Source: Brachyspira murdochii DSM 12563 (lineage in GTDB: Bacteria > Spirochaetota > Brachyspiria > Brachyspirales > Brachyspiraceae). Taken from it: 64,000 bases of DNA. Positions 1 through 64,000 of this stretch are shown one piece after another. Position 1 is the stretch's first letter. Each line of letters opens with the position of its first letter. The position numbers were made by a program, and so were the translations under genes. The stretch lies in the NCBI RefSeq assembly GCF_000092845.1, contig NC_014150.1, forward strand, positions 1,822,919 through 1,886,918. Direction: 5' to 3'. The notes beneath the pieces were generated by a model. The model was given only the letters and a program-made list of their open reading frames with translations. It did no database searches and was not told the origin of the DNA.

Positions 1-34
1 GAAAAATTATTATTGTTGATTTTTATATTTTAGA

Positions 35-64
35 GTGATAACCTAATTATATATGGGTTATCAC
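35..64 (+). terminator. hairpin terminator of a gene left of the window
   Basis: A 9-bp perfect stem (GTGATAACC with GGTTATCAC) around an 11-base AT loop is followed by a T-rich stretch. It probably ends a plus-strand gene lying off the left edge. Bases 65-248 hold no gene or other signal that I can recognise. Confidence 0.6.
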
Positions 65-248
65 TTTATTATATATTTTCATCTTTAAAGAAAATTATTA
101 AACTATTTAATACGCTGTGATTTTATTGTTATGCTATGCAAAACTTTTGGTATTATTACTTAATTTTTCCAGATTTTGAATGATATTAAAGTTAAATCTT
201 TTTTATTGCACTTGTATGATAAGCTATATAGTTTACTTCATAAAAAAA

Positions 249-278
249 ATTGACAAACTTAAAAAAATTTACTATATA
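249..278 (+). promoter_or_regulatory. possible promoter antisense to the lipoprotein gene
   Basis: TTGACA at 249-254 and TATATA at 273-278 are 18 bases apart. The site points into the 3' end of the minus-strand lipoprotein gene, and no plus-strand gene follows. It may be chance in AT-rich DNA or may drive an antisense RNA. Confidence 0.25.
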
Positions 279-282
279 AAAA

Positions 283-1521
283 TTATTCCAGTATATATGA
301 ATATTCATCTTTTATAAACGGTCTAATTTCATTAAAGCTTAAAGCTATTTCTGTTTCGCCTAAAACATAAGGAGTTATAGTATATATAGGCCATATAAAA
401 TACATACCATCAGCATAGATGTAAAAAGATGTATCAGCTAAAGTTATTTCATCTAAAGGAACTAAGTAACTTTCTTCATTTCTATCTTCTATTGATAAAA
501 GTTTTTCTATCATAATGCTTTTTAATTCAGTATCATCAAAATCTTTTATAAAATTAGTAACTTCTATTTTTTCGCCTGTTTCTAATGAATATACTAAATT
601 ATAATTATTGTACACTCCATGTGCTCCGCCTAAATATAGTGTTGAAGTTCTTCTTATAGATATAGTTTTATCATTAAAATAAGTTATGTTGATAGATTTA
701 CTTGATTCATAGCTGCCAACTGAATTTGTTAACCATTCATTATAGAAATCATTCATATCGTTTTCAAATAATTTTGATATGCTTCCCTTTTTATCATCAA
801 ATTCTAAATTTTCATTTCTTTTTATATTATTTAAATTAAAATCTTCATTTATATCAAAAGAAATTTTATCATATACTTCCAATTTGTTAGCGTCATCAGG
901 TATAAGCAAAAATATAGAATCTTTATATGAGAATGTAGATGCACTTCCGTATTCATTAGTTTCAGATACATCTGAGTACACATAGTTATATACTGCTGCT
1001 TTTAATGATGAAGTAGTATTTATTTCTTTTGATGAACTGTTTAATGATTTTGATGTCATTTTAAATGATGTGATATTTGAATATGTACTTTCTATACTGT
1101 TTCCGTTTTCAGCTTCTGCATATATTTTATTGTTAGTTATATCAAGAATACTGTTTTTATCATAGAATTGATTTATATCATTTAAATTTTTATAATTAAA
1201 AGCTGCCTTTATTTTTTTATAATTAGGTATTAATTCAGAATCGTTATTTATATAATCGGGCCATCTGTCATTTAAATATACAGAAAAGAAATCTCCTTCA
1301 TCATTTTTCATATAGTAGTAATGAGATATCCATTCTATATTTTTTGTATTGTTATTGTTTAATTCTTCGTCTTGTTTTAATTCATTTGTTTTTGTTTCAT
1401 TAGTTTGAGTTTCTATTAAGTTAGTATTTGTTTTATTATTATTAATTTGATTATTTTTATTATTATTTGAACATGATATTATTAAAAGCATAAGAGATAA
1501 TGTAAGGATATTTTTTATCAT
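283..1521 (-). CDS. lipoprotein with C-terminal DUF3298-type domain
   Basis: About 412 residues. A lipobox (LIISC, Cys17 from the chosen start) follows a hydrophobic signal peptide, then a long Asn/Thr/Glu-rich linker. The last half has the GGAHG motif and the IYADGMYFIWPIY stretch typical of DUF3298/RsiV-like extracytoplasmic domains, some of which bind lysozyme in RsiV. I chose the ATG at 1521 because GAGGAAAC lies 11 bases upstream; a TTG six codons earlier would destroy that site. Likely anchored to a membrane facing the periplasm. The family is reasonably sure; the ligand is unknown. It stands alone, divergent from the following OppA gene. Confidence 0.75.
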   Translation of the reverse strand: MIKNILTLSLMLLIISCSNNNKNNQINNNKTNTNLIETQTNETKTNELKQDEELNNNNTKNIEWISHYYYMKNDEGDFFSVYLNDRWPDYINNDSELIPNYKKIKAAFNYKNLNDINQFYDKNSILDITNNKIYAEAENGNSIESTYSNITSFKMTSKSLNSSSKEINTTSSLKAAVYNYVYSDVSETNEYGSASTFSYKDSIFLLIPDDANKLEVYDKISFDINEDFNLNNIKRNENLEFDDKKGSISKLFENDMNDFYNEWLTNSVGSYESSKSINITYFNDKTISIRRTSTLYLGGAHGVYNNYNLVYSLETGEKIEVTNFIKDFDDTELKSIMIEKLLSIEDRNEESYLVPLDEITLADTSFYIYADGMYFIWPIYTITPYVLGETEIALSFNEIRPFIKDEYSYILE

Positions 1522-1633
1522 AATAAATTGTTTCCTCAAAAATATTTAGTATAATTAGTAAACATAATATTATTTTTTTTGTTTTTTGTCAATATTGCAA
1601 GATAACAGAGGTTACTGTATAAAGAATTATTTA

Positions 1634-1662
1634 TTGACACAAAAAAAATTATAGTATAACAT
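1634..1662 (+). promoter_or_regulatory. promoter of the first oppA-like gene
   Basis: TTGACA at 1634-1639 is followed by overlapping -10 candidates (TATAAC at 1655-1660 or TAACAT at 1657-1662), about 30 bases before the start codon. A short AGGA ribosome-binding site lies in between. Confidence 0.5.
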
Positions 1663-1689
1663 AGAATAAATTTATATAAGGACAAAAAT

Positions 1690-3291
1690 ATGAAAAAAAT
1701 ATTAGTAATTTTATCTGTTATACTTTTGTTTGTTTTTTCATGCTCAAAAACAGATAATAATGAAGAATCATCAATATCAATAAATTTGGGACCGGAACCA
1801 AAAACAATAGACCCAACATTAAATTCTTTAAATATGGCATCATGTTATATACATCATGCATTTGAAGGACTTACAAAAATAGATTCCAATAATAATGTAA
1901 AGCCGGGTATGGCAGAAAGTTGGAATATATCTGATGATGGATTAACTTATACTTTTAATATAAGAAGAAATGCTAAATGGTCTGACGGCAAACCAGTAAC
2001 TGCTAAAGATTTTGAATATTCTTGGAAGAGGGCAGTTGATCCTAATACTGCAGCTGAGTATTCATATATGATGGAAGTAGTGAAAAATGCCAAAGAAATA
2101 AATTCAGGCACTATGGATTATAATAATTTGGCAGTAAAAGCAGTTAATGATTATACATTTCAGGTAGAATTAGCAAATCCTGCTGCTTATTTTTTAGAGT
2201 TTATAGCATCTACTGGTGTATTTTTCCCTGTCAGAAAAGATATTGTAGAAAAGTACGGCGATGAATGGACTTTAAAACCAGAAACATATATTGGAAATGG
2301 ATCTTACAAAATGAAGGAAAGAGTACCAGATGAAAAAATAGTTTTTGAAATAAATACTAACTATTATGATAAAAAAGAACAAACATCAAAAGAAATAAAC
2401 TTCGTTCTTATGAGCGATCCTAATACTGCAATTGCTGGCATAAGAGGCGGAACTATAGATTTTTCTGCATTAGAGCCTCCTTCTGCTGAGATAGAAACTT
2501 TAAAAAATGACGGATATATAGTAGGTAATAATGCTATAGGTACTTATTATATAGAGTTAAATATTACAAATAAAGCATTTGAAGATAAGAGAGTAAGACA
2601 GGCTTTGTCGCTTGCTATAGATAGAAATTATATAGTATCAAATGTTACTAAAGGCGGACAAGTTCCAGCTGGTGCTTTTGTACCTACTGAGGTAAGAGGA
2701 TTAGAAACTACATTTAGAAAAGAAAATAAAGAATATATAGATGTTAATAACTATGAGGCTAATGTTCAAAAGGCAAAAGCATTAATGGCGGAAGCTGGAT
2801 ATCCAGACGGACAAAATTATCCGGTAATAGAATTAAAAGTTTCACCAGGTATTTATGTGCTTGTAGGAGAGGCTATTCAGCAGATGTGGAAAGAAAATTT
2901 AAATGTTAATGTTTCTTTAGTTCAGGAAGAGTTTCCTATTACTCTTCAATCTTTACTAGAAAAAGATTATCAAATGGCTAGAATGGGCTGGACTGGGGAT
3001 TATAATGATCCTATGACTATGCTTGATGTTATGCTAAGCTACAGCGGAGTAAATCATACTGGTTTTAACAATGAAAATTATGACAGTCTTATATTAACAG
3101 CAAAAGAGTCTGCTGATAATACTGTGAGAATGAAGTCTATGGCAGAAGCTGAAAATATATTAATGGAAGAGATGCCTATAATTCCTCTCTATTACAGAGC
3201 TGATTCTTTTATAAAAAATCCTAAATTAAAAGGTGTGGTATTAAACCCTTTAGGAAGACATAAATTTAATTACGCTTATATAGAAGAATAA
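1690..3291 (+). CDS. oppA: oligopeptide ABC transporter substrate-binding lipoprotein (OppA-like)
   Basis: 533 residues, the normal length for the SBP_bac_5 (OppA/DppA) family. It opens with a signal peptide ending in a lipobox (FVFSC, Cys18). The family landmarks are all present: EPKTIDPTLN near residue 37, the HAFEGLT segment, AKWSDGKPVTAKDFEYSWKRA, and a C-terminal IPLYYRADSFI region. It should be anchored by lipid and hand peptides to an Opp/Dpp permease. No permease or ATPase gene is nearby, so it either shares a permease encoded elsewhere or has another ligand role. Two paralogues lie in this window (from 4451 and 16993). Confidence 0.92.
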   Translation: MKKILVILSVILLFVFSCSKTDNNEESSISINLGPEPKTIDPTLNSLNMASCYIHHAFEGLTKIDSNNNVKPGMAESWNISDDGLTYTFNIRRNAKWSDGKPVTAKDFEYSWKRAVDPNTAAEYSYMMEVVKNAKEINSGTMDYNNLAVKAVNDYTFQVELANPAAYFLEFIASTGVFFPVRKDIVEKYGDEWTLKPETYIGNGSYKMKERVPDEKIVFEINTNYYDKKEQTSKEINFVLMSDPNTAIAGIRGGTIDFSALEPPSAEIETLKNDGYIVGNNAIGTYYIELNITNKAFEDKRVRQALSLAIDRNYIVSNVTKGGQVPAGAFVPTEVRGLETTFRKENKEYIDVNNYEANVQKAKALMAEAGYPDGQNYPVIELKVSPGIYVLVGEAIQQMWKENLNVNVSLVQEEFPITLQSLLEKDYQMARMGWTGDYNDPMTMLDVMLSYSGVNHTGFNNENYDSLILTAKESADNTVRMKSMAEAENILMEEMPIIPLYYRADSFIKNPKLKGVVLNPLGRHKFNYAYIEE

Positions 3292-3310
3292 TACTAAATA
3301 ATAATATTAT

Positions 3311-3342
3311 AAAAGGGGCTTTATTCTATGAGCCTCTTTTTT
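3311..3342 (+). terminator. terminator after oppA
   Basis: AAAAGGGGCT pairs with AGCCTCTTTT around a 10-base loop, with a T run continuing past the stem. Only 20 bases separate it from the stop codon. Confidence 0.75.
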
Positions 3343-3358
3343 GTTATATAATATATTT

Positions 3359-3670
3359 TTAATTAAATAAATTTAACTGTTCATTATCATCTGGATTTTC
3401 AATATCATTAATTACACTTACAATGTTTATTTCATCTTTAATTACTATGAAATAAACATACATAACATTAGGATAATTTGATGGACAGGATCTATAATAT
3501 AAGTCTATACTAATATCATCATTTATTTTTAGCGGAGATTTTCTAGATTTCTTTATAGTTGGATCTTATTTTATAGTCTTTTCTAATCCATCTAATACTA
3601 AATTTAAATAAGGATCTTTCTCAAATTCTTTTTTATTTTGAAGTGCATATTTTGTGTAACAAATCTTCAT
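3359..3670 (-). pseudogene. small ORF with in-frame stop, overlapping the coiled-coil gene
   Basis: Read from an ATG at 3670, in a different frame inside the end of the upstream coiled-coil gene, this strand gives MKICYTKYALQNKK, runs to a TAA at 3568-3566, then stays open to 3359 (103 residues if the stop is read through). The stop could be one CAA-to-TAA change. The size and the basic-then-beta pattern (KKSRKSP, then VMYVYFIVI and INIVSVI) faintly recall RelE/ParE-type toxins, but I cannot place it firmly. The start/stop overlap implies it was translationally coupled to the gene before it. Confidence 0.5.
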
Positions 3671-4283
3671 CTTCTAATATTCCATTTCTCATATTTTCGA
3701 TATGCTTTTCTAAATTAATAGGTTCTTTATCATTATTTTTATTTTTTTCTATCATTTTATCAATATTATCTGACAAAGTCTTTTTTACTATTGATATTGT
3801 TTTTATCACACCAATCAATGAAAAAATAACTGTGGATGAATATTTTTGCTTACTGTTTTTTTTCCTTGGTATTCTAAGTACAATATTTTTATTACTAAAA
3901 AAATTATTTTCTTCAGCTATTGAAGTTATTCTATGACTATATATATTATACACTTCTTTTATCATATCAGAAACGATATATGGGGGATATTGGCATATTC
4001 CTAAATTATTTAATAATTTTAATTTTGAATTTTCTTTATTTAATTTTTCAATTTCTAGTTTCAATTCTTTATTAGAATCTTCCAAATTTTCATTAGATTT
4101 ATCTAATTCCCCAAATAAAGTATTTAAATCTTTTATTTGGCTTTGTAAAACAGGTATTGATTCTAAATCATCTATTATTTTATTGTATAGAGGATCATTT
4201 ATTTGTTTCCAACTATCTATCAATTCTTTTTCTCTTTCTTGATATACTATACTATCTTCTATATTATTTATAATATCTTCCAC
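3633..4283 (-). CDS. coiled-coil protein of unknown function
   Basis: About 216 residues from a GTG start at 4283, chosen because GAGGGTG sits just upstream; the longer ATG reading adds a hydrophobic N-terminus without a ribosome-binding site. Residues near 50-95 form an evident coiled coil (ELDKSNENLEDSNKELKLEI and on). A basic stretch (IPRKKNSKQKY) and a short hydrophobic segment (VIFSLIGVIKTI) follow. I recognise no family. It precedes and overlaps the broken small ORF, an arrangement that resembles an antitoxin-toxin pair, but that reading is a guess. Confidence 0.6.
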   Translation of the reverse strand: MEDIINNIEDSIVYQEREKELIDSWKQINDPLYNKIIDDLESIPVLQSQIKDLNTLFGELDKSNENLEDSNKELKLEIEKLNKENSKLKLLNNLGICQYPPYIVSDMIKEVYNIYSHRITSIAEENNFFSNKNIVLRIPRKKNSKQKYSSTVIFSLIGVIKTISIVKKTLSDNIDKMIEKNKNNDKEPINLEKHIENMRNGILEDEDLLHKICTSK

Positions 4284-4381
4284 AATTTCACCCTCTATAA
4301 GGAAATTACTACTATTAATATATATAATAATAAAAAAAATCAATATTATATATTAAGTTTATAAAAAAAATATTCAATTTA

Positions 4382-4410
4382 TTGACAAATATTAATATTA
4401 TGTATATAAA
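4382..4410 (+). promoter_or_regulatory. promoter of the second oppA-like gene
   Basis: TTGACA (4382-4387), a 17-base spacer and TATAAA (4405-4410), about 40 bases before the start codon. Confidence 0.65.
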
Positions 4411-4450
4411 TTATATTGTTAACATAATATTTTAATATATGGACAAAGTT

Positions 4451-6043
4451 ATGAAAAAAAGAATCTATTTATTAATTATCATTATTTTATTATTATTAAT
4501 TTCATGTAAAAATAAAGATTTATCTAATGAAAGCATAAGAGTAAGTATAGGAGCTGAGCCTCAGAGTATAGACCCGTCATTTTTATCAGCAATAGATAGT
4601 ATGATATATGCAGCACATGTATTTGAAGGGCTTACTACAAAAGATAAAGATAATAATTTGGTAGGAGGTGTTGCTGAGAGCTGGGATATTTCCTATGACG
4701 GGCTTACTATGACATTTCATTTAAGGGATAATGCTAAATGGTCTGACGGTAAAGATGTTACTGCTTCTGAGTTTGTATATTCTTTTAGAAGACTTGCCGA
4801 CCCAAAAACAGCTTCTTCATATAGTTTTTTAATAAACCCTATAAAAAATGCTTCTAAAGTAATATCTGGTGAATTGCCTATAGAAGAACTTGGGGTAAAG
4901 GCAGCAGATGATAAAACTTTAGAAGTATCATTTGAAGTACCTACTGCATATTTTTTGGAATTAGCAGCAGTACCAATATTTTCTCCTCTTAGAGAAGAGT
5001 TTATAAACGATAATTGGACTTTTTCTCCAGATACATATATAGGAAACGGACCTTATAAGATGACAGAGAGAAGAGCAGATGAAATAATATCTTTGGAATT
5101 AAATACTAATTATTGGAATAAGGATAATATAAAAGCTAAAAAATTAGACTTTATAATGTTTTCTGATGTTTCTACAGCATATGCAGCTATAAAAGAAGGC
5201 TCTATACTGTATTCATATAAAATTCCTCCTAATGATATAGACTTACTTAAAGAAGAGGGATATTTGGTTATAACACCTTCTTTAGGAACAGCATATTATG
5301 CACTTAATAATACAAATGAAGTTCTTAAAGATAAGAGAGTAAGAAAAGCATTAGCACTTGCAATAGACAGAAACTATATAGTAGAAAATATTACCAAAGG
5401 AGGGGAAAGACCTGCAGCAGCATTTATACCTTATGGGCTTAAGGATATACAAGGTGATTTCAGAGAAAATGGAGGCGAATACTACAGCGTTAAAAAAGAA
5501 GACTATAATAAAAATATCGAAGAGGCAAAAAGACTTTTATCTGAGGCTGGATATTCAAACGGCAGTAACTTTCCAGTGCTTGAGTTTAAGACCAATCCGG
5601 GTACTGGTGTAACAATAGCGGAAGCCATTCAGCAGATGTGGAAAGAAAATCTTAATATAGATATGACTATCACTCAGGAAGAGTGGTCTGTATTTCAGAA
5701 AAATAGGCAGACTAGGAATTATGTAGTTTGCAGGGCTGATTGGATAGGCGATTATCTTGACCCTATGACTTTTGCTGATCTTTTCGTAAGCAGCAGTTCT
5801 GGAAATAGGGTAGGGTATAATAATGCCGATTATGACAAACTTATACTAGAAGCCAAAAATACTTTGGATAATAAAATAAGAATGAGTAATATGCATAAGG
5901 CAGAGGATATGCTTATAGGTGAAGATATGGCTTTTATACCGCTTTATCATTATACTTCTCCTTCTATGCAAAGTCCAAAACTTAAAGATGTAATAGCTGA
6001 TACTTTAGAAATAAGGAGATTTTTTTACTGCTATACAGAATAA
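4451..6043 (+). CDS. oligopeptide-binding lipoprotein (OppA-like), second copy
   Basis: About 530 residues of the SBP_bac_5 family. The lipobox (LLLISC) follows a very hydrophobic signal peptide. EPQSIDPSFL, HVFEGLTTKD and AKWSDGKDVTASEFVYSFRR match the other two copies. I chose ATG 4451 over ATG 4439 because GGACAAAGTT then serves as the ribosome-binding region, exactly like GGACAAAAAT before the first copy. The paralogue is clearly diverged (for example the segment around EGSILYSYKIPP), so its peptide preference may differ. Own promoter and terminator; no permease genes nearby. Confidence 0.9.
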   Translation: MKKRIYLLIIIILLLLISCKNKDLSNESIRVSIGAEPQSIDPSFLSAIDSMIYAAHVFEGLTTKDKDNNLVGGVAESWDISYDGLTMTFHLRDNAKWSDGKDVTASEFVYSFRRLADPKTASSYSFLINPIKNASKVISGELPIEELGVKAADDKTLEVSFEVPTAYFLELAAVPIFSPLREEFINDNWTFSPDTYIGNGPYKMTERRADEIISLELNTNYWNKDNIKAKKLDFIMFSDVSTAYAAIKEGSILYSYKIPPNDIDLLKEEGYLVITPSLGTAYYALNNTNEVLKDKRVRKALALAIDRNYIVENITKGGERPAAAFIPYGLKDIQGDFRENGGEYYSVKKEDYNKNIEEAKRLLSEAGYSNGSNFPVLEFKTNPGTGVTIAEAIQQMWKENLNIDMTITQEEWSVFQKNRQTRNYVVCRADWIGDYLDPMTFADLFVSSSSGNRVGYNNADYDKLILEAKNTLDNKIRMSNMHKAEDMLIGEDMAFIPLYHYTSPSMQSPKLKDVIADTLEIRRFFYCYTE

Positions 6044-6139
6044 ATTAAATAGAATAAACTAAATAATAAATAAAAACTTTTAAATATTATATTAATTTTA
6101 TAGTATAATTTTTCGATTATTTAACAAAGCATAATAATG

Positions 6140-6178
6140 AAAAAGTTAGTATTTAAAAATGTAAATGCTAACTTTTTT
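6140..6178 (+). terminator. strong terminator after the second oppA-like gene
   Basis: A 16-bp stem (AAAAAGTTAGTATTTA with TAAATGCTAACTTTTT, one G-U pair) around a short AT loop. Because it has A and T tails on both sides it could also work on the minus strand. Confidence 0.75.
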
Positions 6179-6221
6179 ATAAATTCGATATTTAAATGAT
6201 TTTGTGAAATTAAAAAAATAA

Positions 6222-6264
6222 AAAGCCCCATTTATCATTATATGCTAATGAGCAATTGGGACTT
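6222..6264 (-). terminator. imperfect terminator after scpB
   Basis: On the minus strand AAGTCCCAATTGCTCATTA can pair imperfectly with the TGATAAATGGGGCTT segment, followed by a T-rich run. It lies about 50 bases past the scpB stop codon. Confidence 0.5.
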
Positions 6265-6313
6265 ATATAAATTAAGATTAATAAAAATGTTTAATATTTA
6301 AAAGAAATAACTT

Positions 6314-6955
6314 TTATTCATTTTTATTAAACTCTAAATCTTTCAGCTCTCTTAATTTTGGAAGATCATCTAAACTATTTATTCCAAAATGCATTAGGAA
6401 TTTATCTGTAGTTCCGTAAGTCTGTCTTTTGTCTAAATAATCTTTTCTTCCTTTCCAAGTGATAAAACCGTCTTCCATTAAAGCTCTTAAATGATATCCG
6501 CTGTCGCTTTGCCTTATATCATCAATTTCAGCTTTTGTAAGAGGCTGTTTGTATGCTATTATAGAAAGAGTCTGAAGCATTGCTTTTGATATTTTTTTCT
6601 TACGTTTCTTATCATATATAGCTGATAAAGTTCCGAACGTAGAAGGTATTATCGTCATAATGATAGAATCTCCTACTTCAAGTATCTCTATAGCACTGCC
6701 TGCATTTCTGTATTTACTATTTATACTTTCTATATAGTTTCTTATGTCAGAATTTTCACATTTAAAAAGTGTTCTGAGTCTGCCTATAGGAACACTGCCT
6801 TCTACATATATAACAGCTTCCATTACCTTTTCAAGTTCTTCTCTGTTGGAAAGAATAGAATCATCTATTTCAAAGGCTGTTTTTTCAGATGATTTGTTTT
6901 CTGCCTGAGCTTCCATGCTTTCATTATTTTCTTTAAGTTGTTTAATATCGTCCAT
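6314..6955 (-). CDS. scpB: segregation and condensation protein ScpB
   Basis: 213 residues. ScpB dimers of winged-helix domains bind the kleisin ScpA and complete the SMC condensin that organises the chromosome. The N-terminal winged helix (LEKVMEAVIYVEGSVPIGRL) and the second one (LQTLSIIAYKQPLTKAEIDDIR, then TYGTTDKFLMHFGI) are clear. The first 30 residues are a Glu/Ser-rich extension that looks disordered. AGGGATAT precedes the ATG. scpA is not next to it, unlike in many bacteria, so the partner gene must lie outside the window. Confidence 0.92.
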   Translation of the reverse strand: MDDIKQLKENNESMEAQAENKSSEKTAFEIDDSILSNREELEKVMEAVIYVEGSVPIGRLRTLFKCENSDIRNYIESINSKYRNAGSAIEILEVGDSIIMTIIPSTFGTLSAIYDKKRKKKISKAMLQTLSIIAYKQPLTKAEIDDIRQSDSGYHLRALMEDGFITWKGRKDYLDKRQTYGTTDKFLMHFGINSLDDLPKLRELKDLEFNKNE

Positions 6956-7006
6956 AATATTTATATCCCTAAAAACAAAAATCCTTTTTTATTTTTACAT
7001 ATTTAA

Positions 7007-7034
7007 ATTATAACATAGATAAAACTTTTTTCAA
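7007..7034 (-). promoter_or_regulatory. promoter of scpB
   Basis: On the minus strand TTGAAA (7034-7029), a 16-base spacer and TATAAT (7012-7007), about 50 bases before the scpB start. Confidence 0.55.
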
Positions 7035-7135
7035 TAATGTATGGAAAATATGAAATAAAATTATAATTGATAAATTTATATATTAGTATATACCTAAATA
7101 AGTATAGGTTATAAATAGTATAATTTTTTTAAATT

Positions 7136-7462
7136 TAAAAAGCATTTGGGTGGTAACAGTTAAAGCTAAAATATAAAAATCATTGATAAATAACAAATAG
7201 TATCAAAAAATTTAAAGGGTGGGAGTGAGTAGAAATTTTAAAACTTTATTTAAATCCCCTCCCTTTTAGATTAAAAGCTTTGTTTTTTAGTATATTAACT
7301 TTGATTAATTCTGTAAGCCTATACTCAAAAAGCAGCCCCGCCCAAAGCTTAATTTAAATTTGCACTTTACTCCACGCACGCAGCATTAAACATTTATATA
7401 TAATAAAAATTAAAATTAATAATCGGTTTATATGTAAGAATCAATTAAACGTGCGTTAATAG
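7136..7462 (+). repeat. dispersed intergenic repeat, copy A
   Basis: This non-coding block matches, in inverted orientation, the blocks at 14735-15183. Shared landmarks in order are TGGGTGG, TAACAGTTAAAGC, AGTATCAAAAAATTTAAA, TTTTAGAT...AAAGCTTTGTTTTTTA, CCCGCCCAAAGC, TTTAAATTTGCACTTT, ACGCACGCAG and ACGTGCGTT. It contains self-complementary parts (GGGTGGGA with TCCCCTCCC; ACGCACG with CGTGCGT), so it could fold. No ORF is conserved in it. It may be a MITE-like element or remnant. It fills most of the gap between scpB and smpB. Confidence 0.75.
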
Positions 7463-7548
7463 ATATTATGAATTTAAATATTTTTTTCTAATTTTAATTA
7501 TAGTGTGAACATTATATAATACTTAAACATATGAAAATAAAACTGCAA

Positions 7549-7576
7549 TTGACAAATTAATTATATTTTGTATAAT
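7549..7576 (+). promoter_or_regulatory. promoter of smpB, placing the start point at the start codon
   Basis: TTGACA (7549-7554), a 16-base spacer and TATAAT (7571-7576). The expected transcription start, about 7 bases past the -10 box, falls at or next to the A of the ATG at 7584. No Shine-Dalgarno sequence precedes the ATG, so the mRNA may be leaderless. Confidence 0.75.
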
Positions 7577-7583
7577 AAAATCC

Positions 7584-8063
7584 ATGGCTAAGAAAGATAA
7601 AAAAGGAAATAATACTATCTCATCTGGAGAGATAACAAAAAACAAAAAAGCTCTTTTCAATTATGAGCTAATAGAAACCTTTGAAGCTGGTATTGTTTTG
7701 CTTGGTACAGAGGTAAAATCATTGCGTGAAAGAAGTGTTAATATGGCTGACAGCTATGCTTCTTTTAAAAAGGGAGAGCTTTTTATAGTTAATATGCATA
7801 TTTCACCTTATCATTTCGGCAACAGAAATAATCATGAGCCTCTTCGTGAAAGAAAACTCTTAATGAAAAAAAGAGAATTAAAACGCCTATATGGAAAAAT
7901 AAAAGAACAAGGTCTTACTCTTATTCCAGCTAAACTATACTTTGCAAGAGGAAAGGTAAAGGTAGAATTAGCTTTAGCTAAAGGTAAAAAACTTCATGAC
8001 AAAAGAGAAACTCTAAAAAGAAAAACTTTAGACAGAGAAATGGAAAGATATATTAAAAGATAA
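7584..8063 (+). CDS. smpB: SsrA-binding protein SmpB
   Basis: 159 residues, full length. SmpB binds tmRNA and brings it to stalled ribosomes for trans-translation. The OB-fold core is evident: NYELIETFEAGIVLLGTEVKSLRE, then NMADSYASFKKGELFIVNMHISPY and a basic C-terminal tail (KGKKLHDKRETLKRK...REMERYIKR) that follows mRNA into the decoding site. The N-terminus has a Lys-rich extension. The start codon has no ribosome-binding site and sits where a perfect promoter would begin transcription. No tmRNA gene is visible in the window. Confidence 0.95.
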   Translation: MAKKDKKGNNTISSGEITKNKKALFNYELIETFEAGIVLLGTEVKSLRERSVNMADSYASFKKGELFIVNMHISPYHFGNRNNHEPLRERKLLMKKRELKRLYGKIKEQGLTLIPAKLYFARGKVKVELALAKGKKLHDKRETLKRKTLDREMERYIKR

Positions 8064-8068
8064 TATTG

Positions 8069-8347
8069 TTATTCTGATGATAATGCATTTTTTATATAGA
8101 ACTCTATTTTACAAATATAATCAGATACTTCTTTAATATTTTCTTTTTTATTATTATCTGTTTTGTATTTCTTTATTGATAATACAAACTCATCAAGAAG
8201 TTCTTTTAAATTATCCATAGATATTTTTTTAAATTTATTGGATAATACTTCTATTTTTTCTATAGTAGTATAATCTATATTATTAATTCCGCTGAATACT
8301 ATATCGGATATAATAAGTTCTAAATCTCTAAGCAAATCAAAAATCAT
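8069..8347 (-). CDS. small helical protein of unknown function
   Basis: 92 residues, predicted almost wholly helical, with alternating acidic and basic residues and no signal peptide or membrane segment. No family recognised. It begins 12 bases after the membrane protein gene upstream, so the two are probably one transcript, and its stop lies 5 bases from the convergent smpB stop. The ribosome-binding site is weak, so translation may be coupled to the upstream gene. Confidence 0.65.
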   Translation of the reverse strand: MIFDLLRDLELIISDIVFSGINNIDYTTIEKIEVLSNKFKKISMDNLKELLDEFVLSIKKYKTDNNKKENIKEVSDYICKIEFYIKNALSSE

Positions 8348-8359
8348 ATTATCATTCTT

Positions 8360-9538
8360 TTAATCTTTTATCTTTAATAAATTAATAGAGTATAAAAATG
8401 GTATATTTTTCTTAACCTTTACAATATAAAGAATTGATGATACCAATATACTTGCTAAAGCAATAGCCAAAGATAAATCACTAGTAATAAATGCTATCTT
8501 ATACAATACTAATAAACATAGCGGTATATATATTCCTCCTGATAATGCTGTAATAAAGAAAAATAAAAAGAATATAAATACAGGGTTCTGCATTACATTA
8601 TTATTAAGTATATATTCTATTGACATATATCTTGTAAATGTTTCAAGGTATAGATATATCATAGAAATACAAGATAATATAAAAAATGCTATAGCATACA
8701 TTTTCTCTCTTTTTACCAAAAAACCTGCTATAAAGAATGCTATTAAAATGACTGAGAAAATATAGCTGTCTAAAAACATAAAGCAGCCTGCTATAATTAA
8801 TTCGGCAAGTATAATAAATATCATCAATCTAAAATTCTTTTTAATAGAACTAAATCCGAAAAAAGTATACATTACTATCTTTGACTTTGCATTTCTGTAT
8901 TCATCATATATATGTCTGAAATAACTTATTAAGATTAAAGCTATTGATACAAGAAAAAGACTTGGGAAGAGTGTTACAGTCATTATAATTGAACTTTTAG
9001 CATTTAAATTTTCTATATCTCCGTTTATTAATTTTGAAGATATGCCTCCTGTTTTGTCTTTTGCAACATTAACATAAGCATATTCCTCATATGATATATT
9101 AGTGTTTCCAGTAGATCCCACATAGAGTATATGCATAAGTACTACTCCGCTTCCTTGCTCTTTTAAATTAAGCTTAACCTTTGCTGTTCCATTTTCATCG
9201 GTTGGAACGATGTATATATCAGAAGTATTTATAATAGAAGTATTAGTATTACTATTATCATCTTCTAAATCTTTTAATAATATCTCTTCATTATTAGCAG
9301 GTATTTCAAAATCAAATACATCAGGTTTAAGAGAAATAAATCTTACTAGTCTGTTTACAAGAGGAAGTCCTCTTCTTTCTATCATTATGGACACTTCATT
9401 AGAAGAATTTGTATCGGATATATTAAAATATTTTTCTTTTTCGTATATAAATGTGTATTCCGAAGTTTTATTTGTATTTTCTTGTGCATATACTATATTG
9501 AATGCTAAAATAAGAAAGATGATAAAGTATCTATGCAT
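8360..9538 (-). CDS. membrane protein with signal peptide and extracytoplasmic beta-rich domain
   Basis: 392 residues. An N-terminal signal peptide (ending near VYAQ) leads into about 150 residues that look like a beta-sandwich outside the membrane (EVSIMIERRGLPLVNRLVRFISL, later DENGTAKVKLNLKEQGSGVVLMHI, an Ig-like pattern). The C-terminal half, from about residue 185, holds roughly seven hydrophobic helices. GGGAG precedes the ATG. I do not recognise the family. It is cotranscribed with the small helical gene downstream. Confidence 0.7.
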   Translation of the reverse strand: MHRYFIIFLILAFNIVYAQENTNKTSEYTFIYEKEKYFNISDTNSSNEVSIMIERRGLPLVNRLVRFISLKPDVFDFEIPANNEEILLKDLEDDNSNTNTSIINTSDIYIVPTDENGTAKVKLNLKEQGSGVVLMHILYVGSTGNTNISYEEYAYVNVAKDKTGGISSKLINGDIENLNAKSSIIMTVTLFPSLFLVSIALILISYFRHIYDEYRNAKSKIVMYTFFGFSSIKKNFRLMIFIILAELIIAGCFMFLDSYIFSVILIAFFIAGFLVKREKMYAIAFFILSCISMIYLYLETFTRYMSIEYILNNNVMQNPVFIFFLFFFITALSGGIYIPLCLLVLYKIAFITSDLSLAIALASILVSSILYIVKVKKNIPFLYSINLLKIKD

Positions 9539-9716
9539 TAAAAAATATCTCCCGATTAAAGAATGAAATGTATTATCTGTATAATAATTATCGAAACAAA
9601 TTAATAAAATTAAATAATATAATTTACTATATATTATTTAACCTTATTAATTTTTAATGATACGAAAAAAAGTTTTATTAACAATAATAATAACATGATA
9701 AAAAGCGAATAAGTAA

Positions 9717-9754
9717 AAAAAGAACACCATCTTTTTTAAGATAAGTGTTCTTTT
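9717..9754 (-). terminator. terminator after groES
   Basis: AAAAGAACAC and GTGTTCTTTT pair, with a further inner AAGATA/CATCTT match, and a T run follows on the minus strand. It lies 31 bases beyond the groES stop. Confidence 0.75.
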
Positions 9755-9784
9755 ATTTAGTTATCGTTCTTATATAGCTATTAA

Positions 9785-10051
9785 TTATTTTATAAGAGCA
9801 ACTATCTCTTCATTCTTTACTATTAAATATTCAGTATCGCCTTCTTTTATTTGAATGCCTGCATATTTATCATATATAACGATGTCGCCTTTTTTTACTT
9901 TGATATCTTCGCTGTCGCCTATTTCTACAACTTCAGCTTTTTGAGTTTTTTCTTTAGCTGTATCTGGAAGAAGTATTCCGCTTGAAGTTTTTTCTTCTTG
10001 TTCTAATACTTTTAAAAGCACTCTGTCTGCTAATGGTTTAATAGATGGCAT
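9785..10051 (-). CDS. groES: co-chaperonin GroES (Hsp10)
   Basis: 88 residues. GroES caps the GroEL barrel during ATP-driven folding. Typical features are IKPLADRVLLKVLEQEEKTSSGILLPDTAKEK with the mobile loop near residues 20-30, then GDIVIYDKYAGIQIKEGDTEYLIVKNEEIVALI. AAGGAGAAAGG precedes the ATG. groEL is not adjacent: a terminator closes the transcript right after groES, so the chaperonin genes are split. The promoter at 10114-10142 shows no CIRCE palindrome. Confidence 0.95.
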   Translation of the reverse strand: MPSIKPLADRVLLKVLEQEEKTSSGILLPDTAKEKTQKAEVVEIGDSEDIKVKKGDIVIYDKYAGIQIKEGDTEYLIVKNEEIVALIK

Positions 10052-10113
10052 ATTCCTTTCTCCTTATTAATTGTATTTATTTCAATAAAATTTTTCTTAA
10101 ATAATTTTCTGAT

Positions 10114-10142
10114 ATTCTATAACAAAAATCATTAAAAGTCAA
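10114..10142 (-). promoter_or_regulatory. promoter of groES
   Basis: On the minus strand TTGACT (10142-10137), 17 bases, TAGAAT (10119-10114). It is a housekeeping-type promoter; I find no CIRCE element (TTAGCACTC with GAGTGCTAA) between it and groES. Confidence 0.65.
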
Positions 10143-10149
10143 TAATATA

Positions 10150-10662
10150 TTAATACTCTATCAATACATGCACTGGATATTTGGATATCTCTTTTCTTCC
10201 GTTTAATTCTTTTAATTCTATTAAAAAGGAAGAACCTACTACAATACCGCCGAGTTTTTCTGCCATTTTTATCATAGCAAGTGCAGTACCGCCTGTCGCT
10301 ATTAAATCATCTACTATTAAAACTCTTTCCCCTTTTTTAATAGCATCTTCATGCATAAATAAAGTATCTGTACCGTATTCTAGGGCATATTCTTCAGATA
10401 TTGTTTTGTAAGGAAGTTTGCCTTTTTTTCTTACCGGTATAAAGCCTGTATTCATTTTATAGGCTAATGCTGAACCTATTAAAAAACCTCTGCTTTCTGC
10501 TCCTATTATATAGTCTATTTTTTCGTTTTCTACTTGTTCCGCCATTTTGTCTATTGCGTATTTAAAAGCATCTTTGTTTTGAAGTAAAGTTGTGATATCT
10601 CTAAAGAGTATGCCTGCTTTAGGATAGTCTTGAATATTTCTTATATAGTTTTTTAATTCCAT
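10150..10662 (-). CDS. apt: adenine phosphoribosyltransferase
   Basis: 170 residues, full length. The enzyme salvages adenine with PRPP to make AMP in the cytosol. The PRPP-binding motif VLIVDDLIATGGT (residues 114-126) is intact, as are the N-terminal IRNIQDYPKAGILFRDITTLL and the GAESRGF loop. GAGG precedes the ATG. It lies upstream of groES on the same strand but groES has its own promoter in the gap. Confidence 0.95.
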   Translation of the reverse strand: MELKNYIRNIQDYPKAGILFRDITTLLQNKDAFKYAIDKMAEQVENEKIDYIIGAESRGFLIGSALAYKMNTGFIPVRKKGKLPYKTISEEYALEYGTDTLFMHEDAIKKGERVLIVDDLIATGGTALAMIKMAEKLGGIVVGSSFLIELKELNGRKEISKYPVHVLIEY

Positions 10663-10754
10663 ATAATACCTCGTTATAATAAATATTATGTAAACAACAC
10701 AATCTATGATTATAATACTTTTATAAAAAAAAGCAATTAAAAACTAAAATATGT

Positions 10755-12137
10755 TTAAATATTATGCTCTGCAGCAGAATGCGATGCAATATTCGCTCCT
10801 TTCTTCCATTTGTTAGAGAAATAATATATCAAACTAAAGCTCATACTAAAGAAATTACTTATTGCCATAGCAGTCCATATACCCCATAATTCCATCTTTG
10901 GAGATATCATATAGGCTAATGGTACTCTTATTATAATATGTGCAAAAAAAGCAAACAGCATAAGCATAAAAGTTTTACCTGCTCCGTTAATGACACCGTT
11001 AGAAGAAAACATAACAGCCAGCATTATTATAGAAGGCATTACTACATATATATAGCTTTTTGTATATTTTAAAACACTCATATCATCTGTAAACATTCGT
11101 ACAATGATTTCTGGAAATAGCACAGAAAAAAGTGCCATAAAAGCTGATATTCCTACAGAAAGTTTGATTCCAGCCTTATATATTTCTTTAACTCTCTCCA
11201 TTTTACCTGCTCCAATATTCTGTGCTGTCATAGTAGCTATACCAGCAGATAATGCTAGAAGCGGTAAAAAAGATAATGAGTCTACTCTCATAGATACAGC
11301 AACCGAAGCAGAAGCCAATTCTCCATATGTATTTATAAGCCTGTTTAATAATAGCCAGCTTACAGATACTATGAGCTGCATAGCGGCAAATGGAAGACCT
11401 ATTTTAAACATGAGTTTTGTAATATTAAAATCAAATACCAAATTAAAAGGATTAGCCTTTACAATACTGTTTTTAATTTTTAAATATATCATACTCACAG
11501 CCACAGAAACAAACTGAGAAAAAGCGGTTGCATAGGCAGCTCCGTTTAATCCCATAGCTGGAATTGGTCCTAGTCCTTTTATCATAATAGGGTCTAGTAT
11601 CAAATTGAGTACAGAAGCTATAGCCAAAAATATTAATGGTCTTACAGTATCTCCCGTTCCTCTAAGTAAAGCAGATACTAAAAAATAATAAAACATAAAA
11701 GGAAAACCTATCATACTTATTCTAAAGTAGCTTACAGAATATTCCATAATGCTGTCTGCCGTATTTAAAAATCTCATCATCGCAGGGGCAAATATATATC
11801 CTATAATTGCTAAGCTCAAAGAAGTTATCAAACTAATTGTAGTTGCAACTTTAGAAACATATACTACAGAATCCTCATCATTAGCTCCAAAATACTGACC
11901 TATCAATACATTAGCAGCTACAGTTACTCCAGATGCTATAGCCAAAAGTATTAATATAATAGGAAAACTCACAGCAATAGCTCCAAGTCCTTTAGGTCCT
12001 ACCATCTGACCAATCCATATTGTATCTACTATATTGTATGCTATATTTAATAGATTGCCCAGTATCATCGGTATAACAAGCTTTATTAATCCTTTATTAA
12101 CATTACCTTCTGTAAGCTCATGCATTTTGTTATTCAT
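10755..12137 (-). CDS. MATE family efflux transporter
   Basis: 460 residues with about twelve hydrophobic helices in two similar halves, the normal size for MATE (NorM/DinF-like) exporters that expel drugs or cations using a sodium or proton gradient. The N-terminal GLIKLVIPMILGNLLNIAYNIVDTIWIGQMVG is a typical MATE first helix, and the second half starts similarly near MFKIGLPFAAMQLIVSVSWLLLNRLI. AGAGGT precedes the ATG. The substrate cannot be read from sequence. It is divergent from the Rrf2 regulator gene about 340 bases away; the gap holds the regulator's promoter and otherwise nothing I recognise. Confidence 0.92.
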   Translation of the reverse strand: MNNKMHELTEGNVNKGLIKLVIPMILGNLLNIAYNIVDTIWIGQMVGPKGLGAIAVSFPIILILLAIASGVTVAANVLIGQYFGANDEDSVVYVSKVATTISLITSLSLAIIGYIFAPAMMRFLNTADSIMEYSVSYFRISMIGFPFMFYYFLVSALLRGTGDTVRPLIFLAIASVLNLILDPIMIKGLGPIPAMGLNGAAYATAFSQFVSVAVSMIYLKIKNSIVKANPFNLVFDFNITKLMFKIGLPFAAMQLIVSVSWLLLNRLINTYGELASASVAVSMRVDSLSFLPLLALSAGIATMTAQNIGAGKMERVKEIYKAGIKLSVGISAFMALFSVLFPEIIVRMFTDDMSVLKYTKSYIYVVMPSIIMLAVMFSSNGVINGAGKTFMLMLFAFFAHIIIRVPLAYMISPKMELWGIWTAMAISNFFSMSFSLIYYFSNKWKKGANIASHSAAEHNI

Positions 12138-12414
12138 TATAAAATACCTCTAATTTTGTAATAATTTGTATAAAAAGTAAAATTTCAAGACACAAGGAAA
12201 AATCTTATATGCATAAAAAAATAAAGTCAATAGGCTTTTTTATTGAAATATGATATTTTTTATTTTAGTATTAAAAAAGGAGCTTAGCTTTTAATTTAAG
12301 TTAAACTACTTCTGCCATTTATTGATAACAATTTTAAGATTAAATATATATCACATTTTAATGACAAAAACTGCCGTAAAAAATAAAAATTGAAAAAATA
12401 TTTTTTAATCACTA

Positions 12415-12448
12415 TTGACAGAAAACTAATTTGGTATTATAGTACCAA
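12415..12448 (+). promoter_or_regulatory. promoter with palindromic operator for the Rrf2-hcp operon
   Basis: TTGACA (12415-12420) is followed by the palindrome TTGGTA-N6-TACCAA (12431-12448), which covers the -10 area (TATTAT 12435-12440 or TATAGT 12439-12444). A dimeric repressor bound here would block RNA polymerase. The product of the next gene, an Rrf2 protein, is the obvious candidate. Confidence 0.65.
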
Positions 12449-12479
12449 TACACTGAATTGCTAATGGCAGGAATAAAAA

Positions 12480-12929
12480 ATGATCCCAATATCTGAAGCT
12501 TCAGCTATAGCTCTTCACTCTGCAGTGTATATATCTATTAAAGAGTTTGCATCTCTTAAAGATATAGCAGAAAGATTTGATGTTTCGTCCAATCATTTAT
12601 CTAAAGTTCTTCAGGCACTTGTAAAGGCTGGGTATCTTACTTCATCTAAAGGACCAGCAGGCGGATTTAAAATTGCTGAGGGTAAAGAAAATACTTCTTT
12701 TTTGGAGATATACGAAACTATAGAGGGTAAAAATTGGCAGAGAAGCTGTTTGTTTCATTCTAAATGCGATAAGTACTGTTCAAACTGTATAATGGGTGAT
12801 TTAGTTAATGATATAAACAGAAAGTTCAAAAACTATATGGAAAGCCATACAATCAAAGATCATTATTTATTAGATAAGGATTTCAAGATAAATAAAACAG
12901 ATGATAAAAAATCAAAACAAAAAAGATAA
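12480..12929 (+). CDS. Rrf2 family transcriptional regulator, probably Fe-S or redox sensing
   Basis: 149 residues. The N-terminal winged helix (ASLKDIAERFDVSSNHLSKVLQALVKAGYL, then the wing GPAGGFKIA) is classic Rrf2. Four cysteines at 90, 96, 100 and 103 (SCLFHSKCDKYCSNC) sit where IscR/NsrR-type proteins bind an Fe-S cluster. The gene is followed after 12 bases by hcp, and an operator-like palindrome overlaps its promoter, so it probably represses itself and hcp until it senses nitrosative or oxidative stress. That signal is inferred from the neighbour, not shown by the sequence. The start ATG lacks a strong ribosome-binding site (AGGAATAAAAA upstream). Confidence 0.88.
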   Translation: MIPISEASAIALHSAVYISIKEFASLKDIAERFDVSSNHLSKVLQALVKAGYLTSSKGPAGGFKIAEGKENTSFLEIYETIEGKNWQRSCLFHSKCDKYCSNCIMGDLVNDINRKFKNYMESHTIKDHYLLDKDFKINKTDDKKSKQKR

Positions 12930-12941
12930 ATGGAGGATTAA

Positions 12942-14591
12942 ATGGATAATAAAATGTTTTGTTATCAATGTCAGGAAACAATGAATAATACTGGCTGTGT
13001 TACTTCTGGAGTATGCGGTAAAAAACCAGATTTAGCCTATTTAGAAGACTTACTAGTTCATGTAACTAAAGGGCTTTCTAATATAACAACTGCTATAAGA
13101 AAAGAGGGCGGTAAAGTAGATAAAAAAGTTAATCATGATGTAACATTCAATTTATTTACTACTATAACAAATGCCAACTTTGATAAAGAAGTTTTTTATA
13201 AGAGAATAGAATACACTGCAAAACTTTGCAATGAATTAGCAAATCAGGTAAAAGACAAATCACTTATACTTGAAGAATCTCTATGGACTCCTAAAAGCAA
13301 AGAGGATATGGACGCTAAATCAAAAACAGTAGGCGTATTAGAAGAGAAAAACGAAGATATAAGAAGCCTTAAAGAAACAGTTATATACGGAGTTAAGGGA
13401 TTAAGTGCTTATATGAGACATGCTAATATGCTTGATTATGAGAATGAAGAGGTTGATGCTTTTATACAGAGAGCTTTAAATGAAACATTAAGAAATGATA
13501 TAAATGCCGATGAACTTTTATCTTTGGTGCTTGAAACAGGTAAAAACGGTGTTGATGGAATGGCACTTCTTGATAAGGCTAATACTTCTACTTACGGTAA
13601 CCCAGAAATTACAAAAGTTAATATAGGTGTAGGAAAAAATCCGGGAATATTAGTATCTGGTCATGATTTAAAGGACATAGAAATATTATTAAAACAAACA
13701 GAAGGCACAGGAGTAGATGTATATACTCACTCTGAAATGCTTCCTGCTCACTACTACCCAGAATTAAAAAAATATAAACACTTTGTAGGCAATTACGGCG
13801 GAGCTTGGTGGGATCAAAGAAAAGATTTTGAAAGTTTTAACGGACCTATTTTAATGACTACAAACTGCATAGTAACTCCTTTAGCAAGTTATAAAGACAG
13901 AGTATACACAACAGGAGCCGCAGGTTTTGAAGGCTTAAAACATATAGAAAGCCATACTGGTAAAGAAAGCGATAAAGATTTTACTCCTATAATAGAGCAT
14001 GCCAAAAAATGCGAAGCTCCTAAAGAAATAGAAAGCGGTTTTATAGTTGGAGGATTTGCTCATAATCAGGTATTATCTCTTAAAGACAAAATTGCTGAAG
14101 CTGTAAAATCCGGAGCTATAAAAAGATTTATTGTAATGGGCGGATGCGATGGAAGACATAAAGAGAGAGAATATTATACTGAGTTTGCAAAAAAACTTCC
14201 TAAAGATACTGTAATATTAACTGCAGGCTGTGCTAAATACAGATACAATAAATTAGATTTAGGAGATATTAACGGTATCCCTAGAGTGTTAGATGCAGGA
14301 CAATGTAATGACTCATACTCATTAGCTGTTATTGCTTTGGGACTTAAAGATTTATTCGGTTTAGATGATGTTAATGACTTGCCTATAGTTTATAATATAG
14401 CTTGGTATGAACAGAAGGCTGTTATAGTTTTACTTTCATTATTATATTTGGGGGTAAAAAATATACATTTAGGACCAACAATTCCGGGATTCTTATCACC
14501 TAATGTGGTTAATATATTAGTTTCAAAATTCGGAATTGGAGGAATAGGAAGTGTTGATGAAGATTTGAAAAAATTCAATTTAACAGCATAA
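12942..14591 (+). CDS. hcp: hybrid cluster protein / hydroxylamine reductase
   Basis: 549 residues. Hcp carries a 4Fe-4S (or 2Fe-2S) cluster and the hybrid Fe-S-O cluster and reduces hydroxylamine or, as more recent work indicates, nitric oxide. The N-terminal Cys7-x2-Cys10-x8-Cys19-x5-Cys25 pattern is that of the anaerobe-type enzymes. Later segments expected for the hybrid cluster are present ([50 protein letters not shown]). AGGAGG-like TGGAGG precedes the ATG. Cotranscribed with the Rrf2 regulator and ended by a strong terminator, it forms a self-contained nitrosative-stress module. Confidence 0.95.
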
Positions 14592-14608
14592 AACTCCAAC
14601 GATAATGG

Positions 14609-14643
14609 AAAGGGCTTAACTTTTATAAGTTAGGCTCTTTTTA
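14609..14643 (+). terminator. terminator after hcp
   Basis: AAAGGGCTTAACTT pairs with AAGTTAGGCTCTTT (G-U pairs allowed), then a T run. Confidence 0.8.
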
Positions 14644-14734
14644 TTATAGAAGTATTTATAGATTAATTAAGCTATAAGTGTTTTTAGAAAAGTTGATTAA
14701 ATGATTGTATATAATACATATCAGAAATTTATTT

Positions 14735-14851
14735 TCATTCCCGCCCTTCAAATTTTTTGATACTATTTTGTTATTTCTGTATAGTTTTTATTTTTTAGCT
14801 TTAACTGTTATTCTGGCTGCCCACCCAAGTGCTTTTTAAATTTGTAATTCT
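14735..14851 (-). repeat. dispersed intergenic repeat, partial copy C
   Basis: Read on the minus strand it starts GCACTTGGGTGGGCAGCC and continues with AATAACAGTTAAAGC, AAAACTATACAGAAATAAC and AGTATCAAAAAATTTGAAGG, nearly identical to the first third of copy B at 14852-15183. It lacks the rest. It lies head-to-tail with copy B, so the element has partly duplicated in tandem. Confidence 0.75.
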
Positions 14852-15183
14852 CTTCAACGCACGTATAATGAAATTTTATATATAAGATAAATCAGTATTT
14901 TAAATTAATTTATATTAAAAAAATGCGTTCTGCGTGCGTTTAGGAAAGTGCAAATTTAAATAACGCTTTGGGCGGGTGCACTTTATAAACTGAAGACCTA
15001 CAAATTTAATCAAACTAATATAAAAAACAAAGCTTTAAAATCTAAAAGGGCGGGGATTAAAATAAAATTTTGCAAATTATTTTAACTCCTACCATTTAAA
15101 TTTTTTGATACTATTTTGTTATTTCTGTATAGTTTTTATATTTTGCTTTAACTGTTATTCTGGCTGCCCACTCAATCGTTTTT
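14852..15183 (-). repeat. dispersed intergenic repeat, copy B
   Basis: This is the fullest copy, inverted relative to copy A at 7136-7462. On the minus strand it runs from TGAGTGGGCAGCC through AATCCCCGCCCTTTTAGA, ACCCGCCCAAAGCG, TTTAAATTTGCACTTTCC and AACGCACGCAG to ACGTGCGTTGAAG. GC-rich islands in otherwise AT-rich DNA and internal complementarity suggest a foldable element. It ends 11 bases short of the SNase gene's stop codon. Confidence 0.75.
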
Positions 15184-15194
15184 TTTAATTAATA

Positions 15195-16118
15195 TTATCT
15201 GTTTTCAGCTCTAAACCTAGCGGGATCTGTAAAAGGACGCCTTCCTTGAAATTTTGATAAATAAACTATGTTGCTTGCTATATTGACAAATCCGTTATCT
15301 CCATACTTCATTATAGTTTCTTTTGCCTGCTTATCTTTCATCATATAATATGCTAAAGGTACATCATCTATAAATAAATGGCATAATATACGATCGAAAA
15401 TATCATAAGAAGATACAAGCATACTTACATTTGAAGCATTATTAATTTTTTCTATTACATAGTTTTTTACATTAGTTCCATAATTCTGCTTGAGTTCTGG
15501 GGCATCAACTCCTATAAATCTGTAATAATTATTTTTGTATTTTATGGTGTCGCCGTCTGATACTTTTATAAAATCTTTATTTAAAGAAACTAAATATTTG
15601 TAGTTAATATTATTGGTGTCTATCTCTCTAAAATCTTTGTTTGTTATAGATAGAAAGAGCTTTGTATTATTACTGTCTTTAAGAGTTAAATATTCTTCAT
15701 TATTTATATTATCTATATTTAATACAACCCTGCAGTATTTTATATTAAGAACTTTTAATTTATTAATAATGCTGTCATCAGAAGCATAAAACATAATCTT
15801 ATCTTTAAAAAATAATGAGTAAATAAAAAGCCTTAAAAAACCAATATATTTTATACTTGGAAAATGACCGCTTATATATTTTTTATCCTGATTAGTTAGA
15901 GCATTATAAACATATACTTTATCACGGTTTTTTATATAGTCATAAATAATAGAAGTTTTATTATTTTCTATCATACTTATTAAAGATTTGCTGTCTATGA
16001 ATAAATCTCTTGTTTCTTTAAAGTTTAGCAATTGTATAAGAAAATAAAAGATTATAATAAAAGAACAAATAAAAACTATTATTATAATCTTTTCATTTTT
16101 TTTATTAAAAGTTCGCAT
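15195..16118 (-). CDS. membrane-anchored protein with C-terminal SNase-like nuclease domain
   Basis: 307 residues. One N-terminal transmembrane helix (residues 9-31) precedes about 140 residues of unknown type, then a staphylococcal-nuclease-like domain from about residue 175. The SNase catalytic set is present: VSDGDT (188-191), YRFIGVDAPE with Arg200, Asp205 and Glu208, and DRILCHLFI with Arg243. This predicts a calcium-dependent DNA/RNA nuclease facing outward. The start overlaps the end of thiE by 37 bases; GAGGA lies 12 bases before the ATG. The N-terminal domain (around YISGHFPSIKYIGF) may be specific to these bacteria. Whether it feeds on nucleic acids or defends is not visible. Confidence 0.82.
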   Translation of the reverse strand: MRTFNKKNEKIIIIVFICSFIIIFYFLIQLLNFKETRDLFIDSKSLISMIENNKTSIIYDYIKNRDKVYVYNALTNQDKKYISGHFPSIKYIGFLRLFIYSLFFKDKIMFYASDDSIINKLKVLNIKYCRVVLNIDNINNEEYLTLKDSNNTKLFLSITNKDFREIDTNNINYKYLVSLNKDFIKVSDGDTIKYKNNYYRFIGVDAPELKQNYGTNVKNYVIEKINNASNVSMLVSSYDIFDRILCHLFIDDVPLAYYMMKDKQAKETIMKYGDNGFVNIASNIVYLSKFQGRRPFTDPARFRAENR

Positions 16119-16786
16119 TTAGCTTTTATATCCTCAGAAGACACTATTTCGGTGAGCATACATAAACTCATAGCCTTATGTTCTATAAGAATATCCATGT
16201 TATTTAACTTTATACCGCCAATGCATACAAAAGGAATATCAATATTTTTTACTACATAATCAAGATAATCAATACCGGTTGCAGTATTAGCATCAGGCTT
16301 TGTCTGAGTAGAAAATATAGGACCTATTCCTATATAGTTGCAAGAAGTATTAACGGCACTTAAAGCCTCATTCTTATTCGTAGTAGAAAGTCCTATAATA
16401 AGGTCATCGCCTACAACTTTTCTTACAGCCTCAATAGGCATGTCTTTCTGCCCTATATGCACCCCATCAGCTTCAACTGCTAAAGCTAAATCAGCGTAAT
16501 CATCTATCAAAAATAATGCTTCATATTTATTTGTAAGCTCTCTAATCTCTAAACATTCATTATATTTTTCACGCATATATTTATTGGGATTATCCTTTTC
16601 TCTGTACTGAATAATTTTTATACCTGCTTCAAGCATTGATTTTACTACTTCTATATTACTTCGTCCGTTGGAAAAATCTTCAGCAGTAACACAGTATATA
16701 GAACTATTAAAATATTTTTGTTTGAGAAACTCTCTCTTATCTTTTTTATTTTTTATTGTCTTGAAATATTTCATAAAACTAATCAT
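16082..16786 (-). CDS. thiE: thiamine phosphate synthase
   Basis: About 234 residues from the ATG at 16786, chosen for its GGAG seven bases upstream; a start 26 codons earlier has no such site. ThiE joins HMP-pyrophosphate and thiazole phosphate to thiamine phosphate. The TIM-barrel motifs are clear: IYCVTAE, IIQYREKDN, LFLIDDYADLALAVEADGVHIGQKD, YIGIGPIFSTQTK and IPFVCIGGI. No other thi genes are nearby, so the cell may salvage the precursors. The 3' end overlaps the SNase gene. Confidence 0.92.
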   Translation of the reverse strand: MISFMKYFKTIKNKKDKREFLKQKYFNSSIYCVTAEDFSNGRSNIEVVKSMLEAGIKIIQYREKDNPNKYMREKYNECLEIRELTNKYEALFLIDDYADLALAVEADGVHIGQKDMPIEAVRKVVGDDLIIGLSTTNKNEALSAVNTSCNYIGIGPIFSTQTKPDANTATGIDYLDYVVKNIDIPFVCIGGIKLNNMDILIEHKAMSLCMLTEIVSSEDIKAKCELLIKKMKRL

Positions 16787-16992
16787 TAATGATCTCCGAT
16801 ATTTAGGCATTGATTTTATTAATTGGTATACAAATATTTTATTATAATGTATGTATTTTTTCAATAAAAAATTAAAATGTTAAAAAACGCTTTTGTAAAT
16901 AAATTTTAACTCTTTGTATTTTAATCTATATGTCTATATTAATTTACTTTTCTGTCAATACAATTTTATAAATTATTTTTTATATTCTGCAG

Positions 16993-18597
16993 TTAATTCA
17001 AATAAGCATTAAAAAATCTGTATAATCCTTGAGAATCATATTCTATTCCCTTTAATTTCGGAGACACTAATAATGCTTCAGAATAAAAATATATTGGTAT
17101 TACAGCATTATCTTTTATAAATATATCCTCTGCCAAATGAAGTGCATGCATTCTTATATCATTATTTTTATTTGTAGAAGCTATATCAATATAATCATCA
17201 AAGGCATTATTTGAATAAGAGCCGTAATTGTTAGGAGCATCGCTTTTAAAAATATTCAAAAAATTAATAGGGTCATTATAATCAGCGTACCATAAATAAA
17301 CAGCCATATCAAAATCTTTATTATACATATTCTGAAGATAAGAAGCCCATTCATATTTTACTATTCGTATATCAATATTAAGAGCATCTTTAATCATGTT
17401 CTGCACAGCATCGGCTATATTTACATCAAACTCTCTAGTTGCTATAAGCAAATCAATCACAGGAAAGTTTTTTCCGTTTTCATATCCTGCTTCTGCCAAT
17501 AATTTTCTAGCCTCTTCAATATTTTTTTTATAATCATCAATATTTATATTATTCCCTCCTTTTTCTCTAAAATCCCCGTTTATATCATTAATACCATAAG
17601 GAACTAAACTTCCTGCAGGACGCTCGCCGCATTTTGTTATTGATTTTACTATATAATCTCTGTCTATAGCTAAAGATAATGCCCTCCTTACTCTATTATC
17701 TTTTAATTCTTTTTTATTATTTAGATTAAATCTATAGTAGTATGAAGCAGCTACTGGTACTATATGAATTATTCCTTTTTTCTTTAGAGTTTCTATATCA
17801 TTTCTTGGGAAAGGTTTTGCAAAATGAATAGAACCATTAAGAACACCTGCAAGCGAAGTATTCGGCTCTTCCATTAAAAGAAAATTTAATCTATTAGGCT
17901 TTATATTTTCATTATTCCAATAATTAGTATTTCTTTCTAGTATTATGCTTTTATCAAAGTTTCGCTCTGTCATTTTAAAAGCACCGTTACCAATATAGCT
18001 TTCAGGTTTTAATGTCCATTCATCGCCGTATTTATTTATTATATCCTCACGTACTGGATAGAAAGGAGGGTATGCTGTAAGCTCTAAAAAATATGCAGTA
18101 GGACTGTTCAACTCTACTTCAAAAGTATAGTCATCTATTGCTTTAACTCCAAGCTCCTCTAAAGCTTTTTTCCCGGATATCACTTCCTTAGCATTTTTTA
18201 TTATTTCAAAATAATAGCTGTATTTATTAGCAGTTTTCGGATCAACGGCACGTCTCCAAGTATAAACAAAATCTTTAGCTGTAACACTTTTGCCGTCGCT
18301 CCATTTAGCATTAGTTCTTATATAAAAAGTATAAATATTTCCTTTGCTGTTAATATCCCATCTTTCTGAAGCTCCTCCTATTATTTTATTATTTTCATCT
18401 TTTTTTGTAAGTCCTTCAAAAGCATGAAGAATATATATCATTGTAAGATTGTCTGTATTTAATGTTGGGTCAATAGTTAAAGGTTCAGGTGCCAGATTTA
18501 TAACTATATCATTATTATTTGTTTTGTTAATTTCTTTTTTTGAGCATGATATAATTAAAAGTATCAGTAAATTAATAGTAATTATTTTTTTTAGCAT
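16993..18597 (-). CDS. oligopeptide-binding lipoprotein (OppA-like), third copy
   Basis: 534 residues from the ATG at 18597, preceded by AAAGGA; an upstream ATG at 18669 would add 24 residues before the signal peptide. The lipobox is LLIISC. Family landmarks EPLTIDPTLN, HAFEGLTKKDE, AKWSDGKSVTAKDFVYTWRRAVDP and the C-terminal VIPIYFYSEALLVSPKLKG are present, closest by eye to the first copy at 1690. No transporter membrane genes accompany it. Confidence 0.9.
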   Translation of the reverse strand: MLKKIITINLLILLIISCSKKEINKTNNNDIVINLAPEPLTIDPTLNTDNLTMIYILHAFEGLTKKDENNKIIGGASERWDINSKGNIYTFYIRTNAKWSDGKSVTAKDFVYTWRRAVDPKTANKYSYYFEIIKNAKEVISGKKALEELGVKAIDDYTFEVELNSPTAYFLELTAYPPFYPVREDIINKYGDEWTLKPESYIGNGAFKMTERNFDKSIILERNTNYWNNENIKPNRLNFLLMEEPNTSLAGVLNGSIHFAKPFPRNDIETLKKKGIIHIVPVAASYYYRFNLNNKKELKDNRVRRALSLAIDRDYIVKSITKCGERPAGSLVPYGINDINGDFREKGGNNINIDDYKKNIEEARKLLAEAGYENGKNFPVIDLLIATREFDVNIADAVQNMIKDALNIDIRIVKYEWASYLQNMYNKDFDMAVYLWYADYNDPINFLNIFKSDAPNNYGSYSNNAFDDYIDIASTNKNNDIRMHALHLAEDIFIKDNAVIPIYFYSEALLVSPKLKGIEYDSQGLYRFFNAYLN

Positions 18598-18669
18598 ATA
18601 TTTTCCTTTTAATATTTTAATTCTTATAAAAAGTATTCTGTAATTATTAAAAATTTTTAAGTTTATCAA

Positions 18670-18947
18670 TTTTTATGTTTTTGTAAATATATTATCAGCC
18701 TTATCTAATGCTGATTACTTTAGTCTTCGCCTCACGAAAACTTATTACAAGAATGTAAAACACAATACCTATATTTTTGTCAAAAAATGCAGTCTTTTTG
18801 TTTTTTACATTCTAACAGAAGCATTTTTTAAGATATGTATTGCTTACTGAGGCATATGTTTTTAATGGGATAATTATCTTTATAAATTTCAAATATTATA
18901 TTTAAAATTACTATAAATAAATTCATTTATATAGTTTTAAATTAAGT
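18670..18947 (-). promoter_or_regulatory. intergenic leader with several inverted repeats upstream of the third oppA
   Basis: Read on the minus strand this gap has GAATGTAAAA (twice, inverted, about 45 bases apart), TTCG-TGAGG-CGAA and ATCAGC-N10-GCTGAT, and TTGACA near 18780. These could form a structured 5' leader for the OppA gene, or terminate the TPR transcript. I do not recognise a known riboswitch. Confidence 0.35.
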
Positions 18948-21362
18948 TTAATTTAAATTATTTTTATTTATAAACTCCAAAGCTGTTTTTATATTTTCTT
19001 TGGCTAATGAAACAATACATTTTAATATCAATTTTTTATCATCTTTATTTGACATATTATATGCTTTTTCAAAGTAATCATAAGACTCTTCATTTAGTTT
19101 ATCAATTATATTATTCATCTTATCAAGCTGTATTTTAATATATGCTATGCTGTTATGAGCAAGTGCATGTTTATTATTTAGTTTAATAGCTTCATTAAAA
19201 CAAAATAATGCCTCATCATAATATTTTAAAGCATTTTCTTTATCATTCATAGTCTGATATATATTAGCCAATTTTGTAATAGTATATCCCATACTGTCAT
19301 ATATTGAGGCATTGGTTATATTATCATCTATATCTAAAGCAAGCCCTTTATTATAATAAACTAATGCATCATTAAGTAGTTCTATAGCTTTATTAATGTT
19401 TCCTTTTTTAAGTTCATTATTAGAGTATTTTGTCTTTGAAAAACCTATTCCATTATAGGCATTTAAATAATTAGAGTTAATATCAATTGCTCTTATAAAG
19501 TCTTCAAAAGCTTCATTGTATAGTTTTAATGCTACCTTGCTTAGTCCTCTGTTATAGTATGCGTCTAATGCTTTATTATCTATCTCTATGACTTTGGTAT
19601 AATATTCTATTGATTTATTATATTCTTCCATATAGTCATAGCATATACCTATATTAAGATAAGCGTCTGTATTTTCTTTATCAAGTTCTATTATTCTTTT
19701 AAAATCTTCTATAGCTTCATTATATAGATTAATTTCCATTTTTGCTAAAGCTCGGTTATAGTATGCCTCTAATGAATTATTATCAAGCTCAATAACTTTA
19801 GTATAATATTTTACAGCATTATCATAATCTTCCAAACATTCATAAGATAAAGCTAAATGATAATAAGCATATACATTTTCATTATCAAGTTCTAATACTT
19901 TTTTAAAATCCTTAATAGCTTCATCATAATTTTCAGTTCTATAATATATAATTGCTCTTTCATTATAAGCGTCTATATATTCATTATTTAATTCAATAGC
20001 TTTGTTAATATATTTTAAAGCCTCATCAAATTCATTTAAATAAAAATTGGTAAGCCCTCTGAAATAGTAAAACTCACTGTTTTCATCATATAGAGAAATA
20101 GCCTTGTCAAAATCTTCTAAAGCCTCTCTGTATAAATGTATTCTTCCCTTTAATAAAGCCCTATTATTGTATAAATAAGCATCATTTTGTTCCAGCTCTA
20201 TAGCCTTGTTATAATCTTCTAGTGCCTCATCATACATCTGCATTTCATTTTTGATAAGTCCTCTGTTATTGTAAGAATATGTGTCGTCTGGATTAAGCTC
20301 TATAGCTTTGTCATAATCTTTTAATGCATCTTCATACAATTCTAATGCCTCTTTTGCTAATGCTCTGTTATAATAGATATATGATATATATTCATCTTTT
20401 TCTATTATTTTTGTATAGTATTTAATAGCTTCTTTATAGTTGCCCAATTTATATTCAATAAGTCCAGCATCATTATAAATACTGATTATATTTTCTGGGT
20501 CAAAATCTATTGCTTTTTGATAATCTTCTCTAGCTTCATCATATAACTCCAAATTACTTTTTGAAAGCCCTCTGAAATAGTAGGCATTTGATGCATTAGA
20601 ATCAAGCTCTATAGATATATCAAAATCATTTATTGCCTCTTCGTACAAACCTAAATAAAACTCAGTTAATGCTTTAAAATAAAATGCTTCGCTATCATCT
20701 TCTCTTAATTGTACAAGTTTATTAAAATCGGATAAAGCCTCTTCATATCTTGTTAAATATGATTTAGAATGTCCTCTGTAATAATAAATATCTGCAATAT
20801 ATTCTTCTTCTGTTTTTTCTATTAGATATAAAGCCAAGTCAAAATTCTTAATAGCCTCTTCATAGTTTGCCAAATAAAAATATCCAAGTCCAACATAATA
20901 TACAGCCTCAAAATCATCTTCATCAAACTCTAATACTTTTTTAAAATCTTCAATACCTTCTTCATATCTCTTTAAATATGATTTTGAATGACCTCTGTTA
21001 TAATATGCATCTGTTTTGTCTGGAGATAATTCTATTACCTTGTCAAAATCTTTTATGGCTTCTTCATAATTTTTTAAATTAAACTTTGATATAGCTCTGT
21101 TATAATATGCATCTACTAATGTATTATGAGTAATATTTATCTCTTCATCATCTATATTTCTCTCTTCATCTTCATTTTTATTATCATCATAAGAATCGCT
21201 GTATATGATAAACTCTCCGTCAGAATATGCTATAATATCTTTATTATAAATATCTATAATTTCATCTAAATAATTTATTGCTTTGTTATAGTCGTTATTA
21301 CTAAATGCTTCATGTCCTAAATTGAATAATCGCTCTATATTTGATTTATCATCATTATTCAT
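18948..21362 (-). CDS. large TPR-repeat protein
   Basis: About 804 residues made almost wholly of tetratricopeptide repeats: roughly twenty 34-residue units with the pattern YYNRGLSK...Y.EAI.DF.KAIELD, for example residues reading DAYYNRGHSKSYLKRYEEGI. TPR solenoids are protein-binding scaffolds; nothing in it suggests catalysis. I chose ATG 21362 (MNNDDKS) with GTGAG nine bases upstream; the longer reading from 21455 would add a hydrophobic anchor but lacks a ribosome-binding site. The high internal repetition makes copy-number change by recombination likely. No functional partner is evident next to it. Confidence 0.85.
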   Translation of the reverse strand: MNNDDKSNIERLFNLGHEAFSNNDYNKAINYLDEIIDIYNKDIIAYSDGEFIIYSDSYDDNKNEDEERNIDDEEINITHNTLVDAYYNRAISKFNLKNYEEAIKDFDKVIELSPDKTDAYYNRGHSKSYLKRYEEGIEDFKKVLEFDEDDFEAVYYVGLGYFYLANYEEAIKNFDLALYLIEKTEEEYIADIYYYRGHSKSYLTRYEEALSDFNKLVQLREDDSEAFYFKALTEFYLGLYEEAINDFDISIELDSNASNAYYFRGLSKSNLELYDEAREDYQKAIDFDPENIISIYNDAGLIEYKLGNYKEAIKYYTKIIEKDEYISYIYYNRALAKEALELYEDALKDYDKAIELNPDDTYSYNNRGLIKNEMQMYDEALEDYNKAIELEQNDAYLYNNRALLKGRIHLYREALEDFDKAISLYDENSEFYYFRGLTNFYLNEFDEALKYINKAIELNNEYIDAYNERAIIYYRTENYDEAIKDFKKVLELDNENVYAYYHLALSYECLEDYDNAVKYYTKVIELDNNSLEAYYNRALAKMEINLYNEAIEDFKRIIELDKENTDAYLNIGICYDYMEEYNKSIEYYTKVIEIDNKALDAYYNRGLSKVALKLYNEAFEDFIRAIDINSNYLNAYNGIGFSKTKYSNNELKKGNINKAIELLNDALVYYNKGLALDIDDNITNASIYDSMGYTITKLANIYQTMNDKENALKYYDEALFCFNEAIKLNNKHALAHNSIAYIKIQLDKMNNIIDKLNEESYDYFEKAYNMSNKDDKKLILKCIVSLAKENIKTALEFINKNNLN

Positions 21363-21646
21363 TATAATAAACTCACATTTTTTTAATATTATTGTTTTTT
21401 TACTATTATATATAAAAATAATAATAATTACTATATATAATATAAAAAATCTCATAAAAATACTTTAGATAGTTATAACTATAATAAAAAATAGTTAGTA
21501 TTATTCATTGACGTTTTTTCATTTTCACTTTATATATTGTACCATGGATTTTAATAGTATAAATTTTTGACAAAGTTTTTTTTAAATATAATATATTATA
21601 TATAATATTTTTAAGAAAACTAATAAAAAATGGAGGTAATAATATA

Positions 21647-21880
21647 ATGGCCAAAGGTAGAGTGAGCATTGATAGAGAGCAATGCAAGGGCTGTTCTAAT
21701 TGTATATCAGTTTGTCCAACTAAGATATTATATTTAGATAAAGAAAATATGAATTCTTGGGGGTATTATCCTGCAGCAGTTACAGATATGGAAAAATGTA
21801 TAGGCTGTGCTAATTGTGCTATGATGTGTCCTGATATATGTATAGAAGTTGAGAGACTGGATAGAGAGGGGGATAAATAA
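21647..21880 (+). CDS. 2-oxoacid:ferredoxin oxidoreductase, delta (ferredoxin-like) subunit
   Basis: 77 residues with two complete 4Fe-4S motifs, CKGCSNCISVCP and CIGCANCAMMCP. It carries electrons from the TPP site to external ferredoxin. TGGAGG precedes the ATG, and TTGACA at 21567-21572 may be the -35 box of the operon. Its stop codon is directly followed by the alpha subunit ATG. KorD or VorD would both fit. Confidence 0.92.
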   Translation: MAKGRVSIDREQCKGCSNCISVCPTKILYLDKENMNSWGYYPAAVTDMEKCIGCANCAMMCPDICIEVERLDREGDK

Positions 21881-22936
21881 ATGGCTAGAAAATTAATGAA
21901 AGGAAATGAGGCTATGGCAACAGCAGCTATTACAGCAGGCTGCAAATGTTTTTTTGGTTATCCTATTACACCGCAGAACGAAATACCAGAGTTTATGTCT
22001 AAGGCTATGTATGAATCAGGCGGAGCTTTTGTACAGGCAGAAAGTGAGGTAGCTGCTATTAATATGGTTTATGGTGCAGGAGGTTCTGGTGTAAGAGCTA
22101 TGACTTCTTCTTCTTCACCGGGTATTGCTTTAAAGCAGGAGGGTATATCATATTTGGCTGGAGCTGAAGTTCCTGCAGTTATACTTAATGTTATGAGAGG
22201 CGGACCTGGTCTTGGAAGCATACAGCCTGCCCAAAGCGATTATAATATGATGACTAGAGGCGGCGGCGACGGAGACTATAACTGTCCTGTTTTGGCACCT
22301 GCTAATTTGCAGGAAGCGGCTGATATGATAATGGAAGCATTTGATATAGCCGATCATTACAGAACTCCTGTTTATGTGGCTGCTGACGGGTATATTGGTC
22401 AGATGATGGAGCCTGTAGAAATTATTTATAAACCCAAATATGAGCTTAAAGAAAAAACTTGGGCTACTACTGGTATGCGTGGTAAAAGAGAAAAAAATGT
22501 AGTAAACTCTCTTTATTTAGAGCCGGAATTATTATACAAGCATAATATACATCTGCAGGAAAAATATGCTGAAATAAAAGAAAAAGAAGCAAGAGCAGAA
22601 AAATACTTCACAGATGATGCTGAGCTTATATTTGTGTCATATGGTACTATGTCTAGGGTTGTAAGAGGAGTTGTTGATAAACTTAGAGAGGAAGGAAAAA
22701 AGGTTGGTATGATACGTCCTCAGACTTTATGGCCTTTCCCTGTAAAAGCATTTGATAATCCTAATTGTAAGATGTATGTTTCTATAGAGATGAGTATGGG
22801 ACAGATGATTGATGATATAAAATTGGCATGCGAATGTAAGGCAGAAGTTAAGTTTTATGGTAAAGCAGGCGGATTAGTACCTACTGCTCATGAGATAATC
22901 GAGAATGTTAGAGGTTTTTCTGGGGGTATAATATGA
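21881..22936 (+). CDS. vorB: 2-oxoacid:ferredoxin oxidoreductase, alpha subunit (KorA/VorB type)
   Basis: 351 residues. The KorA/VorB subunit binds substrate and the pyrimidine part of TPP. MKGNEAMATAAITAGCKCFFGYPITPQNEIPEFM is the family's signature start, followed by GGSGVRAMTSSSSPGIALKQEGISYLAGAEVPAVI. The enzyme oxidatively decarboxylates 2-oxoglutarate or branched-chain 2-oxoacids to acyl-CoA with reduction of ferredoxin. The sequence alone does not decide the substrate. It overlaps the next gene by four bases (ATGA). Confidence 0.92.
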   Translation: MARKLMKGNEAMATAAITAGCKCFFGYPITPQNEIPEFMSKAMYESGGAFVQAESEVAAINMVYGAGGSGVRAMTSSSSPGIALKQEGISYLAGAEVPAVILNVMRGGPGLGSIQPAQSDYNMMTRGGGDGDYNCPVLAPANLQEAADMIMEAFDIADHYRTPVYVAADGYIGQMMEPVEIIYKPKYELKEKTWATTGMRGKREKNVVNSLYLEPELLYKHNIHLQEKYAEIKEKEARAEKYFTDDAELIFVSYGTMSRVVRGVVDKLREEGKKVGMIRPQTLWPFPVKAFDNPNCKMYVSIEMSMGQMIDDIKLACECKAEVKFYGKAGGLVPTAHEIIENVRGFSGGII

Positions 22937-23667
22937 TAGTATTTGAAAAGTCAAAAGGTTTAACAGATGATAGAACACATTATTGTCCTGGCTGTATGCA
23001 TGGCACTTCACAGAGAATAGTTGCTGAGTGCTTGGAGGAGCTTGGGGTATTAGATAGAACAGTAGGCATAGCTTCAGTAGGATGTTCTGTACTTGCTTAT
23101 AAGTATTTTAATTGTGATATGCAGCAGGCAGCACATGGAAGAGCACCTGCAGTTGCTACTGGTGTAAAAAGAGCGGTACCAGATAGTATTGTATTTACGC
23201 TTCAGGGTGATGGAGACTTAGCTGCTATTGGTACTGCTGAGATAATACATGCGGCAGCACGCGGAGAGAACATAACCGTAATATTTTTGAACAATGCCAT
23301 TTACGGTATGACTGGCGGTCAGATGGCACCTACTACCTTGGAAGGTCAGAGAACTACAACTACTCAGGCTGGAAGAGATTTTCACAAAGCTGGTAAGCCT
23401 ATAAGAGTATGCGAAATGCTTGCTACTATAGAGGGGGCTACTTTTGTTGAGAGAGTTGCTTTAGACAGTCCTGCCAATATTAGAAAGGCTAAAATGGCTG
23501 CAAAAAAGGCTTTTGAACATCAGATAGCAGGAAAGGGTTTTTCTATAGTAGAAATGCTTACAAGCTGCACTACAAACTGGGGAATATCTCCTACAGATTC
23601 GCATAAATGGATAAGAGATTATATGATACCTCATTATCCTTTAGGCAATTTTAGAAATGATGCTTAA
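22933..23667 (+). CDS. 2-oxoacid:ferredoxin oxidoreductase, beta (TPP-binding) subunit
   Basis: 244 residues. The TPP pyrophosphate site is shown by the GDGDLAAIGTAEIIHAAARGENITVIFLNN stretch (TPP motif GDG...NN), and HYCPGCMHGTSQ with SVGCSV begins the domain. It completes the active site with the alpha subunit. The start overlaps the alpha stop (ATGA), so translation is coupled. Confidence 0.93.
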   Translation: MIVFEKSKGLTDDRTHYCPGCMHGTSQRIVAECLEELGVLDRTVGIASVGCSVLAYKYFNCDMQQAAHGRAPAVATGVKRAVPDSIVFTLQGDGDLAAIGTAEIIHAAARGENITVIFLNNAIYGMTGGQMAPTTLEGQRTTTTQAGRDFHKAGKPIRVCEMLATIEGATFVERVALDSPANIRKAKMAAKKAFEHQIAGKGFSIVEMLTSCTTNWGISPTDSHKWIRDYMIPHYPLGNFRNDA

Positions 23668-23680
23668 ATAAGGAGTATTT

Positions 23681-24235
23681 ATGAGTACAGAGAGAATAAT
23701 TTTTGCAGGATTCGGCGGTCAGGGTGTTATGTCTATGGGGCAGATGATAGCATATGCTGGTATGATAGAAAATAAGCATGTTACTTGGTGTCCTTCATAT
23801 GGTCCTGAAATGAGAGGAGGTACTGCTAACTGTTCGGTTGTAGTGAGCGATGAGCTTGTAGGTTCTCCTATTATCTCTCATGACGCTAATGCTGCTGTAA
23901 TAATGAATCTTCCTTCGCTTACCAAATTTGAAAAAGATGTTCTTCCTAATGGAATACTTCTTATAAACTCATCTTTAATCGATAAAAAAGCTTCAAGAGA
24001 TGACATAAAAGTAGCTTATGTTGAAGCTAATAAAATAGCTGGGGATATAGGTAATCCTAAATCAGCGAATATGGTAATGCTTGGGGCTTTGCTTACACTT
24101 CAGAATGTAGTATCATTTGATAGTGTCCAGCAGGCATTTTTAAAAGTATTCGGTGAACGTAAGAAAGATTTTTTACCTAGCAATGAAAAGGCTCTTAATG
24201 CAGGACGCGATGCTGTAAAAGATTTGGTTTCTTAA
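23681..24235 (+). CDS. 2-oxoacid:ferredoxin oxidoreductase, gamma subunit
   Basis: 184 residues. ERIIFAGFGGQGVMSMGQMIAYAGM and YGPEMRGGTANCSVVVSDELVGSPII are the gamma-subunit hallmarks of KorC/VorA; the family is thought to take part in binding CoA. AAGGAG precedes the ATG. It ends the delta-alpha-beta-gamma operon, which is followed by a strong terminator. Confidence 0.93.
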   Translation: MSTERIIFAGFGGQGVMSMGQMIAYAGMIENKHVTWCPSYGPEMRGGTANCSVVVSDELVGSPIISHDANAAVIMNLPSLTKFEKDVLPNGILLINSSLIDKKASRDDIKVAYVEANKIAGDIGNPKSANMVMLGALLTLQNVVSFDSVQQAFLKVFGERKKDFLPSNEKALNAGRDAVKDLVS

Positions 24236-24262
24236 ATAAATTTAAAATAATAAAAAATTATA

Positions 24263-24294
24263 GCCTCTGTACTTTAAGTGGTGCAGAGGTTTTT
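24263..24294 (+). terminator. terminator of the oxidoreductase operon
   Basis: CCTCTGTAC pairs with GTGCAGAGG around an 8-base loop, then TTTTTT. Confidence 0.85.
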
Positions 24295-24313
24295 TATTAT
24301 TTTAAAAATATTT

Positions 24314-24500
24314 GGGGGCTGGGCGGGCGGGCTAATTAGATTTTGAATAAAATTTGTATTATATTTTTTATAAAAAACCTTCTCTCTATAAAAAATTATA
24401 AAAAAAAATTATCAATTCTTGGCTTATTTTGCTCAAAAAATTTGTTTAACTAATATTTATATATTTTATTTACTTATAACAATTTTGGAGTATAATAATA
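24314..24500 (+). repeat. conserved upstream block of the first Rpn locus, with G-quadruplex-type motif
   Basis: The block starts with G5-CT-G3-C-G3-C-G3 (24314-24331), a canonical four-tract G-quadruplex pattern that is striking in such AT-rich DNA. The rest, down to the GGAG before the start codon, is nearly identical to 27933-28115 upstream of the second Rpn gene (shared segments include CTAATTAGATTTT, ATAAAATTTGTATTATA and GCTCAAAAAATTTGTTTAAC). The duplication therefore included the upstream DNA. Confidence 0.8.
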
Positions 24501-25421
24501 ATGCGTAGTATAAACAGAATGAACGATTATTTTGTACGCTATCTTTTAGGCTCTTTGGGTAATGAGGATATACTTGAGAACATAGTAAATGCTGTGCTTG
24601 AAGATTTGGGCTTTGAAACAGTACATAACCTGCAGATAATTAATCCGCATAACTTACCAGAGAATATTAATCTAAAAGAGTCCGTACTTGATGTAAAAGC
24701 AGTTACAAAAGATAAAAGAAAAGTTATTATAGAAATACAGCTTTCTGGAAATATAGACTTTTTGAAGAGAATATACTATTATATATCTAAGAATATAGTA
24801 AGCGAAGTAGAAGAAAAAGAGCCTTATGATATAATAAGCGAGGTAATAAGTATTAACTTTGTAGACTTTTATATGGATTTTAATGATGATGGTAAGCCTC
24901 ACAGATGTTTTAAGCTGATAGATACAGAAAATCCAGAGATTGTTTTGGATATGGTGCAGATGCATATAGTAGAAGTACCAAGATTTAGGAGAATACTAAA
25001 TAATGCTGATTTTGAAGATATTAAGAGAAAGAAAATATTATCTTGGATAGAGTTTTTTACAGCAAAAGATTTTGATAAAGTTAAAGATAAATTAAAGGAG
25101 GTAAATAATATTATGCCTAAAGTAATAAATAAATATGAACGTTTTATATCCAGTGAAGATGAGATGGAAGTTTACAATGCTAGAGATGCTTTTTTATACG
25201 GACAGACTTTAATGTTAAGAAGAGAGCGTGAAGAGGGTTTACAGGAAGGGAGGAGAGAAGGTATACAGGAAGGTATAGAGAAAGGAATGGAGAGAGGTTT
25301 ACAGGAAGGCAGAAGAGAGGAACAAATTGCCATAGCAAGAAGTTTCAAAAATGCTGGTATAGATATAAATATAATCAGTGAGAATACAGGGCTTAGTGTA
25401 GAAGAGGTATTAAAATTATAA
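24501..25421 (+). CDS. Rpn family PD-(D/E)XK nuclease (recombination-promoting nuclease / putative transposase), full-length
   Basis: 306 residues. The N-terminal part MRSINRMNDYFVRYLLGS is the Rpn/PDDEXK-transposase family start. The nuclease core has Asp64 (SVLDVKAV) and Glu78-x-Gln80 (IIEIQ), the family's variant of PD-(D/E)XK. The C-terminus, from residue 205, has a charged helix with four-residue repeats (EGLQEGRREGIQEG) and ends GIDINIISENTGLSVEEVLKL, an HTH-like tail. In E. coli such full-length proteins are toxic DNases involved in phage defence and are held back by their own separately translated C-terminal part. GGAG precedes the ATG. A paralogue is at 28116. Confidence 0.88.
   Translation: MRSINRMNDYFVRYLLGSLGNEDILENIVNAVLEDLGFETVHNLQIINPHNLPENINLKESVLDVKAVTKDKRKVIIEIQLSGNIDFLKRIYYYISKNIVSEVEEKEPYDIISEVISINFVDFYMDFNDDGKPHRCFKLIDTENPEIVLDMVQMHIVEVPRFRRILNNADFEDIKRKKILSWIEFFTAKDFDKVKDKLKEVNNIMPKVINKYERFISSEDEMEVYNARDAFLYGQTLMLRREREEGLQEGRREGIQEGIEKGMERGLQEGRREEQIAIARSFKNAGIDINIISENTGLSVEEVLKL
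25113..25421 (+). CDS. candidate internally translated C-terminal Rpn product (RpnS-like antitoxin)
   Basis: In frame within the full-length Rpn gene, ATG 25113 (Met205) is preceded by AAAGGAGG (GGAGG at 25097-25101, 11 bases before the ATG), a stronger ribosome-binding site than that of the whole gene. It would yield 102 residues, MPKVINKYERF to the end. Three lines support it: the site itself, the same site in the paralogue at 28728, and a separate downstream gene (25435) that starts at exactly this methionine. By analogy with RpnS proteins it may inhibit the full-length nuclease. Expression is inferred. Confidence 0.6.
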   Translation: MPKVINKYERFISSEDEMEVYNARDAFLYGQTLMLRREREEGLQEGRREGIQEGIEKGMERGLQEGRREEQIAIARSFKNAGIDINIISENTGLSVEEVLKL

Positions 25422-25434
25422 GAGGGTGGTATAA

Positions 25435-25707
25435 ATGCCTAAAGTAATAAATAAATATGAACGTTTTATATCCAGTGAAGATGAGATTGAAGTTTATAAC
25501 GCGAGAGATGCTTTTTTATACGGACAGACTTTAATGTTAAGAAGAGAACGTGAAGAGGGTTTACAGGAAGGAATGGAGAGAGGTTTGCAGGAAGGCAGAA
25601 GAGAGGAACAAATTACCATAGCAAAAAGTTTCAAAAATGCGGGTATAGATATAAAGATAATCAGTGAGAATACGGGGCTTAGTGTAGAAGAAGTATTGAA
25701 GTTATAA
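25435..25707 (+). CDS. free-standing copy of the Rpn C-terminal part
   Basis: 90 residues, starting MPKVINKYERFISSEDE and ending GIDIKIISENTGLSVEEVLKL, almost identical to residues 205-306 of the gene just upstream but with a shorter EG-repeat helix. It has its own ribosome-binding site (GAGGGTGG) and begins 13 bases after the upstream stop, so it is probably cotranscribed. It contains no nuclease core. It could be a truncated duplicate with no role, or a dedicated extra antitoxin. Bases 25708-25981 after it hold no gene that I recognise. Confidence 0.75.
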   Translation: MPKVINKYERFISSEDEIEVYNARDAFLYGQTLMLRREREEGLQEGMERGLQEGRREEQITIAKSFKNAGIDIKIISENTGLSVEEVLKL

Positions 25708-25981
25708 TAAATAGTAAAAACTCAATACTTTTAATATCATTTAATTTTACTTTAAACAATAATGTATAGATTATAGATTGAAATAAACAAAGCAGTATAT
25801 TGTTTTACTGTTATATTATTGTTTTGTATATAAAGTATAAGTATTAACTTAGTGTTCTATTAGTATGTTTTAATACATAAAATCCTAAAAAAATAATATA
25901 TTGTGTGTATTATTTAGCTATATTTATATAATTTTGTTTTGTGAACAGATTGATATTATAGGAAATTATTAACTTTTTTAT

Positions 25982-26038
25982 CTTTACCACTACACACAGA
26001 TCAATGTGATTTTGCAAAAATTACTGCGAGTGGTAAAG
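25982..26038. other. long-range inverted repeat in the gap before the Vsp-like gene
   Basis: A perfect 10-bp inverted repeat (CTTTACCACT and AGTGGTAAAG) encloses about 37 bases that contain a smaller CACA/TGTG pair. It could be a structured RNA or a protein site. The surrounding DNA (25708-26298) has no supported gene; a 63-codon ORF at 26088 lacks a ribosome-binding site and is left out. Confidence 0.45.
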
Positions 26039-26298
26039 CCCCATATATTAAAAAACAAAATGTAACTTTATTTTTAGCAAAATATAATTGTTTATGTGTT
26101 ATAGTATGTTATTGATTACCTATTTTCACAATAATATAGTATGTATACATATTATATGTGTAAAAAGTTTATTTCATAGTGATGCGTATAATTATATTTT
26201 TTATTTAATTTTATTTGACGAAGCGGATAATTTACTGTTTTTAGTGGTTATTGGGGGACTTTTAGACAAAATTTATTAAAATTTCACATTTATAAGTG

Positions 26299-26327
26299 TT
26301 GACTTTTATATAAAAATTCATTAGAAT
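26299..26327 (+). promoter_or_regulatory. promoter of the Vsp-like gene
   Basis: TTGACT (26299-26304), a 17-base spacer and TAGAAT (26322-26327). Transcription from about 26334 would give a leader of roughly 260 bases before the ATG, unusually long for this window. Confidence 0.65.
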
Positions 26328-26456
26328 AGGATTGTAAGCAAAATGCAAAGATATACATTGAAAAAAAGATTGCTTATTATGTTTATCTATATTTGCTTAA
26401 GTGCGGAACGATAAAGATCCTCTAAATCTTATTATTCTCACTGATTTTTTATAGTC

Positions 26457-26525
26457 CGTTAGAATTTATGCTTATATATTCTAACGTATTGGGAAACAAT
26501 GGAGATCCTCATCTTTGTTGTTTCC
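26457..26525 (+). promoter_or_regulatory. two hairpins in the long 5' leader of the Vsp-like gene
   Basis: First hairpin: CGTTAGAAT (26457-26465) with ATTCTAACG (26478-26486). Second: GGAAACAA (26492-26499) with TTGTTTCC (26518-26525), with an inner GAGAT/ATCTT pairing. Neither is followed by a T run, so they look like leader structure, not terminators. They may stabilise the mRNA or control translation. Confidence 0.55.
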
Positions 26526-26593
26526 TAAAATGTTTTGAAGTTACTGCCTTATTTAAGGTATTAACTATATAAAAAATTTTAGGAGAAAAAACA

Positions 26594-27724
26594 ATGAAAA
26601 AAGTTTTATTGACAGCTATGGCAATAGTAACATTAGCTAGTGCTTCAGCATTTGGTATGTACGGCAGAGGTGATTCTTGGATAGACTTCCTTGTACATGG
26701 CAACCAATTCAGAGCTAGAATGGACCAATTAGGTTTCACATTAGGCAATGGTACTATTAAAGGTACTTTCGGTTTCAGAGCAAATGGAATTAACCTAGGT
26801 AACTTAGGAAATATACTTAGTGGAAACACTGGAAATGTTACTTTAGATTCAACACTTTCTGCTGGTATAGGATACACTTCTGATGCTTTTGGTATAGGTG
26901 TTGGTTATAACTTTACTTATGTAGATAAAGGTATACAAGTTCATACTCCAGTATTGATGGTTAATGCTTTAAATGATAATTTAAGAATATCTATACCTAT
27001 ACAGGTAGCTGTTACAGATAAAGATTTAGCTGGAAACAAATATAATAACTACAAATATACAGGTGTAGCTTTCAATAATATACAATTAAGATACTACACT
27101 GGTATAGACGCTTTCAATGCTATAAGATTCTATGTATACTATAGAAATAACTCATATGAAGATACTACTCTTAATAAGAAATATGTTTCAGAAAGTTTAG
27201 GTTTCCAATTAAGATTATACTTCTTAAATACTCAAGTAGGAAATGTAACTATCAATCCTTATGTAAGATTAGAATATCATACAGCTCTTAAAGGCAGTGC
27301 TATAGAAGGATATACAGCAGAAAATTCATATGCTAACATTGGTGGTGCATTTGTTTTAGCTGATAATCTAAAACAATCAGATATATATGAAGCAAATCCT
27401 TATAAATTCGTTATTAAACCAGTACTTGGTATAACAGCTAACAGCGACATAGTTACTTTATATGTTGAACCTTCTTTAGGTTATACAGCTACTTATAATG
27501 GACATTTAAAAGGCTTTGCTGATAATAAAGTAAAACATTCTTTAGCTTGGGGAGCTTATGCTGAGTTATATGTAAGACCTGTTCAAGATCTTGAATGGTA
27601 CTTTGAGATGGATGTTAATAATACTGGAAGAGATGGTACTACTTCACAAGGTGCTACTCCAGTATACTTTGAAACTACTACTGGTATCACTTGGTATCTT
27701 CCTTCTTTCGGCGGAGATCAATAA
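26594..27724 (+). CDS. outer-membrane beta-barrel protein resembling Brachyspira variable surface proteins (Vsp)
   Basis: 376 residues. A signal peptide (ALA-like cleavage near SAFG) is followed by aromatic- and glycine-rich beta strands throughout (GYTSDAFGIGVGYNFTYVD, RYYTGIDAFNAIRFYVYYRN, TLYVEPSLGYTATYN) and a strand-like C-terminus. The start GMYGRGDSWIDFLVHGNQFRARMDQLGF matches what I recall of the 39-kDa Vsp family of Brachyspira surface antigens. AGGAG precedes the ATG, behind a strong promoter and a structured leader, which suits an abundant surface protein. Codon use is richer in C-ending codons than in its neighbours (TTC, AAC), a sign of high expression. Vsp genes often occur in clusters; here only one is present. 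Confidence 0.8.
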   Translation: MKKVLLTAMAIVTLASASAFGMYGRGDSWIDFLVHGNQFRARMDQLGFTLGNGTIKGTFGFRANGINLGNLGNILSGNTGNVTLDSTLSAGIGYTSDAFGIGVGYNFTYVDKGIQVHTPVLMVNALNDNLRISIPIQVAVTDKDLAGNKYNNYKYTGVAFNNIQLRYYTGIDAFNAIRFYVYYRNNSYEDTTLNKKYVSESLGFQLRLYFLNTQVGNVTINPYVRLEYHTALKGSAIEGYTAENSYANIGGAFVLADNLKQSDIYEANPYKFVIKPVLGITANSDIVTLYVEPSLGYTATYNGHLKGFADNKVKHSLAWGAYAELYVRPVQDLEWYFEMDVNNTGRDGTTSQGATPVYFETTTGITWYLPSFGGDQ

Positions 27725-27765
27725 TAATAAATTAGAGATATAACTTAAGAGTATATATAACTAAT

Positions 27766-27795
27766 AAAAAGGGGGGTTTTTTAGCTCCTCTTTTT
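27766..27795 (+). terminator. terminator after the Vsp-like gene
   Basis: AAAAAGGGG pairs with the CTCCTCTTTTT segment (one or two G-U pairs), then further T-rich sequence. Confidence 0.75.
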
Positions 27796-27932
27796 ATTTG
27801 CATATCAATATATTTCAGATATTTTTATTTATATAAAAATATTCATTTCTTGATTAGTCTTATTTCAAAATTATTATAATATTATTTTGTAAGCTGTTTA
27901 TTAAAAAGTTAGGCTTATTATAAAAAATATTT

Positions 27933-28115
27933 GGGGGTGGGCGGGCGGGCTAATTAGATTTTAAATAAAATTTGTATTATATTTTTTATAAAAAAACTTC
28001 TCTCTATAAAAAATTATAAAAAAATTGATATTTTAGGCTTATTTTGCTCAAAAAATTTGTTTAACTAATATTTATATATTTTATTTACTTATAACAATTT
28101 TGGAGTATAATAATA
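27933..28115 (+). repeat. conserved upstream block of the second Rpn locus, with G-quadruplex-type motif
   Basis: Near-identical to 24314-24500. It begins G5-T-G3-C-G3-C-G3 (27933-27949) with single-base loops, which is even closer to an ideal G-quadruplex than the first copy, and ends with the same GGAG ribosome-binding site. Confidence 0.8.
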
Positions 28116-29072
28116 ATGCGTAGTATAAACAGAATGAACGATTATTTTGTACGCTATCTTTTAGGCTCTGTTGGAAGTGAGGATATACTTGAGAACATAG
28201 TAAATGCTGTGCTTGAAGATTTGGGCTTTGAAACGGTACATAACCTGCAGATAATTAACCCACATAACTTACCAGAGAATATTAACCTAAAAGAGTCCGT
28301 ACTTGATGTAAAGGCTGTTACCAAAGACAGCAGAAAAGTTATTATAGAGATACAATTATCCGGAAATATAGACTTTTTGAAGAGAATATACTATTATATA
28401 TCTAAGAATATAGTAAGCGAAGTAGAAGAAAAAGAGCCTTATGATATAATAAGCGAGGTTATAAGCATTAACTTTGTAAACTTCAATATGGACTTTAGCG
28501 ATGCAGGTAAGCCACATAGATGTTTTAAGCTGATAGATACAGAAAATCCTGATATTGTTTTGGATATGGTGCAGATGCATATAGTAGAAGTACCAAGATT
28601 TAGGAGAATACTAAATAATGCTGATTTTGAAGATATTAAGAGAAAGAAAATATTATCCTGGATAGAGTTTTTTACGGCTAAAGATTTAGATAAAGTTAAA
28701 GATAAATTAAAGGAGGTAAATAATATTATGCCTAAAGTAATTAATAAATACGAGCGTTTTATATCCAGTGAAGATGAGATTGAGGTTTATAACGCGAGAG
28801 ATGCTTTTTTATACGGACAGACTTTAATGTTAAGAAGAGAGCGTGAAGAGGGCTTACAGGAAGGAATAGAAAGAGGAATAGAAAGAGGTTTAAAAGAGGG
28901 TATAGAAAAAGGAATGGAAAAAGGTTTAGAAGAAGGAAGGAGAGAAGGTATGCAGGAGGGTATAAGAAAAGAGCAAATTACTATAGCTAGAAGTTTAAAG
29001 AATGCTGGTATAGATATAAAGATAATCAGTGAAAATACTGGGCTTAGTATAGAAGAAATAAATAAACTTTAA
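28116..29072 (+). CDS. Rpn family PD-(D/E)XK nuclease, second full-length copy
   Basis: 318 residues, about 95% identical by eye to the first copy over the nuclease core (Asp64, Glu78, Gln80 kept). The two differ mainly in the C-terminal helix, where this copy has a longer run of EG-type four-residue repeats (EGIERGIERGLKEGIEKGMEK and on) and a slightly different tail (GLSIEEINKL). This pattern, a constant nuclease with a variable C-terminus, is what has been described for Rpn families. It carries the same internal ribosome-binding site but has no free-standing C-terminal copy after it. Confidence 0.88.
   Translation: MRSINRMNDYFVRYLLGSVGSEDILENIVNAVLEDLGFETVHNLQIINPHNLPENINLKESVLDVKAVTKDSRKVIIEIQLSGNIDFLKRIYYYISKNIVSEVEEKEPYDIISEVISINFVNFNMDFSDAGKPHRCFKLIDTENPDIVLDMVQMHIVEVPRFRRILNNADFEDIKRKKILSWIEFFTAKDLDKVKDKLKEVNNIMPKVINKYERFISSEDEIEVYNARDAFLYGQTLMLRREREEGLQEGIERGIERGLKEGIEKGMEKGLEEGRREGMQEGIRKEQITIARSLKNAGIDIKIISENTGLSIEEINKL
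28728..29072 (+). CDS. candidate internally translated C-terminal product of the second Rpn gene
   Basis: ATG 28728 is preceded by AAAGGAGGTAAATAATATT, the same bases as in the first copy. It would give 114 residues, against 102 and 90 for the other two; the differences are steps of 12 residues, as expected if units of the four-residue EG repeat are gained or lost. Expression is inferred. Confidence 0.55.
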   Translation: MPKVINKYERFISSEDEIEVYNARDAFLYGQTLMLRREREEGLQEGIERGIERGLKEGIEKGMEKGLEEGRREGMQEGIRKEQITIARSLKNAGIDIKIISENTGLSIEEINKL

Positions 29073-29092
29073 TATGCTTGTTTTAAAAGCAC

Positions 29093-29121
29093 TTGACAAG
29101 TTATATATTATATTGTATATT
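29093..29121 (+). promoter_or_regulatory. promoter of the lipoprotein gene
   Basis: TTGACA (29093-29098), a 17-base spacer and TATATT (29116-29121), 38 bases before the start codon. Confidence 0.75.
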
Positions 29122-29158
29122 AAAAAAGTTTTTTTATTTAAAAAAATTAGGAGGTAAA

Positions 29159-29710
29159 ATGAAAAAACTTTTAATTATTTTTTCTTTTATTTTTATAGCA
29201 GCATGCGGAGGAAATGAAGCAGGGCAAGTTTCAGTACCCGGAGTTGATAAAAATAGTAAAGAAGCTGCTGAGTTTTTGGAGGCAGTTAAAGGAAAAGCTA
29301 TTGTACCTTTAAGATCTTCAAGAGGATTTCCTGTCGGGTATTTTAAAGATAATGGAGATATAGCAAGCCGTTATCATCATCCTACTCTACAAGGTGATTT
29401 AATTTTTATAGGTATGTCCAATAACTATGCTATATATTCAAGAAAAAGACAGGAGACTGAAAATGAATATGCAGATGCATATACAGCTATAACTTTATCT
29501 GAAGATAAAACGCTTATTAGAATCTATCTTGAATCATTTGATTATTCCTCTGAAATTTCTAAGTGGAGAAGAGAAGGTGCTAATTGGGACAATTATCCTA
29601 AAATGGAGATATCAGATTTAGGATTTGAAGATAGAGAATATACTAAAGATGATTATCTCTATAAGATTACAGATGATGAATATGACAAGAATGATTTTAT
29701 AAATAAATAA
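29159..29710 (+). CDS. lipoprotein of unknown function
   Basis: 183 residues from ATG 29159, which has AGGAGG seven bases upstream. The signal peptide ends in a lipobox (FIAACGG). The mature part is charged and aromatic with a DYLYKITDDEYDKNDF end; no family recognised. It has its own promoter and terminator, so it is a single-gene unit between the Rpn locus and flgK. Confidence 0.8.
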   Translation: MKKLLIIFSFIFIAACGGNEAGQVSVPGVDKNSKEAAEFLEAVKGKAIVPLRSSRGFPVGYFKDNGDIASRYHHPTLQGDLIFIGMSNNYAIYSRKRQETENEYADAYTAITLSEDKTLIRIYLESFDYSSEISKWRREGANWDNYPKMEISDLGFEDREYTKDDYLYKITDDEYDKNDFINK

Positions 29711-29724
29711 AATTAATTTCTAAA

Positions 29725-29762
29725 GCGGGTGGAAACTACATGTTTTTGCCCGCATATTTTTT
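29725..29762 (+). terminator. terminator after the lipoprotein gene
   Basis: GCGGG (29725-29729) and CCCGC (29749-29753) form the base of a longer imperfect stem, followed by ATATTTTTT. Confidence 0.65.
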
Positions 29763-29969
29763 ATATAATTCGAATATTATAAACTATCATAATTTAAATC
29801 ATAAATCTTTATTATGTATTTATATATTCAGTTCTAAAGCCTTTATTTTTATTTGATTATGTTACCTTTTGCTACAATAATAATAAAAAAAATGTAATAA
29901 ATTTTTTTATAAATACGATAATTCTAGTAATTAATTAGAAGCAAACAATATTTATTAAGGAGCATAATA

Positions 29970-31883
29970 ATGTCAACAAGCTCATTTTTTGGTATAGAAT
30001 TAGGTAAAAGATCACTTCAGAACTTCAAAACAGCATTAGAAGTTACAGGTCATAATATAAATAATGTTGCAACTAAAGGCTACAGCAGACAGAGAGTTGT
30101 AATGCGTACTTTTGATAAGCCTTTAGAAGCTCCTAGCCTTAATAGAGCAGAGCGTGCTGGTCAAATAGGTCAGGGTGCTGAAATCACTACAGTAGAGAGA
30201 ATAAGAGATCAGTTTATAGATTCAAAAATAATGATGGAGCTTGGTACAGACGGATATTGGAAAACAAAGTCTGATTATTTAAAGCAGTTAGAGGCTATAT
30301 ATAATGAACCGGGCAATGCTAATTTAAGAAGCGATTTAGATGCTTTTTGGGATTCTTGGCAGGAAATGGCTGCTAACCCTTCAGAAAGAGGAACAAGAAT
30401 GGTTTTAGTAGAGAGAGCCGACAGGGTAAATAATTCTATTAATCAGATGTTTAATCAAATGAACGGTATGCGTAATAATTTGAATAATCTTGTTGAAAGC
30501 AAAATTAATAGAATAAACGATATATCTAATTCCATTAAAGATTTGAATGTTGAAATAGTAAAACAGCAGGCACTAGGACAAAGCCCTAATGATTTGCTTG
30601 ACAGAAGAGACTTGCTTATAGATGAACTTTCTTCTCTTGCTAATGTTGATATAAAATCTATGGATCCTGATGAAACTATTGTTTATATAGGAGGCAGAGC
30701 TTTAATTCAGGGAAATGTTGTAAGCGAATTAAGTGCTGAAAAAAATATCAATAATGAAGGAATGTATGATATATATTGGAAGAAAGATCATGTTCAGGTG
30801 CAGTTTGAAGGCGGAGAATTAAAGGCTTTATTAGAATTAAGAGATGTGGATACAGTTGATGCTATTAATGATATAGATACATTTGCTATGAATTTGGCTG
30901 ACAGTGTAAACGAAGTTCACAGAAGCGGTTTCGGACTTAATCAGGAAACAGGTATTGATTTCTTTACTATGACAAAAGCTGCTCCTTCAGTTATAGGTAA
31001 TTTTGACAGCAATAATGACGGACAGGAAGATTCTACTATAATGTTTAAAGTAAGCGGTATAAATTCTATAGATCCTACAGACAGTATAGGAAGCAGCGGA
31101 ACTTTAATCTTTGGTAATAAATCAAGAGAAGGTGCTGATGTTGCAATAGATTATACAGCCCAAATGAAAGTAGGCGATTTAATAGATAAAATTAATTCAA
31201 GCGAGGCTAATGTATCTGCTTATTTAGATGATAATAACAAACTTGTACTTAAAGCCAGAGCTTTTGATGATTATATGAGACCTTCATATTTCATTAAGCA
31301 TATAGAAGATTCAGGTGATTTTCTAGTTGGTATAACAGGGGTATTAAATCAGTCGGGAGCTAATGGAGCATATAATTGGCAGGCTACGGATCAGGTAAAT
31401 CAATTAGCAGGAGACTTTAGAAACTTTACTACTACTCCATACAGACATCCAGCTTCAGCGATTGCTGTTAATGATATTATAAGAAATGATGTAAACTATA
31501 TTGCAGCTTCTAAAGGTATAGATACAACAGGAAACGGATTTAATGATAAATGGAATGGTTTGGGCGATGGAGCTAATGCTTTAGCTATTGCTAATTTGAA
31601 AAATAAAGAGATAATGGTTGAAAGCAAATCTACATTTAACGATTTTTATACTGGAAGTATTGCGAGAATTGCCTCAAGAACAGAGACCGCTAATGCCGAA
31701 ACAGAAAAGCAAACTGTTGTTATGGAATATCTTGAAAGATTAAGACAGTCAGTGTCTGGTGTTAACTTAGATGAAGAGGTTGCTCAAATGGCTATGTATC
31801 AGCATGGTTATAATGCTTCTGCTAGAGTAGTTAGTATAATGGATCAGCTGCTTGATGTTGTTATAAATAGAATGGGTGTGTAA
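29970..31883 (+). CDS. flgK: flagellar hook-associated protein 1 (FlgK)
   Basis: 637 residues. FlgK joins the hook to the flagellar filament, which in spirochaetes lies in the periplasm. The N-terminal SFFGIELGKRSLQNFKTALEVTGHNINNVATKGYSRQRVV and the C-terminal GVNLDEEVAQMAMYQHGYNASARVVSIMDQLLDVVINRM are the paired coiled-coil ends typical of hook-filament proteins. AAGGAG precedes the ATG. TACGATAA at 29914-29921 weakly resembles a sigma-28 -10 box. It is followed directly by a terminator; no FlgL or other flagellar gene is adjacent. Confidence 0.95.
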   Translation: MSTSSFFGIELGKRSLQNFKTALEVTGHNINNVATKGYSRQRVVMRTFDKPLEAPSLNRAERAGQIGQGAEITTVERIRDQFIDSKIMMELGTDGYWKTKSDYLKQLEAIYNEPGNANLRSDLDAFWDSWQEMAANPSERGTRMVLVERADRVNNSINQMFNQMNGMRNNLNNLVESKINRINDISNSIKDLNVEIVKQQALGQSPNDLLDRRDLLIDELSSLANVDIKSMDPDETIVYIGGRALIQGNVVSELSAEKNINNEGMYDIYWKKDHVQVQFEGGELKALLELRDVDTVDAINDIDTFAMNLADSVNEVHRSGFGLNQETGIDFFTMTKAAPSVIGNFDSNNDGQEDSTIMFKVSGINSIDPTDSIGSSGTLIFGNKSREGADVAIDYTAQMKVGDLIDKINSSEANVSAYLDDNNKLVLKARAFDDYMRPSYFIKHIEDSGDFLVGITGVLNQSGANGAYNWQATDQVNQLAGDFRNFTTTPYRHPASAIAVNDIIRNDVNYIAASKGIDTTGNGFNDKWNGLGDGANALAIANLKNKEIMVESKSTFNDFYTGSIARIASRTETANAETEKQTVVMEYLERLRQSVSGVNLDEEVAQMAMYQHGYNASARVVSIMDQLLDVVINRMGV

Positions 31884-31901
31884 GTAATATATAAAATTAT
31901 T

Positions 31902-31937
31902 AAAGGCGGTGCCTGTTGTAGGTATCGCCTTTTTTTT
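31902..31937 (+). terminator. terminator after flgK
   Basis: AAAGGCGGTGCCT pairs with AGGTATCGCCTTT around a 5-base loop, followed by eight or more T. Confidence 0.88.
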
Positions 31938-32134
31938 AATAAAACAAATATATAAATATACTGTTCTTTTTATACATTTGTTTATATAAAAAATACTAAA
32001 TATTATATAAAAATTACTACACTTTTTTTATAATATTACTTTACAGTTATTTGTTTTAAATATATATTATAAGTAATAATTCTTTAAAAAATATAATGCT
32101 AATTCCGATATTAACTGCACAGGAGCATTTTTCA

Positions 32135-34969
32135 ATGGGTATAAAGATTCGTATAATTTTAATAATAGTTGGAGTTATGGCTTTAGTAGCATTAAGCACT
32201 AACTTTTTGAGTAATACTTTAAATACAGAAACTTTTTCTGCTATTACTGAAAGAAGCCTAGAGAATAGATTTAGATTAATAGGAAAAGAATTTGAATATA
32301 ATATCATGTCTTCAAGAGAAGAAGCAGCCAAAATTGCGGCTACTCTTTCTATAGGATATAATAATATAAAAGATTATGATTTAAAAACTAGAGATAATTA
32401 TTTTCAGAATTTTTTATCAGCTTCAGTAAATGAATCTCAGCTCTATTTTAATAGGATAATTAGTATTTTATTTCACCCAGCAGATATAGGTAATGGAAAT
32501 GATCCTTTTACTATTTACAGATATTCTACTATTGATAATAGATTTTCAAAAATAGATATTACAAATACAGCTATGTGGGTTAATCTTACTAATGTTTACG
32601 GCTCTTCCGACAGAGGATTATTATACAGGCAGATATTAAGCCCCTATATGGTTAAAGAAAGTACTGGAGTTGGTATAACATTAAATATGGCTTCTACTAT
32701 ATCAGATTTAGATAATAACAGAGTTGTTGGTTTGGCAAATGTGGGGGTGCTATTTAATTATTCAGTACAGAATATTAAGGATATTTTAGATATAGAAGGT
32801 GCTGATATAATTGTAATAGATAAAAAAAATTCCAGTATTGTTAATTCTAAAAATAATGATTTAATTAATGCCCGTGTAGATATATTATATCCGTCTTATT
32901 ACGAAATATTTAATTCTAATTTGGCTTCAGGAGATGTTATAATAGATGATATAGAAATAGAAGGGAAGCCTTATAAATCATATGTTACAAGTATAGCAGG
33001 GCTTTTGAATATAGTAATGCTTATACCTAATTCATATTATACTTTGCAGATTAAAGATATGAATAATTCTATATTTTATACTATTATCATAGCATTCTTA
33101 ATGGCAATAGTAGCTATAATATTCTTTATTAAGGTATTATTTAGTTCTATTACTAAAATATCAGATGCTATAGGTAATTCTGTAGACAATAAGGATTTAA
33201 CAGTAAGTATTCCTAAAATATCAGGCGGCGATGAAATAGGAGAGATGACAAAATGGGTGGTTCTTTTGAATAGCTCTCTTCAATCTGTGCTTTCCAGCGT
33301 AAAAAAGACTATTCTTACCTCCAAAAAACAAAGTGATACATTATCTGAAAAAATTACTGATAACTTATCAATAATATATGGTATTAATAGTAATATAGAA
33401 ACAATTAAAAATAATGTTAATGATGAATTAAGTCAGGTAGAGATTGTAGAAAACAGCAACCAAAATATGCAGGAATATATATCTGCTAATACCAGCAGCA
33501 TTGATTTAATAGAAAAAGACACCAGAGAACTTCAAAGCAAGATTATTGAAGAAGGTGAAAATATAGAGCAAATAGCTGCAGCAGTAGAGGAAATGAGTAA
33601 AACTATAGAGAGTATAGATAATATTATTTCCAAAGCTACAAATAAAGCTAAAGATTTGTCTATTGCTTCAATAAAAAGTAAAGAGAAAATGCAGGCTACA
33701 TCTATGGCTACTGGAGATTTAAGAAATGCTTTAGGATTTATTTCTAATTTCGTAAGTTCTATCAGAAACATAGCTCATCAAACTAACCTTTTGGCTATGA
33801 ATGCCGCTATTGAAGCTGCACATGCTGGTAAATATAGTTCTGGTTTTGCCGTTGTAGCTGAAGAGATACGTAAATTGTCAGAAGTATCAAATGAGCAGGC
33901 GGATAATGCTAATAAAGTACTTCAAAACATAGAAGACAAAATAATAATAACTACTAATGATTTAACAGAATCTACAGAACAGTTTGATGTTCTTACCAGA
34001 GATGTACAGGAAGTTACGGAGATAATGGGCACTGTTCATACATCTTCAGTTGAACAGTTAAAAGCTATTAATGAAATAGTAACTTCCATAACTAAAATAT
34101 CAGAGTCTAGCGAACATATTAAAACGCAGTATATTGATATGGCAGATAAATTAAGTACAATAAAAACTAATCTTGAATCGCTTAATAATATTTCTCTTGC
34201 CACTTCAAAAACTATGAATAAATTAAAAAATATATCAGATTCTATTCATAGCAGTGTTGAAAGTATTTCTGAGAGTTCAAATAATCTTTCAGCTTCTGCA
34301 AACACTATGAATAAATTCGCATCTGATAATAACAGGCTTTTATCAGAACTTGAAGGTGAAATATCTAAATATAAAATTAAAGATATTAAATCTAAAAAGG
34401 ATACTACTACTCAAAGAGTTAGAGGTATTACTCTGATAATATTAAAAGAATTTGTTAAAACAAAATTCGGAGAAGAGGGATATCAAAAATGGGTAACTGC
34501 TATGGAGCCTTCCTCCTCTTTAATATTTAAAAATGATATATCAAGCAAAGAATGGTATCCGTATATTACTTCTTTCCATAAGCCTTATAAATTGGTATGC
34601 GATCTCTTCTATTCCGGAGCTAATACTGGTATTAAAGAGATTTCTGAATATCACTTTAATCAGATTATACCTAAACATATAAGACCGCTGTTGTTCTTTA
34701 TACCTAAACATATAGCTTTATCATATGCAGCTGAACATATATTCCCTGATTTGTTTGACCCAGCACAGATAGAGATTATTAAAGCTAGAAGAAAACTTCT
34801 TGTAGTACATCTTACTAATTTTAATGATGACCCCGAAGTTATTGAGCTTGCTGTACTTTCTTGGGCTACGCTTTTACTTGAGTCTATTACTCATATAAGA
34901 TCCTCTATGGAGATAACTAAATCTATTAAAGATGGTGAGATTTATACTGAGTTTGTACTTAAATGGTAA
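32135..34969 (+). CDS. methyl-accepting chemotaxis protein with an extra C-terminal domain
   Basis: About 944 residues from ATG 32135 (AGGAG nine bases upstream). A transmembrane helix, a periplasmic sensor region of about 300 residues and a second helix ([20 protein letters not shown]) are followed by a HAMP-like segment and a signalling domain with the hairpin tip [36 protein letters not shown]. Unusually, a further 190 residues follow (from about [25 protein letters not shown]), with the WYPY and helical features that recall DUF2378 or haem-NO-binding-like domains. The tail's identity is tentative; it may be a cytoplasmic sensor input. Own terminator. Confidence 0.88.
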
Positions 34970-34996
34970 TTAAAAATTTTATTTAATAAAAATCAT

Positions 34997-35028
34997 AAAA
35001 GGGCAGAAAATGTTTCTGTCCTTTTTTA
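34997..35028 (+). terminator. terminator after the chemoreceptor gene
   Basis: AAAAGGGCAGAAA pairs with TTTCTGTCCTTTT around a short loop; a T run follows. Confidence 0.85.
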
Positions 35029-35130
35029 TTAAAAAAATTTAATACTAAAAAAATAATAATAAAATATTATTGTTATATAATAGAATATCATATATAATAA
35101 TACTGTCATTAGAATGAAAGGATTTAATTT

Positions 35131-36195
35131 ATGAATAAATTTTTAAGCAGCAAGGCTAATTCCATAGAACCTTATACTCCGGGAGAACAGCCTAGAGATA
35201 AAAAATATATAAAATTAAATACAAATGAATCTCCATATCCTCCTTCTCCTCTTGTTAAAAAAGCTATATCTGAGAGTAATTTTGATGATTTAAGACTTTA
35301 TCCAGACCCTAATGTATATGAACTAAAAAAAGAGATAGCAAAGAGATATAACACAAAAGAAAATAATATATTTATAGGAAACGGCTCTGATGAGATACTT
35401 GCTTTTTCATTTATAGCTTTCTTTGATAAAGGAGATAAAATTTATTATCCTAATATTACATATAGTTTTTATTCTGTATATTCAAGTCTTTTTGATTTAG
35501 AAGAAAAAAAAATACCTCTTAAAGATGATTTTACTATAGATATTAATGATTATAAAAATTTAGATTCCGGAATATTTATAGCCAATCCTAATGCTCCTAC
35601 TGGAATATATTTAACACTTCCTCAAATAGAAGAGATTGTAAAAAGCAACAAAGATAATATTGTAATAATAGATGAGGCTTATATTGATTTTGCTTTTGAT
35701 GAGAGTGCATCATCATTAATAGATAAATACGATAATCTGCTTGTAATACAAACTTTTTCAAAATCGAGATGTTTGGCAGGTATGCGTTTAGGATTTGCTT
35801 TCGGTAATGAAAATCTTATTCAAGGGCTTAAAAATATAAAGTATTCTTTTAATTCTTATACCATAAACAGGCTTTCAATACTGGCAGGTATAGAAGCTAT
35901 AAAAGATGAAAAATATTTTAAAGATACTGTTTCAAAAATTATTAAAACAAGAGAAAATACAAAAAAAGAGCTTAAACTTTTGGGTTTTAATGTACTTGAT
36001 TCAAGGTCAAATTTTTTATTTGTATCTCATAAAAATGTATTTGCTGAAGATATTTATTTAAAATTAAAAGATAGTGGAATATTGGTAAGATATTTTAAAT
36101 CTGATATTATAAATAATTATATAAGAGTAACAATAGGTACTGATGAAGAGATGAGTACATTTATAGAAAATATAAAGCAAATAGTAAAAAATTAA
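35131..36195 (+). CDS. hisC: histidinol-phosphate aminotransferase-like PLP enzyme
   Basis: 354 residues. The fold-type I aminotransferase signature is complete: LNTNESPYPPSP (29-40), NPNAPTG (152-158), DEAY (181-184) and the PLP lysine Lys211 in TFSKSRCLAGMRLGF. HisC moves an amino group between histidinol phosphate and glutamate, but related enzymes act on aromatic amino acids. No other his genes are nearby, so the role is open. AAGGA precedes the ATG. It converges on, and overlaps by four bases, the M16 protease gene. A degenerate paralogue is at 46060. Confidence 0.88.
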   Translation: MNKFLSSKANSIEPYTPGEQPRDKKYIKLNTNESPYPPSPLVKKAISESNFDDLRLYPDPNVYELKKEIAKRYNTKENNIFIGNGSDEILAFSFIAFFDKGDKIYYPNITYSFYSVYSSLFDLEEKKIPLKDDFTIDINDYKNLDSGIFIANPNAPTGIYLTLPQIEEIVKSNKDNIVIIDEAYIDFAFDESASSLIDKYDNLLVIQTFSKSRCLAGMRLGFAFGNENLIQGLKNIKYSFNSYTINRLSILAGIEAIKDEKYFKDTVSKIIKTRENTKKELKLLGFNVLDSRSNFLFVSHKNVFAEDIYLKLKDSGILVRYFKSDIINNYIRVTIGTDEEMSTFIENIKQIVKN

Positions 36196-37457
36196 TTGAG
36201 TTTTAATTTTTTACTTAATGCATCGCTTATATCTTTAGTTCCTTTAGCTCCTACAGCGGTGAGGAAGAATTTTTTATTTGAAAGTTTTTCATCTATAACT
36301 TCATTAACTATTTTTAAGTTAACTTTATCTATCATACTGTAGAGTTCTTTAAATGAAACATATTTGGATAAATAGAGTTCATGTCTTGTATTTTTGTTCA
36401 TGATAAACTCAGCATTAAGTTTACTAAATGCCATAGAACTTTTATAACTTTCTTTAGCTTCTTCAAGTTCTTCTTCGGATATTCTTTCACTTATAAGTTT
36501 TTCTATTTCATAATATATGCTTTCTATAGTTTCCTGATATCTGTCCAAACTGGTAGAGCCATGTATCTCAAAAGTTCCGCCGTTTATAAAACTTGAATTA
36601 TAGCTGTATATATTATAACAAAGACCTTTATTTTCTCTTATAGCCTGAAAGAGCCTAGAATAAGAACTTCCTCCAAATATATCATTGACTATATTCATGG
36701 CATATCTTTCTTTATTGTCTACAGCACTATATGAAGGAGTGATAAGCGAGAAATATACTTGATGAAGCTCTTGTTTTTCTTTTGTGATAGTTTTATAGTA
36801 AAATGGAAGCTCTTCATTTTCTGTTTTATTTTTCTTTTGAAGTTTTATTTTTGAAAGCCTATCTATAACATAATCAATATCAAAATTTCCCGCTATAGAA
36901 ACAATTAAATTATTAGAATGAAAATGTTCTTTAAAGTATGAATATATTTTATCTCTGTTTATATTTTTTATATTATTTATAGTTCCTCCTATAGGAAAAC
37001 TCATAGAAGTACCTTTATAAGCGGCTGCAAAAAATTGATTGGCAGATATTTCCTCTGGAGTATCATTGGACATTTTTAATTCTTCTATCACTACTTTTTT
37101 TTCTCTGTTAATATCATCTTCTCTGAATGCCGAATTAAGTATAACATTTTCTAAAGTATCAACTGCTCTGCTGAAGTATTTAGATATTATATTGATGTAG
37201 AAAGAAGTGAGATGTCTGGAAGTAAATGCATTAAATATACCGCCCACTCCTTCTATACCTCTTATAATATCTTTAGAAGTCATAGTGTCAGTACCTTTAA
37301 AAAGCATATGTTCTATAAAGTGAGTATATCCGTTTTCATCTTTTTTTTCATTGGCACTGCCTGTTAAAAATGTGAAGCCTATTGACACAGTATCAAGTAT
37401 AGGCATTTTTTCAAGCACAACTCTAATTCCATTTTCAAGTGTTAATCTTTTTACCAT
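36192..37457 (-). CDS. M16 family zinc peptidase (PqqL/processing-protease-like)
   Basis: 421 residues. The inverted zinc motif HFIEH (residues 46-50) sits in THFIEHMLFKGT, with the distal glutamate in REKKVVIEELKM. The size fits single-domain-pair bacterial M16B peptidases of the mitochondrial-processing-peptidase type, which work as dimers or with a partner. No signal peptide, so it should be cytosolic. TGGA precedes the ATG. It follows the DUF5682 gene by about 100 bases on the same strand. Confidence 0.92.
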   Translation of the reverse strand: MVKRLTLENGIRVVLEKMPILDTVSIGFTFLTGSANEKKDENGYTHFIEHMLFKGTDTMTSKDIIRGIEGVGGIFNAFTSRHLTSFYINIISKYFSRAVDTLENVILNSAFREDDINREKKVVIEELKMSNDTPEEISANQFFAAAYKGTSMSFPIGGTINNIKNINRDKIYSYFKEHFHSNNLIVSIAGNFDIDYVIDRLSKIKLQKKNKTENEELPFYYKTITKEKQELHQVYFSLITPSYSAVDNKERYAMNIVNDIFGGSSYSRLFQAIRENKGLCYNIYSYNSSFINGGTFEIHGSTSLDRYQETIESIYYEIEKLISERISEEELEEAKESYKSSMAFSKLNAEFIMNKNTRHELYLSKYVSFKELYSMIDKVNLKIVNEVIDEKLSNKKFFLTAVGAKGTKDISDALSKKLKLN

Positions 37458-37557
37458 ATTTTTTCCATCAATATTTTTTATACGTTGTTATTATAACTAA
37501 TTTTATAATTTTCGGAAGTTCATTTATAAAATAAAATATTGTTTATTATTTTATTTT

Positions 37558-40071
37558 TTATAATAAAGTCTCTTTTAATAAATTATAAACTTTATTATCT
37601 ATATTAATAGCCTTTTGTATTTCTGATATATCTATATTAATATCAATTAATACTTCTTCTTTTTTTACTCCATACATAACGGCAATAATATCTGAAACAC
37701 GTTCTATTTCTGTTGGGCTTAAATTGGTGAATGCATATCTGAAATTAGGAAGTATTTCAATAAACTTCTCTTCATCGATATTTTTTATAGTATTGTCTAT
37801 ACTTTTTATAATACTGTCATTAATAAATAAAATATCTCTTGCTGCAAGCAGTATACCATTTAAAAAATAAACTGCTGCTTCGCTTTCGCAAGATTCTAAA
37901 AAGTTAGATACTATATTTGAAAACTCATATGCTTCAAGTCTTCCGGATTTATATTTTATGCCCAAACATACTGCATATATATGTGAGCTTCCAAATGTAT
38001 TATCAAGCATAGAATCTATTTTATCATTAAATAAATCTATATCGCACCAATAGGTGTTTTCTAAAATAAATGAATATAGATTTTTTATATAATGAGAGCA
38101 TTTTAAAGCTTCTTCTTCATTTAATTTTTTTATATCGTCCATATTGGAAACAGCAAGTACGAATACCTGTTTTGCCAAATCCTCTATTATTGGTATTATA
38201 TCATAATTATCAAATAATGATTCTCTTTCCTTTGATATATTATCATTAATAGCTTCCATGTTTACTAAGTATGATAAATTATTTAAACATTCGCATAAAT
38301 TTATAAAATTATTATCTCTTAATACAGCTTCTTCTATTTTTTGATAATTGTCTGTAAAGAAATTGTATATTCCCATAACATCAGCTTCTATTAAAAGTTT
38401 TGACACTTCTCTAGCATCTATATTAGAGTCAAGTCTTTCTGTTATTAGATTTGAAGCTAATTCTTCTATCGTAACACCGTATACTGATTTATCTATTAAA
38501 GAAGATTCTACTATAGGTTTATATTCATATTTCCAAATTTCACGTGCTAAGTTTTTATTGACTTTATTAACATAGTCCGGACCTCTCATTAATTTGCAGA
38601 AACCTACATCTAAAAACTGCATCTTATGAAAGAATTTACTTTTTTCAAAATGTTTTTTATCCTTTATAATATCAAGAGTTGATTCTATCTCTTCAGTTTT
38701 ATCTATCTTTATTTTATATTCTCTGCATTTATTTCTGAAGTCTATTATAACAGGAGGCACTATACTCTTTGAAGATACCTGCCCATTAGATATTCCAGAA
38801 AGAAGCTTCATCATTAAATCAAGATTACTAGTATTTTCTAAAGATATATCTCCTTTTACAAATGCACTTTTAGCAGCGTCTATAAGTTCATATACACCTG
38901 CAGATTCTTTTCCTCTTAATTTGGCTAGATTAACCGCCATATAATAAGCATTAATACAGTCTGGTATAGTAACATTATGATTGTATCTGTCTATATTGGA
39001 AGCTTTTATTATAAATGACATTACGACATTTAAATATATATCTCCTATATTATTATTATTTTGCAGGCTATAATTTTCAAGTTCTTTATATACAAAATTA
39101 TAAAATGCAGGAAACTCTATACCAGCCCTGTAGCCTCTTCTGGAATCTGCATCTTCAAATGAATATGGTATTAAATAGCTTGCTGTATTTGAAACTATAT
39201 ATTTATTTAAATGTTTATATTCTTTATCCAAATTTTTATTATTTTTTTCATCTTCTTTTAATTTATCAATTATGCCTTTTGTGTGAAAACTTCCAGTAAC
39301 TACCAAAACTCTGTTATATTTACCCAAGGCATCTTTGACATTTTTAGCCATTACATATTCTCTGTTTCTTGTTTCAAAGTCCTCATCTTCTATAAGACGC
39401 ATATAATATCCCAAAGCATAAACACTTCTTATAAAGTCTTTACTTTCTTTGTGTATGCCATTTATTTCAAAGTCTCTCTCCCAAAGTTCTGCAAAACTTC
39501 TAAGCCCTGCCTTTCTTGTAAGCTCTGTTGTATATGCATTAACATTAAATCTATTATCATCATTATCATAAACGGATATTAATTTTTTTCTTTTTATATC
39601 AGTATCATTTTCTTTATTAATTTCTTCATCATCTTTTAAATTTTCTTTTTCAGGAACAGAATTTTCAATCATAAAAGCATACGGCATATCTATAAAGCTG
39701 CAGTGTACATTATTTTTTAATGCCTCCCTTATAGCAGTAAACTCTGGAGAATAGTCCAAAAAAGGATAATAGCATCTGTATTTTTGATTTTCTTTATCAA
39801 TATAGCTTGAATAAATACAAAATGGTGCTTTGGTATCTTCTTCAGTCATATATTTCATCAAATCATTACAGTCGCTTGGTCCTTCTATTAGTACAGCGTC
39901 TGGTTTGAAACTATCAAAAATATTTTTCAAATGATATGAGCATGCTGGAGAATGATGCCTTATTGGAAAGAATATTACATTATCCTTTACGCTCTCTTCA
40001 AAATATTCATCAAAATTGTTATTATCTTTCTTCATGCTGTCTTTATTTATTTTTTTGTTTGTTTTTTTCAT
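37558..40071 (-). CDS. DUF5682 family protein
   Basis: 837 residues. The opening DNVIFFPIRHHSPACSYHLKNIFDSFKPDAVLIEGPSDCNDLMKYM is the hallmark of DUF5682, with VLVVTGSFHTKGI later in the N-terminal domain resembling TraB/ChaN-like (EreA-like) folds. In many bacteria such genes sit with MoxR-type AAA ATPases and VWA-domain genes; none are visible here. Instead it starts 17 bases after a DNA methyltransferase gene. The biochemical activity is unknown. A Lys/Asn-rich N-terminus precedes the domain. GAGA lies before the ATG. Confidence 0.8.
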   Translation of the reverse strand: MKKTNKKINKDSMKKDNNNFDEYFEESVKDNVIFFPIRHHSPACSYHLKNIFDSFKPDAVLIEGPSDCNDLMKYMTEEDTKAPFCIYSSYIDKENQKYRCYYPFLDYSPEFTAIREALKNNVHCSFIDMPYAFMIENSVPEKENLKDDEEINKENDTDIKRKKLISVYDNDDNRFNVNAYTTELTRKAGLRSFAELWERDFEINGIHKESKDFIRSVYALGYYMRLIEDEDFETRNREYVMAKNVKDALGKYNRVLVVTGSFHTKGIIDKLKEDEKNNKNLDKEYKHLNKYIVSNTASYLIPYSFEDADSRRGYRAGIEFPAFYNFVYKELENYSLQNNNNIGDIYLNVVMSFIIKASNIDRYNHNVTIPDCINAYYMAVNLAKLRGKESAGVYELIDAAKSAFVKGDISLENTSNLDLMMKLLSGISNGQVSSKSIVPPVIIDFRNKCREYKIKIDKTEEIESTLDIIKDKKHFEKSKFFHKMQFLDVGFCKLMRGPDYVNKVNKNLAREIWKYEYKPIVESSLIDKSVYGVTIEELASNLITERLDSNIDAREVSKLLIEADVMGIYNFFTDNYQKIEEAVLRDNNFINLCECLNNLSYLVNMEAINDNISKERESLFDNYDIIPIIEDLAKQVFVLAVSNMDDIKKLNEEEALKCSHYIKNLYSFILENTYWCDIDLFNDKIDSMLDNTFGSSHIYAVCLGIKYKSGRLEAYEFSNIVSNFLESCESEAAVYFLNGILLAARDILFINDSIIKSIDNTIKNIDEEKFIEILPNFRYAFTNLSPTEIERVSDIIAVMYGVKKEEVLIDINIDISEIQKAINIDNKVYNLLKETLL

Positions 40072-40088
40072 TTTATTTTATTCTCTTT

Positions 40089-41141
40089 TTAAATTGATAA
40101 TATATATAATTGTTCTTTTATAAATTTTTTGTTGTTATTTGAATTGCTTTTAAATTTTAAATAATCAAACTCTATTAAATCTACTTTTCCAACTTTAGAC
40201 ATTACTGATATAATATTTTCTTTTTCCATAATGCCTTCGTTATTATAACTTAGTATACAATATTTATAATTTGCATTATTAATAATAAATTCTAAATCAT
40301 TCAAAGCTGTTTTTTTATTACAAAATGATGATTTCTGATTACTATAATCTCTCATACCAGATACCCCTTTTATTTTAGGATTATCATATCTAGCTATTGT
40401 TTCTAATATATGATAATTCGGTGCATATTGTCTCTCATTATATGGAGGATCTAAGTATAATATATCTGTCTTTATATTTTTTATTATATTTATACTATTG
40501 CCAAAAAATACTTCATTCTCTTTTTCATTAATTATTAAATTTATTGGCTTTAATATAAAAGGTTTTAATGCTCTTTTATCCCATTTTTTTTGAAAAGCTG
40601 CGTATACTCCAGATACATTTGAAAAAAAAGAAACACTTTCTATTAATGAAGCTATTAAAATAAAGTACTCATTATCATTAATTAAATTATAATTTTTCCA
40701 TTTATCTATCTCAATTCTTATAGCATCAATTTTTTTAGCATTTTCATCTGAGAAATACATTCTCCTATATTCTTTATTTTCAGTTCCGCCAATAGTATAA
40801 TTATTATATATAAAACCTTCAAAAGAATCAATATTATTTAAATATTCTAAAATTAATTCTAAATTTGAATCAGAAAATAGATAATTATTTTTTATATTCA
40901 AATAATCTAATAATTTATCAAATTTAGGTATTGTATTATTTTTTATGTAAGCATATTGAAGACAATAAGAAAAATATAATATATCTGATGAATATATCTT
41001 ATAGTTTAATCCCTTAAAAAATTTTCCAACATTAGCCGTTCCAGCAAAAAAGTCACAAAATATTTCACCGTATATATTTTTTGATCTTAGTATTGAATAC
41101 ATATTTTTTACTAGATTTTCTTTGTTTCCTATAAATCTCAT
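40089..41141 (-). CDS. adenine-specific DNA methyltransferase (D12 class, Dam-like)
   Basis: 350 residues. Motif I (FCDFFAGTANVGKFF, residues 28-42) binds S-adenosylmethionine, and DPPY (231-234, in DILYLDPPYNERQYAP) is the catalytic motif, in the order typical of the alpha (D12) class. MRFIGNKENLV at the start is characteristic. It appears intact. Its ATG overlaps the stop codon of the upstream, frameshifted endonuclease gene (ATGA), which makes this the modification half of a type II restriction-modification system. The target sequence cannot be read from it. Confidence 0.9.
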   Translation of the reverse strand: MRFIGNKENLVKNMYSILRSKNIYGEIFCDFFAGTANVGKFFKGLNYKIYSSDILYFSYCLQYAYIKNNTIPKFDKLLDYLNIKNNYLFSDSNLELILEYLNNIDSFEGFIYNNYTIGGTENKEYRRMYFSDENAKKIDAIRIEIDKWKNYNLINDNEYFILIASLIESVSFFSNVSGVYAAFQKKWDKRALKPFILKPINLIINEKENEVFFGNSINIIKNIKTDILYLDPPYNERQYAPNYHILETIARYDNPKIKGVSGMRDYSNQKSSFCNKKTALNDLEFIINNANYKYCILSYNNEGIMEKENIISVMSKVGKVDLIEFDYLKFKSNSNNNKKFIKEQLYILSI

Positions 41142-41980
41142 AAATTATATTCCATATTAAAAAATAAATTTTTATCATCTGTATTTATATCTATACAAGA
41201 AAAATCTGTTTTGTAATTAGTTACTAAGACTTCTATAGTTTTTGTTTGTGCTAATATTTTTTTATTATAACAGGAATTATTATAGTTGGAATCTATTTTT
41301 GAATGCTCCTATATTTGGATCATGTGATAAGCTATCAGCTTTTTTAAGTATACCAGATATTTCCAATAAATTATTATTTACTTTGGTAATTATTATAGGC
41401 GTATTACCTTTTGGCGGTTTTTTCATATTATTTTTAAATGTTATAAGATCATCAATATTATAAAAAGGTTCAATTTTATTTGTTTCTTCATCTATAAAAA
41501 ATACATTAAAAGTCTTTAATATTTTAACTCCAAAAATATACGTATCTGTAAATTTACTGCTAATATTTTTTCTCTGATGAAGCATTACTTTTTTACATTT
41601 TTATAGTATGTATCAATAAATATAAATTTTATTGCTCTCTGATAAATTGATGTATTACGGCTCTCTTTATCATCAGTTTTTGTTTCTTCTATTGCATATA
41701 TAGGATTATCAGAATATTTAGGTTCATCATTTTGATAAAATATTAAATAATCTGCAAAACTTGAAGAACCTTTAACTATTTTTATAAATATATTTTTTAT
41801 TTTATTGCAATTAATACCTATAACTTTATATGTAAAATTAAATGAATTATTTTCAAGCATAGGTATAACCCTAATATTATCTATAAATGATGAAAAATTA
41901 TTATCTTTTAAAAACATTTTTATAATTGTATTTAAAGTTTGTAGTCTAGGGTATTCTTCTGATAAAATCCACAAATTCAT
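41138..41980 (-). pseudogene. frameshifted type II restriction endonuclease
   Basis: Three pieces in two frames make one gene of about 280 codons. Piece 1 (41980-41585, 131 residues) starts after GGAG and has a PD-(D/E)XK-like core: FADYLIF followed by AIEETKTDD. Piece 2 (41585-41280) begins at an overlapping TAATG and holds SHDPNIGAF, common in such nucleases. Piece 3 (to 41138) returns to the first frame and ends on the methyltransferase start. Adding one A to the A6 tract at the first junction joins pieces 1 and 2; losing one A near FKNR joins 2 and 3. So two small indels break it, unless the tracts are phase-variable or misread. Confidence 0.65.
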
Positions 41981-42536
41981 TTAATATCTCCAAAATAATT
42001 AATTTTTTCATTATAAAAAATCCTTCACAATGAAAAATATTTTACTATAAAAACAGCATAATGCAATAATTAATATTAACCTTGTTTCAAAAGTACTTTA
42101 AAAGATTACATATAAAATTTTTATAATTTATAAATTATAAAAGTAATGTTTTACATGAGTGACTACGGGCTGTGCCTGCTTCTTTGTGCTATTTCCTTCA
42201 GTTGTATGGGGACATTGTATAAAAAAAATAAGTTGAGTTTTGCGTAATCAATATAAAATATTATTCTTATCAAATGAAGCATGTTTTAAATGTAAAATAA
42301 ATTATAAATTTAGTATATACTGGAACTGTTTTATTTTGTCAACGGATGCACTTTATATGGAATTATCAACTTTTTTGCTGCACACCATGCATAATGGTAC
42401 TTCATTCGGTCACAGGCAGACAGACGTAATAAAGAATTAGCCGCAAATATTTTTAATTAAAAAAATTAATTACAAATATAATTGTTTATGTATATAATAA
42501 AATCAAAAAAACTAATTAATAATAATTTGCTTAAAT
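41981..42536. other. intergenic stretch without recognisable genes
   Basis: No ORF here has a ribosome-binding site and plausible composition; a 66-codon ORF at 42240 is judged spurious. The part 42150-42230 is less AT-rich than its surroundings and may be a decayed fragment, but I cannot name it. Confidence 0.4.
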
Positions 42537-42570
42537 AAAAGGGAGTACTTTAAAGAAAGCACTCCCTTTT
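42537..42570 (-). terminator. terminator after the large exported protein gene
   Basis: AAAAGGGAGT pairs with ACTCCCTTTT, extended inward by CTTT/AAAG; on the minus strand T-rich sequence follows. It lies 25 bases beyond the stop codon. Confidence 0.8.
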
Positions 42571-42594
42571 ATTTTTTATATTATTTAATATTTT

Positions 42595-44871
42595 TTAGTT
42601 ATCTTTCACTTTTTCATCTTCATCTTTTTTATCATCATCATTACTCTTAGCCAGAGTAGCACTTTCTTCTGTTTGTTTAGGCTTAGGTCTCAAAGAATTA
42701 AGAAGTGTATAAGCAACTGCTACATTCTCCTCACCTGAAGAAGAAGCAACCCTAAATGCCATAAGCGAAGAATATCTGCTTCTGCCGTAAGCATATCTAA
42801 ATCCCACCTCTACAGTCTCTCCAGCATCTATATCCAAAGTTTCCCTATCAAGCACTATAGTAGATAAAGCCTGAGCCAAGTCTGTTTTTATAGTTACATC
42901 ACTTTGTTTTTTAGAAGTTCTATTAACTATAGTGAGCACACCCGTTCTGTTTCTTTCATCTAATTTTACAGTAACATTAAACGGGTTTTCTGAATATTTT
43001 TCTTCTATTCTTGAAACTATAGAAGCATTGATATTAGCCCATTCTCTTATACTGTTTCCAGAACCTCTAAACTTTGACCATAACATTCTTGAAACGTCAT
43101 GGAAGAATATTCCTCTTATTCTGCTGCTTCTATTGAATTTAGCCTCTGATTCATATACTCTTCTCATATATTCAAGTTCTGGTCTTAAACTTCCATCCTG
43201 AAGTCTGTTGTCTATCATATTACCAACTAACACATTATACTCGCCTGATAAATACTGCGGCCAAGCTGCAAGCATACCCACATGCTGAGGACGGCTAGCC
43301 TCATATATCATAACTGCATCATAATCTATACCCGCATCAAAGAACATATAAGGGTCCTGTCCATGCTCCTGACCATGATTCCAACCCAAAGTAAATGCCC
43401 ATAGTTTTTTCTTTATTCCAGAATCTTTTATAGCTTTTATTATCAAAGACTCTTTATGGGCTCTGAACCATCTCCATTTCATACCTATTTCTTTTCTGCC
43501 TCTGTTTACAGCGAGCCAACGCATACGTGCAGCTTTACTCATAGTAGACCAGCTTGCAGGCACATAAACTCCAGTAAGCTCAACCATCTCATCAACCATT
43601 TCATATCCGTCAACTTCGCCTGTACGTATAAAGTCGAGACCTACATATGATATATTAGGATTAGAATCATATCTCTTTAATATATCTATAATGTCCTGCA
43701 CTCTTTTAGGGTCAGCTAATGATATATGTCTGCTTTCAACAAGGCTTTGAGTAGCAGAATTATATCCTATAGAAACCTCATATCCGCCTTTTCTAGCTCC
43801 GCCGCCTGCAGCAAAATAACTCATAACATAAGCACCAAGCTCAATATCACCTTTAGCCTTACTTGCTGCCAAATTATCTATATTCTTAATCATAGCTTTA
43901 GCCCAAGGTTCTTCTGGTGTAATTCCAGCTGTCCAGCCAGTAGTCTGACCGCCTATAGCCCAGAATATATCGCATTTCATATATCTAATCCAGTCATATA
44001 TAGCATCATAAGTAGTAGGCTCACCTGTCTCTACACTTGGGATTTTTTTAGTAGTTAAATCTATAGCATATTCCAATGTAGCTATTTTTTTAGTTTCTTT
44101 AGCAGGAGGTGATTGTCTTCCTTTTACAGTAAAGTCTTTAGTATATCCGAAAACTCCGTCTTTAGTCTGAACAAGGACTATAGCCTGATATTCTCCTAAA
44201 ACTCCGCCGAAAGGATGAAGATATGTGCCTTTATACTGAGAGTTCTGAACTTTAAATACGTTTATAGGATATCTTTCATCTCCATTTTTTCTTACTATTT
44301 TATCTTTTTTATATCTTACATATATACTTAAATTTTTTATAACATCTTCAGTATATACAGAAGCATTTATTACCACTGGTTCATATCTGAATACGGATAT
44401 TTTTGATAAATCTATAGCCACTCTAGGAGCTTCACGGCTTCTTGAATTTTTTATAGCCAAGTCAACTGCTTCGCTTAATTTATCCGCCATTTTATCTGTA
44501 GTGTTAGCGTTAAATACCATGGCCGGAAGTACATTAGGATTAGGCATTTCGCTGCTCAATTCATCATCGCTTAAAAGCATATTTTGATTTAAATACTCTA
44601 TATCAGCATCAGCACTTATCTCTTCTTCTGTGTAAATATCTTCCAAATCTACCGATAAATCATAATCATATATAGGCTTAGTAGTTACTAATGATAAGGA
44701 ATCAGGATTATACATATCTATTCTATGATTTTTTGCTGTCTCATCAAACAGATAGCTTGTATCTTCAAGATTACTAACGATTGTCATTCTCTCGCCTATA
44801 CCAAAAGTTAAAGCTACCAATGATATAGATATAAGCAGTAATATTGTAGTGGCTATTATACTTCTTTTCAT
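42595..44871 (-). CDS. large exported protein, possible TIM-barrel glycosidase-like fold
   Basis: 758 residues. An N-terminal signal anchor (IIATTILLLISISLVALTFG) is followed by a linker rich in acidic residues, a beta-rich domain (VFRYEPVVINASVYTEDVIKNLSIYVRYKK) and a long middle region from about residue 290 to 600. That region has pieces such as YDWIRYMKCDIFWAIGG, YVGLDFIRTGE and LWAFTLGWNHGQEHGQDPYMFFDAGIDYDAVMIYE, which recall TIM-barrel hydrolases with acidic residues at strand ends. A beta-sandwich and a charged tail (DDDKKDEDEKVKDN) close it. I do not recognise the family with certainty. It is cotranscribed behind xerD (32-base gap). Confidence 0.7.
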   Translation of the reverse strand: MKRSIIATTILLLISISLVALTFGIGERMTIVSNLEDTSYLFDETAKNHRIDMYNPDSLSLVTTKPIYDYDLSVDLEDIYTEEEISADADIEYLNQNMLLSDDELSSEMPNPNVLPAMVFNANTTDKMADKLSEAVDLAIKNSRSREAPRVAIDLSKISVFRYEPVVINASVYTEDVIKNLSIYVRYKKDKIVRKNGDERYPINVFKVQNSQYKGTYLHPFGGVLGEYQAIVLVQTKDGVFGYTKDFTVKGRQSPPAKETKKIATLEYAIDLTTKKIPSVETGEPTTYDAIYDWIRYMKCDIFWAIGGQTTGWTAGITPEEPWAKAMIKNIDNLAASKAKGDIELGAYVMSYFAAGGGARKGGYEVSIGYNSATQSLVESRHISLADPKRVQDIIDILKRYDSNPNISYVGLDFIRTGEVDGYEMVDEMVELTGVYVPASWSTMSKAARMRWLAVNRGRKEIGMKWRWFRAHKESLIIKAIKDSGIKKKLWAFTLGWNHGQEHGQDPYMFFDAGIDYDAVMIYEASRPQHVGMLAAWPQYLSGEYNVLVGNMIDNRLQDGSLRPELEYMRRVYESEAKFNRSSRIRGIFFHDVSRMLWSKFRGSGNSIREWANINASIVSRIEEKYSENPFNVTVKLDERNRTGVLTIVNRTSKKQSDVTIKTDLAQALSTIVLDRETLDIDAGETVEVGFRYAYGRSRYSSLMAFRVASSSGEENVAVAYTLLNSLRPKPKQTEESATLAKSNDDDKKDEDEKVKDN

Positions 44872-44903
44872 CTGTGTTTCATTCCAATTTTTTATATTTT
44901 TTA

Positions 44904-45836
44904 TTATATATTAGTATTTTGTCTAGCATGTTTTGAATGCTTTGGGTGTTTGGCTATTTGTTTTTTCAAATGTGATGAATCAACATGGGTATATATTTCT
45001 GTTGTTGTGATATCTGAATGGCCTAACATTCTTTGAACTGCTCTCAAATCTGCTCCATGCTGTATAAGATGTGTGGCAAAACTATGCCTTAATGTATGAG
45101 GGTAAACGTTTTTAGTAATATTGCTTTTTTTCATTGTTTCTTTTACTATTTTCCAAATGCCTACTCTTGAAATTTTATCTCCTCTGAAGTTCAAGAATAA
45201 TTCGCTTGTCTTTTTGCCCTTTACCATTATCACTCTGCTGGTTTGAATATATCTTTGCAGTATGTCTAATGCTCTGTCATTAATAGGAACTATTCTTTCC
45301 TTGTTGCCCTTACCGCGTATCTTTAAATACTTGCCTTCAAAAAATATATCATCTATTCTTAGAGAACAAATTTCACTTACCCTTAATCCAGATGAATACA
45401 TAAGCTCAAATATAGCTTTATCTCTTAACCCCTTATCAGTTTTCTCATTATGTACTGATAAAAGATCATCTACCTCCGTAGTAGTAAGCGATTCCGGCAG
45501 AACTCTTTTTAAACGTATTACCTCCAAATTGTCAGTAGGATTCTTAGAGATATAATTTTCCATCACTAAGAATTTATAGAGATTAACTATACTTACTTTA
45601 TTTCTTGCAACTGTCCTTGATTTTGAACCTTGTTCTTTACGTTCGCTTAAAAATTTCTCAATATCCTTTCTTGTAGCTTTTAAAATTGTTTTTTTGTTTC
45701 TAGTTAAAAAATCAAGATATATAACAATATCTCTCTTGTAAGATTCTAAAGTATTTGATGATAAGCCTTTTTCTACTGCTTCATAATTTAAATACATTGA
45801 TAATATTTCTTGATCGGAAACCTGTTTTACTGACAT
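44904..45836 (-). CDS. xerD: XerD/XerC-type site-specific tyrosine recombinase
   Basis: 310 residues. The catalytic set is complete: Arg152 (SGLRVSE), Lys176 (RGKGNKE), His247 and Arg250 (HTLRHSFATH), His273 (LGHSD) and Tyr282 (EIYTHV). The N-terminal SAM-like domain (LNYEAVEKGLSSNTLESYKRDI) is typical of Xer proteins, which resolve chromosome dimers at dif. Length and the intact core argue for the housekeeping enzyme, not a phage integrase; I see no att site or mobile genes around it. AGAGG precedes the ATG. Confidence 0.9.
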   Translation of the reverse strand: MSVKQVSDQEILSMYLNYEAVEKGLSSNTLESYKRDIVIYLDFLTRNKKTILKATRKDIEKFLSERKEQGSKSRTVARNKVSIVNLYKFLVMENYISKNPTDNLEVIRLKRVLPESLTTTEVDDLLSVHNEKTDKGLRDKAIFELMYSSGLRVSEICSLRIDDIFFEGKYLKIRGKGNKERIVPINDRALDILQRYIQTSRVIMVKGKKTSELFLNFRGDKISRVGIWKIVKETMKKSNITKNVYPHTLRHSFATHLIQHGADLRAVQRMLGHSDITTTEIYTHVDSSHLKKQIAKHPKHSKHARQNTNI

Positions 45837-46059
45837 TGAAATCTGCCTCTTAATTTTAAGATATAATATACAAATAGCTGACTGGAATAAGCATAGTAAA
45901 CATATTGTCAGCTAAAAATAATTATCGGCAAGATTTACCAATTATTTAAACATAATAAGGTACCCAATAAAAATATTAAATTAACTAAACATAAAACTAA
46001 AAATAGTAAATTAATTTTAAAATAATAAGATAATTATAATAATATTAAATTTATTTTTT

Positions 46060-47061
46060 ATGCTATTTATTAATTTTATGAACAGAAAAATTTTTTTGGA
46101 TAAAAATGAAAATCCTTACAAGCCTTCAAAAAATATTATTAAAGAGCTTGAAAAGTTTGATATTAATTCTCTGAGATTCTTTCCGGAGTACAGCCCTTCA
46201 AAATTAGATTATGAAATGGCTAAATATCTTAATATAGAAACAAACTCTATAATATCGGTTAATGGCATGTATGAGGCTTTTGCATGCATTATAAACTCAT
46301 TTGATAAATACAAAATATATTTAGAAGAGCCGTACAGAGATCTTTATACAAAAATATTAGAATATTATAAAATGCATTTTGATATAATAGAAGCCAAAGA
46401 TGATTATAATATCAATCTTAAAAAAAATATGCGAAGCAGAAACTCTATTATAATAGCAAGCAATCCTAATGCAGAAACCGGAATGTTTATAAATATAAAA
46501 GAAATTGAAGAGTTCTTAAAACATTATGAAGGAATATATGTTATAGATGAATCATACATAAACTTTGCCGGAGAAAGTGCTGTTAAACTTATTAATGAAT
46601 ATCAAAACTTAATAATAATAAGATCCATTGCTCATTCGCATTCTATATCCGGAGTTAATGTGAACTTTATACTATCTAATCCTTCAAATATAGATAGTAT
46701 TTCAAAATTAAGACAAAAATATGCAGTAAACAAAATATCTGAAACCATAATTGCAGCAGCTTTGCAAGATGAAAAGACTTCGTATAAAAATATTTTTGAT
46801 ATAGTATTAGAAAGAAATAGATTAGATACTCTCTTAAGTAAAGAAGGTTTTATAGTAGTGCCTTCAAGAGCCAATTTTCTTTTGATAAAACATATATATA
46901 AAAGTGCTGATTATATATATAATGAACTCCTAAAAAGAAATATATTTGTAAAAAATTATGATAAAGAAAATATACTCTCTGATTTTTTAAGAGTTACAGT
47001 ATCTGCTCATAAAATTAACAATATATTCTTAAATGAATTAAGAGACATAGTCAATAATTAA
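46060..47061 (+). CDS. HisC-like aminotransferase homologue lacking the catalytic lysine
   Basis: 333 residues (or 327 from ATG 46078; neither start has a ribosome-binding site). The fold-type I layout is kept: DKNENPYKPSK, SNPNAETGMF, and VIDESYINFA for DEAY. Yet where HisC has the PLP lysine (TFSKSRCLAGMRLGF) this protein has SIAHSHSISGVNVNF: lysine is His192 and the later arginine is Asn200. It is therefore unlikely to be an ordinary aminotransferase. The reading frame is otherwise intact, so it may be a regulatory or re-purposed paralogue of hisC at 35131. TATAAT at 46035-46040 may be its -10 box. Confidence 0.75.
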   Translation: MLFINFMNRKIFLDKNENPYKPSKNIIKELEKFDINSLRFFPEYSPSKLDYEMAKYLNIETNSIISVNGMYEAFACIINSFDKYKIYLEEPYRDLYTKILEYYKMHFDIIEAKDDYNINLKKNMRSRNSIIIASNPNAETGMFINIKEIEEFLKHYEGIYVIDESYINFAGESAVKLINEYQNLIIIRSIAHSHSISGVNVNFILSNPSNIDSISKLRQKYAVNKISETIIAAALQDEKTSYKNIFDIVLERNRLDTLLSKEGFIVVPSRANFLLIKHIYKSADYIYNELLKRNIFVKNYDKENILSDFLRVTVSAHKINNIFLNELRDIVNN

Positions 47062-47167
47062 AAATATTAAAAATAGTTTTGCATATAATAAAAGTATGCC
47101 TGCATCCTATAATATTGACAATTTATACATAAAAGCTATAATACCAAAAATGTAATTGGAGGTTTAT

Positions 47168-47551
47168 ATGATATTGGACGAAATAAAAAAATATTATGAT
47201 CTGGTAAAAACAACTGAACTTAAGCCGCTTTATGAAGATGATTTTCAATTTGAGCTTTTAAGAAACAGAGAAGAACTTGAAAATCATATAAGTGATTTAG
47301 ATGATGATGAAAAATCAAGGGTAAGAAATGCTGCAGCAGATGAATTAAACAATTCTAAAGGAGTTGTATTTTATAGTTCTGAAAGTGCCGGAGATGTTTA
47401 TTCAAGTATTGAGGATTTTTTGGTTTATCTGCTTAATGAAATATTATATCAAAAATTATTAGTAAAAAGTGAGGGTAAAAAATTATCATCGTATTTTATG
47501 GAACTTGAAATAAGCATAAAAAAACTTCTTGTGATGATTTGGACTAATTAA
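47168..47551 (+). CDS. small acidic protein of unknown function
   Basis: 127 residues from ATG 47168, with GGAGG six bases upstream; a longer reading from a TTG at 47156 would swallow that site. It is acidic and mostly helical (FELLRNREELENHISDLDDDEKSR), with no signal peptide. No family recognised. It is followed after 22 bases by a lipoprotein gene and is probably cotranscribed with it. Confidence 0.7.
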   Translation: MILDEIKKYYDLVKTTELKPLYEDDFQFELLRNREELENHISDLDDDEKSRVRNAAADELNNSKGVVFYSSESAGDVYSSIEDFLVYLLNEILYQKLLVKSEGKKLSSYFMELEISIKKLLVMIWTN

Positions 47552-47573
47552 TTTTTATATTGGGGGAACTATA

Positions 47574-48227
47574 ATGAGAAAAAATTATTTATTATTATCT
47601 GTAATCACTTTATCAATTATGCTTACTTCATGCTTCAGACCAGTAAAATCATATTTTAATATAGTATCATCAAGCAAAGAAAATGATAATATAAAAGTAG
47701 TGGTAGAAGCTAAAAAATCAGGAAGACAATCTGAAAATATATTCTTAGTTTCTCAGTTTTTAAATGATGATGATGTTATTGTGAATACCTCTATGTCGCA
47801 GATAGGACCTATGATGTTTGATGCTGGAAAATATGAATTTAATATTCCTTTTCCTACAAACTCATTTACTAAATACACAAATTTTATTGAAGAAATACAG
47901 CCTGAAAAAGCTCAGCGTATAGCACAAAGCGGAGGATTTGGAAGCAGCTTCTTTACATATATGATGCTTATGAATTTGATGGACAATAGAAGACCTGTAT
48001 ATTATGATGATTATGGAAGAAGAAACACTGTAGATAGAGATTATTATAATACTAGAAGCACTACATACAATAATAACAGAAGAAGTATATTTAATTCATC
48101 TTCATCTAAAAAAACAACAGTAAATAATAATAGTTCTACAAGACGTACATTGTTCAAGCAAAACTCTGGAAGTTCTACAAGAAAAAAAAGCACATTCAGA
48201 CGCTCATCTACTAGAAGGAGAAGATAA
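47574..48227 (+). CDS. lipoprotein with basic Ser/Thr/Arg-rich tail
   Basis: 217 residues. A signal peptide ends in a lipobox (IMLTSC). The middle part (NIKVVVEAKKSGRQSENIFLVSQFLNDDDVIV) looks beta-rich; the last 70 residues are low-complexity and strongly basic (RRSIFNSSSSKK ... SSTRRRR), unusual for a lipoprotein and suited to binding a polyanion such as peptidoglycan-linked or nucleic acid polymers. That binding is a guess. GGGGGA precedes the ATG. No family recognised. Confidence 0.72.
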   Translation: MRKNYLLLSVITLSIMLTSCFRPVKSYFNIVSSSKENDNIKVVVEAKKSGRQSENIFLVSQFLNDDDVIVNTSMSQIGPMMFDAGKYEFNIPFPTNSFTKYTNFIEEIQPEKAQRIAQSGGFGSSFFTYMMLMNLMDNRRPVYYDDYGRRNTVDRDYYNTRSTTYNNNRRSIFNSSSSKKTTVNNNSSTRRTLFKQNSGSSTRKKSTFRRSSTRRRR

Positions 48228-48375
48228 ATTTTATTATACAGCTGAACACTATAATTAATAAATTATATATGTTTTTAATATCTTGTACTTTAAGCCCCAG
48301 ATTATTTTAAGTAATGCTATGTAAAGCATACATAACTAAGATAGGCATATTATAAAAAATATTAAGGAGATACAT

Positions 48376-49086
48376 ATGGATAAAAATTTTAAAGAAGAGT
48401 TTGATAAAGTTAAACATCTTTTGAAGCCTAATTTTGATTTGGATACTGCTTTCAGAGATAAAAAATTTAAAGATACAAAATTGGATATACTTGAAGTTGG
48501 GGAAATTAATATTACAAGCGGTAAAATAATAGCATGCGATCCTTTGGCTTATCTTTATGATGATATAGAACCTTTTATTCAAACTGTAAAACCTGATAAA
48601 TATAAAGTTTCGCTTCTTATAATCGAAGAGGAAGAGAGAATTGCTATGGCTAAAATTTCTTTTTCTGATAATGATCCTAAAACTTATGAGCTTGCTGTAA
48701 CTGGAGAAGAAGATTTATCAGATATAGAAGAAGGAGAGTTTTTCGGATATCCAGTAGATGCTGGTATGGGCTGTGTATGCGATTATGAAACAGCATTAAA
48801 ATATTTAGAGTATGAAAAAGAACTTGAAGAAAACGGCGATTTTGATAATAGATATGATGATTTGTTTTCTGATTTGTTGGAAGATAATGCTAAAAAAAAT
48901 CCAAAATATCAGTCAGAGTACGGCGATTGGCTTAACTGGAATGTTCCAGAAAGTGATTCAAATATAGTATTATTTTCAAGCGGATATGGAGACGGATACT
49001 ATCCTTCATATTTTGCTTATGATGAAAATAACGATATATGTGCTTTTTATACTGTATTTATAGATTTGGAAGATGATGGAGAATAA
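48376..49086 (+). CDS. DUF4241 domain protein
   Basis: 236 residues. The features of DUF4241 are present: ITSGKIIACDPLAYL, the FFGYPVDAGMGCVCDYETA segment, and near the end NIVLFSSGYGDGYYPSYFAYDENNDICAF. These are conserved cytosolic proteins of unknown function, often found among immunity-type proteins of Gram-positive bacteria and Bacteroidetes. AAGGAG precedes the ATG. Strongly acidic throughout; no toxin gene is next to it. Confidence 0.8.
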   Translation: MDKNFKEEFDKVKHLLKPNFDLDTAFRDKKFKDTKLDILEVGEINITSGKIIACDPLAYLYDDIEPFIQTVKPDKYKVSLLIIEEEERIAMAKISFSDNDPKTYELAVTGEEDLSDIEEGEFFGYPVDAGMGCVCDYETALKYLEYEKELEENGDFDNRYDDLFSDLLEDNAKKNPKYQSEYGDWLNWNVPESDSNIVLFSSGYGDGYYPSYFAYDENNDICAFYTVFIDLEDDGE

Positions 49087-49204
49087 TTTATAAAAATCAT
49101 AAATAGTTATAATAGTTTTTTATTTTATGATATGAACTATTAATATATTTAAAAATATCATTTTTTTATTATATTAATAGTATTAAACCACATAAGGATA
49201 AAAA

Positions 49205-49611
49205 ATGAAAACAATATTAAAAACTATTATAATTACTATAATGATTTTTGCTTTTGTATCATGCTCAAAACAAAACTATGGTATTGACAGCAAATATGCA
49301 GGTACTTATAAAGGAAATGCCAGTGTAAATACTTCTTCAGCTGCTATAGAATGCGAAGGAGTATTTACAGTTAATTCTGACGGATCTATAAAAGGAAATA
49401 TTTATAACAATAGTAAAACATATGAAAAAACTTATGATGTATCTAAAACTCTCTAACAAAAGAAAATGACAGTACATATAAAGCCTCTGAAAACTTGTTT
49501 GGCTACAAAGTAGATTTTATTTTTATATTTAATTCTGACACTCTAACTATAGAAATAACAGATTATAATGAAGGCAGTGTTGTTAAAGGAAATTTTAGTA
49601 AATTTATTTAA
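49205..49611 (+). pseudogene. small lipoprotein gene broken by a CT dinucleotide insertion
   Basis: The first 83 residues have a lipobox (FAFVSCSK) and a beta-rich start (GTYKGNASVNTSSAAIECEGVFTVNSD), then stop at TAA right after CTCTCT (49449-49454). If one CT unit is removed the frame continues as TLTKENDSTYKASENLFGYKVDF to a stop at 49611, giving about 135 residues. The restored protein looks like a small single-domain lipoprotein. The change could be a true mutation, phase variation at a short repeat or a sequencing error. AAGGAT precedes the ATG. Confidence 0.7.
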
Positions 49612-49628
49612 AAAATATGTAAAAAAAA

Positions 49629-49694
49629 TTGACATACAACAATAAATATATTATAATGTAAATATAGTAAATAATAAATTTACACTATATTTAC
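49629..49694 (+). promoter_or_regulatory. promoter and leader hairpin of the N/Q/Y-rich protein gene
   Basis: TTGACA (49629-49634), a 17-base spacer and TATAAT (49652-49657) form a near-ideal promoter. Directly after it GTAAATATAGT (49658-49668) is inverted as ACTATATTTAC (49684-49694), a perfect 11-bp match that ends where the AAAGGA ribosome-binding site begins. It could be an operator over the start point or an mRNA hairpin next to the ribosome site. Confidence 0.75.
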
Positions 49695-49707
49695 AAAGGA
49701 TATATTT

Positions 49708-50640
49708 ATGAAAAAAACATTTATTAAATCAGTATCTTTTTTAATGATATCTTCAAGCATAGTTTTTGGTCAGTATTATTATGATAATCAGAATTATTAT
49801 AATAATAATCAAAGCACTTATAACAATAATAATACATATAATTATTATGAAGAGTTTATGAAAGTTTTGACAAGAGAAGCCAACAATCCAAACAGCATTT
49901 ATTACAGCCCAGTTTTTGCAAGCAAATATAATAATACTCAAATGAATGCAAATACATATAATGAGGCTATGAACGCTATGAATTATGCTTCAGAAAATTA
50001 TAATAATACACAGCCTTATATAAACCCTTATGAAGAGCTAATGAAAATGCTTGAGTCAGAATCAAAAAATCCAAACAGCCCTTATTACAGCCCAAATCAA
50101 AATGCTGGTCAGTACAATGATAATCAATATAGCGGTCCTTATCAGTATAATGGATACGCCGATACTTATCAAGATGCGTATTATGAGAATCAATATTATA
50201 ATGACCCTTATCAGTATAATGAATATAGCGATCCTTATCAAAATGCTAATCAATATAACAATAACAGCGATTATAATAATACTCAATATAATGACACTTA
50301 TCAAAATAATTACAGCACTCAAACTAATACATCAGAAAACCCTTATCAATTGGCAGCAGAAGAGTTAATAAAAGCAGCTGAAGAGTTAAGTAAAAAAGCA
50401 CAGGACGCTAATACTTATCAGTATAATCAAAATCAAAATAATACCACAAAAAATAATGCTCAAAACTTCTATACTCCTTTCAAAGTTCCTCAAGTAGTTT
50501 TTGATACAGTAAAAAGAATGTATCCTAATGAAAAAATATTGGATATATCAGCAGATACTATAGGAATATATGATGTAACTTTAAGTAATATGGTAATACT
50601 ATCTATAGATAAAAATGGCAATATTATGTATCAAAAATAA
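49708..50640 (+). CDS. exported Asn/Gln/Tyr-rich protein with C-terminal PepSY-like domain
   Basis: 310 residues. A signal peptide (ending near VFGQ) leads into about 200 residues of low complexity dominated by Asn, Tyr, Gln and Asp, with units such as NPNSPYYSPN and DPYQYNEYSDPYQN. The composition is prion-like. The last 60 residues (VPQVVFDTVKRMYPNEKILDISADTIGIYDVTLSNMVILSIDKNGNIMYQ) fit the PepSY-like/beta-lactamase-inhibitor-like fold. A strong promoter and AAAGGA precede it, so it may be abundant. A surface or periplasmic location is likely; function is unknown. The repeat-rich DNA may vary in length between strains. Confidence 0.8.
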   Translation: MKKTFIKSVSFLMISSSIVFGQYYYDNQNYYNNNQSTYNNNNTYNYYEEFMKVLTREANNPNSIYYSPVFASKYNNTQMNANTYNEAMNAMNYASENYNNTQPYINPYEELMKMLESESKNPNSPYYSPNQNAGQYNDNQYSGPYQYNGYADTYQDAYYENQYYNDPYQYNEYSDPYQNANQYNNNSDYNNTQYNDTYQNNYSTQTNTSENPYQLAAEELIKAAEELSKKAQDANTYQYNQNQNNTTKNNAQNFYTPFKVPQVVFDTVKRMYPNEKILDISADTIGIYDVTLSNMVILSIDKNGNIMYQK

Positions 50641-50676
50641 TTATATTTTATTTTTAGCATAATAATATAATAAATA

Positions 50677-50710
50677 AAAAAGAGTCTTAAATAATATTAA
50701 GGCTCTTTTT
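50677..50710 (+). terminator. terminator after the N/Q/Y-rich protein gene
   Basis: AAAAAGAGTCTTAA pairs with TTAAGGCTCTTTTT (one G-T mismatch pair) around six bases; more T follows. Confidence 0.85.
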
Positions 50711-50786
50711 ATTTTTGTAAAAAACATTTGCTTTAAAATAAAAGTTTATATATTATAATGCAAAATAAATAATAAGGATTTCTATT

Positions 50787-51689
50787 ATGCCAGTAAAAAT
50801 ACCTTTTGAAAAAATAGTAAATGAAGATTATATAGGAAAAGAAATTAACCCTATAAGTCATAATGATATTTATAGTGCTGCACAAAATATCGATAATAAT
50901 ACAAAAAAAGAGGAAGACATTAATTTACTTATAATAGACCCTCAGAGAGATTTTATAGACCCAGATAAAGGAGCATTGCCTGTAAAAAATGCTTTAGAAG
51001 ATATAAAAAGAATAATAAGATTTATATATGATAATATAGAAAATATTTCTAGTATTTATGTTACATTAGATACTCATAGATACGATTCTATATTTCACCC
51101 TATTATGTGGAAAGATGCTTCAGGAAATACAGTCTCACCTTTTACAGAAATAACATTAGAAAAAATAGAAAATAATGAAATAATACCGGCTTATAATAAA
51201 GATATACAGACAGATTATGTAAGAAAGTTAAAAGAACAAGGATCACAAAATTTGATGATATGGTCTTATCATTGTATATATGCATCAGACGGCTGGCTTA
51301 TAGAAAAACAGCTTTATAATATGCTTATGTTCTTTGAATGTTATAAAAAAACAAATATTAATAAAATTATTAAAGGCACAGATTCTTTCAGTGAAATGTA
51401 CGGAGTTATAAGACCAGAAGTATCTTCTAAGTACACAAAACAATATGATAATTCTTGGGTAAAAGATATTATTAAGTCAGATAAAATATATGTATGCGGA
51501 GAGGCTAAAGATTACTGCGTATATGAAAGCGTAAAACAGTTTACAGAAATTTATAAAGACAATAAAAACGCTTTAGAAAAAGTAAATATAATGATGAACT
51601 GCTGCAGCGATATAGGCGACAAAAAAATATCTGATGAGAAATATAATAAACTCTCAAAAGATTATGGTATAAAACTTATTAATATATAA
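50787..51689 (+). CDS. isochorismatase/nicotinamidase-like cysteine hydrolase
   Basis: 300 residues. The catalytic triad of the family is visible: Asp55 (LIIDPQRDF), Lys197 (IIKGTDS) and Cys244 (EAKDYCVYESV). Asp95, His97 and His104 (LDTHRYDSIFHP) match the metal site of nicotinamidases. At 300 residues it is longer than the usual 180-210, with about 40 extra residues in front and insertions in the middle. It probably hydrolyses an amide such as nicotinamide, but the substrate is uncertain. AAGGAT precedes the ATG. It stands alone between two terminators. Confidence 0.85.
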   Translation: MPVKIPFEKIVNEDYIGKEINPISHNDIYSAAQNIDNNTKKEEDINLLIIDPQRDFIDPDKGALPVKNALEDIKRIIRFIYDNIENISSIYVTLDTHRYDSIFHPIMWKDASGNTVSPFTEITLEKIENNEIIPAYNKDIQTDYVRKLKEQGSQNLMIWSYHCIYASDGWLIEKQLYNMLMFFECYKKTNINKIIKGTDSFSEMYGVIRPEVSSKYTKQYDNSWVKDIIKSDKIYVCGEAKDYCVYESVKQFTEIYKDNKNALEKVNIMMNCCSDIGDKKISDEKYNKLSKDYGIKLINI

Positions 51690-51918
51690 TGACTGTTAAT
51701 AATACACTAATATGCTAGTTTTCATTTTGCATATAGTAATACTAAAAATTTTAAGTTTGTCAAAAATTAGTTTTGATATTTTTATTATTTTCAGATGTTT
51801 CCTTTGACTGTTATAAAACAACTGTGAAAGCGGTACGCTGTGTACTTAGTAATTCCCAATCCCAGAAAATATTTAAAATTTCAAAAATAAAATAATTGTT
51901 AATTATCATTTTATGCAA

Positions 51919-51946
51919 TAAAAAAGGATAGCATAAAAAGCTATCC
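51919..51946 (-). terminator. terminator after fabH
   Basis: On the minus strand GGATAGC-TTTTTAT-GCTATCC is followed by TTTTTTATT. It lies about 35 bases beyond the fabH stop. Bases 51690-51918 hold nothing else that I recognise. Confidence 0.85.
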
Positions 51947-51980
51947 AAACGATAATTTTATTCAAAAATATATAGATGTA

Positions 51981-52946
51981 TTACCATATCATTAAAGTAG
52001 ATCCCCAAGTAAAACCGCCTCCGAATCCTGTAAGAAGAACTAAATCTCCGTCTTTAATTTTATTATTTTCTAAAGCATCAGTTAAAGCTAATCCTATACT
52101 TGCAGAAGAACAGTTGCCAAATTTATTTAATACAACGCTTACTTTCTCCATAGGAAGACCTATTCTTTTGGCAACAGCCTGCATAATTCTTAAATTTGCC
52201 TGATGAGGAACAAAGAAACTTACATCAGATAATTGTTTTCCAGTACTTGCCAAAACTTTATCTATACTATTAGAAAACTCTGTTACAGCTCTTTTAAAAG
52301 TTTCAGAACCAGCCATATATATTTTAAACTCTGGAGCATCTACGTCCTCTCTTATAGGACATACACTTCCGCCATTTAATACGATACTCATATCAGGCTC
52401 GCTTTGCATATGCATTCCAAGAATACCTCTTCCGTCATCTCTTGTTGTTATTAATGAAGCAGTAGCAGCATCACCGAATAATATAGCAGTACCTCTGTCT
52501 TTCCAATTAATATCTTTAGTTAATTTTTCAGAAGAAACTATAAGAACATTTTTGCATTGACCGCTTTCTATTAATGCAACTGCTGTGTTTAATGAATATA
52601 TATACCCAGAACATGCAGCCGATAAATCCAAAGCAAAACAGTGTTTAAGCCCTAAAGCATTTTGAAGCTGACCTGCCATAGAAGGAAATATATAATCTTT
52701 TGTTACAGTAGGAACTAAAATAGCATCTACATCATTTAAATCTACACCTTTTTTTTCTAGGTTTTTAACTGCATTTAAGCCCATTTCAAATATAGTTTCA
52801 TCAGCTCTTGCCATATGTCTTGTTTCTATTCCAGTACGAGTTATTATCCATTCATTATTGGTGTCTAATATACTTTCAAAATATTTATTATCTAATATTC
52901 TTTCAGGTACATAATATGCTATATTCTTTATATATGCTCTTTTCAT
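51981..52946 (-). CDS. fabH: 3-oxoacyl-[ACP] synthase III
   Basis: 321 residues. FabH condenses acetyl-CoA (or a branched primer) with malonyl-ACP to start fatty-acid chains. The Cys-His-Asn triad is intact: Cys112 (DLSAACSGYIYSL), His248 (FVPHQANLRIM) and Asn278 (NKFGNCSSASIGLAL). The N-terminal NEWIITRTGIETRH is typical. TAGGAG precedes the ATG. No other fab genes adjoin it. Confidence 0.96.
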   Translation of the reverse strand: MKRAYIKNIAYYVPERILDNKYFESILDTNNEWIITRTGIETRHMARADETIFEMGLNAVKNLEKKGVDLNDVDAILVPTVTKDYIFPSMAGQLQNALGLKHCFALDLSAACSGYIYSLNTAVALIESGQCKNVLIVSSEKLTKDINWKDRGTAILFGDAATASLITTRDDGRGILGMHMQSEPDMSIVLNGGSVCPIREDVDAPEFKIYMAGSETFKRAVTEFSNSIDKVLASTGKQLSDVSFFVPHQANLRIMQAVAKRIGLPMEKVSVVLNKFGNCSSASIGLALTDALENNKIKDGDLVLLTGFGGGFTWGSTLMIW

Positions 52947-53455
52947 TTTACGCTCCTAAATGTAGTTAGTAGTTAAAGGTATAATTTTTATGATATAATT
53001 GTAGTATAAAATAGCAAAAAAACTATAGTTAATAGTAACTATTTTGTAAAAAATGATGAATTACAAGGAATATAATAGTGAATTTGAATATATTTTATTA
53101 CTATAAACAATAATATGTCTAAACAATTATAATTTGTACAAATAAATTTTTTAAATTATTTGTATTATTCGTCCGCCAGTTTTTTGAGACTAGAATAATG
53201 CATCATAAAAAACTACATTTGCCGCAAAGGCAATTATCAGATAAAATTTTAGGTATTATCATTTGTTTGATATATATTATTAACAATAAAGGTTTAGTAA
53301 TTTAGTTTTACAAATGACAAAAATTTTTATGAAGATGAACACTTAATGTTATTTTTTGGCATAGCTCAAATAAGCAGTGCAATAATAATAAAATTAGTTT
53401 TAAAACAAGTACAATAGTGAAATTTGATATATTTTATTTTTGTAAACATAAAGTT
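52947..53455. other. intergenic stretch with a direct repeat
   Basis: No gene is visible. A segment of about 40 bases at 53073-53110 (AATAGTGAATTTGAATATATTTTATT) recurs imperfectly at 53413-53450 (AATAGTGAAATTTGATATATTTTATT), and between them lies a less AT-rich piece with a TTTGCC-GCAAA-GGCAA hairpin near 53218. It may be the footprint of a lost element. Confidence 0.4.
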
Positions 53456-53487
53456 AAAACAATGAGCTTATTAAAGCCCATTGTTTT
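53456..53487 (-). terminator. terminator after the DUF4026 gene
   Basis: AACAATGGGCTT and AAGCTCATTGTT pair on the minus strand (one mismatch pair), followed by TTTT. Confidence 0.7.
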
Positions 53488-53513
53488 TATGATTTAGTAT
53501 ATATTAAAAATAC

Positions 53514-54935
53514 TTATTCAAATAATAAATAAATATTTCTTGAATTGTATTCACCTTCTTCTGAATATATAGTCCAGTCAGTAAGTCTTTCTATACTATG
53601 CATTCCTCTGTCGCCTTCATGCATACCTAAATCTTTATATGGTTCATTGATTAAAGTAGCGTCAAAATATCCGTCATCGGTAAAATCATGAACATCAAAC
53701 CATAAATGCTCCAAATCATTAGGGTTTTCTTCAGTTTCTCCGTATCCTAGCTTTACCAAAAAAGAAGTTTTTTCATCGCCTTTATTTTTATTTAGAAGTT
53801 CTAAGAAATATTCTAATTTTTCAAAAGCAGCTTCTCTCATAAGCGAAGTTTCAAAATAGCTCATCATAAACATAGGGTTATCAGTAAGTTCTTTTTTATA
53901 ATAATCAAGAGAATGATAATTACCGTCCTTATCTACAGCAAGCAGTATGCCGGAAGGAGTATTATGCACTCCGTCATTTCTATCTTTAGCACTTCCAGAA
54001 ACATCATCAGCAATATTCAGTTTTTTTAATGCCTCCTGCCAAGGAAACCAGCATACATAAACATTATAAGCTGGATTGAATTTAAAACCTGCTTCCGGAA
54101 CTCCTCTTTCTATAAACATTTTAGCACAGGTATTTAAAAGAGCTCCATAAGAAGCATTTGGATCTTCAACTCCTACTATTTCAAGTTCTATAGAGCCTAC
54201 TCTGTAAAGACCATGTGTATGAAACCAATACTCTACCTTGTTTGGATCTTTATCATCATCATAAACAGCATGTATAGTATAGAGATAATCCAAAGAAGCA
54301 GGCAATGCAAAAGTAGAGGTATATGAAAGCCAATCACCGGAATGAGCAGTGTAGCATGACATATCCAAAAATATAGAGGCTTCCGGAACTAAGCTGTCTA
54401 AGAATTTTAATTGTCTTTGATAGTCTGTAAGAGGAAAATTATCAAATGTCGTAGATACATGTACAGCATATTTGCATTCGCATGCTTCATTATAATCTTG
54501 TTCTCTTACTGTGTTTACAGAAAATATTTCAGGTACATTTTCTGTAACAGATGAAGCATCAACCAATGCAATATAAAAACTAAGCTCATCATTATTTTCT
54601 TCTTCACTTTCTTCATTATGAGAATGAGAACAGCCGCATTCGTCATCTTCACAATGTCCCCCGCATCCGCAATCATGATGACTTTCGTCCATTACCATAG
54701 GTAAATACTGAAGTTTAACAGCTATCTCCCATTTTGATTTATCTCTTATAAAATTGCTTTTTTCTATCTCATGAAATTCTAAAACCATATACTCATCAGA
54801 TTCTGAAAGTATTTCTCTCACCTCATCAATACTAATATTATGATCATACTCTTTTGAAAATACTGCAGCCATCCATGATTCCAATCTTTGTTCGCCGCTT
54901 GAAAATACATTGTATAATTTTTCATTATATTCCAT
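53514..54935 (-). CDS. DUF4026 family protein with a His/Cys-rich metal-binding insertion
   Basis: 473 residues, cytosolic by sequence. The overall pattern (SVTENVPEIFSVNTVREQDYNEACECKYAVHVSTTF; DYLYTIHAVYDDDKDPNKVEYWFHTHGLYRVGSIELEIVG) fits DUF4026, with a C-terminal part like DUF2314 (HLWFDVHDFTDDGYFDATLINEPY). Between residues 86 and 106 there is a dense cluster of ten His and Cys (HHDCGCGGHC then ECGCSHSH), followed by an acidic run, which looks like a metal-binding insertion. Whether the insertion belongs to the family or is local is not known to me. GAGG precedes the ATG. The promoter is not evident. Confidence 0.78.
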   Translation of the reverse strand: MEYNEKLYNVFSSGEQRLESWMAAVFSKEYDHNISIDEVREILSESDEYMVLEFHEIEKSNFIRDKSKWEIAVKLQYLPMVMDESHHDCGCGGHCEDDECGCSHSHNEESEEENNDELSFYIALVDASSVTENVPEIFSVNTVREQDYNEACECKYAVHVSTTFDNFPLTDYQRQLKFLDSLVPEASIFLDMSCYTAHSGDWLSYTSTFALPASLDYLYTIHAVYDDDKDPNKVEYWFHTHGLYRVGSIELEIVGVEDPNASYGALLNTCAKMFIERGVPEAGFKFNPAYNVYVCWFPWQEALKKLNIADDVSGSAKDRNDGVHNTPSGILLAVDKDGNYHSLDYYKKELTDNPMFMMSYFETSLMREAAFEKLEYFLELLNKNKGDEKTSFLVKLGYGETEENPNDLEHLWFDVHDFTDDGYFDATLINEPYKDLGMHEGDRGMHSIERLTDWTIYSEEGEYNSRNIYLLFE

Positions 54936-55029
54936 TATATATTACCTCATAAACTTGTTAAAATTAATGCCTACATTAAATAGTGTTTTTAAGTATAGTA
55001 TAAATCATATTTTTTTCAATAGCTTTAAT

Positions 55030-55728
55030 TTATAAATCATTAAAAAAACTATTTAGTATTTTCTTTGCTTTTTTATATTCCGGCATATATTTTTTTATAA
55101 TTTCATAGAATTTTTTACTGTGATTGGCTTCTATAAGATGTGCTAATTCATGAATTACTATATATTCTGAAACTATGATAGGGTATTTCATCAGTTCTAT
55201 GTTTAATGTAATATATTTTTTTAAAGTATCGCATGAGCCCCATTTGCTTTTTAATTTTTTGACAGTAAAGCCTCTTATTTCAAGAGACATGATTAAGCAA
55301 TATTTTTTTAAAAGAGTATCAAACAGTTTTAATGCTTCTTTTTTATACCAAGTTTCAAGCAGTTTATGTTTTCTATTTATATCAGCATCTTTAAAATTTT
55401 CATCTTCTTTCATATTTACATACATATTTATAATATTGTCATTTATTATGATGTTTTCTTTTTTTGATTTTAATATATTTAACTCATAACATTTTCCAAG
55501 ATAGTATATTTTATCTCCGTTTATTAATTCTTTTCTGCTTATGTCATATAAATTTTTCTTTTTTATGCTTTCTTTTTTTTCTTCAATCCAATCTTTTCTA
55601 TTTTCTATAAGCTCGTATATATATTTTTTTGAAACTCTTTTTGGGGCAGTTACGTATATATTCAAATCTGGTTTAACTCTGATATAAATATTTTTTATTT
55701 TTTTGTATTCTATTATTATTTTATTCAT
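55030..55728 (-). CDS. YgjP-like zinc metallopeptidase (DUF45, SprT-like fold)
   Basis: 232 residues. The zinc motif HELAH (193-197) in YIVIHELAHLIEANHSKKF, with His203 as the third ligand, and SKWGSC (161-166) are the signatures of the YgjP/M48-like family. The N-terminal part (IRVKPDLNIYVTAPKRVSKKYIYELIENRKDWI) is also typical. No signal peptide. In some bacteria these genes sit with type I restriction systems; none is visible here. No clear ribosome-binding site precedes the ATG. Confidence 0.9.
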   Translation of the reverse strand: MNKIIIEYKKIKNIYIRVKPDLNIYVTAPKRVSKKYIYELIENRKDWIEEKKESIKKKNLYDISRKELINGDKIYYLGKCYELNILKSKKENIIINDNIINMYVNMKEDENFKDADINRKHKLLETWYKKEALKLFDTLLKKYCLIMSLEIRGFTVKKLKSKWGSCDTLKKYITLNIELMKYPIIVSEYIVIHELAHLIEANHSKKFYEIIKKYMPEYKKAKKILNSFFNDL

Positions 55729-55799
55729 TTTGTATTAAAAAATTATTTATGTATTATTGTAAAAAATGTTTTGTAAATAAAAAAGTATTTTTAAAAAGC

Positions 55800-55823
55800 A
55801 GCGGACATAAAATTATGTCCGCT
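55800..55823. other. orphan perfect hairpin upstream of the metallopeptidase gene
   Basis: AGCGGACATAA and TTATGTCCGCT form an 11-bp perfect stem with a two-base loop. On the minus strand TTTTTAAAA follows, as in a terminator, but no minus-strand gene lies between it and the divergent chemoreceptor gene. It may end an unseen small RNA or serve as an operator. The rest of 55729-56087 is very AT-rich and shows nothing else. Confidence 0.55.
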
Positions 55824-56087
55824 ATTAAGGTAAATTATGAAGAAAAAAATTTATAAAATTAGATACAAATCAATTCTATTGATATATATAATATATCAAA
55901 CTTTTAAAAAAAGTGTAAAAAAAAAATTTAATTTTAATATGAAAAAAACATTTTATATTAAAAAAACTTAAAAAAATAACGAATAAAACATTAATATATA
56001 TATACTTTATTTATTTATATTATATAATCAATAGTTAAATATTTTATGAAATTATTAAAATTTTTTTATTTATAATTGGAGTCTATT

Positions 56088-57926
56088 ATGAAAAAAATAC
56101 ATAGTTTATCTTTCAGAATACCTGTTATAATATCATTGATATCGGTAGCACTTATAGTGATTATTCTTTTCATAGCGGTAAATTTTGCAAATATTGGAAT
56201 AAGCAGAAGCAGATTTGAAGGTTTTGATAATACCGTACAGGCCTATGCTAAATTATTTGATTCTATACTAATAAATCAACTTTCTCTTGCTGAAACTTAT
56301 TCAGTAATGCCTGCAATTATTGATACTGTAATGAATAGAAATGATGATTCTTTAAGAAATCTTTTGATTGCATTAAAACAGATTAATAATGCTAATGAAT
56401 ACTCTATAAATACTGTAGTTACAGATTTGAACAGTAATGTTGTTATGGATGCTGCAGGAAACACAACTGGAAGTATGGCGGAGAGAAGACCTGCTTTATG
56501 GAAAAAACTGCAGTCAAATAATGGCAAGTTTACATATGATGATGATTTGATAAAATCTAAAGATACAGGAGTTCACTCTATAGCCATAGGCGGCAGTATA
56601 AAAGATTATGAAGGAAACTTAATAGGGTATGTTTTTGTCATTATAGACTGGAAACTTATATATGATACATATTTTTCTGATATATCACTTGGAGAAAGCG
56701 GAAGAATATTAGCTATAGATTCAAAACTAACAGATATGATGGATACAATATATGATCAGATAGGTACTTCAGTTGTTGATGCTTATCAAGAGGCATTTAA
56801 CGGCAGTTCAGTTAATGGAAAATTATCGTATACATATTCAAATGCAAATAGAACAGGATCATATTATAAAATGAAAACTATGAATTGGGTTGTTGCTATG
56901 AGTATGTTTGACAGTGAAATATATGCTGTAAATAAACAATTAATACTAATTAGTTCTATAGTTGCTCTAGCTGCTATTGTGTTATTAACAATATTTGTAT
57001 ATTTATTTATAAAGAGACTTATGGGACATTTGGAAAGTATTATAAGAGAGGCTAAAGAAATAGAATCCGGAAATTTAACTTATGCAGCTAATGAACATAA
57101 AAGAAAAGATGAGCTTGGAATATTGTTCGATTCATTTGCTAATATGCGTACAAAATTAACGGAGATTATTTCACAGGTAAATACTTCTTCAGAAAAGATT
57201 ACTCATGCAGCACAGGAGCTTGCAAATGGAAATGCTGATTTATCTAAAAGAACAGAATCTCAGGCAGCAAGTCTTGAGGAAACAGCTTCTTCTATGGAGG
57301 AGATGGCTTCTACAATAAAATCGTCAACTTCGCATTCAGTAGAAGGCAATAATATGATGAAAGCATCTATGGATTCTATAAAAAATGCCGGTGTGATAAT
57401 AGAAGAAACTACTAAAAGTATAGAAGAAGTAAGCGAAGACAGTGAGAAGATAAAAAATATTACAAAAGTTATAGAGGGTATTGCTTTTCAGACAAATATA
57501 CTTGCACTTAATGCAGCAGTGGAAGCTGCCAGAGCAGGCGAACAGGGTAAAGGATTTGCTGTAGTAGCAAGCGAGGTAAGAAATTTGGCACAAAACTCTC
57601 AGACTTCAGCGAAAGATATAACAAATCTTATTGATGTTATATATGATAAAATTAGTAAGTCAGCAGAAAAAGCAAAAGAATCTCAGCAGATATTTGAAGA
57701 CTTGGAGAAAAAATTAGAAGAGACTTCAAATATAATGCGTGATATAAGCGACACAGCAATAGAACAGCAGTCTGGAGTAGATCAGGTAAATATCGCAGTC
57801 TCTCAAATGGATACAGTAACACAGCAAAATGCCGCTTTAGTAGAACAGTCATCATCAGCTGCTGAATCATTATTAAATGAAGCGAGAGAGCTTGAAGATG
57901 CTATGAGCTTCTTTAAATTAAAATAA
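56088..57926 (+). CDS. methyl-accepting chemotaxis protein
   Basis: 612 residues from ATG 56088, with TTGGAG nine bases upstream; a TTG start at 56076 would overlap that site. An N-terminal transmembrane helix, a periplasmic region with Cache-type features ([38 protein letters not shown]), a second helix ([23 protein letters not shown]) and HAMP are followed by the signalling domain with tip [38 protein letters not shown]. No C-terminal CheR-docking pentapeptide. It senses a small extracellular ligand and acts on CheA. Confidence 0.93.
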
Positions 57927-57956
57927 ATATTTAATTAATATAATTACATAAAAATA

Positions 57957-57988
57957 AAACGTCTGGTAATTATTATCAGGCGTTTTTT
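57957..57988 (+). terminator. terminator after the chemoreceptor gene
   Basis: AAACGTCTGGTAAT pairs with ATTATCAGGCGTTT (G-U pairs) and a run of seven T follows. Confidence 0.85.
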
Positions 57989-58015
57989 TATTTATTATCT
58001 TCATGATTTTTAATA

Positions 58016-58690
58016 TCAGCTTATAACAAGAACAAACTCACGTTTTTTATTATCCTGATATTTTGTGCATATATTGTTTATACTATCTATTACAATCTCT
58101 TCATTATCTGTTGTAATATCCAAACATAATGCTGCTTCTTTTTCTTTTGAATAAACTTTTTTTACAGCATTCAAAACTTTATTGAGTCTGTACGGCGTAT
58201 CTAAAATAATAATAGGAACATTTAATTTTTTTAAATACATTAATTTTTTTTCTCTTTCTCTCTCATCACGAGGTAAAAGCCCAGCATAGTAAAACTCTTT
58301 AAAATTAAAAGGCAGGCACATAATAGCCGCTGTAACACTGCTAACCCCTGCTATAGGACGTACTTTTATATTATGAGAGTAGCAGTATTCAAGAAGCAGT
58401 CTTCCCGGATCTTCTAAAACTGGTGTTCCGCAGTCGCTTATGAGAGTAACAGTTTTGCAGTTTATAATTTTGGTTATAATATCATCAATGTCCTTAGACT
58501 TTTTTGTATGCTCGCTGAACTCTATTAATCTATCTTTTTCTTTTTTTATGTTCAATGCTTTAAAAAGTGTAGTGGCTTCTCTGAAACTTTCTGCTAATAT
58601 AATATCACTTTCTATTAATACTTCTTTTAGTCTTTCTGTATTATCTTTATAATTTCCTATATCTCTTGCTGCTATATAAACTGTAAGCAT
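58016..58690 (-). CDS. rsmI: RsmI-like SAM-dependent methyltransferase (tetrapyrrole methylase fold)
   Basis: 224 residues. TVTLISDCGTPVLEDPGRLLLEYC, VRPIAGVSSVTAAIMC and FKEFYYAGLLPRDEREREKKL match the RsmI (16S rRNA C1402 2'-O-methyltransferase) family. The N-terminus (YIAARDIGNYKDNTERLKEVL) corresponds to the ATPIGNL motif but is altered (ARDIGNY), and the protein lacks the C-terminal domain that brings typical RsmI to about 280 residues. It may be the short form seen in some phyla. AAGGA precedes the ATG. It follows the amidase gene by 38 bases and is probably the last gene of that operon. Confidence 0.8.
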   Translation of the reverse strand: MLTVYIAARDIGNYKDNTERLKEVLIESDIILAESFREATTLFKALNIKKEKDRLIEFSEHTKKSKDIDDIITKIINCKTVTLISDCGTPVLEDPGRLLLEYCYSHNIKVRPIAGVSSVTAAIMCLPFNFKEFYYAGLLPRDEREREKKLMYLKKLNVPIIILDTPYRLNKVLNAVKKVYSKEKEAALCLDITTDNEEIVIDSINNICTKYQDNKKREFVLVIS

Positions 58691-58728
58691 AAAAAATCCT
58701 TTTTTAAGTGATAATTAGTTTATTACTA

Positions 58729-59763
58729 TCAATTTCTTTTTAATAAGCTGTTAGTAAACATATAATTCCAATTTGTGCTTACCATATTATTGCTTATAAA
58801 TATATTATTATAGAATGTATTAGTAAGAAAGTTATTAGCTTTAGAACGCTCTTCCATTTCATTAATCTTTTTTACCTTTTCATTCAAAGCCCTTATAATA
58901 GCATAGCTTTCATTATCGATATTGCCGTCTATTTTTTCTGGTCTGAAATGGCATTGAAAAGCATAAAGTACCTTTCTTGAATCAAAATCCCATATATTAT
59001 TTGTAGGCATGCTAGTATAACCGTATTTTACAAACTCTTCTTTTATATCCAAAACTTTAGCCTTTTTATACTCATTATCGTTTAAAAAATTTGTGTAGTC
59101 ATATTCATCATACCACATACCGAGATTATATTCGTCATGAAGCCTTTTCCATGGGAATTTAGGACCTGGATCTTTTTTTCTGTATGGAGCTATATCCGAA
59201 TGACCTAATATATTATAAGGTTTTACCCCGTATTTATCTATTAAGTTTCTAAGAAGGTATACTACCTTTTGTATTTGGCTTTCATTATACTCTAAATACT
59301 CATCATAAGGAATAAAAAATAAATTTTCTCTTTCTCTTTTTGTCATTCTTCTTAACTGTTCCTGAGTATTTGTAACTTTCTCTAAAAATCCTAAATTTAC
59401 TATTTCTATGCCTATAGAAGTATCATTCATAGTAAGTCTATTATCAAACATAGTAACCCCAGCATGCCAAGCCCTATTATTATCATCTACAAGTTTGTAT
59501 ATAGGATCGTTTTCTCTTGTTGTTATTAAATAATGAGCTGAAACTCCGGGGTCGGTTAAAACTTTCAGAGACAAATCATCATCTAATGCAGTATAGTGAA
59601 GTATTATATATTTTATTCTCAAATTATAAGCGGGAGATTTAAAAACAGTTGATATTTTAGGAGCTATTTTTCTGCTTCTTATAGGAGCGGAAGTATTATC
59701 ATTGCAGGAAAATAATACCAATGCAGATATTAAAAAAAGTATCTTAATTATTTTTTTATACAT
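58729..59763 (-). CDS. N-acetylmuramoyl-L-alanine amidase lipoprotein (Amidase_2, AmiD-like)
   Basis: 344 residues. A lipobox (LVLFSC, Cys20) anchors it outside the cytoplasmic membrane. The Amidase_2 zinc ligands are visible: His56 (YIILHYTA), His188 (ILGHSDIAPYRKKDPG) and Asp198, with RAWHAG (98-102) and IGIEIVN in between. It cuts the bond between muramic acid and the peptide stem. The C-terminal part (YGYTSMPTNNIWDFDSRKVLYAFQCHFRPEKIDGNID) resembles a peptidoglycan-binding domain. Its start overlaps the end of the CHAT gene (ATGTATAA), with GGAG inside that gene, so translation is coupled. A housekeeping recycling role is possible too. Confidence 0.9.
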   Translation of the reverse strand: MYKKIIKILFLISALVLFSCNDNTSAPIRSRKIAPKISTVFKSPAYNLRIKYIILHYTALDDDLSLKVLTDPGVSAHYLITTRENDPIYKLVDDNNRAWHAGVTMFDNRLTMNDTSIGIEIVNLGFLEKVTNTQEQLRRMTKRERENLFFIPYDEYLEYNESQIQKVVYLLRNLIDKYGVKPYNILGHSDIAPYRKKDPGPKFPWKRLHDEYNLGMWYDEYDYTNFLNDNEYKKAKVLDIKEEFVKYGYTSMPTNNIWDFDSRKVLYAFQCHFRPEKIDGNIDNESYAIIRALNEKVKKINEMEERSKANNFLTNTFYNNIFISNNMVSTNWNYMFTNSLLKRN

Positions 59764-61084
59764 AAACAGGAACTCCGTTAAATCTGTAGCGTATGAAGCC
59801 TTTATAAAATTCTTTTACCTCAATATAGGCAAAATAATAAGCCTGAGCTGTATTTATTCTGGTATGCTTATGAAGGAGATTGCTGTAAAAACAGTGTGTA
59901 AAGTCTATATACATTCCGTCTGCTAAAGCACCTACACCAGATATTACAGTTCCTACTCCTGAAGATAATAATGATTTTGTGAGGTTATTATCAGTTTCTT
60001 CCATGTTGCAGGCATTAATAAAAACTAAAGACGGAGGATTTTCTAATGCTCCTACAGAGTTTAGTATATAGTCATCGCTTAATTTGATGCCGTTTTTATA
60101 TCCATGTGTTATAATATGTACTATATCATAACTTTCAAGTATTTTTATAAACTCCAAATAACTATGCTCTTTTCTGTATAAATCTATTTCAGTATTTTTT
60201 ATGTCGTCATGAAGTGATAAAATAGTATCTATTTCTTTTTTGTCATAAGTTATATCATCGCTTGGTATTGAAATAATGGACATTTTTAATTTTTTATTAT
60301 TTATTTTATTATTATGATGAAATATATTTGAGGCATTTGTATAAGAAAATATTATATTTTCAGATATAAATTTACCGTCATAAGAAAGTATTTCCCAAGG
60401 TATATTTACGCTTTTATTATCAAGATGAAGATAAACTATTCTAAAACCTTCAAGTATATGTTCTCTGAAATCTTTTTCTGGAATAAGCATATTCATCAAA
60501 TAGCTTCCAAGCTCTATATATTTATCTATATTACTGCTTTCGCTGTTTGAATGTTTTAATAAACGTAAGTATTCTTTATATATACTTTCATAAGCCTTAT
60601 AGTCAAAATGTTTTTCGTATTCTGCTACATAAAGCGAAGGATAAGTTTCTATTGCCTGATATTTAAAAATATCATTATCTATAGTGCATGAAAAAAATGT
60701 CTGTGATATATTATCATTTAAAACTATTAATCTGTCTTTAAGTTTTGAAAATGTTTTATAATCTATTTCATAAATAGAAAAGTCAGAATATTTTTCTTCA
60801 AGTTTATAATATATTCCGCGTCTTCTTTTATAATTGTCAGTTATATAAATATTTGTATAGTCTTTATCTGAGTATTCATTTTTTTCACTTTTTAAATCAA
60901 TTTCATAGTAACCGTATAATTTATTTTTGTCATTATCGTATAAAAATATATTTATACAACTTTCATCTTTTTTTATATTTTTTAAAATCTTTTTTACAGA
61001 TGCATTTTTTAAAGAAATATATTCTATACTATGAGATAAAAAGTATTCTCTATTTTGAGTTATAATGTATGATTTATATGCCAT
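59756..61084 (-). CDS. CHAT domain protease
   Basis: 442 residues. The C-terminal half is a CHAT (caspase HetF-associated) domain: VNIPWEILSYDG (226-237), the catalytic histidine His327 in YDIVHIITHGYKNGI, and the catalytic cysteine Cys359 in SLVFINACNMEE, then SLLSSGVGTVISGVGALADG. Such proteins are caspase-like cysteine proteases; relatives act in defence (for example the TPR-CHAT protease of type III-E CRISPR and proteases beside bacterial gasdermins). The N-terminal 220 residues carry no TPRs and I do not recognise them; they may sense the trigger. No signal peptide. It directly precedes, and overlaps, the amidase gene. Confidence 0.88.
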   Translation of the reverse strand: MAYKSYIITQNREYFLSHSIEYISLKNASVKKILKNIKKDESCINIFLYDNDKNKLYGYYEIDLKSEKNEYSDKDYTNIYITDNYKRRRGIYYKLEEKYSDFSIYEIDYKTFSKLKDRLIVLNDNISQTFFSCTIDNDIFKYQAIETYPSLYVAEYEKHFDYKAYESIYKEYLRLLKHSNSESSNIDKYIELGSYLMNMLIPEKDFREHILEGFRIVYLHLDNKSVNIPWEILSYDGKFISENIIFSYTNASNIFHHNNKINNKKLKMSIISIPSDDITYDKKEIDTILSLHDDIKNTEIDLYRKEHSYLEFIKILESYDIVHIITHGYKNGIKLSDDYILNSVGALENPPSLVFINACNMEETDNNLTKSLLSSGVGTVISGVGALADGMYIDFTHCFYSNLLHKHTRINTAQAYYFAYIEVKEFYKGFIRYRFNGVPVYV

Positions 61085-61193
61085 TTATTAAATATCTTTT
61101 TTAAGTATAAATAATGATTATTTATTATACAGTAATTTTTTATATAATCAAATAAAATGTTTATCGGATAATGAATGATAAGACATAAATAAA

Positions 61194-61847
61194 TTATTTA
61201 GTTTCAAATCCGTCAATAGTAAAACTGTATGTATCGCTGTCTGGAAGTAATTTTAATGTAATTAATACTGTGTTATTATACATGTCTTCGTTGAAATTAT
61301 TTAAAGGTATTTCTATGGTTATATCTTTTCTTAATATCAAATTAGAAAATTGTGCTCCTATCCATAAATAAAAATTAAGATTAAACTTATCACTTCCTTC
61401 AGTATATTCAAAGTACATATTGTCAAGTTTTATATATTTTCCAGTAGTCATAGTTCTTCCAAAGTCATTATTACTGCACATATAATATCCGCCGTTATAA
61501 TCAGCATTATAGGAATCCGTTTTATTATTGATATCTATTTCAATTACGCTTGCATACATACTGTCATTTTTTACAAAATATTTTGAACTGGAAGAGCCTT
61601 CTATTTTTAATTTAAAATTCATAGTTTTTTTAAGTATTTGTGTATTATTATTTTGTTCACTATTTGAAGTTTCTGCTGAATTTTCTATGCTTTCATTTCC
61701 TGAATTGCCAGAATTTTCATTATTCTCGCTATCCGAATTTTCAGTGTTTTCATTTGAAGTATTATTACCAATAGGATTTAATGGTTTATAATTGCAGCCG
61801 TATATGAAAAGACATGCTGATAATAGTATAATTAAAAATTGCTTCAT
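61194..61847 (-). CDS. lipoprotein with Asn/Glu/Ser-rich linker
   Basis: 217 residues from ATG 61847, which starts a proper signal peptide and lipobox (LFIYGC); the reading from 61883 adds twelve basic residues. After the cysteine comes a low-complexity stretch of Asn, Ser and Glu (about 50 residues), then a beta-rich domain of about 140 residues (MNFKLKIEGSSSSKYFV; NFYLWIGAQFSNLILRKDITIEI). No family recognised. The ribosome-binding site is weak. The gene lies about 110 bases upstream of the CHAT gene on the same strand, and might share its transcript. Confidence 0.75.
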   Translation of the reverse strand: MKQFLIILLSACLFIYGCNYKPLNPIGNNTSNENTENSDSENNENSGNSGNESIENSAETSNSEQNNNTQILKKTMNFKLKIEGSSSSKYFVKNDSMYASVIEIDINNKTDSYNADYNGGYYMCSNNDFGRTMTTGKYIKLDNMYFEYTEGSDKFNLNFYLWIGAQFSNLILRKDITIEIPLNNFNEDMYNNTVLITLKLLPDSDTYSFTIDGFETK

Positions 61848-62062
61848 AAACAAAAATCTAACAAATTTAATCTTTTTTGTCAATAGTTTTGTTATATTTA
61901 AAAGACATATAATGTAAAGCTATTGTAAATTCATTAATAATGATATAATATTTAATTTTAAGTAAATATTTGTTGAAATAAATTTACATCGAATATATAC
62001 TTATTAGTAATTATTATTAATAAAAACAATATAAAATTTATATAAATTTCAGGAGGTTCAAT

Positions 62063-63427
62063 TTGAGTTGGATAGGTGCTATTATATTACTGAGTGTATT
62101 AGTATTTGTTCATGAGATGGGACATTTACTAGCTGGCTTAGCAGTTGGAATAAAGGCTGAGGCTTTTTCTATAGGTTTTGGTCCTATACTTTTTAAAAGA
62201 GAAATTAAAGGAATAGATTTCAGATTTTCGCTTATTCCTTTTGGAGGATACTGCAAATTTAAGGGAGAGATTTCTGAAGACGGCAATGTAGAAGAAGGTG
62301 ATTTTCTTAATATGTCGCCTTTAAAAAGAATAATAGTTTATTTTGCTGGTCCTTTCTTTAATTATTTATTTGCATTTTTACTTCTTACAATATTGGTATC
62401 TTTGCCTTCAAAAATAGATTTATATTCGCCTACTGTATCAGTATTCAGAGATGGTAAATACATGCATTCAAAGTCTGGTATGACATTAGCATATGAATAT
62501 GGCTTGCAAAGCGGAGATACTATTACAGCTATAAACGGCATAAAAGTAGAATCAGATAATGATATATTAAAAACTATAAATGATGAGGCTATACAAAATG
62601 CTGCTGAAGAAATAGTTTTCAGTATTAACAGAAACGGTGAAGCTATTAATATAACTATACCTTCTGTTGAAATGCTTAAGGCTTTGAGCGGAGAGAGAGT
62701 ATTGGGATTATATTTCGGAGATGATCTTATAATAAAAAATGTAATTGCCGATTCTGCTGCTTCTGAGGCTGGACTTATGGCAGGAGATAAAATAATAGCT
62801 ATAAACGGTATTAGTGCAAGTAATATAGCAGATTTCAGACCTATAGTGATGGATAATGCTTCTCAAAAAATCAATATAACTATAATAAGAAACGGAGAAG
62901 AGATTACAAGAGAGGCTATACCAAGACCAGTATCTTCAAAGACTATAGGTACTTACGGAAGTTTGGGAGTTGAGTTTGACAGTACTCCTATGAGAGTAGA
63001 GAGAGTTGACGGCATACCTTTTCCTAAATCAATACCTGAAGCTTTTAAAGAAACTGGTAATTATTTGGTTTCCTATATAAACGGACTTAAACTTCTTTTT
63101 ACTGGTAAATTATCAGTTCGTGAAAATTTGGGCGGACCTGTAAGAATTATACAGATTTCATCACAGGTTATTTCTGTTGATATAGAATACAGACTTAGAA
63201 CTATACTTTCATTTACTGCTACTATAAGTTTAATACTTTTCTTAATGAATCTTCTTCCTCTTCCAGTAGTAGACGGCGGTATGATAGTATTTTCATTTAT
63301 AGAGCTTATAATGAGGCGTCCTATAGACAGAAAAGTTCTTACAAAGATACAGGCTGTAGGGGCTGCATTTTTAATAACACTTGCTATATTTATCACTATT
63401 AATGATATAACACAGCTGTTTAGATGA
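62063..63427 (+). CDS. rseP: RIP metalloprotease RseP (site-2 protease)
   Basis: 454 residues. The M50 zinc site HEMGH (residues 17-21, in LVFVHEMGHLLAG) lies in the first membrane helix, and NLLPLPVVDGG in the C-terminal part supplies the third ligand. Two PDZ-like domains (GLQSGDTITAINGIKV; GLMAGDKIIAINGIS) lie between, in the periplasm. It cuts membrane-bound anti-sigma factors and signal peptide remnants. The start is TTG: AGGAGG lies six bases upstream (62051-62056) and the reading opens directly into the first helix. Confidence 0.95.
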   Translation: MSWIGAIILLSVLVFVHEMGHLLAGLAVGIKAEAFSIGFGPILFKREIKGIDFRFSLIPFGGYCKFKGEISEDGNVEEGDFLNMSPLKRIIVYFAGPFFNYLFAFLLLTILVSLPSKIDLYSPTVSVFRDGKYMHSKSGMTLAYEYGLQSGDTITAINGIKVESDNDILKTINDEAIQNAAEEIVFSINRNGEAINITIPSVEMLKALSGERVLGLYFGDDLIIKNVIADSAASEAGLMAGDKIIAINGISASNIADFRPIVMDNASQKINITIIRNGEEITREAIPRPVSSKTIGTYGSLGVEFDSTPMRVERVDGIPFPKSIPEAFKETGNYLVSYINGLKLLFTGKLSVRENLGGPVRIIQISSQVISVDIEYRLRTILSFTATISLILFLMNLLPLPVVDGGMIVFSFIELIMRRPIDRKVLTKIQAVGAAFLITLAIFITINDITQLFR

Positions 63428-63478
63428 TGTTTATAAAAGATATTTTTGATACAATAAATAATTAAAAATAAATATAAT

Positions 63479-63510
63479 AAGAGGTTTGTTTTTGAGCAGA
63501 CCTCTTTTTT
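63479..63510 (+). terminator. terminator after rseP
   Basis: AAGAGGT pairs with ACCTCTT around a 14-base loop, with a T run. Confidence 0.7.
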
Positions 63511-63557
63511 ATGGTTTTAATTAAAAAACAATTAATTGAATAATACAATTTATATAT

Positions 63558-63586
63558 TTGTATTATACTAAACTTTACTATATAAT
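63558..63586 (+). promoter_or_regulatory. promoter of the radical SAM gene
   Basis: TTGTAT (63558-63563), a 17-base spacer and TATAAT (63581-63586), about 37 bases before the start codon. Confidence 0.6.
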
Positions 63587-63622
63587 ACTAATTCAAAAAA
63601 TAATTAGGATAATTATAATAAA

Positions 63623-64000
63623 ATGAGCGAAAATTTAAAAAATGAAATACTAGAACTTGTAAAAAGTGAGGATATAATAAAACCAACTAGATATTTAGGC
63701 GGCGAGATAAATGCTATAATAAAACCAAATATGCCTTTTAAATTTGTTATGTGCTTTGCGGATATGTACGAAATAGCCATAAGCAATTTGGGGCTTTCTA
63801 TACTTTATGAGGTTATTAATTCTATTGAATATGCATCATGTGAGAGAGTATACGCTGTTGCTGAAGACTTTGAAAAACTTTTAAGGGAGAAAAATATACC
63901 GCTTTATACTTTGGAGACTTTCAGCAGAGTAAAAGATGCTGATGTTTTGGGATTTACTTTGCAGTATGAGCTTATATATACAAATATACTTCAGGTGCTA
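63623..64000 (+). CDS. B12-binding radical SAM protein, TIGR03960 family (N-terminal part, cut by window end)
   Basis: 126 codons remain open to the end of the window. IKPTRYLGGEINAIIK, CFADMYEIAISNLGLSILYEVINS, CERVYAVAEDFEKLLREKNIPLYTLETF and VLGFTLQYELIYTNILQVL match the start of the TIGR03960-type proteins, which have a B12-binding-like domain before a radical SAM domain. The CxxxCxxC motif would lie beyond the window. The function is unknown. AGGA lies 14 bases before the ATG, somewhat far. Confidence 0.88.
   Translation, partial: MSENLKNEILELVKSEDIIKPTRYLGGEINAIIKPNMPFKFVMCFADMYEIAISNLGLSILYEVINSIEYASCERVYAVAEDFEKLLREKNIPLYTLETFSRVKDADVLGFTLQYELIYTNILQVL

Follow-up and report, generated by a model that had tools for sequence, protein, structure and literature searches.

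The locus at positions 24,501 to 25,707 carries a full-length Rpn nuclease gene (rpnL), an in-frame rpnS nested within it and, directly behind its stop codon, a free-standing copy of the C-terminal part only, and is probably a chromosomal Rpn toxin-antitoxin locus with a gene-within-gene layout, in which the nested product would act as the antitoxin. Comparative evidence at the nucleotide level, drawn from two reading frames, points to a selected internal start in Brachyspira, and the rpnE-ypaA arrangement of Escherichia coli is extended to the spirochaetes. The locus also presents a puzzle, in that free antitoxin copies differ in repeat number from the adjacent toxin, though the repeat number reportedly decides the inhibition partners; the free copy could be an antitoxin that does not match its neighbour, or else a spare tail. 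The features considered here, numbered along the window (the whole stretch of 64,000 nucleotides that was analysed), are listed below with the evidence for each.

24314 to 24331, plus strand: G-tract GGGGGCTGGGCGGGCGGG, about 187 bases upstream of rpnL; the homology between dispersed rpn copies begins at or near the tract.
24501 to 25421, plus strand: rpnL, full-length Rpn nuclease (predicted toxin), 306 aa; PF12784, TIGR01784 and catalytic residues.
25094 to 25101, plus strand: AAAGGAGG, predicted Shine-Dalgarno (SD) site of the internal start; codon-pair conservation and anti-SD pairing.
25113 to 25421, plus strand: rpnS, nested C-terminal antitoxin-like open reading frame (ORF), 102 aa, an RpnS homologue; in-frame ATG with conserved SD.
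25251 to 25286, plus strand: three four-residue units (RREGIQEGIEKG) that rpnL/rpnS have and the free copy lacks; alignments.
25422 to 25429, plus strand: GAGGGTGG, putative ribosome-binding site of the free copy; sequence and anti-SD pairing (-8.8 kcal/mol).
25435 to 25707, plus strand: free-standing rpnS copy, 90 aa; ORF, dN/dS against the neighbour and AlphaFold model.
28116 to 29072, plus strand: second rpnL paralogue, 318 aa, with a nested start at 28728 (114-aa tail); ORF, domain match and alignment.

The positions given in the first-pass annotation for rpnL, the internal ATG, the intergenic gap and the free ORF were all found to be correct on re-checking, the last base of the rpnL stop codon being 25421. 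The rpnL product matches PF12784 (E 1e-36) and TIGR01784 (E 3e-36), both far above the cut-off, and contains the PD-(D/E)XK nuclease domain of these families. The catalytic set D, D, E-x-Q, R is intact as D9, D64, E78, Q80 and R90, which correspond by motif to D11, D63, E82, Q84 and R94 of E. coli RpnA, residues whose mutants are altered in activity (PMC5350276). The locus is identified as Rpn because of the nuclease family match together with these catalytic residues.

An in-frame start with a ribosome-binding site precedes the C-terminal domain of rpnL, as judged from the sequence and its conservation. The Lys-Glu pair that builds the SD is encoded by AAG-GAG in all the 20 Brachyspira homologues compared, while the expectation from codon use is 4%, Lys and Glu in these rpn genes being encoded mainly by AAA and GAA (AAG 17%, GAG 24%). 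In a sister subfamily Leu-Gly-Gly-Asn replaces Leu-Lys-Glu-Val, yet AGGAGG is kept in another reading frame. Since AGGAGG persists in two reading frames, nucleotides rather than residues appear to be conserved at this site, and such preservation would be hard to explain otherwise. Across the genus, AGGAGG or a 5-nt part of it is found before the internal ATG in 23 of 23 intact genes of the M-x-KVI-N/D-KY subfamilies, compared with an SD match of at least 4 nt at 22 of 291 other internal Met codons; the homologues in this count, as in the count of 20, are related genes and not independent events. Selection on the internal start at the nucleotide level, far beyond chance, is well supported by these comparisons, and the earlier proposal that the internal start is functionally meaningful is borne out by the codon pair and by its counterpart in the second frame.

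Against a generic anti-SD, the predicted pairing energy is -13.0 kcal/mol at the nested start and -5.9 kcal/mol at the main start, with the value for the free copy (listed above) lying between the two, an order that would favour the antitoxin over the toxin. All the 11 M-E/K-E-V paralogues (e.g. L017, L029) carry a Met at the equivalent place and have no AGGAGG-like site. An internal promoter for the small product was considered and rejected, promoter-like sites being at the chance level (9 found, 10.8 expected), and the search for a known RNA element returned no match.

In E. coli, rpn genes are reported to give rise to RpnL, which is toxic, and to a nested RpnS, which inhibits RpnL by binding to it, phage protection being reported for RpnP2 only (Zhong et al. 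2023, PMC10327210). In the mechanism proposed for the Brachyspira locus, RpnL (24501) would be a nuclease toxin and RpnS (start 25113, whose ribosome-binding site is predicted to be the strongest of the three) its antitoxin, obligately cognate because both share one tail; RpnS would bind via the long repeat helix and thereby silence RpnL. A duplication starting at or just before the internal SD would have added a further RpnS (25435) after the stop codon, with translation possible from its own site or by coupling, and the nested and free tails would then have diverged by whole four-residue units, three of them at this locus.

The free copy starts with an ATG 13 bases after the rpnL stop, at the equivalent methionine, and makes up, together with the nested copy, a direct repeat spaced by 322 bases in which long stretches are almost identical. 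When aligned with the six close tails of the genome it shows the highest identity to the tail of its neighbour (about 96% over the aligned positions), and over the 76 codons shared by these two there are 9 synonymous and 4 non-synonymous differences, which correspond to dN 0.022, dS 0.24 and dN/dS 0.09, a low ratio that may owe something to gene conversion with functional paralogues as donors. Among the codon changes private to the free copy, 4 are synonymous and 1 is non-synonymous (p=0.016 if 3:1 is expected under neutrality). Because private substitutions are present, the free copy is not an assembly duplicate, and its pattern of substitution indicates that it is neither brand new nor decaying and that it is coding and constrained.

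These values bear directly on whether the free copy could be a decaying remnant with no role, left by tandem duplication or by a deletion between rpn genes. The genus does hold C-terminal-only copies that resemble remnants. A flgK-adjacent orphan is an intact ORF of the 91-aa class in one species (L089, 2469-2741) and has two stops in another (L091), with a shred of the nuclease domain upstream in both, and the clear orphan RpnS ORFs resemble what is left of a gene once its nuclease part has been lost. At 1362690 of the present genome (G000, locus L022) a G-tract and the rpn upstream region run straight into the last 41 tail codons, and this copy is a promoter-to-tail deletion remnant. The other short C-terminal ORFs of the genus, considered as possible free-standing antitoxins, were mostly frameshifted or truncated full genes. 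The present genome, a single contig of 3,241,804 bp, was found to contain about 25 rpn loci in addition to fragments in searches with the full protein and with the free copy, among them the second full gene of the window, which the first-pass annotation does not mention, and the RpnS-start pattern identified about 91 starts in 26 Brachyspira genomes, with a single pair within 450 bases, namely this locus. The restriction of the tandem pair to one genome of the 26 is in keeping with a remnant, and the same low incidence counts against the explanation preferred below. The purifying selection and the excess of private synonymous changes nevertheless make a remnant unlikely, the more so as the copy is old enough for decay and its ORF is intact with a ribosome-binding site. 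Derivation of the free copy from an rpn gene resident at the right flank was also rejected, since no rpn motif was seen there in one relative (G015) and the single right-flank motif in another (G008) is accounted for by the rpn copy that follows downstream.

The AlphaFold model of the free copy (alignment of 32 sequences, mean pLDDT 73) has a helix at residues 15-68 followed by two short helices. Its best match in the PDB is 7TH0, the E. coli RpnA-S, with a probability of 0.99, an rmsd of 0.9 A, a TM of 0.83 by target and 39% identity, the E-value of this structural match being only 0.56 and the matched domain comprising 41 columns; the same entry is weakly matched in the PDB sequence searches (E 0.18 and 0.09). 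Most likely, then, as far as the model goes, the free protein keeps the three-helix fold of RpnS. Other assignments were set aside: the free copy has no Pfam match (for instance, to DUF4351), the bromodomain and pentatricopeptide matches in the PDB sequence searches reflect weak or repeat-driven helical similarity, and the likeness to the PADLOC 'putative invertase' and to FliH is confined to the charged helix.

The tails differ in length by a regular step. RpnS tails are known to vary by four-residue units (PMC10327210), and all the 24 intact nested tails in the genus have a length of 4n+2 aa, within a range of 78-114 aa. The free copy lacks 36 bp (12 aa, exactly three four-residue units) relative to the tail of its neighbour. 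Its length of 90 aa is the commonest in the genus and is missing among the close full-length copies of this genome, whose tails are of 102, 106, 106, 110, 110 and 114 aa, so that its unit count equals neither that of the neighbour (102 aa) nor that of the five other close paralogues (106-114 aa). In the case of RpnC, one extra unit in one partner led to the loss of inhibition (PMC10327210); the repeat-matching rule rests on this one protein and one added unit, and may not hold in Brachyspira.

The common fold, the near-identity to the nested tail, the operon-like position with its own ribosome-binding site and the purifying selection would all suit an extra inhibitor of the adjacent RpnL, one that raises the antitoxin:toxin ratio with the difference in helix length being tolerated. 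Such a role is doubtful because the free copy is three units short and a single unit sufficed to abolish the inhibition of RpnC. The first-pass annotation had read the duplication as the origin of a dedicated inhibitor gene; a C-terminal gene that has its own start and a shorter helix and is under constraint is indeed present, but its service to the neighbour is questionable owing to the three-unit mismatch. The E. coli rpnE loci point in the same direction, since the nested and free repeat numbers are unequal in 9 of the 9 sampled loci that have both copies, the extra units (nested/free) in the nine strains being 0/1, 5/1, 5/2, 8/1, 8/4, 5/1, 5/2, 5/0 and 1/4. Random pairing predicts 0.6 matches among these nine loci, which suggests independence rather than avoidance of matching. 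Selection for cognate inhibition should, if matching is needed, keep the numbers equal, and the mismatch therefore counts against a simple extra inhibitor. All considered, that role appears rather unlikely.

The E. coli loci also bear on another reading, according to which the chief importance of the free copy lies in its DNA: by recombining with the nested copy it would swap or delete tails and shift both specificities together. In the single-copy strains of E. coli a free-type tail is fused to RpnE, with nested-type sequence before it in two of them (L175, L178), which implies either that exchange between copies occurs or that the duplication arose from such a gene. Fusions that lose the separate RpnS have also been reported (Zhong et al., PMC10327210), the direct repeats at the Brachyspira locus offer long stretches for such exchange, and the tails of this genome look mosaic when judged by eye. 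On the other hand, the single-copy state in E. coli could be ancestral, and a donor of sequence needs neither a ribosome-binding site nor a start, yet the free copy keeps both. A role mainly as recombining DNA is thus unlikely here.

An RpnS variant with shifted specificity is the explanation that we favour for the free copy, tentatively and at somewhat less than an even chance. The free protein would have the RpnS fold, and its best partner would be an Rpn tail with an equally long helix and not the neighbour. Extended to free RpnS copies in general, the idea would be that they are as a rule non-cognate for their neighbours, with an unmatched helix, and act on other (for example, incoming or former) Rpn toxins or serve as spare recombining tails, a possible but doubtful generalisation. 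In the case of spare tails, recombination with the nested copy would change the specificity of toxin and antitoxin in one step.

The surroundings of the rpn copies were examined as well. A second G-tract, GGGGGTGGGCGGGCGGG (27933-27949), lies about 185 bases upstream of the second rpn gene (28116), and this tract and GGGGGCTGGGCGGGCGGG are the sole such runs in the AT-rich 64-kb window. A G-tract is also found at 4 of the 6 close rpn copies and at two decayed copies, and the homology among the dispersed copies extends from at or near the G-tract to at or near the stop codon. The left and right flanks of the rpn copies at 1306k and 1371k of this genome and at 24501 of the window lie in different places in related genomes, and from these sequence comparisons the rpn copies seem to be located at chromosomal rearrangement breakpoints. 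A mobile element with an empty site was rejected, since the joined flanks of two copies map apart in the relatives, which showed no empty site. An intergenic stretch downstream of the free copy (26032-26097, about 65 bp) recurs widely in related Brachyspira at roughly 80-90% identity and is without an Rfam match.

The nearest known counterpart of the locus is rpnE-ypaA of E. coli. The combination of nuclease, nested inhibitor and extra inhibitor was regarded as new in the first-pass annotation, a view that is refuted by the separate downstream RpnS genes already described, namely ypaA (rpnE_S) behind rpnE and a second rpnC_S behind rpnC (PMC10327210), and by the geometry of the K-12 locus, in which ypaA starts 12 nt past the stop codon of rpnE and the internal SD (AAAAGGAGAGATTAATG) marks the beginning of the duplicated unit. 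The small protein encoded by ypaA has been detected in K-12 by tagging (PMC10327210). Both loci consist of a full nuclease gene, a nested C-terminal ORF and a free copy that begins at the equivalent Met, with gaps of 12 nt in K-12 and 13 in Brachyspira, and in both species the nested and free repeat numbers are unequal. The Brachyspira locus, however, belongs to a different Rpn subfamily in a different phylum; the internal SD in the duplicated unit is unchanged in E. coli and has diverged to GAGGGTGG in the Brachyspira free copy; RpnE of K-12 is annotated as inactive, whereas the Brachyspira catalytic residues are intact; and the free tail is three units shorter than the nested one in Brachyspira but one unit longer in K-12. 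With RpnA (RpnA_L/RpnA_S, 7TH0) the locus shares the active-site residues, a nested C-terminal protein and, as modelled, a similar three-helix fold. RpnA_S is far shorter (a chain of 49 residues in 7TH0), the first helix of the Brachyspira protein being lengthened by four-residue units, and no free-standing copy is described for E. coli rpnA in the available part of the source, while one is present here. The Brachyspira locus thus adds a spirochaete case to the already known arrangement of nested and downstream rpnS.
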